Positions 1 through 64,000 of a DNA stretch of 64,000 bases are shown one piece after another (the first letter of the stretch is position 1; each line of letters starts with the position of its first letter). Where the stretch lies: NCBI GenBank assembly GCA_010094025.1, contig ML991822.1, positions 124,001-188,000 of the forward strand. Reading direction: 5' to 3'. The stretch is from Viridothelium virens (Eukaryota; Ascomycota; Dothideomycetes; Trypetheliales; Trypetheliaceae). The position numbers and the translations under genes were made by a program. Below the pieces are notes generated by a model. That model was not told where the DNA came from. It worked only from the letters and a program-made list of their open reading frames with translations, and searched no databases.

Positions 1-1469
1 CAAGGACGTCTCCGACCGTCTCCAAGCGCCTCTGCTCAGCTATATGCAAAAGTCGTCAAAGAAATATAAGCCCATGGCCCTAAGATTGGTGATACTAGGC
101 AAAACACAGGAAGACGCCAGGCCAAGCATCGTTGTATTGTGCGACTCAAAGGTCCGTAAACGTGCTAAAAGCTTCTTCGAACAAGATTGGGTAAAAGAGC
201 TTCGTCATCCTAGCGACCGGGCGATCCCATCTCTTGAAGCGGTGGTCGTAGGTCGGTCGCCACAACTCAGAATGGCTGTAGGGACCGTACACGTCTATAG
301 CAGCGTCATTTGCACCGATCAAAAAGTTTCCACACTATGCGGAACGCCAATCAAGTTGACCATGGGGGACACTGAGCGCATTACGACCCTCGGTGGTTGC
401 GTCAAAGTCATCAAAGCTGATGGGAGCTATGAGATTTATGGGATGACGGCAGGACATATGGTCGATCAATTACTTGAGGCGAACTCTACTGTGCGAGAAT
501 CATCTAGCAGTGAAGATGAAAGCGACATCTCTTCATCCGAAGATGGAGAGGACGACATCGACCCAGGATCGCTAAGACTGCCGGCTTGGTCCCTGCCAAA
601 GCCTGCTTTGGACGAATCGTTTCGATACTCCAGTGAAAAAGCGTCAGCCACTTGGATTGGCCTAGGATCTGCTCTTTCGCTGACATCTACAAAACCGTAT
701 CCCATTGAAAAATACCTCGACTGGTCACTTGTTCGGATAGAAGACCCCACGATCATCAAGGAAAATCTCTTACGAGATTTTGAGCATGCGAAGAAGTATA
801 AATCGGGAAATCTCACACTGCCACTCTTTCTTGGGAACGCCAGTTACAAGAGGGACGTCGTCATGATGAGCGGTCTCCAAGGCTTGAAGGAGGGATTGCT
901 TTCGACATCATCTGCTCGTGTAGCGTTGGGATTGGGCCGAGAGTTCATTGACATTCACCTCCTTACGCTGGCTAATAAAAAAGGCGGGTACCTCGTAACT
1001 GCCCAGAAAACGACCTGCTGATCAAGGATGTAGAAATCTTAGAAGGCGACTCAGGCTCATGGGTGGTTGACGTCAAGACTGGGGAAGTGCTCGGCCACGT
1101 TGTTGCATCTGATGCCTTTGGAGATGGCTACGTTATCCCGATAACGTCAACCTTTCGTGATATTGCTAACCGTCTCGACGCAGTCTCAGTCAATCTTCCT
1201 ACCTCAGTTGATATTATCAGTTACATCTTCGATAAGGTGAGCAGTTCGATTCCATGCAGCTGCCTTGGGGATCACTTACGTTTCCATGATATACATACTG
1301 AGTTAACCCAAAATAGGTACACAAGATATCATCTATTCCTATCGAGCACCCTGAATGCAGTGAAAAGGAATTATTAGAAGGGCTACAATACCCACCCGAG
1401 GACTCGGGATATTCATCTTTGCCGATAAGCCCGGTTACTTCAACCACTTTATTCAAAGCTGAAAGGTAG
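1..1469 (+). CDS. Trypsin-like (GDSG) fungal protein, 5' end outside window, apparent frameshift
   Basis: The frame is open from the first bases, with an ATG at 44, so the true start may lie upstream. No named family is assigned with certainty, but three spaced motifs look like a chymotrypsin-fold triad: His in YGMTAGH (about 432-455), Asp in LDWSLV (about 717-734) and Ser in GDSGSWVV (about 1045-1068). A serine/aspartate-rich acidic linker (about residues 155-175) separates the first two. The GDSG part lies in a different frame from the rest. The two frames meet at a run of six A at 977-982, and the frame after it (ENDLLIKDVEILEGDSG) fits the protein, so a one-base loss there is the simplest reading; an assembly error is possible. 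A phase-0 intron is seen at 1237-1316, after which the frame runs to TAG at 1467. It lies 1.4 kb upstream of a NACHT gene on the same strand. Function as an active protease is inference. Confidence 0.6.
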
Positions 1470-2873
1470 AGAGTAAGATGCCTCAACTGATTGTATCTGA
1501 TTTTGATTCAAGGCCAAAGCATAGGAGGAAGGATTAGGTTAAGGGAGAGGCTTTAGTATAAGCTAGGGTTACATAAGCTATCGTGCTCCGCACCTGCCAT
1601 AGGCTATGACACCAATCGCCGGACGAGGTACAACACCGGGACCAAGCTTTGTTTGGGTGGGCGGGAAGGACGGCCAGAAACAGTAGAGTCTCTGCAGCAG
1701 AGTATGTTGAATCTGTGGGATCGAATGACACATTATGAACCAGGAAGTGGTTGGTCTAAATTTGTAGGATCAAGGTTTAAGTCTATGAAGGTCTGCGGAC
1801 ATTACTACAGTAGACCAGGGATCAGTCTTGTATTTGCGCTGCCCATTTCTATAAGAGGAGAGAACGTTGGCATTTGGGGTTGGGAAAGAACTCTTTACGC
1901 TATGTCTGACAAAAAAAAGAGAGATTCCTGATAGCTGAGGTTAAGCATTTGGACCTTGAGCGGGCAAGCAACACGCGTCGAGACACGCTTGACTTCAAGG
2001 GTTTTGGCGGTTCGTGTCAATCTCGCGTACCACGAACGGCAAACTGCCCGAACCTTGCCTGCCGGGCCTGCCTATCCACTTGAGCCAAACTGTCCTGATA
2101 TTCTAGCTGTCCTATCAACCTCATAGCGTTTCTGAACTTGTTGGCACAGGCTGCAGGGAAGGTCGCCACTTGTTCCCGACGTGGTACTCTACTCTATCGT
2201 ACACTATTGCACCATTGCTTCCGCGCGCACATGCCTTACCCTCAATGTCAAAAATTCAACGACAGCAGGTAGAGTTACAGATAACAGCCAGTTGCACTCA
2301 TTCCATGTCTCATTTTCACCCATGAGCGGTTAGTACTTGAGCCTGAATTATGGCATCGTAACTGTATTGATAGCTTCATTACCCACACAGCTTACAATAA
2401 GCTTTCTGGTCGTCAGCTCGGTCGATGCTCCTTTGCATTTCATTTGTAGACCTTTTCATGGCTTGCACACAGACCACCGTTCAAAGGCACCACCAAATTG
2501 CCTGACAAATCGAAAAAACTCACAGAGCAAAGCCAACGGCACAAGCCACTTTGCTGTGATCCTATCAGACTGAGTTCCCGCCGACCAATGAGAGGATCAG
2601 CGCTTCATCGCCTGCAGCTCGAGAAATTGCTTTTCTGGCCACGCGATGCCTGTGGCCTGGCCTTACACTCCTAAAATCCCCACAGATGACTGCGCGGTAA
2701 ATACGATTGTGGCGCGTTACTGCTATTTACGATTGAATAGCTTCCCAGTTCTTTCAAGTCTGACCGAAATGTCGCCTCCGTAGCGCGAATAGAGACTCCA
2801 AGGCACCGTATCGTCCGTCTCCATTGCGTCGACTCCGAGAGAGTAGCTCTTATTCGTATCGCCGCGCACCACG
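1470..2873. other. Intergenic, no gene recognised
   Basis: Only short open frames occur (for example 1653-1931 and 2337-2573 on the plus strand), with no motif or splice structure that I can support. The right part is the presumed promoter and 5' leader of the NACHT gene. Confidence 0.5.
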
Positions 2874-5800
2874 ATGGCGAGTGCTTCCCGAGCAGAGATT
2901 TCGAGACATGGCTTTTCTACCGTCTATACACCACCCTCTAGGGTGGGCCGTGCAGTCGCGCAGTAAGTTGCACTCAACCGGTGCAAGGCATAGAGGCATC
3001 AGCTTACCCGCAACAGTATCATCTTCATCCATGGCCTCTTTGGACACCCAGAGATGACCTGGACTACTCAGAAGCCACTTACGAACAGTATGTCTCGATC
3101 ACAGCATAGCACGATTCCACCCACCAACAACAGCCCCGCAAACGAAAACCTCCCCCAAACCGAAGGCACCGGGTCAATGTCCAAGACCATTTTTTGGCCC
3201 GCTGAGATGCTTCCAGCTGTCATTCCTAATGTGAATGTACACACTTGGGGATACGACGCAGACATTGATGGGTTTTTGTCATCCGCGTCGCAAAACACCG
3301 TAGCTCAGCACGCTGCAAATATGCTTTCCGATCTGGCCGACCTGCTGGAAAACGATGAGTCCAAACCTCTCCCTGTTTTTTTCATTGTCCACAGTTTGGG
3401 AGGAGTTGTTCTCAAAGCGGTGTGTTCATCAGTTTGGTGTCGGGAGCCAAGGCTGATTGCAAAACAGGCTATGAATCAATCAGCAGAAACGAAAGCCACT
3501 CGACTCCGTACGGTTGTTGATCACGTCCTCGGCATTGTATTTCTCGGCACACCGCACAGAGGGTCCAAGACCGCTTCAATTGGGAGATATGCGTATCTTG
3601 TCACTACCATTGCAACGAGACGTCCAAACTTCAAGCTTTTATGAGCCCTCGAACGAAATTCAGACTCGCTCGATGGTATCGGCAATAGTTTTTTGCAAAC
3701 GCTGGCCAGGCATAAGAAGATTCAGATCTATTCCTTTCGGGAAGAGAAGCAGACTCGAAGATTTGTGATATTGAACACAGTGGTCGTCGAGCCCGACTCT
3801 GCGAAAATCGGTCTTCCGGAGGAAGAAGTGAGTACCATCCCGGAAAGTCATGGTGATATGACAAAATTTCGCTCGCCGTCAGATATTGGATTCAAGCGCA
3901 TAGTTGCTCAGCTGAAGAGATGGGTCAAGTTGATTGAAGTTGAAGATACGGGTATGCTTTGACCATATGCTGCCTCCCAGATATCTCAGTCCGGTAGCAT
4001 TGAATGACACCCAGGTGCACATCGACTGACACTTTGATAGTCACTGTTGACGGTACGTAAAGCGTTAATCACCCGCTCGAATTGGCACTCACGGAACGAG
4101 GAGATTGCTTGCAAAGTCTTCAGTCAACCGACACTCAGCTTCGATTCAACACCGTCGCCTCTTCGCATGTGAAAACTTTCCATTGGCTTCATGATTCGAA
4201 CAAAGTATCTTTTTCCAAATGGCTTCAAGACTCCGAAAACATGGGTTCTATCTACTGGATCCAAGGCAAACCCGGATCGGGAAAATCCACGTTGATGAAG
4301 TTTGCGATGCAGGACCATCGTACCCGCCATGCACTGGGCATATCTGACGGCAGCCCGTACATTATTGCTGGATATTTTTTTCATGACCGTGGCAAGCTCA
4401 TTCAAAAGTCCATTCAAGGCATGCTGCAGGCACTGTTGTTTTCCGTTCTGTCCCAGAGTTTCGAGTTGCGGCAGTTTGTCCAACCCGTCTACACAATATT
4501 GGTCTCGCATCAACATACCAAGTCTGTTGCCTGGGACTTTGATGCTTTGCAAGATGCATTCCAGGCCGTTGTACAGCAGCGTCAAGTCAAAATAAGGCTT
4601 TGCTTGTTTCTAGATGCCCTTGATGAACATCACGGAGATAATGACCGACTGTCTGGAATGATGCACAACTTAGCTACCCTTTCTGATGGTCAAATCGTCA
4701 ATATACGACTCTGTCTTACCAGCAGACCATGGGATACGTTTGTTTCTAATTTTGGGCGTTGTCCAAGGTTCAAAATCCATGAGCATACTCGCGAGGATAT
4801 CGAGGCTTACACGTCAAGCCAACTGCACAAGGCTCTTGACAAGCTTCCAGACTATGGCCCAGCTGCAAACGCAAAATCACGCCAACTTGATATTATTGCA
4901 AACCAGACCTCGAACCAGGCTCAAGGTGTATTTATCTGGGTTCGGATTGTCGTCGAGCTGATTGCAGCCGCGATCAGGGATCGCACGCCGTTTGTCGCTC
5001 TGGAAAGCATGCTGGCGGAAATGCCATCTGAACTTGAGGATCTGTACTCACACACTCTGGCACGCATCGACTCGAGGCATGTAAAAGAATCCTATGTCAT
5101 GTTGCAAATCGCACGGTGTAGTCTCATTCCTCTTGGCCTGGAATCATTTGCGAACACGACATCCTGGGCACTCTGGAAGAGAGTCCCCGATCCTGGAGAT
5201 GAGACGCTCGAGGACATGACACAGAGGGTCATCAGTCGAAGCGGGGGGCTTTTAGAGGTGATAGAGTTTCCCTCGACGCCTCCTTTAGTCGAAACCTATT
5301 CAGACGATGACGAAATTTCTGTCGACTCATTGCGCTACCCAGAAGATCAGCTACCAATTCCGCCACTCCAGCAGATGAAATCTCGCATTGTTCAGTTCTG
5401 CCACCAAACGGCCAAGGAGTATATTCAGAAGCTTAAAGGCGACTTTGGTCTACAGCTTTCCGGGAAAGTGGGAAACGGCTATCAGTATATGATGGCTGCC
5501 GCGGTCTCAAGCCCTCGAGGATGGGCAAAGCATATGGCGGATGAAATTCTTGAGTATGCCATACTCTCGCGGAAAGCCGACCCGGCGACATCTTCAGATT
5601 ATATCCTCAAAAAACTCTGGAAACTACATCCCCAGGCATTCCCGTCTAGGGAGAGGAACAACTGGCTCTTTCGAAAAAAACTCCATTTTTATGTCCAAAT
5701 GTTGTACAGCCAGAGCAGCCAATGGTTTTGCCTTGCTTTTGCAGCCGGTCTTCTAGACATTTTGACAGGGATTCCCATACAAATCGGTCCTGTGTGTAGC

Positions 5801-6529
5801 GATCTTTGGCTCACTGCTTTGCTAGGGCCTCCCGTAACTTCTAAAAGAGTATCGAGAAGAGATATGCTTCAGTCTCTGTGGGATGCAGTTGCGCCAAGCT
5901 CAGCTTCAAAGCTTGAAATTGGAATATGGCTTCCAGACAGACGTCACGTCTCTTTCACACCTCTGGAAGTGATGGTCATTGACAAAGTTTTCAAACTTAG
6001 TGACGGAGTTGATAGAACAGCAACCTTTCAGTTCCTTCTATCTCACGGGGCAGATCCCAACATGAAATGCAGCCAAGATCTCATGAATTCGCTGCGCTGG
6101 AGATACGAGGATTCTGATCACGAGCATCCATCCTTCACTGTGTTCATGGCATGCATCAGACAAGAGTCTGCCCCAGTAATCAGATTATTCGGAAGGTATG
6201 GTGCAAGAGTGCCGAAGGTATATTGCGAACCACTACGGAGGATGTGGAGATTGATCAAAGCTCCCTCGGAGGTCTTTTTTGAGGTCATGCGGATCGTAGA
6301 ATCAGAAGAGCCAGAGCCTTTGGAAACACATGAGGCAGATGTCATAGACGACTGTCCATTTGGTTTGATATTGCCGAGCATGGTCGGCGTCGCGACTGTG
6401 AATGGAAGAATGTTACTCGGCGCATATGGTGAAAACGCGGCTCTGGCACTGGAAAGCGTCGTGTTAGCGGTTGTACTCTTCAAACGTTGGAGAAGGCGAG
6501 CAGGTGAAAGGCGAAAGTATGGAACGTAG
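2874..6529 (+). CDS. Alpha/beta-hydrolase + NACHT NTPase (NLR/STAND-like) protein with in-frame TGA
   Basis: Model: exons 2874-2962, 3017-3419, 3468-3951, 4041-4052 and 4101-6529. The start ATG at 2874 is the first in frame, after a stop at 2844. Exon 1 joined to exon 2 gives AVAHIIFIHGLFGHPEMTW, the opening strand and loop of SERAC1/DUF676-type hydrolases. The nucleophile motif VHSLGG (about 3390) and FLGTPHRGSK (about 3541-3570) follow. The NACHT part has Walker A GKPGSGKST (about 4266-4292) and Walker B LFLDALDEH (about 4605-4631), then an arm region, a sensor-like TSRPW and a weak ankyrin-like LLSHGADPN near 6035-6060. Such proteins act in fungal non-self recognition and cell death signalling (family knowledge). 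A TGA at 3642-3644 interrupts an otherwise continuous conserved segment (KLL then ALERNS), so the allele looks non-functional or needs a splice I do not see. The 12-nt exon is the weakest part of the model. Confidence 0.72.
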
Positions 6530-6714
6530 GGCAGGATTTAATCGATAATTTTGAAGTGTTTAAGCTGATAGACTGTCAATATTGACCGGTGTTCGGATGC
6601 GTTACTTCTAGTGAAAGAACGTCGCTATGGTTGATCTACGCTTGAATAGAGTCGAAGTGAGTGCTCTCTATCAGATAGGGGCTGTACAGAAGTATATACA
6701 GTACTAGGGGTCAA

Positions 6715-6730
6715 GTTTCCCGACACCGGC
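6715..6730 (+). repeat. Left terminal inverted repeat of the Tc1-type element
   Basis: It pairs with 7992-8007 in inverted orientation, sharing the core TCCCGACAC. The outer border is uncertain by a few bases because no clean TA flanks it. Confidence 0.55.
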
Positions 6731-6857
6731 TAATTATCGGCCGAACCTCCCCCCCCCAATGCAGTAGATATGAAGCCATTGTTACTGCGTGTAAGCTCGC
6801 AGAACTATGAAATTTGGTGTAGAGATAGCTAGATGTTGTAGCTACCTAGCTAGCTAG

Positions 6858-7931
6858 TCAATATTTTGTGTGCCAACCTCTAGCCTTAATGACTGCCTTG
6901 ATCCTCCTAGGCATACTCTGAATCAGCTTCCGTAGCAGGGACCTGCGTATTTTCCACCACTGTTCTTGACATGCTTTGATTAGGTTCTCCCTAGCTTCTT
7001 TAGTGTTGCCCTACTCTGCGAGACGTGGATAGGCCTCCAAAACATGGTTTTTGAGGGCCCACTAAAGATGTTTAATAGGGTTCAAATCAGGCGAGTATGG
7101 GGGCCATTCCAGCACCCAAATCCCATGCTCCTCCAGCCAATTAAGCGCTAATATTGCTGTATGAATGGGTGTATTATCTTGCTGAAAGATTATCCCAGGC
7201 CTGTAAAAGTGTCTCAGCTCTTTTTTATAGGCTTGGATAAAGCTGAAAGCAGAATAACCTCCTTGTTGGCTGCTTTCATCCCTCTCCATATCCACAAGGT
7301 TACTGCGATATCCAAACCAGAAAGCAGCCCAAAACATCTGCCTAATATCCTTCCCAGGCTCAGATTTAACTATTTTAGGGTCCCATTTTTGGGCTAAAGT
7401 CCTCCAAACCCATGTTTGATTGCGTCCAGATCTACATCTAAGGGAGACTTTATTACTAAAGATAACATTCTCCCATTCTGTTGTCCAACAGTGACAATTT
7501 TTGGCGAATTTAAGCCTCAGCTTTGCCACAGCAGGTGTCAACTTAAGGCGCTTCTTTGCACTCCATTTAATAATATTGTGTTGCTTTGCGAGACAATACA
7601 GCACATCATTACTTATCTCAATCCCTATGAAAGCTCTCACATCATCATATGTGAATCAAGGTCAAGAACGTAAGCAGCAAAGGACTGCACGTTTGTCACA
7701 GCGAGAAAGAAGCTCAGGATGTCCTTTGCGAGGTTGTGAAGCATTGTTGTGGTGTTAATTCCAGCATTTAATTGTATCATACACAGTGGAGCGGCTGCAG
7801 CCAATCTCTCGCGCAAATTCAGCCTTGGATTTCTCAGCCCCTGCTGCAGCTAGGATTGCAGCGCGAGATTCTTTGGATGGTTCAGCTCCTTGCGCACGAT
7901 TTCCACTAATTTCTGCGAGAATTGGCCTCAT
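6858..7931 (-). pseudogene. Tc1-type transposase, degenerate
   Basis: One frame can be followed across the whole length from the ATG at 7931 to TGA at 6858. The N-terminal part has a helix-turn-helix (AEFAREIGCSRSTVYDTI, about 7762-7815). The catalytic core is clear: FQQDNTPIH supplies the second Asp and PPYSPDLNPI leads to the third acidic position, 34 residues later, as in DD34E Tc1 transposases. The frame contains five stops (TAA at 7755-7757, two TGA near 7660, TAG at about 7059-7061 and near 7010). Each is explained by a C-to-T or G-to-A transition from CAA, CGA, CAG or TGG. The first catalytic Asp reads Asn (IFSNKV) and the final Glu reads Lys (NPIKHL), again G-to-A type changes. The protein cannot be active. 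Confidence 0.85.
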
Positions 7932-7991
7932 TTTCGTGGAGTTATCGCGTGTCAAAATTTGGGGACGCGTTGTTGGATACGTTGTTGTGGT

Positions 7992-8007
7992 CCGCGTGTC
8001 GGGAGAC
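7992..8007 (-). repeat. Right terminal inverted repeat of the Tc1-type element
   Basis: Inverted partner of 6715-6730, followed directly by TA at 8008-8009. Confidence 0.6.
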
Positions 8008-8147
8008 TAGAGCGGGGTCATTGTAACTACACAAAGTACCTGGGATCATTATCTCTCAGTAGATAAAGCAGCAGGAGGACATTTGTTCATGTATATCACT
8101 ATCAAAAGCCAGAGGAAGGGCCCATCATATTCAGTGGAGAGCCAAAC

Positions 8148-8686
8148 TGTTACGGTAGTAGGCAGGATCGATGGTATCGATTATAGCAGGTGGAGGCCTA
8201 GTTCAGATGGTAGCCGCTAGGGAGCAGAGGCAGGACCATTCTGAGTGTACATAACCTCTACTTTCTGCTAGATCCTATATCCATCTTCTCTCTCGTCTTC
8301 GTATCACAAACACTATATGTATAGCGTTAGGCGGTCCGAATGGTAGGTTCGAATATAGTGACCTTGTGCTCTCATCTTGTGGCGGAGTTTGAGCGAAAGG
8401 GCCCTGTTCTTCCTACTTACTAAACTAAGTGGGCGGGATGTTACATCCTCCCAAAAATACCTCCCTTAACACAGGAAACTCGGTCACGTGTTGGAGACGC
8501 TGTGAGTTTAAAAGTCTGGAGGAACAGTAGGAGGCCGAGGACCCATTTCGATTGAACTTGATACGCTTTCAGCCGAGCATAGAAGACTTGCTGCTTGATT
8601 GCTGACTCTGAACTAGACTCTGATCGCCTGCTCTTAGCTGAGCCTGTTGGACTGCTATTATGGGGTTTAGCAAAGAATCTTGGCAC
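8148..8686 (-). mobile_element. LTR-retrotransposon remnant (one LTR and adjacent internal end)
   Basis: Read on the minus strand, a purine-rich tract (complement of 8446-8466) is followed by a block that begins TGTAACATCCCG and ends CCGTAACA (8445 down to 8148, 298 bp). This has the TG...CA limits of an LTR, with the purine tract in the place expected for a polypurine tract. A short open frame (8441-8686, minus) ends at the LTR and may be the tail of the internal polyprotein region. No second LTR or target duplication is seen, so this is a broken, truncated fossil. Family is probably Ty3/gypsy or Ty1/copia; I cannot separate them. It looks moderately old. Confidence 0.45.
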
Positions 8687-9384
8687 TCTAGGTACTCAAG
8701 ACAAACGGTTTGAATTGGGATGCATTTCATCATCAATGTCGAAAGATGTGTAAATTAATAGCGTTATCATGTAGAGGTCTGAAACCAATCGAGAGTGGCA
8801 ATTGCAGAATACGGTGGCCGTGGTGAAGCCGACAGAGAGTGCGCGAAAGCCATGATTGTTATGAGGATAGAACGGGAAGAGAGAATTCAGCAGATTCTGG
8901 GTAAGTCACTGTGGAGGAAAATTGGCAGCGACCGTTTGGGCTCGATTCTTCCAAAACGGTGTGGAAGCTGGAGTATGGACGACTGAATACGGTACAATAA
9001 AGGGCAGAACATTAGCTTCGCCACCGTCCGAGAAAAGGAAACGCTTCGCTCAGCCATGCACAATATAGCTGCCAAGCTGCCATTATAAAAGGTCTAAGTA
9101 TCTAGCCCTCTATCCTTTGGTCGCGATTTGGTGAGTTAATACGCAAGATTTCCGAAATTACGCCAGTGGGCAAATCCTCATCGCTCGAAACTCGAAAAGT
9201 CCTAGTCGCATTCGTACGGCCAACCAAATGTTTTCCGCAACCATGTATAGCAATCATCTCGACCTGAATCCAGGAGGAGGCCCTGCTTGAGTTGCAATTG
9301 TCCAATGTATACATGTTCTAATCGAGGGAAAGATTTGAAATACTTGGCCGCATGCTTCTGCATCCGAACTGCATGTTCTCGTTC
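8687..9384. other. Intergenic, no gene recognised
   Basis: Short open frames only (8795-8986 plus, 9102-9314 minus), without recognisable motifs. The border of the LTR-element fragment is not visible in it. Confidence 0.4.
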
Positions 9385-11298
9385 CTAGATATGATTTTGT
9401 GAATTTTCAATATCGTCATCATCTTGATCTTCATTCTGCTGAGGCCCTCCGTGGGTCTGGTCTAAATTCTGTCGTTCTCCATCCGTCTGTTCGTCAGTAT
9501 CATTATTATGCTTCTCTAACCAGCGATCATCATGTTGATTACTGTCGTCTTCAGCCGATGATCCATCATCTTCATCGTATTCATCGAACTGGTCTTCATG
9601 GTGATCTTGACTGCTCTGCTCTTCAGTATCTAAACCTCCCTCGTCATGAAGTCCCTCATTCAACTGAATCACCATTCGCTTAGGGAGACGAGCGATGTAA
9701 TATTGATCGACAAATGCCTGAAAATGTTCATCCGACAATATTCCTTTCGTGAACCCTGGATTATATGAGTCGCGACTAAAAGCAAGGATTTCGAGTTGTT
9801 GTAAAGGTTGTAGAGTTTTGCGGACCATACGATGCTTGATCAACCAAGAGTGATACCACCCGAGTTGTTGGCCAGCGCTGATATGGAGTTTTTGAAGTGA
9901 AGTGATCTGGCTCAGCATCTGCAACGAACACTGAGGAATGTCTTCACAATCCCAGATAAGTGAAAGTGACTTCAAGTGGTGAAGTCTGTTCGTCACTAGC
10001 GGGAGGATACCATTGTTGAGGAAAAGTGGATGCGTCGCCCTGTCCAATTGAAGCTTTGAAATATGAGGGTTCGCTTTTAGGAATTGAATCCCTCCGTCAC
10101 CCTTCTCTAGTGGTTCGTTTGCATCTGAATCTGGTGGCTGCCGCCATATGAAGGCCTGCAACGACGAAATTTCTCCCCTGGTCTTAAAAAATTGAGTCGC
10201 CGCAGATATTTGGTCCGGACTCACATCCAAAATGCGAATTCGGTCCGTGGAGAGTCTAGGTATTAGTGCCATGTAATATCCAGGATCATCAAAGGTGACA
10301 TACGATAGCCGCAACTCGCGTAATCGTGTAAAGCAGGGAACCATGGATGGCGGTAGTCGGAAGCCGGGACCGCGGATCAGTTCGGACCACGAAAGGCGCT
10401 CCAATGTGGAGGCACAGAGGGAAAGTAGACTGTCCTTAGTTGAGCTGGTTTCTGTGTCTTGCATAGACTCGGTGTCGATTGCCCATGATAAAGTGAAATT
10501 GAGAGCGCGTAAGGCAAACCTAGCAATAACCCCACGATGTGTAAGATACTCGTCAAGGTCAACGTCTTCGTCGACCTGAATTTCGTACAGATTCAGATAT
10601 TGTACTGGGGAACAGCAAATTGCACCCAGCACATGGTGCGGTGCTACGACCTTGTCATACCACCGCAAGGTAGTCAGATTCGCAAGTCCAGATTCCAATG
10701 CCAGTGCTATCGCAGTGTGATACGTTTCATAGTAGAACGCTGCCCCCTCTTCTGACCGCTTCAGTGTCTCCTCGCTTCCCAAGGGCTCGGCATTGCTTAC
10801 GTGAACATGATGTCTCGCATATGCATTTGAAGCACTGGTTGCAACCGTGAGACTGCGCACGCACGCACCAATGGAAGGCAATATAGTAAAGCCACGATAT
10901 TTTCTTTCCGTTATTTCCGCGCCTATTGCTCCTAAAACTTGCTCGCTTCGTGGGCTGTAGTCCAGTTTTACCTCGGCGAACAGTCGGGATCGAGCAAGTG
11001 CGCAGTTATCACGGCATGTGAGTGCGAAATCGAACAACGTTGACCAAGGAATGTGTGCTGCGATTGTTCCCAGTAACTCCACGGGTAGCTGCAGGAGCCG
11101 ACAGCTTGAGCCTGAGCGTCTGTTGTCATTGACTCTATCGAGCGATAGAGGGTTTATCCACTCATGTTCTTCTTTTTGGCACTCATCCTTGCCTACAGTT
11201 AGCATAGACATACTTAAGTCGAGCATCGCAGTACGGCGACTTCGCGGTATTCCTAAAGCCATCTTCAGCACTTTGATCGCGGCCAGTGAAATCTGCAC
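9385..11298 (-). CDS. F-box-type protein with acidic C-terminal tail
   Basis: Single-exon frame of 637 residues. Near residues 68-100 it has LQLPVELLGTIAAHIP followed by STLFDFALTCRDN, the usual fungal F-box pattern. The middle contains repeated leucine-rich stretches (LRELRLSYVTF, LKSLSLIWDCED, LQKLHISAGQQ) that suggest degenerate leucine-rich repeats. The last 80 residues are very rich in Asp, Glu, Gln and Asn. F-box proteins link substrates to SCF ubiquitin ligases (family knowledge); the substrate here is unknown. The first Met at 11298 is used; a later Met (MSMLTVGKD, about residue 30) is also possible. The gene has no obvious functional partner next to it. Confidence 0.75.
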   Translation of the reverse strand: MQISLAAIKVLKMALGIPRSRRTAMLDLSMSMLTVGKDECQKEEHEWINPLSLDRVNDNRRSGSSCRLLQLPVELLGTIAAHIPWSTLFDFALTCRDNCALARSRLFAEVKLDYSPRSEQVLGAIGAEITERKYRGFTILPSIGACVRSLTVATSASNAYARHHVHVSNAEPLGSEETLKRSEEGAAFYYETYHTAIALALESGLANLTTLRWYDKVVAPHHVLGAICCSPVQYLNLYEIQVDEDVDLDEYLTHRGVIARFALRALNFTLSWAIDTESMQDTETSSTKDSLLSLCASTLERLSWSELIRGPGFRLPPSMVPCFTRLRELRLSYVTFDDPGYYMALIPRLSTDRIRILDVSPDQISAATQFFKTRGEISSLQAFIWRQPPDSDANEPLEKGDGGIQFLKANPHISKLQLDRATHPLFLNNGILPLVTNRLHHLKSLSLIWDCEDIPQCSLQMLSQITSLQKLHISAGQQLGWYHSWLIKHRMVRKTLQPLQQLEILAFSRDSYNPGFTKGILSDEHFQAFVDQYYIARLPKRMVIQLNEGLHDEGGLDTEEQSSQDHHEDQFDEYDEDDGSSAEDDSNQHDDRWLEKHNNDTDEQTDGERQNLDQTHGGPQQNEDQDDDDIENSQNHI

Positions 11299-12267
11299 TG
11301 GAGTGAATAGGCCCTCTCATGGACCAATCGAAGTTTGGGATTGATGACGATAATGATTTGTGGAAGCTTGTAGATTTAGCTGACGAATATTGAAGGCGGA
11401 ATAAGGCCTGAGCACATCGTGTATACTAAAAGGGTCGATTCGTGTTGCCGAGGTCACCTGGAATGAGCATTCCATGGAGGCTGCGTGCGTATGTTTGCAT
11501 TCAACGATCGTAAAGACAGCGCTTACTTTACATCATGCTTCGCATTCAGCAAGGAGCGGAGTCCTAAAAAGCGAAAGTATGTTTCGCGGGCTGTAAAGGC
11601 ATCGACATTCCTGGCGTACGATACTCCATGGTGTGGTATTTCAATGCGAAAGAGCAAGCTCAAGGTACACATTAGGAATTCCATCAAGCAGAGATCTCAA
11701 TATTGCAGATTCACTTCTAGAGTGCGCTTTCATCTTAAGCTCACTTGAAAATTAAAGGAACGACTGACAGTGGATTGTCTCTACGTTCCTAGGTTGAGCA
11801 GATGAGGTGGCTATATGCGCTAGTACATACGTGGTATAGGTAAAATAATTAGTCCCATTTACGGGACTGCGTCCCGTCCGGGTACTCTTGGTCTTGCAAA
11901 GGCACAAGAGGCTGTATCTCAGCATGAAGTATGGGGTACTCTGTACTTCTTCTTGTTTCAATGGACACGCACGTCTCATCTTGAAGGAGCAGACGACAAA
12001 AATTGCTTTCGGCTGACAGGATCAGTGCGTGGTGAACCATTGAATACATGACGAACCAGCTCACGGCGAAGGCCAAAGAAGTCTCAAAGGGAGTTTGCCC
12101 AGACGAATTCCAGGAAATAGTCTTAGAGTTCCAGCTTTTCGTAGCGATACTTTCGTAACATTCGATTCTAGAAACCCTTCGATAATTGAAAGGAAGCTCT
12201 AATATATCAGTTATCTATCATTCAAGCGCATTGGTTATCCAAGTCAGTACCACCTCCCAGTACCATC
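11299..12267. other. Intergenic, no gene recognised
   Basis: Lies between the 5' end of the F-box gene and the 3' end of the urea transporter. Open frames at 11485-11748 (plus) and 11752-12076 (minus) show no motif or splice sites that I can support. Confidence 0.45.
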
Positions 12268-14488
12268 TCACCTCCAACGTTTCATCTCCTTCGCCATTCC
12301 GCAGACCGCACGAGCAATCTCCTGCCGTCCGTCGTAAATCGGGTAGACGATGACAGCAAAGATGGCGGCGAAATGCCAGATGATCGCCATGGTGATCCAG
12401 CCGCCGAAAAAGCTCTTTGTGAATATCCAGTCCCGGTATAGAGGCAAGGGCCAAAGGACGATGGTGATCAAGACATTGACAACGAAGTAGATGCAGGCAA
12501 TTTTGAACCACTTCTTGATGTGTCTGATCGTCTCTTCGTCAAAGGGGTGAACCACATCATCGAGAGGGATTTGTGCATTTGACTGGGTGCGTGGTGGACT
12601 TGGTGTCGGGCTAATCTTCTCTCCACTTGTGAGGTAGGCTTCTTTCTCGGAAACGTTCCCCGTTCTAAGTGTCTCACTTATGGCTTCGCTACTGGGCGCT
12701 TTGGACTGTAGAGAACTGTTCGATTGACTCTCATCTTCAATAAGGTCGATTCTTAAAAGCTCGCGCCAGTCGAATCGGCTCGGCCAAACCAGTGAAATGA
12801 TAACAGAATAGACCGCTGGAGAGAAGAACGACACGACGGACCCGTACAAACCGGGCACTTGATCCTGTGTGGTTTGAATATTGATGGCACCAGACCAGTA
12901 CCACGATAGGGAGAGCCAGGTTGCAAGGCCTGAAAAGAGCCCAAGAATGGCACCTAGAATAGCCCCCAACTTCGTTTGTCTAGACCAGAGGAGCGTCAAG
13001 ATTAGGGGCAGGATGCCGGGACAAGAAATAATGGGTCGGAAGTAAGTAGACCAGTTGTTCGTTGCACCAGCATACTCAAGCATGATGGCAAACCCGGCCA
13101 TAAAGCAACCATGGAAGAAAACGCCCCAATGGCTTACCTGAAGGGTCCTGCGGTCGGACGCACGTGGGTTGATGTAGGTGCGGAAAAAGTCGAGAGAGAT
13201 GATACTGCTAACAGCAATCATTGACGAAGACACCGTGCTGGTGATGGCCATGAAGATGAGTACGAGCAGACCATTGGTGGCACCTTTGCCAAGCAGAGAC
13301 CTCAGCACGTATGGCATTACGAGACCGGAGTTGACCTGAGTAGTTGTCAGAGTATTGGGATAGTCGAACCAGATGGGAGTCTTTTCGATTGCTCGAGCGC
13401 TTAGACCGATGATGGTTCCCGTGCACCAGGGTATGGCAAGGATGACAACAGACACAAGTCCATAGGCTGGAACTGTCGAGTGCACTTCGGAAGCGAAAGA
13501 TTTCTGCCAGAAGGCCGTATCCATTAGCACAAGTGCAAGGTTGCCGAATTTCAGCACAAGACCGAAAAGGACCGCTGTACAAAACATGAGTCTCTATCTT
13601 GACGTAACGCGACGAATTTGCCTTACAGCTCTTGGACTTCATCGTCAAAAGCGAGCCTTCGTAATTGCCAGGAATATAATCATTTGTGGCTTTGACTCTC
13701 TCGTACAAGCCCGAAAAGCCTCCGATGTGCTCATTTGTCAAGACGGCGAGCGAAAAATATATCAAGAGGATTAGGGCGACTGTGGTATGCAGAAAGTCGG
13801 TCAAGAATGTGGCTTTGAGTCCACCCACAGCCGTATAGGTGACGACTTGAAAGGTACAAGAGTCAGCGCGTTGGTCCTCCATGAGTCTTTCACTGACTTA
13901 CCTCCAGCCGGAATCAGGATACATGCAGCAATGACATGCATTCCAGTCATCCCAGTCACTAGCTGAGCGCCCGCGAGAATCATGCTCCCGCAGCCGAAAA
14001 TGTTGTTGGCCAGGTTCAGCAGGATAAACAACCAGTGTGCATATCTTCCATATCTCATTTTTATGATCTCCAGCGAGGTATGTGCGTAAGGTATTCGTAG
14101 CTTTGCCACAATGCCGAGCATGGCCATGAGGGCAATCTGGAAGGATAGTCCAGTCGCCCACCAGATTGGCAGAGCGATTCCCCATTTGTAGGCGTAGGCG
14201 GCTGAAAAGACACTTTCATTAATCCACATCCTAGACCGACCCATTATGGTTAATAGGTATCCTTTATGTTGCTGTTATCCGGACTCACCAACTTGAGAAC
14301 ACGGCTGACGCTGTCAACCCAGTGCCGACGGAGCGATTGGCGACCATGAACATCTCCGACTGATCGCTGTCCTCGGAAAGGTACAACTTCTGTATGCGGA
14401 CTGCACCCAGAATAATAAGGCAGAACAACACGGAAAGTCCAATGATGATGCCATAGCCGTCGGCCTGAGTGAGAAGTTCCACAGCCAT
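12268..14488 (-). CDS. DUR3: Urea active transporter, DUR3-type sodium:solute symporter family
   Basis: Four exons on the minus strand: 14488-14289, 14230-13902, 13845-13627 and 13574-12268, with introns of 58, 56 and 52 nt and total length for 684 residues, close to the family's usual length. Joined exons reproduce DUR3 landmarks: ANRSVGTGLTASAVFSSW then MWINESVFSAAYAYKWG, LRIPYAHTSLEIIKMRYG, TYTAVGGLKATFLTDFLHT, GSLLTMKSKS and VLMDTAFWQKS. The protein is polytopic (about 15 membrane segments expected). It has a long hydrophilic loop near residues 520-590 before the last two segments. Role: plasma-membrane uptake of urea, possibly polyamines, for nitrogen supply. The ATG at 14488 was chosen because the DUR3 homologous part starts at once; an in-frame ATG at 14536 would add 16 residues. 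Substrate is inferred from family. Confidence 0.9.
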
Positions 14489-17027
14489 CTTGGAATTCGA
14501 GCAGTCGTGACAGCTAAAGCGTGAGACGCGAGGCACAATGCTGTGATGGAGTCCATTGTCGGAGCATATATATCATCATTCTGTGCATCCACAGTTGACG
14601 TTGATGTGCAGATAGGCGCACATGGCATTATCAATCTTAGCGTTGACGATCATTACCCATGCCTCTTGGGTTGAAAAGTCGGCAAGGCTAGACTTCTGAT
14701 TGCTGAAGGTAAACATATTTCATTCGCTGAGATATCATGGTGGAACGAAAATCCCATGCCGACGTGGTGGAGTAGCGTATTGCGTTATGCAGCTCTGGCA
14801 GCACGCGAGACGTGACAAGGGTGTGAGATCGCACCATCGCAATCGCAGCTTTGCAATGCAGAATTACCATCAATAGTTCTTGCGGCGTGACTTTTCTGCA
14901 GGAATTGAGAACACTTCGAGCTTCCAAATCTGGCTTCGATCTTGCAGTCGCCAGATTTCCTTGGTACACTGACCTCTTGAAGTGTTAAACTCTTTTATGG
15001 TCTCACTGGTCTATCCCTGAGGTATCCATCCAGCCCAGCTGGTTTGCCGGTGATCTCCCGATGAGCTCTGTCCCATGCTGTCGCTCCTATGAAAGGAAAT
15101 TCTGTAGTTGTAGCTGTTGCTCAATCAAAGGATGGTGAAGCGCCGAGACATTTTGCATGATCCTTTTCGGAGCGAACAGTAGAGCAATCATACACTAGGT
15201 GCAAAAAGGTATGCCTACTCCGTACTCTCAAGCTATCTATCATTTTTAAGAGACTCGCAACGGAAAACTCAAGCATGTAGAGGCCAGTTCTAGACTGCGA
15301 AGGCCAGATTTCGTAGTTCAGACTAGGCAGGTGTTGCCGGGTCCCAGTTTTAAGATCTTCTTCAGACACTGTCACAGCTCGCTCAGGCCACAAGAGATTG
15401 GTCCAAGATTGTGTACACAGCCATAGCTCGGGATGGCTTCTCATCGCTCCAGTCCAGGAAAATGTCGTTCAGACTTGTACATGCAGACGGAATCTAGTGA
15501 TTGAAACTAGCGCGTGTCAGTAACATGACACTTTCGTCAGCGAGGTATCGATGTCGCAATAAGCGGAGAACCGCGCCGTGCGATAGGCTCGAGTGGACAA
15601 TGGCATCCGCTCGCATCAAGAATCCAAGTACGGAATCCTCAGACCGGGCCTTGCTAGGAGACGCACCGGAGAAGGAGTTGAAAGGCAGCCATCAAGTCTA
15701 AACCCAGGAGGACACATGAAGTCTGGTGAGTAATTGGGCTTGACCGGTCGCAAAACAATTATGAATATTTGGCGGCGCCATAAGCTGGCTCGAGACCTGT
15801 CGACAGTGAAGACAAGCTTCCTCGTAGGCACGAGGACGAGTGCGCCTTGCGTTTCAACATCCGAGTAAGGCTCATTTATGGACATTGGCGAAATTCGCAG
15901 ACATGCTTATCTCAGCTAGAATTGAAACAGGATCGAAGCGATGACGATGAGACTGAAGTAGGTAATAGCATACGTTTCGAAACAATGGCGAGCTGGCGCG
16001 TTGAGCATTAAAACACGGGCGCAGTCTCCATCGATCGATGGTTCAAATGTGATGCATGGCGGAAAAGTCTGTTGCGCGGACAACAGCGAGATCAACAATC
16101 GCCGTTATTATCGATAAGTGTCAAGGACGAGGACGGCAAGACCGCTAGCGAGTTGCAATCTGCGAGTTGCACGCCTTGGATCCCTCGGCCGATTCTCCGT
16201 TACCTTAGGCTCTGAGTGCATCATGGCACGCATTGATCCTTCAAAATGCATCGTGATCTCCACAACTTGCCCCAATCCTCTGTCTCATACCCGCGATCGG
16301 AGAATTTTGTAGAAATCGGGACGAACCAACTGACGGCGGAAGCTAGCTGTGTTGGGCAATTGAGAAACGTGCGGATAGGACTGAGGACTCCTTTACTCGT
16401 CAGGGTCTTTGCGGGACAGACTCGGCTCGATGATTATTTTTGGCGTGAGGCGCAGACTATGGGTGTATGCTGTGCTTAGAGGGACTTGAGATCGAAATAT
16501 TCAGGTGGAAATGTATCTTTTCGGCAAAGTCTGATTCTGGTTTACACGCCAGACCGAATTCAGTATTTCGACTTTGCATTGCAATGTTTCGTAATAGAAA
16601 AGTGAAGCATCAAGTGGTAAGCAGTACATGAGCATAGCTTTTCTCGCAATTCGTGGTTTTCAAAAAATCGTAGTAATACAAAAGCTCAATAACAGCATGA
16701 GTGCACCCATAAAACTCGTACAGAGATAAATCAGCAACCTTTCCCAACCAATCCACTTTTCCTAAAACACCATGCAGTGCGCTGGACAATTACCACCTTC
16801 ATCCCCTCCAACCCCGAACTCAAATACCCAGAGGGTTGCCCCAGTGAAGCCTGGTTTGATATGGTATGTCCTAAGGTCTTCGCCCATAAGTCTTGGTGTT
16901 CATCCTCATGGGACAAGAAAACCTCCGGTCTGTAAGGTCTATCGGTAGTTCTGTTAGGTTGCAACGCATGCAAAAAATCGCTCAAAACTCCATAACGAAT
17001 TCAGCGTCCCCGTACTACGTTTTTCCT
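14489..17027. other. Long intergenic region
   Basis: 2.5 kb with only short, motif-free frames on both strands. The first 150-300 bp should hold the urea transporter promoter. I see no RNA gene, repeat array or transposon remnant. Confidence 0.45.
14610..14633 (-). promoter_or_regulatory. Two HGATAR (GATA factor) sites upstream of the urea transporter
   Basis: AGATAG at 14610-14615 and TTATCA (TGATAA on the gene strand) at 14628-14633 lie 122-145 bp upstream of the start codon. Paired HGATAR sites are targets of AreA/NIT2 nitrogen regulators. Such hexamers occur often by chance, so this is suggestive only. Confidence 0.3.
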
Positions 17028-17519
17028 TCAACGACCGAATCTTTCCTTTTCAGACTCGCTTGACTGTTGCGAAGAGCTCCTTGTTCCGTCTAGGCTTGCC
17101 GTTCCACCACTTCGGTGGTTTAGAGATGCAAAACCAGAAGTCATGGCGGAATACGAAGCCGAGTTGGGTGTCGTCGAGCCAGGTGTCACTAAGCTGGGCG
17201 TCATCGGAGAGCTGTTGGACCTATGCCGAGAGAGTGTGATAGGTGATTCATTCACCGAGGATGCAGAAGACGTGGTTGATGAGACTGAAGGTCGATGGGA
17301 GGAGGGATTGCTGTTCGGCTCGGGTCTCTGATCAAGGTGGAGAGCAGTACATGAAGAGCAGAAACTGCTCGTTGCGTTTGTTCGTCCTCGGCATCCACGC
17401 GAATGGTTCACACAGTCGAAGCATTCCACGTGGAGAGGTAACATGATAGTTACGTCGGAGGCAAACATTTGAGCGAGGTAAGAAGCTGTCGAGGTTGCAG
17501 CTCCGTGTCGTTGACGCAT
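17028..17519 (-). CDS. Small serine-rich protein with N-terminal cysteine cluster, unknown function
   Basis: 163 residues, no intron. I do not recognise a family. Residues about 34-62 contain ECFDCVN, RGCRGR and FCSSC, five cysteines that could bind metal. Residues 65-155 are almost wholly Ser, Thr, Pro and Asn and surely disordered. No signal peptide or membrane segment is evident. It stands alone in a gene-poor stretch. Codon use looks coding rather than random, but without a homologue the call is tentative. Confidence 0.42.
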   Translation of the reverse strand: MRQRHGAATSTASYLAQMFASDVTIMLPLHVECFDCVNHSRGCRGRTNATSSFCSSCTALHLDQRPEPNSNPSSHRPSVSSTTSSASSVNESPITLSRHRSNSSPMTPSLVTPGSTTPNSASYSAMTSGFASLNHRSGGTASLDGTRSSSQQSSESEKERFGR

Positions 17520-19579
17520 TTTAGTAATTTTGAGGTGACAAAGAGCGTGTATCGAGATTTTTCGTCTGTAAATTTGACGATGGACTGTTCGTCTCTGAGT
17601 TTGGGGGCTTTTTAGTCTTGGGAAGAAGAGGCACGGTCAAGTCCACGGTCAAGTTCCAGTGGCTTGAAGACGACAATCCGATTGCGAGATGAAATGATTA
17701 TATGAGACGAGACAGGATCTACCTGGTGGCCTGGATCGAAGGACACACAGCAATCGTTTCTGGAGAACGACGATGGGTAAACACGACAGGTGGAAGGGGC
17801 GATGGGGGTTAAGAGCCATTAATGCAAGCAAGATGAAACACGTTACCAAGAAAACGATCTTACGATTGCAACCTGATTTAGGCTTCTGGCCTTGGAGTGC
17901 AAGACTTGACAATTGTTAGCAACCAACACGTTACGCCGAGCCTGAGTTTTGCGCCCCGTGCACGAGTGGACAGGTGTTGCGGCAGGGTCTTGGGGGATCA
18001 TTTGGTCTTCGATGCCCGATCATTGGGAGACTGATCATCATGCTCATCGGTACTGGACCGATCGAAAGACGGGAGATGAACATTTTGCAACTGGGGTAAT
18101 CAGGGCGGCGATAAAACTGATTACGTATGTGCCTCTGAGATGCACGGAGTTGACGTCTCTGGCCAGAGTGGGAGTGGAAGAGCACGCGAGATCCCTGCAT
18201 GCGATCGCCGGCCGGGAATGGCCCGAGCGGCTGCTAAAACAGTTTTCGGGATTCGTTACAGATGAAAATGCCATCGAAAGTCGGCCGAACTAATTAAGTA
18301 TTTTAGGTATCTATACATCTACCTACTCATCCTGCTTTCTTTTCATCGGTGGGTAGAAACCTCTTTGCGTGTATTATAGCAAGTAAAGGCAGCCCAACGT
18401 TGCTACAGGAGCTCTAGCAATTAACATACCCCTATCTAACTTCGATTTCGATTAGGCCTTGAAATCGCTATTGCTTTACTTTCATTGGATGATGCCATTT
18501 ACCGCCAAATTTGACGCGTCCTTGCATAGAGAGTCTGGCAGTGGATGAGAAGAGTCCACTTCGGCACTTGCGATTGCGTCATGGCTAAACCTTCATGCAT
18601 GCCCTCGTCATATGTTCGACTCGCGTCCGTTCAAATGGTAAAAGAATAGACTTCTAAGATAGCCGCGGGCCCCTTATCGAGATAGTCGTCCGGCCTATCT
18701 GATTGCGCTTCTTCCTAGAAGCATCGGTGCATCTCCAACTGGGATCGATCAAGATCTTGGGAAGGATGAGGGCAATGGACCAATGACTGAAAGCTCAGCA
18801 GGCGCTTAGTGAAGAAGATGACAATATTTCGGAACCCACAACAAATTCGATCTGGTAAGCTTTGAAACCCTGGCAAGCTTGGCTGTGATGCACATTCAAG
18901 GTCTTCCAGAATCGATTCACGGCGTCTAGGTAGATACGCAGGAGAGGATTCCAGAATAACTGTGGTTCGGCCAAATGGTTCCAAATTTTCGTACATGCAC
19001 TCCACCACCACGACGGGATTCCCCTAGGTGACTAAGCACAAATCTGTGCATACCGTTAAAAATGTCCATATTTCAATGCCGCAGATAAGTCAGATTTGTC
19101 TCTAACGTCCGCGGACACAGATCTTGAAGGGCCTGAGCCTAAAGAAGGGAAGAGAACATTAGTAGAAGTGAACGGGAAAAAAATAAATTGGAATCCAAAT
19201 TATGCATGATATACTTAGAAGACCTGTAACTGTGAGATCACTACAAGGGAAGGTAAAACCCTTCATGGCTATAGCTAGGGACTGGCATCTTGGAGTGAAA
19301 AAGCAATATCAAGATAATTGTCATAATCATTGGATAATATCGCACAATATATAAATTGTAGTGAGTAAGATATCTAGACAGGCATCAACTTCAGCTTTCC
19401 ATTCCCAAGGCCATTCATCACTGTAATCTCAGGCAGTCGAAATGTTGCCCGTAGACACAGCTGAATGGGAAAACTGGAATGTCCCAGTATCTGACCTCCA
19501 AACCAGGCCCCAGCTTCTCAGTTCTAGGGCCTCAGCAATCCTCTACGTCTCCTTATTCTCCTTCACCCTTTCCATTGCT
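17520..19579. other. Long intergenic region
   Basis: Only short frames without motifs (for example 17949-18293 plus, 18715-19011 minus). The stretch around 19,150-19,380 is AT-rich. Confidence 0.45.
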
Positions 19580-20128
19580 CTACACATCATACGCCTTGGC
19601 GCTCCTCCTCGCCCTGTGGATTTGGCTTGCCGCCACTGCAATCGTAATGAGAAACAGCAGCATCTCCGCCAAATCCACCCAGACCGCATTTTTCATCTCG
19701 ATGATGCCCTTGTCCCCCTCCGGCTTCTCCTTTCCGTACATAACCCCAAAGATACCCGTCACAATCACCCAGTTTAGGGCCATGAAAGCATCCCAGATGA
19801 GCAGGAACACAATGTGGATCGGGATGCTCATGCGCGCGAACCGGTTCAGTAGCGTGATGATGATGAGGACCAAAGCAGTGAGACCTGTCGCTGCGCCCAC
19901 GAGGGTGGCGTACATCCAACGGGGGTCATAGTATTTGTGTTGGTTGTGTGCGTGGACGAGGTAGGGGGAGTAGATTCCGATGACAGCGAGGGCGAGACAG
20001 AACTGCACGAATCGGATGAAGGCGGCGTACAGTTTGTAGAGCTTGTCTGAGGAGGAGCCAGGTTGGCTGCCGGAGTAGCTGGCTGTGTCGGCGGAAGTTT
20101 TGCCGGAGCGTTTACCAAAACCGAACAT
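19580..20128 (-). CDS. MARVEL-type four-helix membrane protein
   Basis: 182 residues in one exon. Four hydrophobic segments are visible: about 36-56 (FIRFVQFCLALAVIGIYSP), 76-98 (TLVGAATGLTALVLIIITLL), 104-128 (IPIHIVFLLIWDAFMALNWV) and 146-168 (VDLAEMLLFLITIAVAA). The cytosolic N-terminus is rich in Ser, Gly and Lys. The arrangement fits fungal MARVEL-domain proteins, which reside in plasma or vesicle membranes and are thought to affect membrane apposition. The exact partner is unknown. A long 5' region with no competing gene lies upstream. Confidence 0.75.
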   Translation of the reverse strand: MFGFGKRSGKTSADTASYSGSQPGSSSDKLYKLYAAFIRFVQFCLALAVIGIYSPYLVHAHNQHKYYDPRWMYATLVGAATGLTALVLIIITLLNRFARMSIPIHIVFLLIWDAFMALNWVIVTGIFGVMYGKEKPEGDKGIIEMKNAVWVDLAEMLLFLITIAVAASQIHRARRSAKAYDV

Positions 20129-21268
20129 GGTGAAGGATGATGATGATGACTTGTAGTTGTAGAGTATGAGTCTTTTTCGTGGTTGGATTGGAAGGGTCGA
20201 TCAAGTCCGGCTAAATCGAAATATACTGAAGCTCTGGAACGAGAGTATTTGGTCGGTATGGGCTTGGTAAACTGAACGATCAACGTTGAGGCGACTTTGG
20301 AGAGGGAGAGCAGAAATCTCGAGCTCTGATTGGGAATGCGTGGTATAAACGCAGTTCGAGGTGAGCTATGGTATGACTTTTGCAATGCTCGCGGAAGACA
20401 ATGATAAGACAATGGTGAGTCTTGCGGCCTTCTCTTTCAAGGTTCAATAAGACAAGGGCAGCAGACAATGGACAATGAACAATGGGAACAATCAAGGCCG
20501 TGAATGATTATGCTATTAGAGAGCGGCAGAGCTCCTGGCTCGACACAAAGCAAAGCGCAGATAAGGAAAGTGGAGTATATGCACAAGGTGGGGAAGGTAG
20601 GAACGACGATTGCAAACAATAGAAACTTCTCAATGACCGAGCAGGTGCCTGTAGCGGGTACTGAGTGTCATATATGCTTCCATCAGAGCTTGGGCGTGTG
20701 ATTCGGAGGATTAGATGGGTCTGTGTCGGTGGGAGAGGTTCGAGTCGTTCGTCCAACCAATTTCCTGCTTGGACCCTGAAACCTCTTGACGTGTGGTGAC
20801 GCATTAGCGCCAGGGGCCATCGTTGTTTGGCTGCGGGGGTATCCGTAGCCCAGTGATTGGCTATCATTGTTTGACCCCATCCACCCAGACAAAGGGCGAC
20901 AAAAATATCTCCATACGATACCACTTTGTTTGCGCGGAGCTCAGACACTGTAGAACCGGGGCGCGGCCTGCGACGCGATACCGTCCAGGTCGCGTGACGT
21001 TGGAGAGCGACTCTGTTTCATGTGACTACAAGCGTTGATTGGTAAGGTACACTTCCGTTGAATGTAGTGAACATGCCTTCACTGAAATAGCGGTATAACA
21101 TCGGCTGAGCTCTGGAAATATACAAGACTCCTCCATGCCATGAACACCATTATGCCATATTTCGGAGCTGACTTCGACGGCGCCGGCTCGCGGCGAAACC
21201 CTTCCACGCCATACAAGCTACAATCCGCCGAACGCCCAGATCCAGATGCAAACTCCCAAACCCGACAA
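20129..21268. other. Intergenic, no gene recognised
   Basis: Separates the start of the MARVEL gene from the 3' end of the TBC gene. The many short minus-strand frames (20280-20948) have no motif and are taken as chance. Confidence 0.45.
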
Positions 21269-24200
21269 TCACCGCTCAAACATCATGCTCTTCTTCGTCT
21301 CCAAACTCGCGCTCCTCTCCCTCCCCTTCCCCTCCCCCTCCACCGCCAACCCCGCACTCCGCGGCTCCTCCGTCACCGGCGCATCCATGAGATTCTGCAC
21401 CCCGTCCCGCCCCTGCCCCTGCCCCGCAGGCCCCTCCTTCTCCTTCCCCCCCGCATCCACAGCCGTCGCCTCCGCCCCCTCCAACAACTCCCTATCGCGC
21501 TCTCCACCCTCGCCCTCCCCCTCATCATCCTCCTCTTCCTCATGCGGCGGCACCTGCCCCGCCCGATCCAACTCCCTCTGCGCCTCATCCACCCTGCGCT
21601 TCACCTCCGCCGCCACCCTCATCCCATCCGTCACGATATTATCCAGCATGCCCCTCAGCCCCTTACCAGGCGGGACACCCTGCGGCGGCGCGCCGGCAGT
21701 GGACGGCACGGGCGAGGCGCGAGGAGGCGTGCCGCTGCCGCTGCCGCTGCTGCTATGGGCGGCGTTGGCGAAGGTGGTGAGGCGCGAGGAGGAGAGCGCG
21801 GATGGGGTCGCCGGGTGGGGACTCGTGGAGAGGTGGAAGGAGTTTGCGAAGGCGGAGTCGAAGAAGTGCTCGAGGGTTTCGTCGGCGAGGACGAGCATGC
21901 GGAAGGTGGGGAGGGTGATGTGGAGCGGTTTGGAAGGGTCGAGGGCGAGGTTGGCGGAGGTGGAGCGGTCGGATCTGGCGTGTGGGTGGTTGTTGGTGGT
22001 CGTGGTGCTGGGGGCGATGGAGGTGGCGGGGGTTTCGGTGCCGAGGGTGTTGATGCTGGGGGCGTTGCCGTCCATGGAGGTCTTTCCCTCGTTGAGGTCG
22101 AGGAGGTTGCCTTCGTCCTTGTCGTCCTCTTCGTCGTCGTCGCCGATGCTGAAGGAGTTGAGGGCGTCTTCGGAAGCAGTGGTAGCTGCGCGATCTCCAG
22201 TTTCCTCCGACTTGAGATCCGGGTCAGCGTACTCGAAGCAACGGCGAATGAATGCCGAAACTCCGCTAAGGAATTGTTCATCTCCGTTCTCACGAGCGCT
22301 ATTGGCTCCGCTTGGTGATTGTAATTGATTTGGTGAAAGAAGGCCACTCGTAGATGGCTCTAGTCCCCGTCTTCCAAGGAAAAGCAATGCTTCAGAAATC
22401 CTTAAGATTCCTTCCCTATCAACTTTTCCATCATCATCGTCGTCATAAAGCTCGAAAAAGTAGCTGATGGTAGCCATGATATCTCTAGTACCTTTTACAT
22501 GAGCAATGCCAGTGACTACATTCTGAAGGCTAAGCGCAGCAGTTGAATCAGTATCCCATTTGCGGAAAAGTCGTTGCATGAATTCATGATCTGCAGGTTC
22601 TGGCGATGAGCCCCACGGAGAGAGCGGTATACTTTGTGACCGTATGCTCCCAAAATAAGAATGCTTTTCAGTTGTTTCACGCATAGGGGAGGAAGGTGAA
22701 TCTGTCACAGCCCACTTTGTAATACCTGTCCAACTTGAGCATTCTGTTAGACGAATCGTCAAGACGTCATCTTACCTGCGAGGAATTCTCGAAATGCATC
22801 ATAGTCCATTTGGGTAGGGCTCGGCCCTAGTCCTACTCTGCCCATCTCAACTGCTGGATTGCCAGCAATACCCGAAACAACTTCATTAGCTTTTGTTAGA
22901 CCTGCTTTCTTCCGTCTTGCTGCCTCTTGCTCGATCATTTGCTTTCTCTGCTGCCGCTCGTAGAGGATACCGTAGAAACGATCATACAGGAAGCTGAGAT
23001 CACTTGCGCTCAGTCGTTTGCTGTCCGGACCCAGATTTCTGATTGATGTCCTCTTCGCAAAGTTTTCTATATTATCTAAGACGGCGTCCTTGTACTTGGC
23101 TCGTTGCTCAGAGATCGTATGCTGCGTTATCCCCGCAAATTCCTTGAAGGCGACAACGATGAGCTCCTGAAAACGGGTCACATTACGAAGTCGCTCATTT
23201 GTGGATGTCGGATGTGCTGACTCGTCCAATCGTGCAAAGTAGGTTTTGAGTATCGAGATAAAAGTGCCATCATCTGTAGCATCGAGAAGTTCTTCGCCGT
23301 TCTGTCGTAAAATAGCTAGTCCGACCTGGAATAGTACCTTCGGGCCTTCGAGAAAGAACATATCTAAGACACGAAATGCAAATATGAGGGGCATAGAGTT
23401 GATATATAATGATAGAAACCAAGGTAAAGAAACAACGGATAGCTGGACGTCGGACTTGACTAGATGATCCCATAGAACAGGCATGGTTTTTTCAACTAAC
23501 GATTCGAACACCCGCTGGTCGAGAAGCGTTCCATACATTGTTGTAGAATAGTAGCCGGGCAAAAGTCTATCGCAGAGAACGGAGAGGAGTGAGAAGGCTT
23601 GAGTTTCGGACATGTATCTGAGATGATTAGACTCCCACAAAGAGTGAGGAGAGGTAAAAGTCAACCCACATTAGAAGCGCTGCAACGACGATATTCATGG
23701 CCTGACAATATCCCACTTCAGGATTGGTCCAGCTATACGCGGTCAGAACTCTACGTAATCTGCCAATACCCTCTTCGCTCTGGAAGCCAGGGTATTCAGG
23801 TAAAGACCTGTTGAGATCTTTCTCAATTTCGTCAATCGCTAGCGACTCTTGTCCAGAGAACTTGGCCAATGTTTCTGTATAAGCGTTGGGGTTTTTTAAC
23901 CTTAGGTAGAGGGATCCAGAGGTGAGTTCCCATATTTCCCCCCTGAGTCTATTTGGAAGCCCAACTCTTATGAGCTTGTGGACCTTTGGTTGCCTCACAA
24001 GTGTATAGTGTCGGCCACTCTCTCGCATATATTCAGCCCAAAGCCTCATCTTTGCGCCATCTCGTAATTTTCTGGCATCGCCCGGATATCGAAAAACCAT
24101 TCCCAGACCTGCATCTGGCGGTGTTGTTGCCCTGCTCTCAGACGCAGCAGTGTCTTTGGATTTTTTGGGTTCAAGAGATAGCAGATATTCCGAGTAGCAG

Positions 24201-24859
24201 TTGGTCGAGACAAGCCTGAGGTTCTCAACATCCTTGATGCCCTCTCTTAGCCCTTTCTTCAGTCCATCACAAAACCTCTCGCACTGCTGCCGACTGCCAG
24301 CCAGTTGAATTGTCAACTTCGGGGTCTCGACTATACGTTTGGGAGAACCATCGGTGGCCTCGGCTGCCTTTTCTATCTTAACCCCATTCCACGTTGTTAT
24401 CGAGAGTGCAAAAATAAAGCTTTGACTATGCGACCTTTCAACTTTTCGAATTGCGCAAAGTGGAAGTGTGAACCCATTCCCGGCCGGGCCTGCGCCGTGT
24501 GTCTGGCCTGTAAAGGCGCTGGACGAGCTTGTACTTGCAGTGCTCAAGAAGCTAGAGCCTTGTGTAGAGAATGACAGATATGATTCGCTGAGATGCAATC
24601 GTCCGGCAAAGTATACCCCATTAAACCGATCCACACTCTTGGGCTTTCCTTCCCGGCCGCTGGTTCCACGATTCGTTTCAGGTGAGAAAGTGAGCTCAGC
24701 AGGGATTTCGTGCAGAGGGTTTTCACCGTCAGGCAAACGGAACTGGTGTCTAAAAAGAGCTGCTTTCGAGGGTCGTCGGTCCGATCCTAGGGTCGGCGAG
24801 GGTAGGTTAGAGTCGATGAGGTTTTGGGCCTTTTGTACTAGATTGGACAGGTTGAACAT
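21269..24859 (-). CDS. GRAM-TBC Rab GTPase-activating protein (Gyp2/Mdr1-like)
   Basis: Three exons: 24859-23670, 23617-22776 and 22725-21269, with introns of 52 and 50 nt, coding 1162 residues. After a short N-terminus comes a GRAM-like domain (FNGVYFAGRLHLSESYLSF, about residues 80-200). The TBC domain follows with LRGEIWELTSG, the arginine finger motif IEKDLNRSLPEY and the glutamine finger YCQAMN; the second exon continues it with YMSETQAFSLL and TTMYGTLLDQ. A C-terminal EF-hand-like loop (YDDDDDGKVDREG) is present, then a disordered, charged tail. These proteins accelerate GTP hydrolysis on Rab proteins and so control vesicle traffic; both catalytic fingers are intact. The last exon becomes abruptly GC-rich, which creates long meaningless antisense frames. 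Confidence 0.92.
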
Positions 24860-26045
24860 GTCGGAATCCCCCTTTCATTCCTGCATCAGGAAGAAATCTT
24901 GGAATGAACTCAGGTTCCGGTTGCTCCAAGGCTTTCCCGAAGCCCTGAGCTAGACAATTGGGGATTGCTGGCGTTGCGTGAAGCTTGACAGTTCAGGACA
25001 CTCACTCTCGTCAGCTAGGCCTGCACTGTCCCTGAGCTGCAACGTCAGAGGGCCGACCTCTCCGCCGAGGAAAGCCCGGCCCCTCCAAAGATCCTTACTC
25101 TAGAAGATTTGTATCGAATTGGTCCGTCATTATTGTTATCCCCTTGTCTATTCGAGTAATATTTAGATGCGCTCCAGTCTATCAATTCTAACATGTGTTG
25201 AGATCAAACGCCAAGCGTCAGCCCGTCGCTGGGTCATCGTGATCTCCGCAAACAAAAAGAAGGATTCTCAGATTATTGCCTGACCTGGACTGATCAAATG
25301 CACTCATGTAATGAGAACTGCTGCGAACAGAAAAGCCCGGAGGCCGATGCAAGTTTTGCCCGACTGGCTGCTCAGTCGGCCGTATCATTGGCAGTTGTAT
25401 GAACGCATGTTGGGGTTGCACAGCGGTTGTTCTCCAACGACGCGCTGGTGCCTTACGCTCTGGTGTGGAGAGGGCGTACAAGCGATTAGCAATCGCTAAT
25501 CTGGGCGCTCTGCAGTGGGAGCAGTGGGAGCGGGTGGAGCACATGAAGCAAACACGGGATGCTAGCCTTGGCCCTGCATTTGCATACGTGTTATTCGACC
25601 GCCCACGGCGCAGGTCCTATACGCTTGGGATCGCACTGCCTCATGGCTGGCCGCTGAGCTACAAAAACCCCTCATACCAAGCAGCCAAGAGCATGGAGGC
25701 CTCATGTGTGCCGATATTACTCAAAAATCCCTAGTCATCCTTTCACCGTGTGTCCGTGCTCCCCTCTCTACCCGTCCCAGCTGCTGTAAGCGACTAGGGC
25801 GCATTTTCAATAGGCAAAGAGTAGGCGGAGCGCAGCCTTCTTCTAATGGCAAAGGGAGTCGGGCCTTTGCTCCGCCTCGGCATAAAAACAACATAGTCCT
25901 GCCCTAGACCTAATCATGTATAGAAGCTCAGCCCGCAAGCCAGTAAGTGGCCTATTTGTTTCTACTCCCTTGCTGCAAGGACTCGTTGATCCACACTTGA
26001 CCTTCCAATCAGTTTTATCAATTCACTTTTCATATCCTTTGCCAC
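24860..26045. other. Intergenic, divergent promoters
   Basis: Lies between the divergent TBC gene and sugar porter. Short frames (25218-25544 minus, 25399-25734 plus) have no motif. No repeat or RNA gene seen. Confidence 0.45.
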
Positions 26046-28197
26046 ATGGGCTCCATGGAAGAGCCTGGGAATATGGTGGACGCGATTCAGTATAAGGTAA
26101 GGCAATGTTTACCCCTTCTTTACTATATTCCCGCACTGATTTTCGACTCTTATCACAGCAAGGTCCCCCATCAAAGCCTGTTGCCGAAGGCTACACACAA
26201 GCATTGTAAGTCTTTCCCTTGACCGACGATCACTTTCAGGAAACCTGCGACTCATCTGTACCTGCAGAATCGACAACCCTCTTTTACACCGGACAAGGCG
26301 GCAGGTCCAAGAGGATGCCCAGACATTCCATTCTGAGCATAATCTCGATGAGGTCGTGGATGTCGATGTCTTTGTCAGAGGTGCCCTGATCGCCCGGGAG
26401 CAGGACGACCCAGACGCTTACAAGAACTTCGAAGGACTAACTAGAATCGAAAAAAAGGCACTAGAGAATGAACAAAAACCTGGAGTGTGGCAACAGATCA
26501 AGCAGCTTCCCAAGGAATTCAGAATCATCCTCGCAACATGCTGCCTTGCCGCATGTACGCAAGGCTGGGACCAGCAAAGTATCAATGGGGCTAACCTGAG
26601 CTGGCCTGAGCATTGGCACTTGAACGTCGACTTGAACTTGAAGAATCACCACACCACCGATGTCTGGATTTTTGGGGCAGTCAACGCTGCGCCTTACCTT
26701 TCTGGCGCCTTTGTGGGCTGCTGGCTCAGTGACCCGTTGAATGAGTATTTTTACGGCAGACGCGGTGCCATTTTCGTCGCATCTATCTTCAGTTTTGCAA
26801 CGGTCATTGGAGCGGCATGCGCCTCTAGCTGGCAGACGCTGCTGATCTGTCGTGTTCTCCTGGGATTTGGCATGGGCGCAAAAGCTTCTGTTGTGCCCAT
26901 CTTCATCTCTGAGACGGCTCCAACACCCATTCGAGGCACTTTGGTCATTTGTTGGCAAATCTTCGTTACGTTCGGTATCTTTCTCGGTAGTGTGGCCTGT
27001 CTGGTCGTTTCCGATAACTGGAGATACCAAATCGCGTCTGCTTTCATCCCACCGCTACCTCTTTTGATCCTCGTCCTTCTATGCGTCGAGTCACCGCGCT
27101 GGCTCTTAAAGAAAGGCAGATACGGAGATGCGTACAGAGCGTATCTCAAACTCCGAGACACCCCCTTGCAAGCCTGCCGTGATCTCTATTATATCCACTG
27201 TCAAATCCAGAGCGAGACCCAATATTTTTCAAAGAAAGCTCGACAGGAAGACGAAATGGAAATGCGAGAACGGCATGGCAGTTTAGAAAGTCGCTCAGCA
27301 TTCTTTGACGGGCAGGACAATTTCCAGACCGAGGTTCGCTTGACGGGATATTGGCAGCGCTTCTTACAGCTCTTCGTCGTTCCACGTATCCGCAGGGCTA
27401 CTGTCGCAGCAGTCGTTGTCATGATAAGCCAGCAACTGTGTGGCATCAACATATTGTCGTTCCTCTCAAGCACCATCTTTAATGACGCATTCAACTCGGG
27501 ATCTGCAGGGCTTACGGACGACAAGAACAAGAAGACCGCACTATGGATCAGCTTTGGGTTTGGCCTGACAAACCATCTTTTTACCTGGCTGGCTGTAAAC
27601 AACATTGATAAACTTGGCAGACGGTGGTTGCTCAATAGAAGCTTTCCATTGATGGCGGTCACCCTGCTTGCCACCGGGTTTTGTTTCTACATCCACCATA
27701 CTAGTGTGCGCGTAGGCTTGGTAGCAACCTTTTTCATTCTTTTCACCTTGGCGTACTCGCCTGGAGAAGGGCCTGTTGCATTCACACTCTCAGCAGAAGT
27801 CTTTCCTCTTGTTAATCGCGAGGTTGGAATGAGCTTTGCTGTGTTCTGGAATCTCCTGGGGGCTGGGATTTTGGCTCTCGTGGTTCCCCAGCTAACTTAC
27901 GCGATCGGGCATCCGGGTCTCCTTTTTCTTTTCGCAGGTCTGAACGTTGTTGCTTTCACACTAGCATATCTACTGGTGCCAGAGACCGCCCGTATTGGAC
28001 TCGAGGAGCTGAACGACATCTTCGAAGTTCCCACGAGAGAGCATGTCGCCTATCAAATTGCTATGGCGCGGTGGACCTTCAACCATTACATACGCAGATT
28101 GGATGTTGAAGAGCCGGCGCCTCTGTATGTGTGGGCTAAAGATCGACAGCCCAAGAGGCCGCCACTGCAGAGGTCCTCAAGTTCGTGGACTCGATAG
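26046..28197 (+). CDS. MFS sugar porter (possibly polyol/inositol type)
   Basis: Three exons, 26046-26096, 26159-26205 and 26268-28197, both introns 62 nt, 675 residues. The small first exons join in frame to give ALIDNPLLHRTRRQVQEDA, typical of the long cytosolic N-terminus of fungal polyol-like porters. Sugar porter signatures are present: EYFYGRRG after helix 2, VESPRWLLKKGRYGDA before the central loop, QQLCGINILSF in helix 7, NIDKLGRRW between helices 8 and 9, and VPETARIGLEEL after helix 12. Twelve membrane helices are expected in the plasma membrane. The substrate cannot be told from sequence alone. Start ATG at 26046 is followed by a second in-frame ATG at 26055. Confidence 0.88.
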
Positions 28198-29140
28198 GAG
28201 GTGGTTTAATGAAACGTTTCGCTTCGCCTTGTTTCCGCTTATCGCAATGATCAGAAATTTTTGCAACGCCCCGTTTACATCATGATCAGCCGTGCAGTTA
28301 TTTTCCGGATGCCGTAAGCGCATGTGAAGTCGAGTGGGGGTTACTGCATGCGTTACATACCACGTGTGTGCGTGCGTGCCCAGGTCCACAAGACGCATCC
28401 TAGGCAAGTACAGTGGCTACGAAGCCATCTGCAGGAAGAGTCTTGGCTGGTTTCGGCAAGGAAGTCTTATACGGGTTGCGAGACAGCCTTCACAAGGCTT
28501 ACCCTAGATCGCCGACAAGGCACTGCGCCCAGTCGTTGAGTGCTTGGACGCTAGGCTAGTAGTAGAAGTAGGATCAGAACCACAGTAGAAAGAGGGAAAT
28601 CCATCAAATAGGAATTGAGGTAATTCCTTGTGCTTCCGTTTGGCTCCACTTTGGCGCATCTGCGCGCTCGTCTATCATCTTGTACCGCTATTTCGTGAAC
28701 GATCTGACGGGAATGGGCAGGTGGGCACACGGGCAGGTCAAGAGCTGGGAAGTTGGGTTGCTCTTGGCTGCTCCAGCAGGTTGGGGGCGCAGTCCTTCTT
28801 GGCTAAGATCTCCGCATACCACATGGACCATCTCATGCCCCGCAGTAGGCAGCTCCAATAAAATGGGGGCTTAGTGTGACTGAGTATGATGTAGGTACTC
28901 CGCAGGAGCCGTACTTGGGTGCTTGAGTGGTTATTGAGGCTTAGACCGCCTAAGAGGTAGAAAGCAACCTTGCGGAAGATTGGAAGCTGGCGATGAGCGT
29001 TACACGTCACTGCCCAGCTACTCACCTAATCTTGTCCTTCCAACACTTTTTCCACTCATCTTATCTCTGACACTGCCTACACGAGAACGCCCCAGCAACA
29101 ATTCTGCTTGTTTGAGGTTCCTTTGGGCGTTCATATTTGC
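28198..29140. other. Intergenic, no gene recognised
   Basis: Contains the end of the sugar porter transcript and the promoter of the ankyrin gene. Short frames only. Confidence 0.45.
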
Positions 29141-31660
29141 ATGGATCCCTTTCAGGTCGCTGTGAGTGGTGTGACAGTCGCTGAATTGGCTCTGAAGCTT
29201 TACCACTCTCTAGGAAAGTTCGTGGTAAGAGCTAAAGATGCCGATGATGAAGCCAAAGAGATCCGATACACCGTGCAGAGGTCTCTCCGCACTCTTTTGG
29301 TCGCCAGCGAGACCCTGCAGGTCCGAAGCCGAAGCAAAGACCACGACCAGGATCCCCCCGCTATTGAAGAGCAGCGTATCTGGAGCAATATTCACGAATC
29401 TCTTCTAAGCTGGGATCGAAACTTGAAAAAGTTCAAGAAGCATATCGCAGATGTCCCTGAGCTTACTCAAAGTCAATCCTCTATGAATTGGATTGAAAAG
29501 ACCCTGCTGCAGTTGAAACTTGATCGCAAGGATCCAGTAATACAGCGCTTCCAGAGGAATATTGTGGAGCATGTACAAGAACTCTCTTTATCAATACAGT
29601 GCCTGAACGTGTAAGTGCCATATTCCCTATTATCTAAACCTTCACTCACATGAGGTAGATTCATGCAGCAGGACAGGGATACGCTGATCAACGACTTGCT
29701 CCTTGAACTTCACAAAATAGCCCCAGCGGATAAAGACGACGGCAATCTCGCCTACGTTTCGACATTAAGCGATGTAAAAGGCATCGCCCGGCGCAGGAGC
29801 CGTCATGAGAAAACCATGCACAAATGTATTCACACTGCGTATGCCGTAGTAGACAAGTGGTCGGAAGCAGGCTCCATCCATACTCCGAGCGTTGCTGCGG
29901 ACATTGATCAGTGGTCTACAGAGACGGAGAGCGAAATTGCAGGGGATGACTCGGATATCGAGAAGAGCGCGATGGCTATCAAACTTCCATCGGACAAGAT
30001 ACCTGTGCAAGACGAGGATACCAGTCCAACGGTTGAGCACGTTGAAAGGGCTGAAGATGTTTCATCAGGCTTTGACAATGGCTTTGATAACTCCACACCT
30101 CGCGAGGTCCTCAGTGCTCTCATTGAAAGTTATCGAAAGCATTCCGCTATCGCGGAGAATGACTGCCAGTACGATCGTGCGGAAGAGTACCAACGAAGGA
30201 TGATTGAATTTGCCGAGGAATGGAATAGTCTTTTGTTTGAACCTCAACATGATATTGGAATCATGAAGCGAGGACTGATCCAATCGCTCAGGCTCCAAGA
30301 AATACATGAAAAACTTATCGAATCTGAAAAACTTATTGAAGATGCGCTGTCTGGTAAGAAATCTGGTCCTCTGTCCTCACCTCAAAACTCAAGACCACCG
30401 CCGAGTCCGTTGGACGCAGCAACAGCGCATGATCGTTCTGGACTATACCTGGACCTGGCCGAAGTCAAATTTAAGCTGCACTGTACTCGTCAAAAGCCTC
30501 AAGCGCTCCAGGAAGCAGCCATGTACGCGAAGCAATCTTTCAAGCTCCGACTCCCTTTTAAGAATCTACCGCAATCAGGATTTCAGAAATCAGCAGAGTT
30601 CTTCGTCAAAATTCTTGAGCATCAGGACCGTCCGATCGATGCTGAAGTATACCGAACGTTATTTCTACACTCGCATACCTTGCCTCCAACACCACCACAA
30701 TCCGTGCAGGGGTTTGGCCCAAACTCCCTGAGCCATTCTGTCAGTTTTGAGGATCCTAACGGCTTAAATCTCAATGGCCGGCCTTACCTCATCTCCGCAA
30801 TCCTCACAAATGATACCGATCGCATCGACCGCCTCCTGTCCCATAATGCCAACCCCCAAATTATTCATGCCGACAAAACCGCGCTCATGTACGCGGTCGA
30901 TGCTGGCTCTCGTCTCACCATTACTAAGCTCCAAGCTAAGGGCGCCGACGTCGACTTCCAGATCTCGCCCAGTCAAATAGGACACACCGCCCTCCACTAT
31001 GCCATCTCGCAGCGCGTCCCTCACATGGTCGATGTCCTCCTCTCACACGGCGCCTCCATCGAACTACGTTACCAGGGCCTAACGCCGGTCCTCCGTGCTG
31101 CCTCGCTTAGGTTTCCCGAGGTGGTTCGAATATTATGCCAGCACGGGGCTTCCCTCAATGCCACCAACGCCGACGGACTCAGCGCGCTACATCTGGCACT
31201 CCGTGGTGAAGGGGGAACCGCGACAGCAGAACTTCTGCTACAGCACGGCGCAGATCCCAATCTCCGCTGTAACGGAGATCGATGGACGCCATTGCACTAT
31301 GCTGTAATCACGAAGAATGTCGAGTCGGCACAGTTACTTCGGGAGCACGTGCCGAATGTGCAACTGGAGGCAGAGGACCGTTACGGACGAACGGCGGCAA
31401 CGTTGGCGGTGATCCACAATCGCTACGAGCTTCTGAAGATCCTGCTGGCCGAGGGAGCAATGATACGACGGGAGAAACTTCCCGGGAAGTTGCAAATGAA
31501 TGTTGAAACTTTGTTGAAGCGGACGGAGAAGGAGAGGCGGAACGCGGGGTTGACTCGACAGAGAAGCCGAGCGAGTAGTGCGGTTGAGAGTGAGTCCAGT
31601 TCGAGCAGCTCGTTCTTGCCTTGGAGGAGAAAGGGAAGTCGCAATTTTTCGGTTGGCTGA
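29141..31660 (+). CDS. Ankyrin-repeat protein with fungal STAND-type N-terminal helical domain
   Basis: Two exons, 29141-29610 and 29659-31660, joined over a 48-nt intron (CLNV to FMQQDRDTL), 823 residues. The start MDPFQVAVSGVTVAELALKL and the following helices match the N-terminal domain often found at the front of fungal NACHT and ankyrin proteins. A disordered acidic middle follows. From about residue 530 to 745 at least six ankyrin repeats are clear: KTALMYAV, GHTALHYAIS, GLTPVLRAA, GLSALHLALR, RWTPLHYAVI and GRTAATLAV, each followed by the helix pair and a GA(D/S) turn. The C-terminus is basic and serine-rich. The class is usually involved in protein-protein recognition; no partner is implied by the neighbours. 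Confidence 0.85.
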
Positions 31661-31776
31661 TTCTAGATGAGACTTGCTTGTCGGGTGTTTTTTGTGGATT
31701 AACGGTGCTGGTTCAGCAGAGATACCCCTGGGAATTTGGATTTTCGTTTGGACTGCGTTGCATGCTCTGCAATCTT

Positions 31777-34017
31777 TTATTTTGAATCTTCGTCAATGAA
31801 CTCAACAAGCGCGGTACCTGCTTTGCACATATCCTGTGAAAAACATTAGCATGTTCATCCATAGGCCTGCACGGCAGAACAGAAAGCAGTCAAGCAGAAA
31901 TAGACAGTTCATCAACTCACCCCAGCTCCATGCACAACCTTTTGCACAATTCCATCCTGCGGACTTCGAATCACCGTCTCCATTTTCATACTCTCGATCA
32001 CCACCAGAGCCTGATCCTTTTTCACGATTTCTCCCTCTTTGACCTCTACTCGTAACACTTTACAGGGCATAGGCGCCAACACGCTATTCAACACAGTCTT
32101 CATTCCCAACGCCTCCTCTGCCCAGTTTGGAAGGCCAAGCTGCAGTCGATACTGTCTTCCTTGCTGAAACAGCGTAATTTGCTCGTCTTCCCGTACAAAC
32201 GTTGCACCCAGCCTCGTGTGCGGAAAGAAACTCCTGAGGCTCTTCCCATTCGCACCAAGCTCCGCCAAAACGGGGACGAACTCCCTTCCATCCACCTCCA
32301 GCGCAAATCTCCCGGGACCAACCTGTCGCGCTTTCACCGTCATCGCGACATTATTCTCAGGCTTCCCATCAGCAGCAACTTCCACAAGATGGACCTCACG
32401 AGCCTGATAATCCGCACCAAATCCGATCTTGCTCCCCGCCTCGCCGAACCCTCGCCCTAGCACCTGCCGGCTCTGCGCTTCCTGCAAAAGCACTCCCAGC
32501 GCCGCCTGAGCCCACACCTCCGGCGGCGTCTTCTCCGCCGCAAACAGCTCGTCCCGATACTTCTCGATATAGCCCGTCTCTACCTCGCCCGCAACAAACG
32601 CAGGGCTCACACACAACCGCTTCAAGAACTCGATATTGGTAGTTGGCCCCGCGATCTCGTACTCCCCGAGCGCCACATGCAGCTTCTGCAGCGCCGCATG
32701 GCGATCGGGCCCACGCACGATGAGCTTCGCGATCATGGGGTCGTAGTAGGACGACACCTCGTCGCCCTGGGCAAAGCCCGCATCAATGCGGAGAGTCGGG
32801 GACGGGGTCGGGGTGCGGAGGTGAGTGAGCCGGCCTGTCGAGGGAAGGAAGCCCATGGCGGGGTTCTCGGCGTAGATGCGTGCCTCGATGGCGTGGCCGT
32901 GCTGGGGGATGCGCTCGCGGATCGCGGATTGAGTGAGCGGTAGGGGAGCGCCTTGGGCGACGAGGAGCTGCCAGTGGACGAGGTCTTCGCCCGTGACGAG
33001 CTCGGTGACGGGGTGCTCGACTTGTAGGCGCGTGTTCATTTCCATGAAGAAGAAGGCGCCGGTGGTGGTGTCGAAGATGAACTCGACGGTGCCGGCGCCT
33101 TCGTAGCCGACGGCGAGGGCGGCTTTTCGGGCTTTGTCCCAGAGATCTTGACGAGTTTCTTCGTCGAGATTGGGGGCGGGAGATTCCTCGAGGATTTTTT
33201 GGTGGCGCCGCTGCACGCTGCAGTCTCGTTCGCCTAGGGCGACGCAGTTCCCGTGCTTGTCGGCAAAGATCTGGACTTCAACGTGGCGAGGAGTGGTGAT
33301 ATATTTTTCTACTAGCATGGCATCGTCACCAAACGAATTCCTTGCTTCGCTCTTTGCGCTCTCTAGCTGTGGTAGAAACTCCTCCGGCGTTCGTGCAATC
33401 CGCATGCCCTTGCCACCACCTCCCTTGACGGCTTTGAGGAGCACGGGGAACCCGATCCTTGAGGCTTCAGACGCCAGATATTCCGGAGACTGGTTTGTAC
33501 CATGATAGCCTGGTATACATGGTACGCCAGCATTGGTCATGATCTCCTTCGACCGACTTTTGTTTCCCATCGCCTCAATCGCGTCGGCCGGTGGTCCGAT
33601 AAACACCAGCCCGGCTAACTTGCATTTTTCTGCAAACGCGGAATTCTCGCTCAAGAATCCATAGCCCGGATGTATACCATCACAACCTTGTTTCTTTGCT
33701 ACCTCAATGATACGATCGCCATTCAGGTAAGCTGTAGGCAATCCGAGATTGACTGCGAAGGGAGAGGATAAGGCATGTTGAGAGCGAGCATCGGGGTTGG
33801 TGTACAGGGTCGTGGTGCGTATCCCATACTCAGATGCGGTGCGATTCACTCGGAGGGCAATCTCGCCGCGGTTAGCTATAAGGATGGAGCGAAGAGGTCT
33901 AGTTTCTGAGGGTTTAGTTGCGGCGGTATACTGCCATCGTTTATTGCGAAAGACTGCATTTAGGAGGATGGCGGGCCCATTGGACCGCTGAACTCGCAAA
34001 GGAAGCATTGTGGACAT
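31777..34017 (-). CDS. mccA: 3-methylcrotonyl-CoA carboxylase alpha (biotin carboxylase) subunit, mitochondrial
   Basis: Two exons: 34017-31921 and 31833-31777, 87-nt intron, 717 residues. The second exon adds only 18 residues (DMCKAGTALVEFIDEDSK), completing the biotinyl domain. The N-terminus is basic and hydroxylated, as in a mitochondrial presequence. Biotin carboxylase starts at ILIANRGEIALRV (about residue 45). ATP-grasp glycine loop KAVKGGGGKGMRIA, catalytic region FMEMNTRLQVEHPVTE and the biotin attachment site ESMKMET near residue 676 are all intact. It carboxylates 3-methylcrotonyl-CoA in leucine breakdown together with a beta subunit. In Aspergillus mccA, mccB and an isovaleryl-CoA dehydrogenase gene are clustered; no beta subunit is found in this window. 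Confidence 0.95.
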
Positions 34018-34464
34018 ATTGATAACTCGAAGTATGGCTCGAGAGCCTTTGTAGTGTCACAGGAGATCCATTGGACGCGCAGGTGCGTTCAGAAGATTTC
34101 ACAGATGATGGAAATGCATTTTAAGACATGCTAAAGCCGACAATAAGCGACACGCGGGGATGCTGACCCTGGTCAACAACGGCGCCGACCCTTGGTGAGG
34201 CTTGCTTCAATAGACCTTGTACCTCTCTTTGCTTTTTGGGACAGTTTGAATCGATGCTTGTTTCCAGTGAAGAGTGGAAGAGCTGATCCAGATGCTTTCG
34301 AGAATGTAAAAGTGTGGTGTCATACATAATCATTAGGAACGATGATCACTGAAGCTTGGCGACACTCTAAGGCCGACACGCTATGCGATTGGCTGCAACA
34401 CCATGAAAGAAGTTGGAACGTGTGTAAAGGCATCTGGAATCGGCGGACGGATCGGTGCCTGCTA

Positions 34465-34854
34465 CTACCGCAAAAGGCCTTTCGTGAAGCGCGATGCACC
34501 CGGTTTCTGCTTGCCTGACTCATGAACAGTGAGAATATGTCGTGAGAGGGATGCCTTCGCACCTTCGCCTGCATACGAATCCGATACAACAATCACGCCT
34601 CCTGTTGCTGCACTCTTTCCTACTCCACACAAACATCTCACACCAAACAAGCCGTCTTGCTTAGTACCGACAAAAATAAAAGCGGTGGTACCTTCTTCGC
34701 ATAAGCTCTTTCTCCACAACTGCGCCGCCCGCCATTCCACCATCCACTTCAGCTTCTGACCTGCATCGATCTCCGCTTCCACCGGAACTCCTTGACCGCC
34801 CGACGTCATTCGATCCAGGGACATAGCATAATTGGGATTTTGCTGACTACCCAT
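34465..34854 (-). CDS. Possible small protein, unknown function
   Basis: 129-residue frame starting with ATG at 34854, only 92 bp from the divergent acidic-protein gene. It reads as ordinary protein (EWRAAQLWRKSLCEEGTTAF, then a glycine/alanine-rich part) but I recognise no family. It has no signal peptide or membrane helix. It could be chance or a fragment of a longer spliced gene in the mccA upstream region. Confidence 0.3.
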   Translation of the reverse strand: MGSQQNPNYAMSLDRMTSGGQGVPVEAEIDAGQKLKWMVEWRAAQLWRKSLCEEGTTAFIFVGTKQDGLFGVRCLCGVGKSAATGGVIVVSDSYAGEGAKASLSRHILTVHESGKQKPGASRFTKGLLR

Positions 34855-34946
34855 GTCATGTCTACCTGCATCTGAATTCTAAAGAGACCGCTGCCGTAAC
34901 CCAGTCCCAGTCCTACCCTCGCGCTCTCAGAGTCTACAAGAGGATC

Positions 34947-36433
34947 ATGTCCGACTATGGTGAAGATGACTATGATGATTATGACCTCGACTATGAATAC
35001 ATCTATGTCGAGGACGAGTTTGGAGCCGCAGTAAGTCTCTACAAGCCTCTAAATACACTTAGTACCACGTGCTCCTTTGGAAAATCGCCCGCTCCCACAT
35101 ACTCCTCCATACACAAACTCTATTAACACGGAGGATCTTGCAGGATGATCTCGCGGAGCACGCCATAGCCTCACCACCCTACACTTTCTTCGAGTATGAA
35201 GTAGAGCAGCACGACTATGATCCATATGATTACTTCAACGACATCGAATACACCTCTGATGGCTACTTCGATGATGTCGCGGAGAACGGCAAAATGGCGA
35301 CGCCGAGTCGCCTACAGCAGAAGAAAAACGATGCCTCGAACGCACCGAGTACTAAGACAGGCCAGAAAAGAAAGGCTGCCACCGCAGTCCCCCACTCGCA
35401 GCATACCCCTAAAAAGGCCCGAATGGCGCATCAGGAGGCCCTTGAAGAAGAGCTACCACCGACCGTTGTATGGGTTCCGTGGAACGAGAGGCCAGGCATT
35501 GTTGGCTACTCGCGTGAGAGCAAGGAAATTGCAACGAGTAAACCATTCGCGCTCCTCGCAGACTGGAGAGATCGAATTGGAAAATTTAAGCCTAGCGCTG
35601 GAAGAAGTGCGGTTGTAACAGAGCTGCAGGTGCCGGATCATGGAGAAGATGAAGACGCGGAAGAGGACGTTGACCAAGAGGCTTACGGTGGCAATGATGT
35701 TGATAGTGAGGATGAAGACGCAGACATTGATGAAGGGGCACTACAAGAAAACTTGAAGAAAGCCTTGGGCGATAAGCTGGCGGCATCGGGCATGGACCAG
35801 AACACTCTACTTCAATATGCGATGCGTATGCTCTCTGGCGAAGGCGACTCAGATGACATTGCGGGAGAGCTTGCAAACAATCTGCTGGGAAGGGCAACAG
35901 AAGGTCCTGAGGCGGAAGGGATATCACAATGGTTGGGCCAACAAGGCGTTAATCTAGAGGAAGATGGGGAGGGTGAAGAAGACGGAGAGGTAAATGGAGA
36001 GGTTGACTGGCAGTCTGAAAAGGATCATGTGACCGATACGAAAACGACCACCGTCGCTTCATCTCCACCGACACTGACATCCACACGACGGCCTCCAACA
36101 CCTGCCTCCACGCAATCATCGAGTGGCAGTGGGACTCGGTCATGGCCTGCTCAATCTGTAGAACCTCAAACTGTTCCTCAATTTCCCAATCCAGTCGTCC
36201 CTGCCATTCGAGGTGGCACATCTACTCCAAAACCCAGTGCCACCAAATCGCGAAAGCGGAAAGCTGAGGCGCCGCAACAGCGGGGGCCAGAGGATCTGGA
36301 CGATGAGCCTGTGGATCAGCCACCACCCGCGAAGAGAGTCGCTTCCTATGCTGCCCCAACAGCGAGCAGCAAGAACAAAGCTACTGCAGAGCCTGTTAAG
36401 CCAAAAGCGCGGAGTGCGGGGAGAAGGTCCTGA
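34947..36433 (+). CDS. Acidic, largely disordered nuclear protein, unknown function
   Basis: Two exons, 34947-35030 and 35144-36433, with a 113-nt intron, 457 residues. The N-terminus is a run of Asp/Tyr (MSDYGEDDYDDYDLDYEYIY) across the splice junction. A more ordered, tryptophan-containing part follows (VVWVPWNERPGIVGYSRESK, about residues 145-165). Acidic stretches, a helical segment near residue 260 (QNTLLQYAMRMLSGEG) and two likely nuclear localisation signals (GQKRKA and KSRKRKAE) are visible. The composition suggests a chromatin- or RNA-associated nuclear protein, but no family is recognised. The splice join is supported by an unbroken frame and good GT-AG sites. Confidence 0.68.
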
Positions 36434-37418
36434 TTCCAGTCAGCATTTGCAGACGCGATAGTCCTATCACCACAACATTCCTAAAGGTGGCGATCAGGAG
36501 GAGCATTGATAGCGGAAATCAAGTTCTTCGTAAAGCGTGCCAAAGAACGGTATTGAGCTGGCGTTGCAGATTAGGCTTAAGGCAAATGGATGGGCTTCGT
36601 TCTTTTCTTCGATCGCTCCAAGGCTCATTTGGGAATACCATAAAAGAGGTTACGGCGTCCATTTTGGGTTATTGGGCGCAGGAATCTCAGACGGTGAATA
36701 ACTAGCTCGGGTGTTATAGTGACGCAGATGACCTTTGAGTCTGATTCATTGCTAGTTCCAAGGAGAGGAAGGGCGCATGTGCATGTGTGGGGTCCTGTAT
36801 TGTACGAATGTCTACCTCACTCATTCAGCTAGGTAGTTACGTGAGAAGCATGAAAAGCACAACCTCAATTCCCACCCTGACCTTCTTACTTTAACCTTTC
36901 TTCGTTCGGTCCTACAAAAGGTTCCATGGATTAATAGAGGTGGGGGGGGAAACTTTACGGCCAAACATGTAAATAAAAACAACTGTAAAAAATTTCGACT
37001 TCAAAAAGGGCAAAACTGAAGCCTGGGAAAGCCACAGAAACACCTCAAGGGAACCCCAGAGGCATTCTTTAGTAGTTAAGCCACAACCCCGATCACAGAT
37101 TTGTTACCACTGCAATGGCGCACTTAACCAATACACCATCCGTCCCTCTGCTAGGTGTAGAAATATAATTACAAATATATATATCATAGAGTGATGTCTG
37201 AGGATAACCCAATCAGCTTAGGTATGCATAGAATGGGTGCATCAATTTCTCTAAGACAATTATTTATCGGTAAAGCCCTCACTCTCAAAGTAAAATCAAT
37301 CATCGAGGGCTTTGCAAACAAGCAATGTTCTCTGAAGCCTATATCTTTAATAAAAATTGTAACGTAAACACCTAGTCACGTACAGGCCGCTTCACTACAC
37401 CGTAAAGTTCTCAATCCT
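36434..37418. other. Intergenic, partly AT-rich
   Basis: Holds the converging 3' ends of the acidic-protein gene and the glycosyltransferase. 37,100-37,370 is AT-rich. A G-run lies near 36,943-36,950. No gene recognised. Confidence 0.5.
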
Positions 37419-38954
37419 TCACACATCTTTCCTCACCTTGCCCCCATTCTCTACTACCTCCTGAATAATCCGATCTACCTCCGCAATCGGATCATACCGC
37501 CTCGCCTTCGCCGCCAACTCCGCCACTTTCTCTCTATACCTCCTATTCCCCAACACCTCCCTCACCGCCCCCCTCAACCTCTCCTCCCCTGGCCGTCTCG
37601 CCCGCAGATTCACTCCAATCCCCGCCCACTCCACCAGCGCGCACACCGTCGCCTTATCCTGCGCAACCCCCGACACCACCATCGGCACCCCAGCCCTCAA
37701 ACCATGCTGCACCGCGCCCCAGCCACCACTCGACACCATGAGCGACGCATGCGGCAGCAGCAGATCATACGGGACGAACCTCGCAACCCTCGCATTCTGC
37801 GGGACCGCCGCCATCAGCTCCGCGCCACCGTCGCCAGTGGTGGTGCTGTTGGGATCCGTCGCCACGAGCGTCGCCACCACAAAGACATCCTCCATGTCCG
37901 CGCAGGCGCGCAGGGTCGGCCAGATGAGGTCATCGGGGTTATTATCCTGCGAGCCAGACGACACAGCGACGACGCGCTTCCCTGCGGCTTTAGCGGCGAG
38001 GAGGTCAGCCCACCAAGGGGGCAGGGCGCGGGGCGCGACGCCGACGATGGGCAGGGGCCCGATGAAGTGGACGGGGAGGGCGAGGTCGGCGCGCGGGAAC
38101 TCGAAGTCGGGGATGTTGAGTTGGAGGTGCAGCTCGGAGAGGTGGTAGAAGGACTCGAACATGGCGGGGATGGAAGGGGCGGTGGCGCCCAGGGAGCGCA
38201 GGCGGGATTCGTAGGCGGTGTTGAGGGCGATGGAGAGGGACTCGCGGTATTGGTGTTGTTGGGCGTGCAAGTGGATCGCGCGGGACTGCGGGCTGGTGGA
38301 GGGGACGCGTGGGTCGCGGAAGGGGAAGGTGTCGTTGCTTTCCATCATGAGGGCGCTGAGGCCGAGGCCGAGATAGGTGTCTGGCTTGATGCCTGGTGCA
38401 CCGAACACTTGGGGAGCCAGTCCTGGAAAAGAAAAGTCGCCGATATAGATGATGGGTCTGTCTTTGCCATGTTTCCTCTTGTGTTCTGCGAAGACCCTTT
38501 GCATGGTGGACTCGAAGTACGGTAATGCATCGATCCACACCGCATTCATTATAAATTGTTCCTTCTCTTCTCCTTCGGGAAGCGACATAAAGTGAGCCAT
38601 ATCTTCCTCCCATAATAAAGCTGCTGGACCATCCATAGGCTCAAACGCTGCTCCAATCTTTTCGATGCTATCTTTAAATACTGATCCAGAGACAAAAGTG
38701 ACAGGATAGCCGCGTTTGACAAGACCCTCTGCAATGGTGCTAACCTTTTCAATGTGCCCAAATGCAGTGAGAGCTGCCATGATGATGGGCGTACTTGACC
38801 GTAAACCGACAACCGCGCCCCCCGACGATCCAGTCAGAATCCATTGCCGTGTCAGTTCCTTGATGAATCCTGGTGAATAGAATTGAACAGCAACAAACGC
38901 CAAGATTGGGAGGAGGGCAATAGCTCCAAGACTGGATCTGAGCGTACCTGGCAT
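37419..38954 (-). CDS. UDP-glycosyltransferase (GT1-like) with N-terminal hydrophobic anchor
   Basis: Single exon, 511 residues. Residues 8-26 (LGAIALLPILAFVAVQFY) form a hydrophobic signal-anchor. The N-terminal half has the acceptor-side GT-B signature (FGHIEKVSTIAEGLVKRGYPVTFVSG), and the C-terminal half the donor-binding region (VARFVPYDLLLPHASLMVSS then GGWGAVQHGLRAGVPMVV), matching MGT/sterol-type glycosyltransferases. It should transfer a sugar from UDP-sugar to a small lipophilic molecule; the acceptor is unknown. No biosynthetic cluster partner lies next to it. The C-terminal half (37,420-38,350) is far more GC-rich than the N-terminal half. Confidence 0.85.
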   Translation of the reverse strand: MPGTLRSSLGAIALLPILAFVAVQFYSPGFIKELTRQWILTGSSGGAVVGLRSSTPIIMAALTAFGHIEKVSTIAEGLVKRGYPVTFVSGSVFKDSIEKIGAAFEPMDGPAALLWEEDMAHFMSLPEGEEKEQFIMNAVWIDALPYFESTMQRVFAEHKRKHGKDRPIIYIGDFSFPGLAPQVFGAPGIKPDTYLGLGLSALMMESNDTFPFRDPRVPSTSPQSRAIHLHAQQHQYRESLSIALNTAYESRLRSLGATAPSIPAMFESFYHLSELHLQLNIPDFEFPRADLALPVHFIGPLPIVGVAPRALPPWWADLLAAKAAGKRVVAVSSGSQDNNPDDLIWPTLRACADMEDVFVVATLVATDPNSTTTGDGGAELMAAVPQNARVARFVPYDLLLPHASLMVSSGGWGAVQHGLRAGVPMVVSGVAQDKATVCALVEWAGIGVNLRARRPGEERLRGAVREVLGNRRYREKVAELAAKARRYDPIAEVDRIIQEVVENGGKVRKDV

Positions 38955-40579
38955 GTTCAGAGATTCAAATGGGTCTCAAGTCAGTATCTGTAGTGACAAG
39001 GAATCGAAGCCAAGTCAGGAGACTTTAAAACTTGTGCAAGGTATCACATCCCCACATCGCTGTGCTCTCCAAGCTGGCGAGATCGCTACCATTTGATCCA
39101 ATCACAACAAGGCATCTACTGTATCCCAGCTGCTCTAACCTGAACCACCAAAAAGCCTGTTCTGTTTCTAATGCATAAGCATTAAAAATCAGTAATGGCC
39201 AGGTTTTGATGGCTGGAGCTAGTTTGAGTATATTGACACCAGTGATAGATTGGTTCTAATATGGATCACAGACACCGGTCCGTTATGCTTACTCCAAGAA
39301 AGTAGCTTTGGAGCTATAAGCGGGAAAGCAATCATTCATTCCTAAGCTCGACTCGCAATACGTGTGAGTTCTTTGCCGATACGTCTTTTATCGTGTTCCG
39401 TAGATCCGGAATTGTGTATCGCTCGCGAACGAGAATCCGGGCTCTCGGTAGCCATCCGAAGAGCCATCAGAAGAACCAATCGGATAAGCTTGGACTGTTG
39501 AGTGCAGCATTGATTTTTTCATCTCAGGGATATTCTGGCTGACTGAAGTTTAAAGATCTGAATAAACAATCGGCATACCGCTGGAATGAGTTTGAAATAA
39601 CGTCCGCGAGGAACTTTGTTTTTTATACTGATATGTCCTGCTCACAGGCGCAAGTCCAGTACCGATGAAGCGTTCATTGGATTCAGCACATGGAACTTCG
39701 CACACGAAGTTATGAAGATCCGTGAGAAGTTGACCACAAGATTAGTAGTGGGATCCCCATCCTGGCGCGGATCTCTATCGCGTACACTGGCTCAGAATGT
39801 AATTAGCCTCCACTTTAGACTTCAAAAGAGGGTATGTAGTTCAATGGTTTTAATGAAATGCCCCGCTTCTTCCCTGCTGTTCACGTACGCTAGGACATGC
39901 GAAATGCTGGCTTCAAGCATGTACTCCATCGATATCGGCGACGCCGAGGATCTGTGATGAAACCTTGAAGGAGATACGAGAAGCTTCCGCGGAATCCACA
40001 TGGAGAAATCTACGAGATCCCAACTTTGATACGGAAGTCAATCGGACAACTTGATTTCTTACTTAGTTAGTGAACTGTCGCGTGCATCTGTAAGAGCGCA
40101 GAGACTCCCCGGATGTAGTCTCGCCGTTCTGCTTCAGATTGACGTCTCCTGCTCAGAATTGAAGGGATCAAGTTTGTATGACAAGTGTCAGAATGCCTTC
40201 ACTGGTGAGAATTTCTATGCCAAAGGATTGAACGACTCAGCACTTTGCCGCTGCATTGAATGTATGCGCTCGCATGGAGTAGTTGAAGTTTGCAACCATA
40301 CGTACGATAGAGTATCGGGCCGGGCACCGATATGTAATTAGCTCCATTCGCACAATTTCAATCCCACGATAGCAAATCAGAATCAATTCGCTGGATGTCA
40401 TGTAAATCTGTTCCAAGCCCAAAAGCAGCATAATCCATCAAGCAAGACAACTCCATCCATGCCCAGATGCTAATACTATTGTCCGAAAACCCAAATCCCA
40501 ACACAGGTCTCTACCAGAGCTCCTTAGTATCTCCCTCATTTGATAAACGCCATAAATTACAGATAGAAGAAAAAGAATC
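38955..40579. other. Intergenic, no supported gene
   Basis: Frames at 39616-39957 and 40051-40341 (plus) are open; the second has eight cysteines but no signal peptide and no family match. I see no splice path joining them convincingly. Confidence 0.4.
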
Positions 40580-42032
40580 TCAGTCCTCAGCTCCTTGTGC
40601 TTCCGAATCAGCAACACTATCTTCCCGCCTCACCCCCGCCGTCGCCGTACTAGCCACACTGACCGCACTCAGCGGCCCAGCATCCTTGCTCCCACCTCCC
40701 AGCGAAATCTTCAGCTTCTTCCTCGGCGTCTCCACCGCATCCCCAGCATCATCCTTTTCCCTCTCCCTCTTCCCATTCTCTCCCTTCGGCAACCTCTTCG
40801 CCGCATCCTTCGCCTTGCTCCCATCCCCCCCACCCTTCACCTTCACCCCATTACCGCCCTTCCCCTCTTTCTCTTTCTCTTTATCCTTCTCCTTCTTCTT
40901 CCCCTTCTTCTTGACCGGCCCCTCTCCCCCCTCCACCTCCTCCCCATCCCCATCCTCGCCCCCGGCAGCACTCATACTCTTCCTCTTTGTCCCCCCACTC
41001 CCATTCTGCAACCCCCCCGGCGCCGGCGTCCCCCCCCGGCTCCCCATCGGCGTCCCCGTCGAGCTCCCATCCCCCCTCCCGCTCGCACTCCCACTCATCT
41101 TCGCCATCGCAGCCCGACTGCTCTGCCGCCCGCCAATGCCCAGACACTTCTCCATGTGCTGCGCGAAGCGGACGATGAGCAGGCTGCGCTTGCAGGTTGG
41201 GCACGTCTGCCAGGGGACGTAGTTGGCGGGCTTCGGGGCGAGGGCGCTGCGGGAGCCAGGGCCGGATGGCTTGTTGCTGTTGCTGCCGTGGGTGTCGGTG
41301 CTGTTGGCGGCGTCTTGGGGGGAGCCGTCGGCATGGGCGCCGGTGGTGGAGTCTTGGCTGTTGCTTGGGGTGCTGTCTTTTTCGCTGCGCGATTGTTGTT
41401 GGGAGAGGGCGGATTTGAGGAGGTCTTTGTCTTTCTTTTTTGAGGGCGGTTTGGTGTCGGCGTCGCCTGCGAAGGGCTGGCCGTGAATGTCATGGCCGGG
41501 TTTTTGGATGAAGGGGTGTCGGGTGCAGTATTGTTTGGTAGGATCAGGGGGTCGGGAGTTTGGACCGGTGGTAGGGTAGAGGAGGCGTGGGAGGTGACAA
41601 GCGGGACAGAGGATCTCGGTTGTAGTCTTGAGAGGATTGCCCTTCAGGGTTATCTTGCCGTTGTCGTATATTGCTCCCGGAGTATCGAGTTTGACTGATA
41701 AGGCTTGTGAGGTACTATTATTCTTATTGTTAGGAGTTGTAGTGATAGCATCGGCGGCCTGAGAGACGGCGGTGCGTTCAGCGAGAGTAGCAGCGCTCTG
41801 CATGCGCAAGAGCTTTTCTGATCGATGTACATCGAGGACGACATCGTGAATGATATTGTACAGACAACTAGAGACTACATCGGAGGACTATGCGCTGCCC
41901 AGTCAGCTTCCTGATTCCTAACAGAATCGCTCAAGTCGGACTCACCAGCCCAGCAAGGCTGCTCTGTTGGATTTGAATAGGCTTCGACCCGGCCGGCGGA
42001 CCCGACTGTGTGGGTTTGGTTTCTTGAGACAT
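40580..42032 (-). CDS. SGF11: SAGA deubiquitinase module subunit Sgf11-like
   Basis: Two exons, 42032-41946 and 41887-40580, 58-nt intron, 464 residues. The joined N-terminus has the helix SSDVVSSCLYNIIHDVVLDV that Sgf11 uses to pack into the module. The zinc finger CPTCKRSLLIVRFAQHMEKC, followed by LGIGGRQSSRAA (about residues 250-285), is the Sgf11 type (C-x2-C...H-x3-C). A second pair CPACH near residue 120 and lysine-rich low-complexity tail follow. Sgf11 activates the Ubp8 protease to remove ubiquitin from histone H2B. Yeast Sgf11 is about 100 residues; the long middle and tail here are disordered additions seen in filamentous fungi. The tail is GC-rich. Confidence 0.85.
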
Positions 42033-44345
42033 TCTTTGCGGTGAAGATATTCCGTAGCTTTAGGCTATGGCGAAGATGTACATGCCGTGGCGATATGCGG
42101 TCCTGTCAGAGGGTCGCAGTCGATAGGAGGGACGCTGATGAAGAACAGCGTGGGCTGTGAACTCCCAGCCATGGGAATTCACATTGTCGTCATGTGCGGG
42201 TGTGAGGACGTTCGGGTGTTTGGTTCCTGAGCTAGCCTTTGAGTGAGGGTCGGGGATTCGGAAAGAAATAAAGTTGAGGGTCTGCCATTGTTACACCCCT
42301 GTCAGCTCTAATTAAGTACGAAATGGCCTCATTCGCGAAAGCTTCCACGACTTCCTAACCGCCGCAACGTGCATGAGGAACGGTCTACGCATCAGCGAAA
42401 GAGTCAAACATACATGTATCAATATCTTCGGCCCTCTTGCTTCTACGGCATTGATATCGAGAGTTTTCTGCACAACAAGTGTCGTCTCCTGCTCGTTGCG
42501 GCACAGGAGTGCCTTAGAATATTTCCCACTCTGTGACGTCAATGTCTAGCTGCTTGTACATTTTTACCAATAGATTTCGTGCATTCTTATATGGAGTGTT
42601 ATGGCAAATAGAAGGTGCCACCTAAGGCAAAGCCGCACCACTTTAAAACGGGAAAAGAGATTAGTCTACATGGGAAAATGTGACGAGCAGTACTGGTAAA
42701 TCAGCCATTAACCACAGTGAAATCATATGGGCGTCATCTAGTTCAGGCTGTATTCACTGCCATGAAACATTATAGTCGCTCAGGCGGTGGTTAAGACCAT
42801 GCTCAATGTCAATTACTTTCATTTCTATCTCCCTGTGTTTCCTGCTCTTGACAGTGATCCTTTGAAGCCATGCTACCGTCCAGCCCACCTCTCTGTGGAG
42901 CAGTTCTTTTAATCGCAAGTAATATGCACCTGCATCCATTCTATCCGATTTCTTCGATTTCTTCGACAAACGGATCTAAGATCTTCCAGTCCCTGATTAC
43001 CGTCTACGCCTCTCCCAGAGACAGCTTTCCTCTGGGAGACAGCTTCCCTTTAGTGCCCTCCAGCCTTGCTAGACTTCCATTTCATCCTAATCCGCTCCTC
43101 GAATTTGCCTATTCCTGTCATTATTCGTGCAGCCACTGCCACTGCCGACTCCAAATCGTCCAGTAAGCCATCCGCGAAACCATCTGGCAAACCCTCTCAC
43201 GGCTACTCTGCTAGTGAGGTTGCAGGTAGCTTCTTCCTCAGTGTCATCCTTGGTTGCGGTGTCGCCTAGTTCCATAACCTTTCAAGCGGACGTAAAAGGG
43301 CATCCTTGAAGGCAAAAAGAGCGCCTCTACTACGGGCGAAATATCGACTTGCGCTGTAGCACCGCCATGGTCTTGTAGTATTTATGGCCACGGCAATGGG
43401 TAATCAATCAGTGGCGAGCCCTGGTATGCGAAGGATGGACTCAGTGAGTTGCCTTCAGAGAGCGAGGAGACTAGAAAGTCGAGCGGAGGAGGGGCATTCC
43501 TAACAAGCGGCAGCCGTGGAAGTGTATCGACTTTGAATCTCGCAGAGCTAGGGCCAGAGATTCCGGCACCGGTAGGGCGTGGAGATGCCAGAGAGATCGT
43601 TGGAGAAGGATAGAAGATAGGAGTGCAATCATTGTGACAAAGAGAGGGAAAGAGACATGTGGGACGCCCCATGGATGGGAAAAATCTTATTCGTAACCTG
43701 CTAAGTGATAGAAGGAAGGAATGGTATTGTTGTACAGCATTTTGGCCCAATACTAAGTAGTGGAGGTGAAAATCCTCCTACAGCTCTTTACCCAAATATT
43801 CCGTAGTCACAGGGGTTCCTTTGGCCGTGATGGATGATTTGATCAAAGTAATTGGCTTCGAGTTCCAGAAGAATCTTTCTAGGGCACGGTGTTGACAGGT
43901 CCTTGGTACCGCTCAGGTGTCCAAACTGCTTCTCATAACGACGCCACTGTACGGTCACCCCAAGAACAATGTGCATTCCCCGCGTTTATGGTATGAATCC
44001 GTGAAGTCGTAGGAATCCATGGTCTTATCATCGCAAATGACGGAAGCTAGCCTTCGTCGAGGCCAAGAAATCGATTGGGCGCCGCCTTGATACCAAGCTG
44101 GCATTCTCACCACTCTTCCGTAGATCTTTGCTTTCTCGGTGGAGCTCTTATCCGTCATCCTGAATCTATCCTCTGAGGATCTCGTGAGTGTATAGAGGTG
44201 GAATATTTTAGCCACGTTCCATGTCGAGATGCCTCGGTTGGGGGAATGAAGTTCAATGTAAGGTCAGTTTTGAAAGAAGTGTCCACTGGTACGCTTCAGT
44301 TTGTAAGACGCGCGGTATGGAGTGCCTCATAGAAAAGGCTCCTGA
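42033..44345. other. Intergenic, possible decayed gene at its right end
   Basis: No gene supported in 42,033-43,780. On the minus strand, frames 43955-44215 and 43788-43976 run one into the other (YDFTDSYHKRG then MHIVLGVTVQWRRYEKQFGH) and together read like protein, but they lie in different frames without a usable intron between. This may be a relic; no family is recognised. Confidence 0.3.
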
Positions 44346-45071
44346 TCACGAGTACTTGCATCCCAAACAATCGCCTTCTAGCGTCCATCCAAGTACGAAA
44401 CGAAGTACCAACGCTAGCGCGAACAGCATCATCAGCGATACTCCAAGCACTATTCCAGTCAAAGTGAATAACCTTTTCGCTCTTCTGCACCCCGTCCGTA
44501 TGCTCTCTAGATCTTCTACGCCTGTCACCATTGACGCTGGAACGGCTTTTGCACGACTCCATCGGCTCCTCTCCAAATGAAGTTCTCGACTCGGAAGAGC
44601 AGCATGGGGATGCCTTTCAGCATACGTCTGTCCATAAACATGCTGCTGAGCATCGGCATCGCGTCTTGCATCGAGAACGTGAACAGGAACCAGTGATACT
44701 GTATCTTGATCAAGTCGTTCCCTTTGTTTCGACGAAGAGCATGGTGTGAGACTCAGACATGGGCTGGTGCAGGAGCTTTCAGACTTCAAAGGTTTGTCAA
44801 GAGGGCTGAGCGTTTCCACGGGCTCGAAGTTGCCCCACGATTCAGAACTGTCGGGACTTTCTGATCGGAACTGGGGAGAGAATGAGTCATGGGGAACGAA
44901 GTACTGCGAATGATGAGAATCCTAATAGTAGAATGAAATTCACGACACCGCTAGATCTCTGGAATAGCTCAGACGTACCTTTGGAGAATATTCCTGTGAT
45001 AAGATCTCAAATGACTGCTGCTTGCCTTCTTTTCTAGGAGCCATTTGGGGTGTCTTTATTTTGACTGCCAT
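44346..45071 (-). CDS. Single-pass membrane protein, unknown function
   Basis: Two exons, 45071-44979 and 44921-44346, 57-nt intron, 222 residues. The intron joins EILSQEYSPK to DSHHSQYFVPHDSF in frame. The first 160 residues are hydrophilic and serine-rich. Residues about 188-212 form one strong hydrophobic helix (LFTLTGIVLGVSLMMLFALA) preceded by RRAK, and the C-terminus is short with two cysteines (GDCLGCKYS). That layout suggests a tail-anchored or type II membrane protein with a large cytosolic part. No family recognised. Confidence 0.55.
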
Positions 45072-45554
45072 GATAGCTTGACAGCAGAGCAAGAGTATTG
45101 ACAAGAGCTAATATCAAGCAAAGGAATAGCATGGTTAAACCGCTGTAAGGAAGGGTAGTATATTAGTGGACTCATTCATGGGGTATTTTTAAAAGATAGT
45201 AGCATCTTGGAACGGGTCCCGTTGGGCCACCAAAATGGAAGTTTTGGTCAGCAATGTCCAACAAGAACCTCGACGCTTCATATGCGACTATCCCCTATAT
45301 CTACCAACAACTTGGCAGCCACAGCAAATGCTTGCTACAAGCGAATAACGAGGCATCTCATACGACAGATGTTTCGCAGATTGCGTAAGCCTTGTACTGA
45401 GGCAAGGTCACTGGAGTGTTGGCCTTTCGTCCATGTGGAGCAAAAATTCCTTCATTTCCTGCCGCGTTTATCGATAGTCGAGATACTTTCGCTAAACTTC
45501 ACGGCCGCGCTTGCCAAAAGGGCCTGGTCTTACTGCTCGATCCACTAAAAGGTC
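45072..45554. other. Intergenic
   Basis: Between the start of the membrane-protein gene and the end of the TRIP4-like gene. No motif-bearing frame; 45207-45548 (plus) is open but unlike protein. Confidence 0.45.
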
Positions 45555-47168
45555 TCAACCTTGCGCGTGCTCTTCGGCGCCGAGCACTCGGCCATCAATA
45601 TGAGGACCATAAGTTCCACCATCGAGAATCCATTGCTCATTGTCATCCGTATCGTCCTGCACTCTTCTCCACGTGCTTTTTCTCTCATTAAGGGGTGCTT
45701 TGCCTTTATCAACCTCACCACCTTTCCAGATCGGTCGTATCAAATGACCACTTGCAAGTAGTGGGTTCCTACTGAATGCGCCTCCCCCAGAGCTCGTAGC
45801 ATCCCCTGTTGCAAAATCTTCTCGATCATTTTCCTCGTCACTGGGACGATCCTCTGGCTTCTCTACGGCCGCCATGCGTCTAAAGACTTTACCGCCAACT
45901 AAATCAATGCTTGCAACCATTTTCTTCTTCTCCCATTCCGGTCGGTTCGTCCATTCTTGCTCTCGCAAAGCTTTCTGCTGCTTTTTGAGCTGCATTGCCC
46001 TTTCCTGCGGACTTGCCCACATACTTTGGCCCGCTGTAGGTGTATCAAAGTCTGCAGCCTCGTCATGAATCTTCGTACGTCTTGCGTTCTGCACTTGAAA
46101 TCCTAGTAACTTGTCTCGGTGTTCCTTTGCAGCAGAAAGTTTCTCACTCTGTTCGGACTGTTGGTCTTTCTGCACTGATGAGAATGGTCGTGGAACAGAA
46201 GCGATCTCGGGGCGTCGATGAGCAGCATTGTGAGCCTCTTGCTTCTCCTTGCCGCGTTCATCCTTGAGTGCTCGAACCATGGACTGAATGTCGCTCGCAG
46301 AAAGGAGAGGTGTGTTGCAGAACGTGCAGGGACCCAGCCCCTCTTTCACACAGATGATCTTGCCACAGTTGAGGCAATTCGGAGCTGCATCGAGAAGTGG
46401 ATGGCGAGTGGCCATACAGTTGCAGCGCCGTTTGGTATTGTCTTCTGGAGACGAAGCAAGTGCTGGATTAGTCTGAATCTCCAGGGAGCGAATGGCAGAA
46501 TCAAGATCATTGATCGAGGAAGATTGTCCCTGCATCGGCGTTCCTCCCGAAAGATTCACTTTGGTCTTTGACTTGGGAGCGGGAGAAGAGTTACGAGATG
46601 ATGACCTTGAATCTGAGATGAGCGGACCTGCTGCTGACGGAGGGAGTTTTGGAGATGCATTAGCTGAAGAGGCGTTTGACTTTGCTTTCGGTAGTTGCCT
46701 CGCATCTGGCGTGTCTTGAAGAGCTAGCGTACTTGTTATTGCCAGCTCCCTATTTGATTTCGGCTTGGCAGTCATATAATCTTCCTCGGCCTTCTTCACA
46801 TAACCTCCGGTAGTATTACCATGATACTCAGGTTGCCGGGGTGGTGGTAGATTTCTAAAACCGGTCCCTTTGGCTTTATTCGACTGCCTTGCTTTAGGCT
46901 TTGGCACACCGGAAGAGAGCCCATTCTCATTGCTGATTGAGGAAGAGGGATTACTTTCTGAAGGAGGCTTTTGCCGACGAGAATTGAAAGATGTGATGAA
47001 TTCTATAGCCTGGGGAGAATCGCCAAGCAAATTTTTCAGGTGATCGGCAGCAGTATTCTTCGGTAACGTGTCCGAGTATATGATAATCTGCCTCAAAGAA
47101 TCTTCATCTAAAGGGAGGAGACGTGAGAGCTGTGGGAGAGCCCATTCCGCCAAGGTAGGCGTAGCCAT
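45555..47168 (-). CDS. TRIP4/ASC-1 zinc-finger protein, Rqt4-like
   Basis: Single exon, 537 residues. An N-terminal helical, CUE-like part (LPLDEDSLRQIIIYSDTLPK, residues 17-40) precedes a disordered stretch. The C2HC5 zinc finger starts at RCNCMATRHPLLD and continues NCLNCGKIICVKEG and CTFCNTPL (about residues 247-290), as in human TRIP4 and yeast Rqt4. A coiled, charged region (RDKLLGFQVQNARRTKIHDE) with WASPQERA follows, also typical. TRIP4/Rqt4 belongs to the complex that splits collided ribosomes in quality control. It shares a 254-bp divergent promoter with a cyclophilin gene. Confidence 0.88.
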   Translation of the reverse strand: MATPTLAEWALPQLSRLLPLDEDSLRQIIIYSDTLPKNTAADHLKNLLGDSPQAIEFITSFNSRRQKPPSESNPSSSISNENGLSSGVPKPKARQSNKAKGTGFRNLPPPRQPEYHGNTTGGYVKKAEEDYMTAKPKSNRELAITSTLALQDTPDARQLPKAKSNASSANASPKLPPSAAGPLISDSRSSSRNSSPAPKSKTKVNLSGGTPMQGQSSSINDLDSAIRSLEIQTNPALASSPEDNTKRRCNCMATRHPLLDAAPNCLNCGKIICVKEGLGPCTFCNTPLLSASDIQSMVRALKDERGKEKQEAHNAAHRRPEIASVPRPFSSVQKDQQSEQSEKLSAAKEHRDKLLGFQVQNARRTKIHDEAADFDTPTAGQSMWASPQERAMQLKKQQKALREQEWTNRPEWEKKKMVASIDLVGGKVFRRMAAVEKPEDRPSDEENDREDFATGDATSSGGGAFSRNPLLASGHLIRPIWKGGEVDKGKAPLNERKSTWRRVQDDTDDNEQWILDGGTYGPHIDGRVLGAEEHAQG

Positions 47169-47422
47169 CTTTGCCAGACGTGGGAGACTTGCGCGAAACT
47201 AGAGTTACAAATTGAACCGTTTTGGAGGCTGAACTTATGAGAGTACTCTTGATTTGACTATCATTCTCGTACACTTCGGAAGGACGTGATGTGATGCAAG
47301 TGTTCTGGCACGTAAATCATTGGTCCACACGTCGGGCCAGAAATTTTGCACCTCCGGATCGTCACGCTTTACTCTATTTACGCGCCGTATCGACAGAGGT
47401 GAGCAGACCGAAGCCAGCCAAC
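47169..47422. promoter_or_regulatory. Shared divergent promoter, TRIP4-like / cyclophilin
   Basis: 254 bp between two start codons pointing away from each other. No defined factor site is identified; the short distance means both 5' leaders and promoters must lie within it. Confidence 0.5.
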
Positions 47423-47690
47423 ATGGCCACAGACGTTGCTTTTGAGACAAGCATGGTCAGTGGGAGCATTCGCGCATTCTGAGTGCATGGGGAATTGACT
47501 TTTTGAAGGGCACGGTAATCGTCGAGCTCTACAATGATCATGCACCCAAGGTAAGGCTTCTTTTGGGCACAGCATCAAATACATCCTGGCTACCATATAC
47601 TGACGAAGATCTTAGACCTGCAAGAATTTTGCAACCCTAGCGCAGCGAGGCTTCTACAATGGCACCATCTTCCATCGCATTATCCCCGAT

Positions 47691-47722
<32 letters not shown>

Positions 47723-48029
47723 AGGGCGTGGTGGCAGTTCAATATACGGCGACAAATTCGAAGACGAGATCCACTCTTCCCTCAAACATACAGGCGCCGG
47801 AGTCCTGAGTATGGCCAACAGTGGACCGAATACTAATGGCAGTCAATTCTTCATCACGCTCGCCCCCGCCCCTTGGTTAGATGGGAAACACACCATATTT
47901 GGCAGAGTCAAGAGTGGGCTTAGAATTGTGCAAAGAATGGGGCTGGTCAAAACAGGAGCCGAAGATCGTCCAATAGAAGAGGTTAGGCTAGTTAGGGGTA
48001 GGATTGTGGAGAAAGATGAGGAAATATGA
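47423..48029 (+). CDS. Peptidyl-prolyl cis-trans isomerase, PPIL1-type cyclophilin
   Basis: Three exons, 47423-47455, 47509-47550 and 47616-48029, introns 53 and 65 nt, 162 residues. The join gives [10 protein letters not shown] then [14 protein letters not shown] then [15 protein letters not shown]. Active-site residues are intact: Arg and Phe in [15 protein letters not shown], the QFFIT strand after NSGPNTNG, and Trp-Leu-Asp in [11 protein letters not shown]. Single-domain cyclophilins of this subtype speed proline isomerisation and work in the spliceosome (PPIL1) or cytosol. Length matches the family (about 160-166). The start was chosen because the small first exon encodes the conserved N-terminus. 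Confidence 0.93.
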
Positions 48030-48230
48030 TTTAATAGTGGCATTGGTCAACTCGGAAGTCGACACTCGATGATTTTTGCACAAGGATCATCAGAGCTTTG
48101 CTGTCTACCCTAATATAGCATAAGTGAAGGAACACCCTACATTGAAGCGACATTGGTAGGAAAACGTAAGAGCCACACACATAAAACATCAAAACCCGCT
48201 GACATTACACAAGCTGATTGTCCAATGGGC

Positions 48231-49553
48231 TTATAAAGGACCGTTGGGGTGGATCAAGACCTTCGTGTAGCCGTCAATACGCTTGTCAAACTTCTCATAT
48301 GCCGTCGGGGCGTCGTCAATCGTGATCTCATGGGATACGACGAAGCTTGGCTTTGCCCTTCCCGCAACAATGAGATCACGCAAGTGCCTATTATAGGCCT
48401 TGACATTACATTGTCCAGTCCCTAAATGGAGACCCTGTTAGGCGTCAGTGAAAGACAACACAACGCTTATTAATATTTGCTCTTACCTTTTCAAAAAGCT
48501 TGCCAAAAGGTATCAAGATATGCCCCTCGGCAGATTGCTTATCCGGAGCTCCAGGATCACTGGGAACATACAACCCCGGAATACCCAACCCGCCAGTGGG
48601 TCTTGTTACGCGTATGAGTTGCTCCAGAACAATATTTGGCTTTTCCTTGCTTCCCGAGGAGTCCACAGCTTGATATCCTACAGCGTCAACGGCGCGATCT
48701 ACCATACCGTCGTTCGCCTTGATGATCTGTTCTACAGGGTCCGCTTTCGTGAAATCGATGGGAATGCACCCGATTTTCTTGGCTGCATCTAGCCTCTCAG
48801 GTACGCGATCTACCACAAAGACCTTACTTGCTCCTCGGAGAATTCCCGAATAGGCCGCCATCAAGCCCACTGGTCCCGCTCCGAAGACCGCAACGCTGTC
48901 ACCGGGACTGAACCCGGCAAGTGTCAGCCCATGCCAGCCAGTGGGAAAGATGTCCGCAAGAAGAGCAAAATCTGCTTCATGCTCTGTTCCTGGGGGCAGC
49001 TTCAATGCGTTGAAGTCTGCAAACGGAACCCGTAGGTATTGAGCTTGTCCACCCTTGTATGGTCCCATGGCCACGTAGCCATAAGCGCCTCCAGCGAAAC
49101 CGGGATTTACACCAGTACAAAAAGCTGTTCTCCCTTCCTCACAATTTCGGCATCGCCCATCGGCGACGTTAAAGGGCATCACGACGCGATCACCTTTTTG
49201 GAGGAGAGTAACCCCTGAGCCCACCTCTTCGACGATGCCCATGTTCTCGTGGCCAAAAATGAGACCCGCTTCCGCCGCCGTTCGTCCTTGATACATGTGC
49301 TGCTACGGGTTAGCATTGGAGTATTGCAAATGGCACGTTGACTGACCAGATCTGATCCACATATTGCTGGTAGTGTATTCGAGGTCAGCCTAACCCAACA
49401 TCTCGAAATTTAATCGTCCAATCCAGAGATTCTCTTACCTGCTGTGGTCACACGCACGAGCACGTCGTCAGCATGTTCAAGCTTGGGCTTTTCAACTTCT
49501 TTGATTGCCACTTTAAATGGTCCTTCGTAGTGAAGCGCCTTCATCGAAGACAT
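48231..49553 (-). CDS. Zinc-dependent alcohol dehydrogenase, glutathione-independent formaldehyde dehydrogenase-like
   Basis: Four exons, 49553-49439, 49366-49347, 49299-48487 and 48434-48231, introns 72, 47 and 52 nt, 383 residues. The 20-nt second exon encodes AICGSDL with the catalytic zinc cysteine. The catalytic His and Glu are in FGHENMG, and the structural zinc lobe in RCRNCEEGRTAFC. The NAD fold has VFGAGPVGLMAAY. The long insert around VNPGFAGGAYGYVAMGPYKGGQ is characteristic of the formaldehyde dehydrogenase-like subgroup of medium-chain dehydrogenases. It probably oxidises an aldehyde or alcohol with NAD; the substrate is inferred. It lies head to head with Rrp43, 484 bp apart. Confidence 0.9.
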
Positions 49554-50037
49554 TGTAGACAACGAATTGAATAATTTTGATATCCTTCCTTTGAAACTCA
49601 CCAAAGCGTAGACTTCACAGAGGCACATGCGTCTTTATAAACCTAGCATCTCCTTCAGACGGCATCTTTCATCATTGCCGTAAGGTGGGGTTGCGACTGG
49701 CGCTGATCTCCTCGTGTAGAATTGCGGGGTGGGATAGCACCCATCTTGCGCAAACGGGCCTCTAGAACTTTGGTTGCCATGACAAATAGTCTCAACGATT
49801 GTTCACGGATCTGAGACGGGGCACTTAATGAAGACTATGCTTAAGTGGCAGTTCTAAACAGTTTCATGTATGACATCATCCTCAGACGGAAGCTATACCC
49901 TTGTCTATCGATAAGCACGCGTCTCGAAAATCGCGTCGAAGTGATCGTTAGCTCTGTCCCTCCATCGATGCTGCAATGACCGTCTAGAGACGCTCCCTCC
50001 GACTGTTGTATTTAGTGCATGTGCATATTTTGTTTCA
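49554..50037. promoter_or_regulatory. Divergent intergenic region, dehydrogenase / Rrp43
   Basis: 484 bp between start codons facing away from each other, so it must hold both promoters. No specific site is called. Confidence 0.4.
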
Positions 50038-51168
50038 ATGGCCAATTCCACGTCGACATCCATTCTCTCCTTCCCGCCTCAGACATTTGCCGCCCTATCT
50101 CCTTCAGCATTCCTTCACGCTCATCTCAACCCTACCTCTTCTCAAAGCTCATCGACTCGACCAAATCGACGTTCTCCTACCGAATTCCGCGTCCCCAACA
50201 TCAACACAAGCTCTCTGAGTCACGCGAATGGCAGTGCAGTTGTGCGTCTAGGCAACACGGCAGTTGTATGTGGCGTTCGCGGCGAGATTCTCAAGGCAGA
50301 GGACATTCCCAAAACATATAACGATCTTGCGAAGAGCCCCGACGAGACAGATGAAGAAAAGGAGCTCAACTATACAACCATCCAGGAATTGGGATTACTC
50401 GTTCCAAACATTGAGCTTTCAACAGGTTGCGCACCGCAGCATATCCCAGGAAACGCACCATCCGCGGCTACCCAATCGCTCACTCATCGATTACGGTCGC
50501 TACTGTATACATCTCGGCTCATACAATCTTCAGATTTGAGGATATGGTCGAGACCTGCGAATTCAGACATCGACCCTGGAAGGGAAGAGGAAGAGGACGA
50601 AGGGCAGGATAGAGCTCCTAGAATCAAGGCATACTGGACACTCTACATTGATGTATTGTTTATTGCGCTTGATGGTGGAGCCTTCGAAGCAGCATGGGGT
50701 GCTACGATTGCTGCGCTGAGGGATACGAAACTACCTGGTGCATGGTGGGATGCTGATAGGGAAATGGTGCTGTGTTCCGATCAACTGGAGGAGTCAAAAC
50801 AATTGAGCATACGGGGCTTACCAGTGAGTGCAACACTAGGTATTTTTGTGGCAGAGAAAGGAAGAAGCGCGAAAGCCGCCCCAAACAAGAGGCTCATGAG
50901 GGGCTTAGGGGATTCGGGAGCAACGCATCATAAACAGGAGCATGGCGCAGAGGCATGGCTTTTAGCGGATATGGACGCTTTTGAAGAGGAGCTTTGTCAG
51001 GAACAGATCACGGTGGTACTGGATTACAGCACCGGCAAAACAAAAATACTAAAGATAGAAAAGAACGGAGGAACTTTTGTGAACATTGAAGAGATGAGGC
51101 ATATGTTGAGATTAGCAGAGGGCAGGTGGATAGAGTGGAAGAATCATCTCGAGGCTAGCAAGCGATAA
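50038..51168 (+). CDS. RRP43: Exosome core subunit Rrp43 (RNase PH-like)
   Basis: Single exon, 376 residues. The RNase PH fold is seen in order: PTEFRVPNINTSSLSHANGS (residues about 46-65), GSAVVRLGNTAVVCGVRGE, a long loop, then AYWTLYIDVLFIALDGGAFEAAWGATIAAL and the second half with LPVSATLGIF and the closing helix NIEEMRHMLRLAEGR. Rrp43 is one of six RNase PH-type subunits that form the catalytically inert ring of the RNA exosome, which processes and degrades RNA in nucleus and cytoplasm. An acidic insert (DPGREEEEDEGQD) is in a surface loop. ATG at 50038 is the first in frame. Confidence 0.88.
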   Translation: MANSTSTSILSFPPQTFAALSPSAFLHAHLNPTSSQSSSTRPNRRSPTEFRVPNINTSSLSHANGSAVVRLGNTAVVCGVRGEILKAEDIPKTYNDLAKSPDETDEEKELNYTTIQELGLLVPNIELSTGCAPQHIPGNAPSAATQSLTHRLRSLLYTSRLIQSSDLRIWSRPANSDIDPGREEEEDEGQDRAPRIKAYWTLYIDVLFIALDGGAFEAAWGATIAALRDTKLPGAWWDADREMVLCSDQLEESKQLSIRGLPVSATLGIFVAEKGRSAKAAPNKRLMRGLGDSGATHHKQEHGAEAWLLADMDAFEEELCQEQITVVLDYSTGKTKILKIEKNGGTFVNIEEMRHMLRLAEGRWIEWKNHLEASKR

Positions 51169-53363
51169 CGTCAGAAGAATGTCGACGCTCATGGAGCAAG
51201 CATCCAAGCATACCAAGTTGCACACGGTAAGCAACAAGGTTGCAGTCTCTTGACAGAGTTGGACCTAGCTGTGATCTGAGCCATACTGTGTCAACGATAT
51301 GGGTCAAACGTCGATGGCTGGGAGGCCTACCAATAGGGCTTAGATCTACATCTCGCATAGGGTCGGTTTCTAATTCCGATTACTGCAACCTGCATTTGCA
51401 TGGTTGGAGCATCAAGTATGTGAAGACCAGGATTGCGGATAGGTAGATAGGTTTCTAAAGATTCCCCGATCACCAGATTCACATACAATGTATCCAAAAT
51501 CTCCATTACTCGCAGACTCTTTGCTTAGCGCCGCCTTTGCTCTGGAACGCAGCATGTGGTACGCACGTGGGAGATCGAGGGGTGTAATTTTGCAAGCCCC
51601 GATATTTCCCAAGGAAATCTTAAGTGCGAAGAATTTCTTGACACAAGGATTCACTCAAATTCCAAACTAGGGAGAACGTGTCGCCAATCGCAAATTCTCT
51701 CGCTCATGTGTGGGTCTAGCAACGAGATTGGTTTTGACGGGAGGGCTGCCCGCGTACAGAAAGCATCGCATTGCATGAAATGTCGGTCCACGTCGGATGC
51801 AAGGGGAACCTGACGTACCACCACGTAGAGCAAGCTGACAAGCACGAGGTTCCTTTCTTGAGTCTGAAACGTCATCAGCTCATTGTCTCTGACAGTCTGC
51901 TGCTCAGGTGAGGCTCATATCCAGACGGCATTTCATCGCCACTGGCACATATCTTCGATTCACTGACATTTCAGCGGAACACAGCACGGCATCTTCAGAA
52001 GGCTTGGATCGAGTTTCGACCGTTTTGAAGGCGTTGCGCCAATCGCTAAGCAGGAACTGGGATGCATCAGCACGGAGTGGAGCCAGAAATTGCTACGCGG
52101 GCTCGGCCGGCGCCTATGCCGGCTTCTGACTGGACATCTCTGGTACGGCTAAATCAGCACTTCACAGCACCTGCATGATCCTCCTAGTGCTTCTACCAGC
52201 TCCCCGACTTTTGGTGACGCTTTCTCGCAGCTTGGTTCGTCCTGGGTTGCTGGAGTTCTGCATCCCTCGGTCAAGGTGGTATCCGAGCGATGATCATGCT
52301 GCATTCGTCACTGTCACTGCCGTCGGCTCACTCCACCGCTCAACGTGGCCTTCGTTGAACAAAGTCCCGAGTAACCTAATGTCTGGCCTGGCCTGGCCTG
52401 TCGCGAGTACTGAATCTTCGCAATCGCGCAAGCATTTAATGGCTAGAGCATCTGGAGGGTTGGACTTGTTGCTCATTGCTTCCTCAACGACACCAAGAAT
52501 GAGCTGCTAGCTAGAGTGGAAAGTGGCTAGTTTGAGCCGATGTTGGTGTTGATGCAAGTGCTCCCGGGACGGACCTATGCTAGCGTTGGAGACCTCCTAT
52601 CCCTCCTATCGAAGCTATCCAGCCTATCCAGGATCGGCACATCTAGAGCTGTCAAGTTCGACCAATACTGCTCGCGAAGCTGCCGCCTGCCTTTGCCATG
52701 CCGCAGTCTTCTTAGAAGCGGCGCAGAATTCCAGTTGGAATTGGAAAAGGAGTCGACTCGATTGAGAAATACACCAACTTCATCACATTGTCCATGGTGA
52801 CGGAAGCTGACGAACCCCCAAAACGACCGGATATCCGGCGGTTCTCTGCATGGTCCTGCCGCCGCTCATAGGGCAAGCCTGTGCCTTGGACCCTTGCATC
52901 TTGCAGATTCCCTCCATCTCCACAGTGCATGGGGATCACTGCGCGCCGTGTCTCACTCTCTCCACTTATCGAATCGTAGCACATCCTGGTTCTTCTTCGC
53001 CTAAGACCTATTCCATTCAATTGGGCTGCATTGACCCCATTCTTCTCCTCATTCTTCTCCTTTGCCTCCATCGCATTTCCTATACTCATACTTGGGGAGT
53101 CTGGAATTCCTCTCGCAAGTTTTCTGCATTTGTCGCCATCTCCCTGTTCTATCTCCGCTGCAGTATCCATGAGCCTTGCGTGCGTTTCGAACTTCTCAAC
53201 CCTGGCATTGTCGGACTTATGAATCGGATATTACGGTAGTCGCATTGCGCGAATTGCGGCACGACGTTTAACTTGGCGAGTTGCGCATCGCTTCGATCCA
53301 GACGAAATTCAACTCTAGAAAAGAACCTCGAGCTGGTCTTGGGTTGGGTTACACAGAAACACA
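51169..53363. other. Long intergenic region
   Basis: 2.2 kb without a supported gene. Opposed frames at 52850-53239 (plus) and 52712-53170 (minus) overlap each other and neither has a motif. No RNA gene, transposon or array seen. Confidence 0.4.
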
Positions 53364-55931
53364 ATGCCTGCTATAAATGAAATATTTGTAGAAGGCGAAC
53401 GCGTGGAACTGGAGGAAAGAGATGCGGACTTCATACCAACAAAGGTGGACCTGCCAGTCACAGTCGCGGAGCTCGTTCCTCGAGTCAGCATACCGGTCAA
53501 CACCAGCAGTCCAGCAGGTCTTATCGCCGCGAACGCCCAAGACCCATGGGCAGCATCCGGCAAATATGGATTGGGGTGGGTCTATTTTGGAGTAATACTC
53601 TTGGTTCTGACGACCTTGATACGGTTATACAATCTCTTCACGGACAGAGTGCGGGCCGCGCTTCATCAGGAGCATTTACAGAAAGGTTCCAAAACATCGT
53701 CACCAGCCACAGACTATGAGCTCTCAGATATTTACACGGCAAGATCCACCACCAAATTCTTCCCTCGTACCGAGCAAGTATCCGAAACTCCACCTTCTGA
53801 AGCAACAATCTCTTCCGTACGACCACTGAACATGCTCATTGCAATGTTTCGCTTTGTCTTTTACCGTCCTATGCCTGTGATCGTTTATCGTAAAAGGTGG
53901 AGACCGATTGTGTTCCCTTCGTTGAGTGTTATCTGCATCGCTACTGCTGGACTGGTCTTTAGCGTTCTGTACACCTTCATCCCTCAGCCTTTGTTTTTCC
54001 AAAGCATGGCTTTTGGTTCTCCACCGGTGGCCATCCGAGCTGGAATGTTGGCTGTCGCTATGATGCCCTGGATAATCGCTACGAGCATGAAAGCTAACAT
54101 TGTTAGTATCATGACTGGAATCGGCCACGAGAGGCTGAATACACTGCATCGATGGGGAGCCTATATATGCTTAATACTCAGTCTGATACACACGATCCCG
54201 TTCTATATCCAGAAACTTCAAGATCCAGCTGGTTATGCCATTTGGAGGACTTATTTCAATACCAATGGCATCTACATCTTTGGAACGGGATTTGCGGCTC
54301 TTGCTCCCCTCATTTTTCTCTGCATACATTCTTTGGCCGCACTACGTCACTGGGCCTACGAGCTATTTGTCACCACTCACGTACCAGTTGCAATCATTTA
54401 TCTCGGAATGCTCTTCTGGCATTGCAAGAATTACTTGACATCTTGGAATTATCTCTTTGCTACTTTGGCAATCTGGGTGATTTCTTATGCCATGCGAATC
54501 CTGTATCTCAATTGGACCGTACCGTGGCGGTTGTCTTGGCTCATCGGAGAAGAATCCGCGGTTACACTTATGGACGAGAATGCGATCAAAGTTACAATCC
54601 CGAGTCAAATGCGATGGAGGCCTGGGCAATATGTCTACCTCAGAATGCCAGGTATTTCCGTTTTCGAAAATCATCCATTTACCATAGCATCATTGTGCAG
54701 CGAGGATTTTCCCTCCGAGTATGGCGAAGGCTATAGAGACATGGTCCTAGTCTTCAAGCCCTTCAAGGGGTTCACCAAAAAGGTTCTAGAAAGTGCGCTT
54801 GAACATGGACCTTGGCATACTTATCGAGCTTTTATAGATGGTCCATATGGTGGCATGCGAAGACGGCTGGAAGCTTTCGATCACGTCGTACTGATTGCCG
54901 GAGGGAGTGGTATAACAGCTATCGCAAGTCAGCTTCTTGACCTCATCAAGCGCATGCGGGACGGAAAAGCTGTCACAAAGAATGTCCAGGTCATTTGGGC
55001 AATCAAACGTCCCGAGACCATGGAATGGTTCAAAGAAGAATTGCGAATTTGTCGAGAATATGCACCTCCAGATACGGTCCAGTGTCAGTTCTACATTACA
55101 GCCGCAAAACGTCTTCATCGGACTGGGGAACTCGTATCTGCGCAAACACCTACTCGTCCTGTTAGCCACTTCTTCAAAGACAAGGTCAATGATGTCTTCC
55201 AAGACATTGCGGAGAAGCGGACCAGCAACATTTCGGCCAAGCGCAACTCTGCACTCATCCGAGACGAAGCAGCTGGAGATCCCGAAAGAGAGAAAGAACT
55301 CCGTAAAGAGAACGAAGACAGCATCACCGCCCTCCCCAAAGCCCACCTCGTACCCACCCGCAGCGGCTCAAGAGGACATCTCGTCCCCCCACCACAGCAG
55401 CACCCCGACCTCCCTCAACACCACACACCCCCCGAACTCATCCACCCGCAACCAACGCGCTCCTTCACCGAAAAGCGGCGCGAGCGCAACCTCTCCCTCG
55501 ACATCCAAGCCGCCAGCCGCAGCAACCCGGCCATCGACCAAACCTACGCCAGACTAACACAACCCGCGTCCCCCGACTCGCAGCAGGCCAGCACAGGCGC
55601 CGCGCCTGCCGCCCCCTCCGCCCACGGCGGCTTCGACTTCGGCTTCCCCTCCACCCCGACCGAGTTCCAGAAGAACCTCATGCGCTTCGCCTTCCTGCCC
55701 GCTGCCGTGAAGAAGAAGGACGGCTGGAGCACCGAGTACGGCCGTCCTGACCTCCCCTACACGCTGCGGCAGGCGAGCGCCGAGTTTGGGCGGCGCACTT
55801 GCGTGCTGGTGTGCGGCCCGCCGGGGATGCGCATGGATGTGAGTCGCACGGTGGCGGAGCTGCAGGTGGAGGTGTTGAAGGGTGGGGGGAAGGAGGAGAT
55901 CTTTTTGCATGCGGAGAATTATGCGATATGA
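53364..55931 (+). CDS. Ferric reductase-like transmembrane protein (FRE/NOX family)
   Basis: Single exon, 855 residues. A first helix (WVYFGVILLVLTTLIRLYNL, about 72-92) is followed by the haem-binding membrane core: LHRWGAYICLILSLIHTIPF (residues about 256-276) and ALRHWAYELFVTTHVPVAII (about 328-347) carry the paired histidines. FAD-binding HPFTIASLC lies near residue 436, NADPH-binding GGSGITAIASQLL near 512, and the terminal CGPPGMRMD near 820. It moves electrons from cytosolic NADPH across the membrane, typically to reduce iron or copper. Between the two nucleotide-binding parts, residues about 590-780 form a disordered insert rich in Pro, Gln and Ser, and the DNA there becomes GC-rich. 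No signal peptide is seen, so the N-terminus is probably cytosolic. Confidence 0.88.
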   Translation: MPAINEIFVEGERVELEERDADFIPTKVDLPVTVAELVPRVSIPVNTSSPAGLIAANAQDPWAASGKYGLGWVYFGVILLVLTTLIRLYNLFTDRVRAALHQEHLQKGSKTSSPATDYELSDIYTARSTTKFFPRTEQVSETPPSEATISSVRPLNMLIAMFRFVFYRPMPVIVYRKRWRPIVFPSLSVICIATAGLVFSVLYTFIPQPLFFQSMAFGSPPVAIRAGMLAVAMMPWIIATSMKANIVSIMTGIGHERLNTLHRWGAYICLILSLIHTIPFYIQKLQDPAGYAIWRTYFNTNGIYIFGTGFAALAPLIFLCIHSLAALRHWAYELFVTTHVPVAIIYLGMLFWHCKNYLTSWNYLFATLAIWVISYAMRILYLNWTVPWRLSWLIGEESAVTLMDENAIKVTIPSQMRWRPGQYVYLRMPGISVFENHPFTIASLCSEDFPSEYGEGYRDMVLVFKPFKGFTKKVLESALEHGPWHTYRAFIDGPYGGMRRRLEAFDHVVLIAGGSGITAIASQLLDLIKRMRDGKAVTKNVQVIWAIKRPETMEWFKEELRICREYAPPDTVQCQFYITAAKRLHRTGELVSAQTPTRPVSHFFKDKVNDVFQDIAEKRTSNISAKRNSALIRDEAAGDPEREKELRKENEDSITALPKAHLVPTRSGSRGHLVPPPQQHPDLPQHHTPPELIHPQPTRSFTEKRRERNLSLDIQAASRSNPAIDQTYARLTQPASPDSQQASTGAAPAAPSAHGGFDFGFPSTPTEFQKNLMRFAFLPAAVKKKDGWSTEYGRPDLPYTLRQASAEFGRRTCVLVCGPPGMRMDVSRTVAELQVEVLKGGGKEEIFLHAENYAI

Positions 55932-56863
55932 GGGGATTACGGGAGGGAGGCTTGGGGCTTTGGGGGGTTTGGGGGGGTTTGGGTGTGTAATGCAGGGGGT
56001 CCGGAAGGGGGTATGGCTAATGGACATGAGCACGAGCATGGGCAGGATAATTGCTGCTGATGCGAATGATCATGATAACGGGACGGCGTTTTGATCTTTC
56101 CAGATACCACTTCGTTGTCACTCATGTATGTATATTTCTCCCCATCTATTGTATTTATGCCCTCGAGCGACGTATGAGATGGACGTACAGTACCTTGTTT
56201 CATTATTTGTGGAATTAAAGATGAGCTATCGAGATTCTGCCTACTTGCTAGTTGCTCATGTAGAAAGTCTGAAGGCATCCGAAAGAAGTCGCTAGCGCAC
56301 ACGTCATTGACTAGTCTATCCTAAACCACCACTGACTTCGCTGACTTACAATGACTGTTCCTCGATTTGGGAAAGACTGTACGCGATAATACTATCCTTT
56401 TTCTAGAGTCTAAAGCTTTCGAAGTGATCAAATTCTGTCTGCATCTGCCACGCTCAGCTTTGCGCATTCAGTCATAGAAAGTTGTGACAACAGGCCAGAA
56501 ACAACCTTAAATGCAAGGTCACATTTGGAGATTTTAGGATGCTCAACCCCTGGGTAAGTGCTGAGATGCTATGTTTAATCACACAAGAAAACAAAGGGAG
56601 GCTGCATTTCTTGATGTGCGAGCACCTGGCATGTTCTGTTTAGATTGAATGTTCACTTGACAGCACCCATTCGTACAGCTCGAAGGACAAGCATCAAGTC
56701 CAAGAGTTCAATTGTTCATTTCTTGACATGATCGAATACAAGGTAAGTGCTTGCCAGTTTTCATCCCCGTCCTTTCCATTGTCTTGCCTTACTCACTTAT
56801 GTGCTGACAGCGAGGATGTTATTTGCGCCATTTTCGGAGCTGAAACCGTGCCATGGCCTTACT
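55932..56863. other. Intergenic
   Basis: Contains converging 3' ends. A G-rich run lies at about 55,940-56,010. No gene supported; an ATG at 56728 with a good splice donor after five codons leads only to a short frame. Confidence 0.4.
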
Positions 56864-57457
56864 CTAATTACCATGGAAGCGATCGATTACCGCGAGGCCC
56901 ATCCCGACCACTCCCCCCAATGCCATAATAGCGTGCACTTTGGCAGCCCCATATCCATCCATGGCGGCGCTTTGTAGAATAGCGAATAGACCTCCTGTAG
57001 CGACAGGCGTGATCATGCTCTGTACAGCGGCTGCGATCGAGCCTGAGCGAAGTTATTTTTCAGTCCAAACTTGGTGATGACCCTTGGATACTCACCACCA
57101 ACAGGTCCAAGAGTTCCAAATCCGAGGACACCGAGAAAGACGCCAGTGAAAAGCTGTGGGCGGATAGAGATAAGACCGCTCGCAAGGAAAAATCCGATGA
57201 AGCGCTTATTTTCGCATATGACATCCATTGCGTGCTTGACAAGGTCACCGTTGATGCTGTCCATGCCTCCCTTTTCATTCTTCACTCAGCCAAGCAGATC
57301 TTCGTGTATCTTTCTTACGCAAATAACTCACTTCCGTAGCAAGAGTCAGTATATTACGAGGAGGCGGCAGTCTCGCTACCGTCAGCCTCTCTAGGCTGGA
57401 GATGGACTGCTGAAAGAGGCGTAGAGTGTGAATTTGCACTTGATGAAGATCGGTCAT
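56864..57457 (-). CDS. IFI6/IFI27 (ISG12)-like membrane protein, copy A
   Basis: Three exons, 57457-57332, 57279-57096 and 57042-56864, introns 52 and 53 nt, 162 residues. Exon 1 encodes a hydrophilic helical leader beginning MTDLHQVQIHTLRLFQQS. The C-terminal half has the Ifi-6-16 type signature: QLFTGVFLGVLGFGTLGPVG, then after the second intron GSIAAAVQSMITPVATGG, LFAILQSAAMDGYG and a final glycine-rich helix ALGGVVGMGLAV. In mammals, proteins with this domain are small hydrophobic mitochondrial or ER membrane proteins induced by interferon and linked to cell death; the fungal role is unknown. No signal peptide is evident. It is one of four related loci within 3.5 kb. Confidence 0.78.
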
Positions 57458-57786
57458 CTTGTGATCAGTCGTGTCGGAGTAAATGAGAAACTTCTCTGGC
57501 GAGATGGAAAGCCCGATCACGGAAGGAGTAAACTGGGTAGGTTTTGCAGATGAGTTTGTAGAGGTGGATGGGGCGCATATGCAGCCATTCGCAAGGATAA
57601 TGCAGCAAACTTGACCGCAAGCTTGCGATTGGACATGCAAGCCGAGTTTATAGCCAGGAAAAGGAAGAGCTACAGTCTGTATCCCAAAGCGCTTCTTATT
57701 CCTGAGCCAAAGATCCAAGGTAAAATGATCAGATACTCGTATGAAAACACACATGCTACAAATATCGTAGCGCATGGACTTCATGA

Positions 57787-58373
57787 TCATTCCGGCTTTT
57801 GTTCCCTGGACTCCGCTAGAGACATCGATGCTTGTCGCCTTTTTTTTGTCGGAAGCATCCGAGACAAACTAGAGTAATCCATGAAGCCAGTGGCCGCAAT
57901 TCCAGAGCGAGTTGTGACATTAACAGCAGCGACCTCATAGCCTCCCAAGCCTGCAATCTGAACATGGGCAAAGACAAACAGTGTCATGACAAACACGTAA
58001 ACAGACGATTCGTCGTATGCATCTTTATCTTCTAGAGACTTACCTCAAAAGATTTCCTGCGGTCTTTGATACTCCCCTTTACCCCCAATCCAGTTCGGCA
58101 GATTGGCACATGTATTGGCTTTTCAGTATTCAAATAGTCCAAATCACAAGAACTCAAACAATAAACTATGGGGGCTCGTGGTATCTTTAGTATTTCCACT
58201 GCTCCTAACACAAGTGTGCTTGGAATGATTACTCGAAAGTCGGCTCTCAAGGACACTGCTGAAGTCTCGACGTGTTTCTCCATCGAGTGTATGTAATCCA
58301 CAACCCATGAATCACATATTCGTGAAAACCTTCCAGTGGTGGCCCTGGAGATCACCACTTTCACGGCCCACAT
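57787..58373 (-). pseudogene. IFI6/IFI27-like copy, probably decayed
   Basis: Two frames: 58373-58032 (MWAVKVVISRATTGRFSRIC...) and 57996-57787. The second reads FVFAHVQIAGLGGYEVAAVN followed by VTTR and aligns with copy C (GVFAHLQGAQMGGYGVGPVN then MGTR), so homology to the family is good. A splice donor GTAAGT lies at the end of the first frame (58043), but no acceptor keeps the homologous VFAH part in frame. One acceptor (ending 57958) does give a 166-residue model that omits it. I favour a decayed copy; a divergent live gene is possible. Confidence 0.4.
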
Positions 58374-58724
58374 CCGAATACTGACTAGCCAGCACTGTCT
58401 TGAGAGGCTTTTCTCCTCGAGACCTCTTCCTTTACCCTACTAGGTTCATCTATCGACATCTGCTGCTTGAACAAAATTCACAACCTCTGCTGAATAAGTC
58501 ATCTAAACCAACAACCTCCAATAGTAAGTGTGATGACTGTCTTCTCACGGTCTCGTAGTACCTAAAAGTGTCTCGCATAGGAAGAGACCACAAAAGAAGG
58601 ACTGCCCGAGGAGATCAGAAACGACGCAGGCGTCGAGTGCCTCACAGACAACGATCGTCGCGTAGTCCGGCTTCGGGAGCAGAACATCCCTCATCACGTC
58701 CTCGACGTAGTCCCCCGCAACAAT

Positions 58725-59078
58725 ATGGCATTCATTGTCCCTTTCCTCGTCGGCGGTATCCTTTTCATATTGCCAGCTCTTTTCACCGGTCCACTGCTTG
58801 GCCTCTTGGGATTTGGTGCTGCTGGACCCGTTGCTGGTGAGTATCTCAGTACCCTCCATCGATAAAGTCAATATTGACTACAATCTTTTGATTTAGGCTC
58901 GATCGCAGCTGGCATCCAGAGCATAATCGCGCCTGTCGCTGGTGGAAGCTTGTTCGCCATTCTGCAGAGTGCTGGAATAGGGGGCTTCGGTGCTGCAATA
59001 GTGAACGGGGTTGTAGCTGCTGGAGGTGCCATTGGAATGGCGGCGGCAGCAATCTTTCGCTTTTTTGGCGGCCAGTAG
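58725..59078 (+). CDS. IFI6/IFI27-like membrane protein, copy B
   Basis: Two exons, 58725-58836 and 58897-59078, 60-nt intron, 97 residues, close to the size of the mammalian proteins. Residues 1-40 form a hydrophobic helix pair (FIVPFLVGGILFILPALFTG, then LLGLLGFGAAGPVAG). Exon 2 continues SIAAGIQSIIAPVAGGSLFA, ILQSAGIGGFGAAIVNGVVA and ends AAAAIFRFFGGQ. Nearly all of the protein is membrane-embedded, glycine- and alanine-rich. The reading frame is also open and protein-like upstream to 58581, where a good acceptor (CGCATAG) follows a GTAAGT donor at 58524; no earlier ATG is found, so that part is either leader or coding from an unseen start. It is divergent from the decayed copy. Confidence 0.75.
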
Positions 59079-59538
59079 ATGCACAGGTCAATGTTCTCGC
59101 ATCAACTCCGGGCATGTGATCAAAGTTATGAAGGAATAAGCTGATAGAGGGAAGTGGGTGAACGTGGACGGCATAAGCGATACTAGGCTCTATCCTCTCT
59201 TTTATATTCAGAGCATGTACAGCACTAGAACAGAAGTGTCTGGGCAACTCCCAGCAATTTTCCCGAGCCAACGAGTGGACACTTTTTTCGCATGACTGTG
59301 ATGAACAAATGGTTCCACAACCTTCTGGACTAGTCTTCGAGTGCACCTATATTCATGCGGCTCTGAATGTCAAAATTAGGTGCGATGCTCGATAGACATC
59401 AACTGCTCTTTCCGAATATTCAAGGTGTGCTAATCTTTTCATTCCCGCGTCTTTGACTATGCTGCAATCCTCACCTTCTAGTGCCTGACTTGCCGGGATT
59501 CTTGTTGTTATGGCTGCTGGCGATGTAGTAAGAGGGCT

Positions 59539-60339
59539 TCACGACGATTCGGTGCTGTGCTCCGGTGCCACCAGCTTAGGATGATCGACGCTTGATGCGA
59601 ACCCGTCTCTCCAATTTCTTGCAGAGAAATAACTTGCAAGATCAGAAACAGCAATACTCACACGAGTGCCCATGTTTACAGGACCGACCCCATAGCCTCC
59701 CATTTGAGCACCCTGAAGGTGGGCAAAGACACCTTTTGCGACAACACGGGTCATTTTGCTCTGAGCAATAGCAGCAATAGATCCTTCAATAAAATATTTG
59801 GTAAGCTGAGATATTTAGATATGGTGCTGGAGGGACTTACGAGCTTTTGGACCCTCCGCAGAAAGACCGACGGTAGAAAGTAGAGGACAATTGACCCATG
59901 CAGGGAAGGAAAGAGTGAATACATATCCTGCCCAGATAGCATAGGAAGCTGCCTGCGTTGGATGGGCCTGGACCCATGCAAGAGCATCGCTTGGGACCTT
60001 ACTGATCTTGACTTCACTAAGCATCTGCTTGACCTCGTCTATGAGAGTGGAGACTTGCTCAGCCACAACGACAGCCCAAGTACGAGAGTGGTCCTGCATC
60101 ATGTGCAACTCTAGGTCTCTTGTCAACACCGGAAGATCGTGAGATAATGAGTCTGCACACTCCTCCATACGCTCTGAATCCGTTATGAAGGTACTGCTGC
60201 ATTGGTAAAATTGCTCCAAGTATGTTTGACGATTCGTACTTTGGGACATCAGCCTATTCGTATCCACGATGGTACTTTGCGACTTCGCTGTTGCAAAAGA
60301 GCCAGTGGAGCAGATGAGGAAGATGTTAAGGAGCTTCAT
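59539..60339 (-). CDS. IFI6/IFI27-like protein with secretory signal and helical N-domain, copy C
   Basis: Two exons, 60339-59841 and 59783-59539, 57-nt intron, 247 residues. It opens with a signal peptide (MKLLNIFLICSTGSFATAKS), then a soluble helical domain with two cysteines (QFYQCSSTF and MEECADSL) to about residue 135, then a hydrophobic segment (ASYAIWAGYVFTLSFPAWV) and the family domain: LLSTVGLSAEGPKA, intron, RSIAAIAQSKMTRVVAKG, VFAHLQGAQMGGYG. The end (residues 215-247) is not conserved; a GTGAGT after MGTR could mark another intron with a different tail. It points towards copy B. Entry into the secretory pathway differs from copies A and B. Confidence 0.72.
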
Positions 60340-61098
60340 CGGTACGATTGGTTGTTGGTTGGTCTCAAACTTCTTCTTATTCGGCTGAGAAATACTTTGA
60401 CCAGGAAAAAGGAGCCGGCTGAGAGAGAAATAAGAGAAGTCTGGACTTTACCAAGCTTTCCTGCAGGACGCAATGTTATATTTTGCGTGGTTGCGGCGTG
60501 TGTATGCCTAAGGCTGTGGATGGAGATGAGGGAACTTTGCAAGGCAGATCACCTGAACCCACACAGCCACCTGCACAACCAGGCTTTCTCAACAGCGCCT
60601 GACACAACATCTCGACAGCGAGGCTCTGAGCATGCCTTGAGTCCACCGAGACTGATGATAGGACACGGTAGATTGTTGAAGTCGAAGTTTCAATGGCACG
60701 AATGGGTACGATAAGCCTTCGGTTGCAAAGCCCCTGGCGGCGATCGACAGGGACTGAAGTTGACGCTTGGGCCCATCACTCGATTGATCGAGCCAGCAAC
60801 TGGAGACGTCATATTAATCTTCTTTCAAGCCACATTCATCAAGAGTATAGTTCGCTGCCTAGAAAAGTACTAATCAGTGCTTGAAGCTTGCTGCGTTTCC
60901 CTATTTTCTATTTGACGCAGTACACGTCCTGTGTTCACTTGCTTTTGTACTGCCAAGCTCTCTGTTGATTGAGCAAAGTTTCCTCGAAATCCGTGCTTCG
61001 TTGCAATCATTCTCTTTCTACGCATTCTGAAGAGTAATATACTCTTCACTCAAAAGAAGTCTGGGCCAATAGTTCTTTTCTCATCACATCCCTTGATT
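60340..61098. other. Intergenic, divergent promoters
   Basis: Between copy C of the IFI6-like family and the DNA glycosylase, which point away from each other. Open plus-strand frame 60202-60714 is motif-free and overlaps copy C's leader. Confidence 0.45.
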
Positions 61099-62634
61099 AT
61101 GGCTCGAAGAGTGACTCGCTCGTCTGTAGCGTCCTCGCCGGCCACAGGTAGAAATCCTGTAAAGCCGGAGCCTCAGCAGCTTTCCAGTCCACCAGCTACA
61201 CCGGATCCGCAAAAAGGCAAAGCAAATGGGCGTAAGACGCCAAATTCTAGAGTCTCCGAGAAAGGCTCTAAGGGCCGGGTAGCTAAGGCTCAGCCGTCCA
61301 CCCCAGCAGGCTCTCGGAAGCGGACGAGAACGAATCTAAAGCAGGAGGAAGACCAGGACGAATTGCCTCACAACCTCCAGAGCTTCGGTGGGGACCAAGG
61401 TCGAAGTAGTGAACCTACGAGAGAAGATGAAACCCCACAAACGAAGTCACGCAAGATTGAACCACAATCTCCTAGCACAGGACAAACGAAGTTAGGCCCT
61501 GAAATTCAGGACCAGGAAGCTGAAGCAAGAACTCCAAACTCCGCAAAGAAGGGTAAAAAGGCCAAGGGCAATAATTACGGGCTTACACGAGGCGAAACAC
61601 CATTCCCCGACTGGCCCCATCCGACTCCTGAGGAGTGCCACGAGGTCGTGCGAGAACTTTCCAAGGTTCATGGGGAAGTGAAGGTACCAAAGAAAATACC
61701 AACGCCATCACTGAATGTCGCTGGCTGTGGAGAGGTTCCATCTGTACTTGATGCATTAATTCGCACACGGTTGAGTGCAGCTACTTCCAACACAAACTCG
61801 TCTCGTGCATTCCAGGGTCTGGTGCAGAAATTTGGCATCATTGAAGAGGGCATTGGCAAGGGTAGTGTAGACTGGAACAAAGTACGTACGGCGCCAACCA
61901 AAGAAGTGTTCGAAGCAATCAAGAGTGGCGGTCTTGCGGATGTCAAGAGCAGGGATATCAAGACAATCTTGCAGTTGGTCTACGAAGAGAATCAAGCTCG
62001 GCGCGAGTCTTTAGTCAAGGCCGAATCTGATGAGAATACCAAGGGACCGGAAGGAGTCGAGAACGAAAATGCAAGCGAGAAGAAAGACGAGATCGACCGT
62101 GCTGAGTCTAATGTCCTATCATTGGACCACCTTCACCTCGTATCGAATGACGAAGCTTTCGATCATCTCATAAAGTATCCTGGGATTGGTCCCAAGACAG
62201 CGTCGTGTGTGTTACTTTTCTGCCTTCAACGCCCAAGCTTTGCAGTTGATACGCACGTCTTCAGACTTTGCAAATGGCTACGCTGGGTGCCACCGACGAA
62301 GGCTACGCGCAACACCACGTATAGTCACTGCGAAGTGCGCATTCCGGATGATCTTAAGTACCCCTTGCATTACCTTCTTATCAAACATGGAAAGACTTGT
62401 CCGAGATGCAGAGCCATTACCGGAGAAGCCAGTGCGGACTGGGGGAAAGGTTGTCCGATTGAGCGTTTAGTCAAGCGTACGGGTAGCCGAAAGGGTGCTG
62501 CTGGAGGGTCTACCAAGAAGGCGAAGAAGAGCAAGAAGGTTGACACGGATACAGATAACGATGATGAAAGTAGTGGATTGAGTGATCTTGATGAGGATAT
62601 GGATGAGTTAGATGCCGAACCAGATGACGAGTAA
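61099..62634 (+). CDS. HhH-GPD DNA glycosylase (endonuclease III-like), base-excision repair
   Basis: Single exon, 511 residues from the ATG at 61099. The first 150 residues are basic, disordered and nuclear in character. The catalytic fold starts at SVLDALIRTRLSAATSNTNS (about 216-235). The helix-hairpin-helix is KYPGIGPKTASCVL with the catalytic Lys near residue 366, and the catalytic Asp is in AVDTHVFRLCKW near 383. Between the two halves a charged insert of about 45 residues (KAESDENTKGPEGVENENAS and beyond, about 301-345) interrupts the fold. The region after it has only three cysteines (TCPRC, then GC) where iron-sulphur family members use four. It should excise damaged bases in the nucleus; the exact substrate is unknown. 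The tail is acidic. Confidence 0.83.
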   Translation: MARRVTRSSVASSPATGRNPVKPEPQQLSSPPATPDPQKGKANGRKTPNSRVSEKGSKGRVAKAQPSTPAGSRKRTRTNLKQEEDQDELPHNLQSFGGDQGRSSEPTREDETPQTKSRKIEPQSPSTGQTKLGPEIQDQEAEARTPNSAKKGKKAKGNNYGLTRGETPFPDWPHPTPEECHEVVRELSKVHGEVKVPKKIPTPSLNVAGCGEVPSVLDALIRTRLSAATSNTNSSRAFQGLVQKFGIIEEGIGKGSVDWNKVRTAPTKEVFEAIKSGGLADVKSRDIKTILQLVYEENQARRESLVKAESDENTKGPEGVENENASEKKDEIDRAESNVLSLDHLHLVSNDEAFDHLIKYPGIGPKTASCVLLFCLQRPSFAVDTHVFRLCKWLRWVPPTKATRNTTYSHCEVRIPDDLKYPLHYLLIKHGKTCPRCRAITGEASADWGKGCPIERLVKRTGSRKGAAGGSTKKAKKSKKVDTDTDNDDESSGLSDLDEDMDELDAEPDDE

Positions 62635-63065
62635 TCTCAAAACAATTACTTAATTCAATTTAATTTGGTCTACACTTCACATGACAGATTTCTATCATTA
62701 CTTACAAGACATCAAGTTGGTTTCATATTCGAATTGCCTGTCGCAGCCGTGAAGCGATAGAATGACGACACCGCGTCGGGTAAGAACGCGAGGTCCCGTG
62801 CCGACGCGTGAAGTGTTAGGTGAGGTGTACTCGGTACCTCTTAGGTGCCTGACCTCTCTGTACAAATTTGGAACGAGCGTTTGCGAACGTACATTATCAA
62901 GTATACCTAACGACACTTCCGAGAATGCCACATCACTGTACACGGAAGCAGCGACGGCAGCGAACTGAGTTGCGGGGGGTCTAGTAAACCAAGCAGTTCC
63001 TACGACTTATTCAATTCTAGAAGGCTATTAATTTGCACAGCACATTCAGGCATCCATAAATAGCT
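62635..63065. other. Intergenic
   Basis: Holds the glycosylase 3' end and the promoter of the next gene. No supported gene. Confidence 0.45.
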
Positions 63066-64000
63066 ATGGCAGACTCTGCAAGCTTCAACAGTTTCAACAT
63101 GACCTCCCTGGGCCCTGCTACCGAACTCTTTGGACGCGTCGCTTTTCACTTATCACAGATGCAGCCTTTCTTCCCCATGTATCTCCATCTCATCCTCTCG
63201 GCGCTCTTTCCAATCTTCACAGGCGCCCACGCCTCGCTCTCTCGCCCGTCCTCTGCCGCAAAGCCTCCGAAGCGAGACAAGGCTAGAGATAAAGCAGGAG
63301 AAGAGGAGGAGGATGACGAGGAGAAACAAACGCGCATGGAAGGCCTGTCCCCTTCTGATGCCATCATGTTTCCGTTACTCGCAGGAGCTACTCTTTCCGG
63401 ATTGTATTTTCTTATAAAATGGCTTCAAGATGCAGCCTTGCTGAACAAAATAATCAACTGGTATTTCTCGGGATTTGCAGTCTTCAGTGTGGGTAGGCTG
63501 GCTACGGATTGCTTGGTCCTCCTACGCGGCCTCGCATTCCCCAGATATTACCTAGATCGGGGCGTGATCTGGAGGGTTAGCGATACGGAAAGAAGGGCTG
63601 TCTCAGATAATAGCCAAGATGTTGAGGGAAAGTCTAGGACTTCACCCTTGCCAGGAATTTTCTCAAGGATCCCCCTCCCCGTGACGCTCAACAGTCTGCT
63701 GTGGATCATTCGTACTCAGCTCTCCCAAAGGCTTGCCATAAGACTTCATATTCGGAGTATCGTGAGCGGCAAACTGTTAATGGGTGCTGTGGGGCTTTTA
63801 GGCGCATTCATTGGCCTATCTTGTGTCGCCTACTTCAACTTTGTCTCTCGTCCCTGGTTTCTTACAAATATTCTTGGATTCGCCTTCGCTTATAGCGCGC
63901 TTCAGTTCATGTCGCCCACTACATTCGCTACGGGAAGCCTGATACTGGGAGCGTTGTTTTTGTATGATGTTTACTTCGTTTTCTACACACCCATGATGGT
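63066..64000 (+). CDS. Signal peptide peptidase (intramembrane aspartyl protease), 3' part outside window
   Basis: The frame is open from the ATG at 63066 to the window end (311 residues seen). After a lumenal-type N-terminus comes a first helix (YLHLILSALFPIFTGAHASL), an acidic cytosolic loop (EEEEDDEEKQ) and further helices (IMFPLLAGATLSGLYFLIKW, INWYFSGFAVFSVGRLATDC). Late in the window, NFVSRPWFLTNILGFAFAYS, ALQFMSPTTFATGSLILGAL and FLYDVYFVFYTPMM give the family core with the first catalytic Asp in the YD motif. The second Asp (GxGD) and the PAL motif must lie beyond 64000. The enzyme clears cleaved signal peptides in the ER membrane; in Aspergillus sppA aids hypoxia adaptation by cleaving a SREBP precursor. 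Confidence 0.9.
   Translation, partial: MADSASFNSFNMTSLGPATELFGRVAFHLSQMQPFFPMYLHLILSALFPIFTGAHASLSRPSSAAKPPKRDKARDKAGEEEEDDEEKQTRMEGLSPSDAIMFPLLAGATLSGLYFLIKWLQDAALLNKIINWYFSGFAVFSVGRLATDCLVLLRGLAFPRYYLDRGVIWRVSDTERRAVSDNSQDVEGKSRTSPLPGIFSRIPLPVTLNSLLWIIRTQLSQRLAIRLHIRSIVSGKLLMGAVGLLGAFIGLSCVAYFNFVSRPWFLTNILGFAFAYSALQFMSPTTFATGSLILGALFLYDVYFVFYTPMM

Follow-up and report, generated by a model that had tools for sequence, protein, structure and literature searches.

A probable local cluster of Ifi-6-16 (ISG12/FAM14) family genes in the fungus Viridothelium virens

Three gene-like copies, A, B and C, and a fragment, D, of what is very likely the Ifi-6-16 family lie within about 3.5 kb (positions 56864-60339) of the Viridothelium virens DNA analysed here, a stretch of 64,000 nucleotides referred to below as the window. 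We give a probability of roughly 0.8 to the reading that they constitute a local cluster of fungal Ifi-6-16 (ISG12/FAM14) members, which arose by duplication and divergence and in which one copy is now a fragment (Table 1). The cluster is real: the fungus carries a small, divergent local set of genes from a eukaryotic family that is already known, and not a new kind of system. The first-pass annotation of this DNA had described clustered copies with one of them decayed, and had proposed local duplication with a single decay event; both statements are borne out by the homology of A, B and C and by the fragmentary state of D. Its description of the family as fast-evolving is only suggested by the data.

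Table 1. Features of the Ifi-6-16-like cluster and of the related gene on contig C20. Positions are those of the window unless a contig is named.
Feature	Content	Position	Strand	Remarks
A, possible first coding exon	Hydrophilic leader MTDLHQ...LATE	57332..57457	-	Start codon uncertain
A, middle exon	NEKGGMDSING...LGFGTLGPVG + 1 base	57096..57279	-	
A, last exon	SIAAAVQS...LFAILQS...DGYG...	56864..57042	-	Phase-1 join; Pfam Ifi-6-16 for spliced protein
D	Remnant of a C-like copy (VFAHVQIAGLGGYEVAAVN...)	57868..57975	-	36 codons
B, possible coding leader	48 in-frame codons before MAFIV	58581..58724	+	No start codon found
B, core exon	MAFIV to GPVA + 1 base	58725..58836	+	
B, last exon	SIAAGIQS...LFAILQS...GGFG...	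58897..59078	+	Phase-1 join; Pfam Ifi-6-16 for spliced protein
C, first exon	Signal-peptide-like start, hydrophilic region, WVQAHPTQAA, first half of the core	59841..60339	-	
C, last exon	SIAAIAQS...VFAHLQ...GGYG...	59539..59783	-	Phase-1 join; Pfam Ifi-6-16 below cut-off
SIAAxxQS site		57017-57040	-	
SIAAxxQS site		58899-58922	+	
SIAAxxQS site		59758-59781	-	
C20 Ifi-6-16 gene		Contig C20, 69533-70172		196 codons spliced; 49-base phase-1 intron

The family assignment was made with the curated cut-off of Pfam PF06140 (Ifi-6-16), 29.1 bits for the whole protein, applied to the predicted spliced models. The membership claimed earlier for the whole group stands by this rule for A (37 bits, 3.2e-9) and B (43.8 bits, 2.5e-11), but not for C, which scores 18.1 bits, or for fragment D, which gives no match to the profile. 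Because its score falls under the cut-off, C is placed by its alignment and shared intron and not by the Pfam rule; it is a relative without being a member in the curated sense. The other Pfam names drawn by the cluster proteins and the C20 protein (see below) scored between 9.7 and 15.3 bits, where the cut-offs run from 25 to 27.

The pattern SxAAxxQ(S/T) has three matches in the six frames of the window, all of them in the cluster and all of the form SIAAxxQS, as compared to a mean of 0.17 and a maximum of 1 in 30 block shuffles of the window. Directly before the S of this motif, A, B and C each have a GT-AG phase-1 intron, of 53, 60 and 57 bases, respectively. The longer pattern (A/G)xSIAAxxQS is found in all three spliced genes and has no match in the unspliced window, because the intron sits directly before the S codon. 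The motif had been attributed to every copy; it is carried by A, B and C, whereas D lacks it and retains only VFAHVQ and GGYE. The second motif proposed for all four copies, of the (L/V)FA(I/H)LQ type, is present in each: (L/V)FA(I/H)(L/V)Q matches four times in the window, always in the cluster, and in none of the 30 shuffles. The third, GG(Y/F)G, does not hold as a common feature, being restricted to B and C (A has DGYG), and is not distinctive, with six places in the window, four of them outside the cluster, and 2.1 in the shuffles (maximum 5).

Pairwise local alignments also connect the copies. The scores of A-B (268; shuffles 47.8 +/- 8.0), A-C (99; 27.7 +/- 4.5) and B-C (115; 26.3 +/- 4.3) were each reached by none of 2000 composition-preserving shuffles. 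For fragment D the alignment scores are 81 (C), 54 (B) and 40 (A). In five of the six pairs (A-B, A-C, B-C, B-D and C-D) the score exceeds all 2000 shuffles, and the A-D score was reached by 7 of 2000. The division into two subtypes, A/B and C with the decayed copy, agrees with these values: A and B are far closer to each other than either is to C, and D aligns best with C. A resemblance produced by the composition of glycine/alanine-rich hydrophobic sequence, without homology, would fit the 42% glycine plus alanine of B, but is hardly credible given the shuffles, the match of C at a glycine plus alanine content of only 15%, and the intron, which has the same phase and lies at the same site in the three cluster genes and the C20 gene.

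Copy C differs from A and B in its predicted protein. Spliced C is open for 247 codons and begins with a stretch that resembles a signal peptide, as judged by eye. A single-sequence fold of its first exon is mostly helical at a pLDDT of only 37.5, which gives no usable model. In a 19-residue hydropathy window, A has two transmembrane-like segments, B consists of such stretches almost from end to end, and C has none. To judge from its sequence, C has lost much of its hydrophobicity and begins in the manner of a secreted protein; because it combines the absence of a transmembrane-like segment with the signal-peptide-like start, its function may differ from that of A and B. Fragment D is 50% identical to C over 36 amino acids, and the two share a DNA repeat of 57 bases at 77%.

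To look beyond the window, we searched the genome assembly of the same fungus (30.7 Mb, 175 contigs). The PF06140 profile found only A and B at E <= 0.001, and B and C as queries found places in this cluster only; these searches read the genome exon by exon, so their counts are lower bounds and further members may exist. At E <= 10 the profile marked a third place, on contig C20, whose 18.1 bits (E 0.06) fall short of the cut-off, at a threshold at which one of 14 control genomes also matched. Since the raw match is weak and a control matched as well, the membership of this gene rests on its spliced model, its intron and the score of the spliced protein, 43 bits (E 4.2e-11), which passes the cut-off. 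The intron lies at the same place as in the cluster genes (..GILE / ASWAARWQTSY..SLFSYLQS..). A long hydrophilic leader is present in the predicted protein, as is the segment WAEAHPEMAA, the counterpart of WVQAHPTQAA in C. Its similarity to B (score 60, reached by 0 of 2000 shuffles) and to C (65, 2 of 2000) is clear, and that to A is weak (39, 56 of 2000). Used as a query of its own genome, the C20 protein found only itself. A cysteine cluster (GCCC) is located near its start. With this gene, the fifth member when D is counted, the family extends beyond the cluster, and gene-like copies in the genome number at least four.

Relatives outside this genome were sought in collections that are not fungal-genome collections, and none was found there. 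With an alignment of A, B and part of C, 81 stretches in a prokaryotic contig collection had one of two short patterns and 21 stretches in a viral contig collection had a short pattern, and none of either set was confirmed. B, the one protein compared with PDB sequences, had no match there at E up to 10, and B, C and the C20 protein had none in PADLOC at E up to 1.

The starts of A and B are less certain than their cores. The possible first exon of A, as read from the DNA, is an open frame that joins the next exon in phase through GT...AG; its codon score is 0.04, where the two alternative frames of the strand give -0.84 and -0.19, which lends it weak support. A shorter model would start at the ATG at 57264. 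The frame of this leader stays open for 197 codons in all (57275-57868, reverse strand), up to the end of D, and the true start of A is uncertain. The GTLGPVGG stretch of A (57094-57116) has a 23-base direct repeat (83%) just past the end of the gene (56687-56709). The repeat is either the trace of another copy or chance, the latter being counted because short two-copy repeats often are chance. For B, an N-terminus of almost nothing had been proposed. This is doubtful: the 48 codons upstream of MAFIV are open and in frame, and score as coding (0.21, like right-frame windows; one reverse frame 0.17), yet they contain no ATG and have no convincing start. Two-exon models were considered for ATGs between 57701 and 58600, with 350 bases as the longest intron; 41 of them supply an ATG to the leader, and only two of these have a good donor, each with a 341-base intron. 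A good donor at 58524 with the AG at 58580 was rejected as the opening of the leader exon, the upstream frame having no ATG after its last stop. When B is aligned with the other two cluster genes and the C20 gene, MAFIV falls inside a segment that the others extend upstream. Compared by themselves, the leaders of A and B show marginal similarity (p 0.0502, 5000 shuffles). Either B has lost its leader and starts at MAFIV, or the gene has an exon that was overlooked.

The model behind the codon scores is small. Nine flanking open frames served to train it, and the spread of right and wrong frames was measured on the same frames: in the training genes, right-frame windows of 48 codons score 0.175 +/- 0.12, and 1.9% of wrong-frame windows reach 0.15. 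The model is noisy, and in some exons the coding frame is not the one that scores highest. An opposite-strand frame beats the coding frame in the middle exon of A (0.32 against 0.03; 57264-57096) and in the last exon of B (0.17 against 0.14), and two reverse frames (0.27 and 0.17) exceed the -0.02 of the B core exon. Fragment D scores 0.17. The low values of the A middle exon and the B core exon are what would be expected if the cluster were largely non-functional, with its copies drifting to decay, D furthest, and with the C20 copy as the working gene. The fragmentary D, the coding-like leader of B without a found start, and a copy C at 18.1 bits that has no transmembrane-like segment and is losing its hydrophobic core point the same way. 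We nevertheless consider general decay unlikely: A, B and C retain open frames and GT-AG introns at one common site, C through all of its 247 codons, and B keeps the ATG at MAFIV. The C20 copy, for its part, is not clearly the better gene, because it ends early, soon after SYLQS, and matches the profile only in part, over positions 3-62 of 84.

Under the preferred reading of a family cluster formed by duplication and divergence, A and B would be small glycine/alanine-rich proteins, probably inserted as packed helical hairpins in an internal membrane. The fold of the B last exon, aligned with the last exons of A and C, has two helices (residues 2-27 and 30-57), a hairpin predicted with modest confidence at best (pLDDT 65.4). 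The membrane could be mitochondrial, endoplasmic reticulum or nuclear; any hydrophilic leader would lie on the soluble side; and the proteins would act by altering how permeable the membrane is or what shape it takes, with stress as the most likely setting. Such a putative membrane-modulating function is a tentative proposal, and a role specifically in cell death, suggested by analogy, is distinctly unlikely. The family is also known from animal work that points in different directions: IFI6 in dengue-infected cells is reported to stabilise the mitochondrial potential and to lower caspase activation and apoptosis (PMC4526556), and a shrimp homologue is reported to be a positive regulator of apoptosis-related genes (PMC9144789). 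A review describes recent findings on IFI6 as conflicting and names hepatitis C virus as its example (PMC5850085). The label "death-related" cannot be transferred by analogy from animals to the fungus on the present basis. A more elaborate scheme, in which the long form with a soluble leader and an Ifi-6-16 hairpin (the C20 protein and the diverged C) would act as a regulated membrane permeabiliser in a stress or self/non-self response, with A and B as partners or modulators, is a long shot.

Nearly all of the papers on the family that were consulted deal with interferon-related animal genes. Some of the human members are clustered. To our knowledge, fungi have no interferon system; because of this, fungal copies could reveal what these membrane proteins did before the link to interferon. 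PF06140, the family of human IFI6, IFI27, IFI27L1 and IFI27L2, is defined by a conserved hydrophobic domain of about 80 residues, for which A, B and the C20 protein pass the cut-off. ISG12/FAM14 proteins are small and hydrophobic, with transmembrane-like helices; the animal members are induced by interferon and reside in mitochondria, the endoplasmic reticulum or the nuclear envelope. The fungal set differs from ISG12/FAM14 in the long hydrophilic N-terminal regions of C and the C20 protein, in the possible leaders of A and B, and in the score of C below the cut-off. Several family members each are described for human and mouse (PMC5850085). A precedent outside vertebrates is the IFI6-16 of Litopenaeus vannamei, an invertebrate member described as having a signal peptide, a transmembrane region and the domain at its end; it is an animal protein upregulated by viral challenge (PMC9144789).

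Among the matches listed in open-licence literature, we noticed a single fungal Ifi-6-16 entry, one table row of a secretome paper, where the domain is annotated in Thielaviopsis punctulata KKA29592.1 (PMC10051545). According to that row KKA29592.1 also carries Ferritin_2, for which A, B, C, D and the C20 protein have no match at E up to 10. The presence of a Ferritin_2 and Ifi-6-16 protein in a secretome paper, together with the signal-peptide-like start of C, would be consistent with secreted or cell-surface proteins that are membrane-active against other organisms. This appears improbable, as no clear signal peptide can be seen by eye in A or B (their starts being uncertain), and C, the sole copy with such a start, is without transmembrane-like segments.

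In its gene content and short introns, the window resembles a filamentous ascomycete. The cluster is flanked on one side by a ferric-reductase-like frame (53319-55931) and on the other by a frame that resembles HhH-GPD DNA glycosylases in Pfam (60973-62634). At the end of the ferric-reductase-like gene, the GC content rises to 66% (55500-55999), and a 171-codon frame is open on the opposite strand (55554-56069); both probably reflect composition only.
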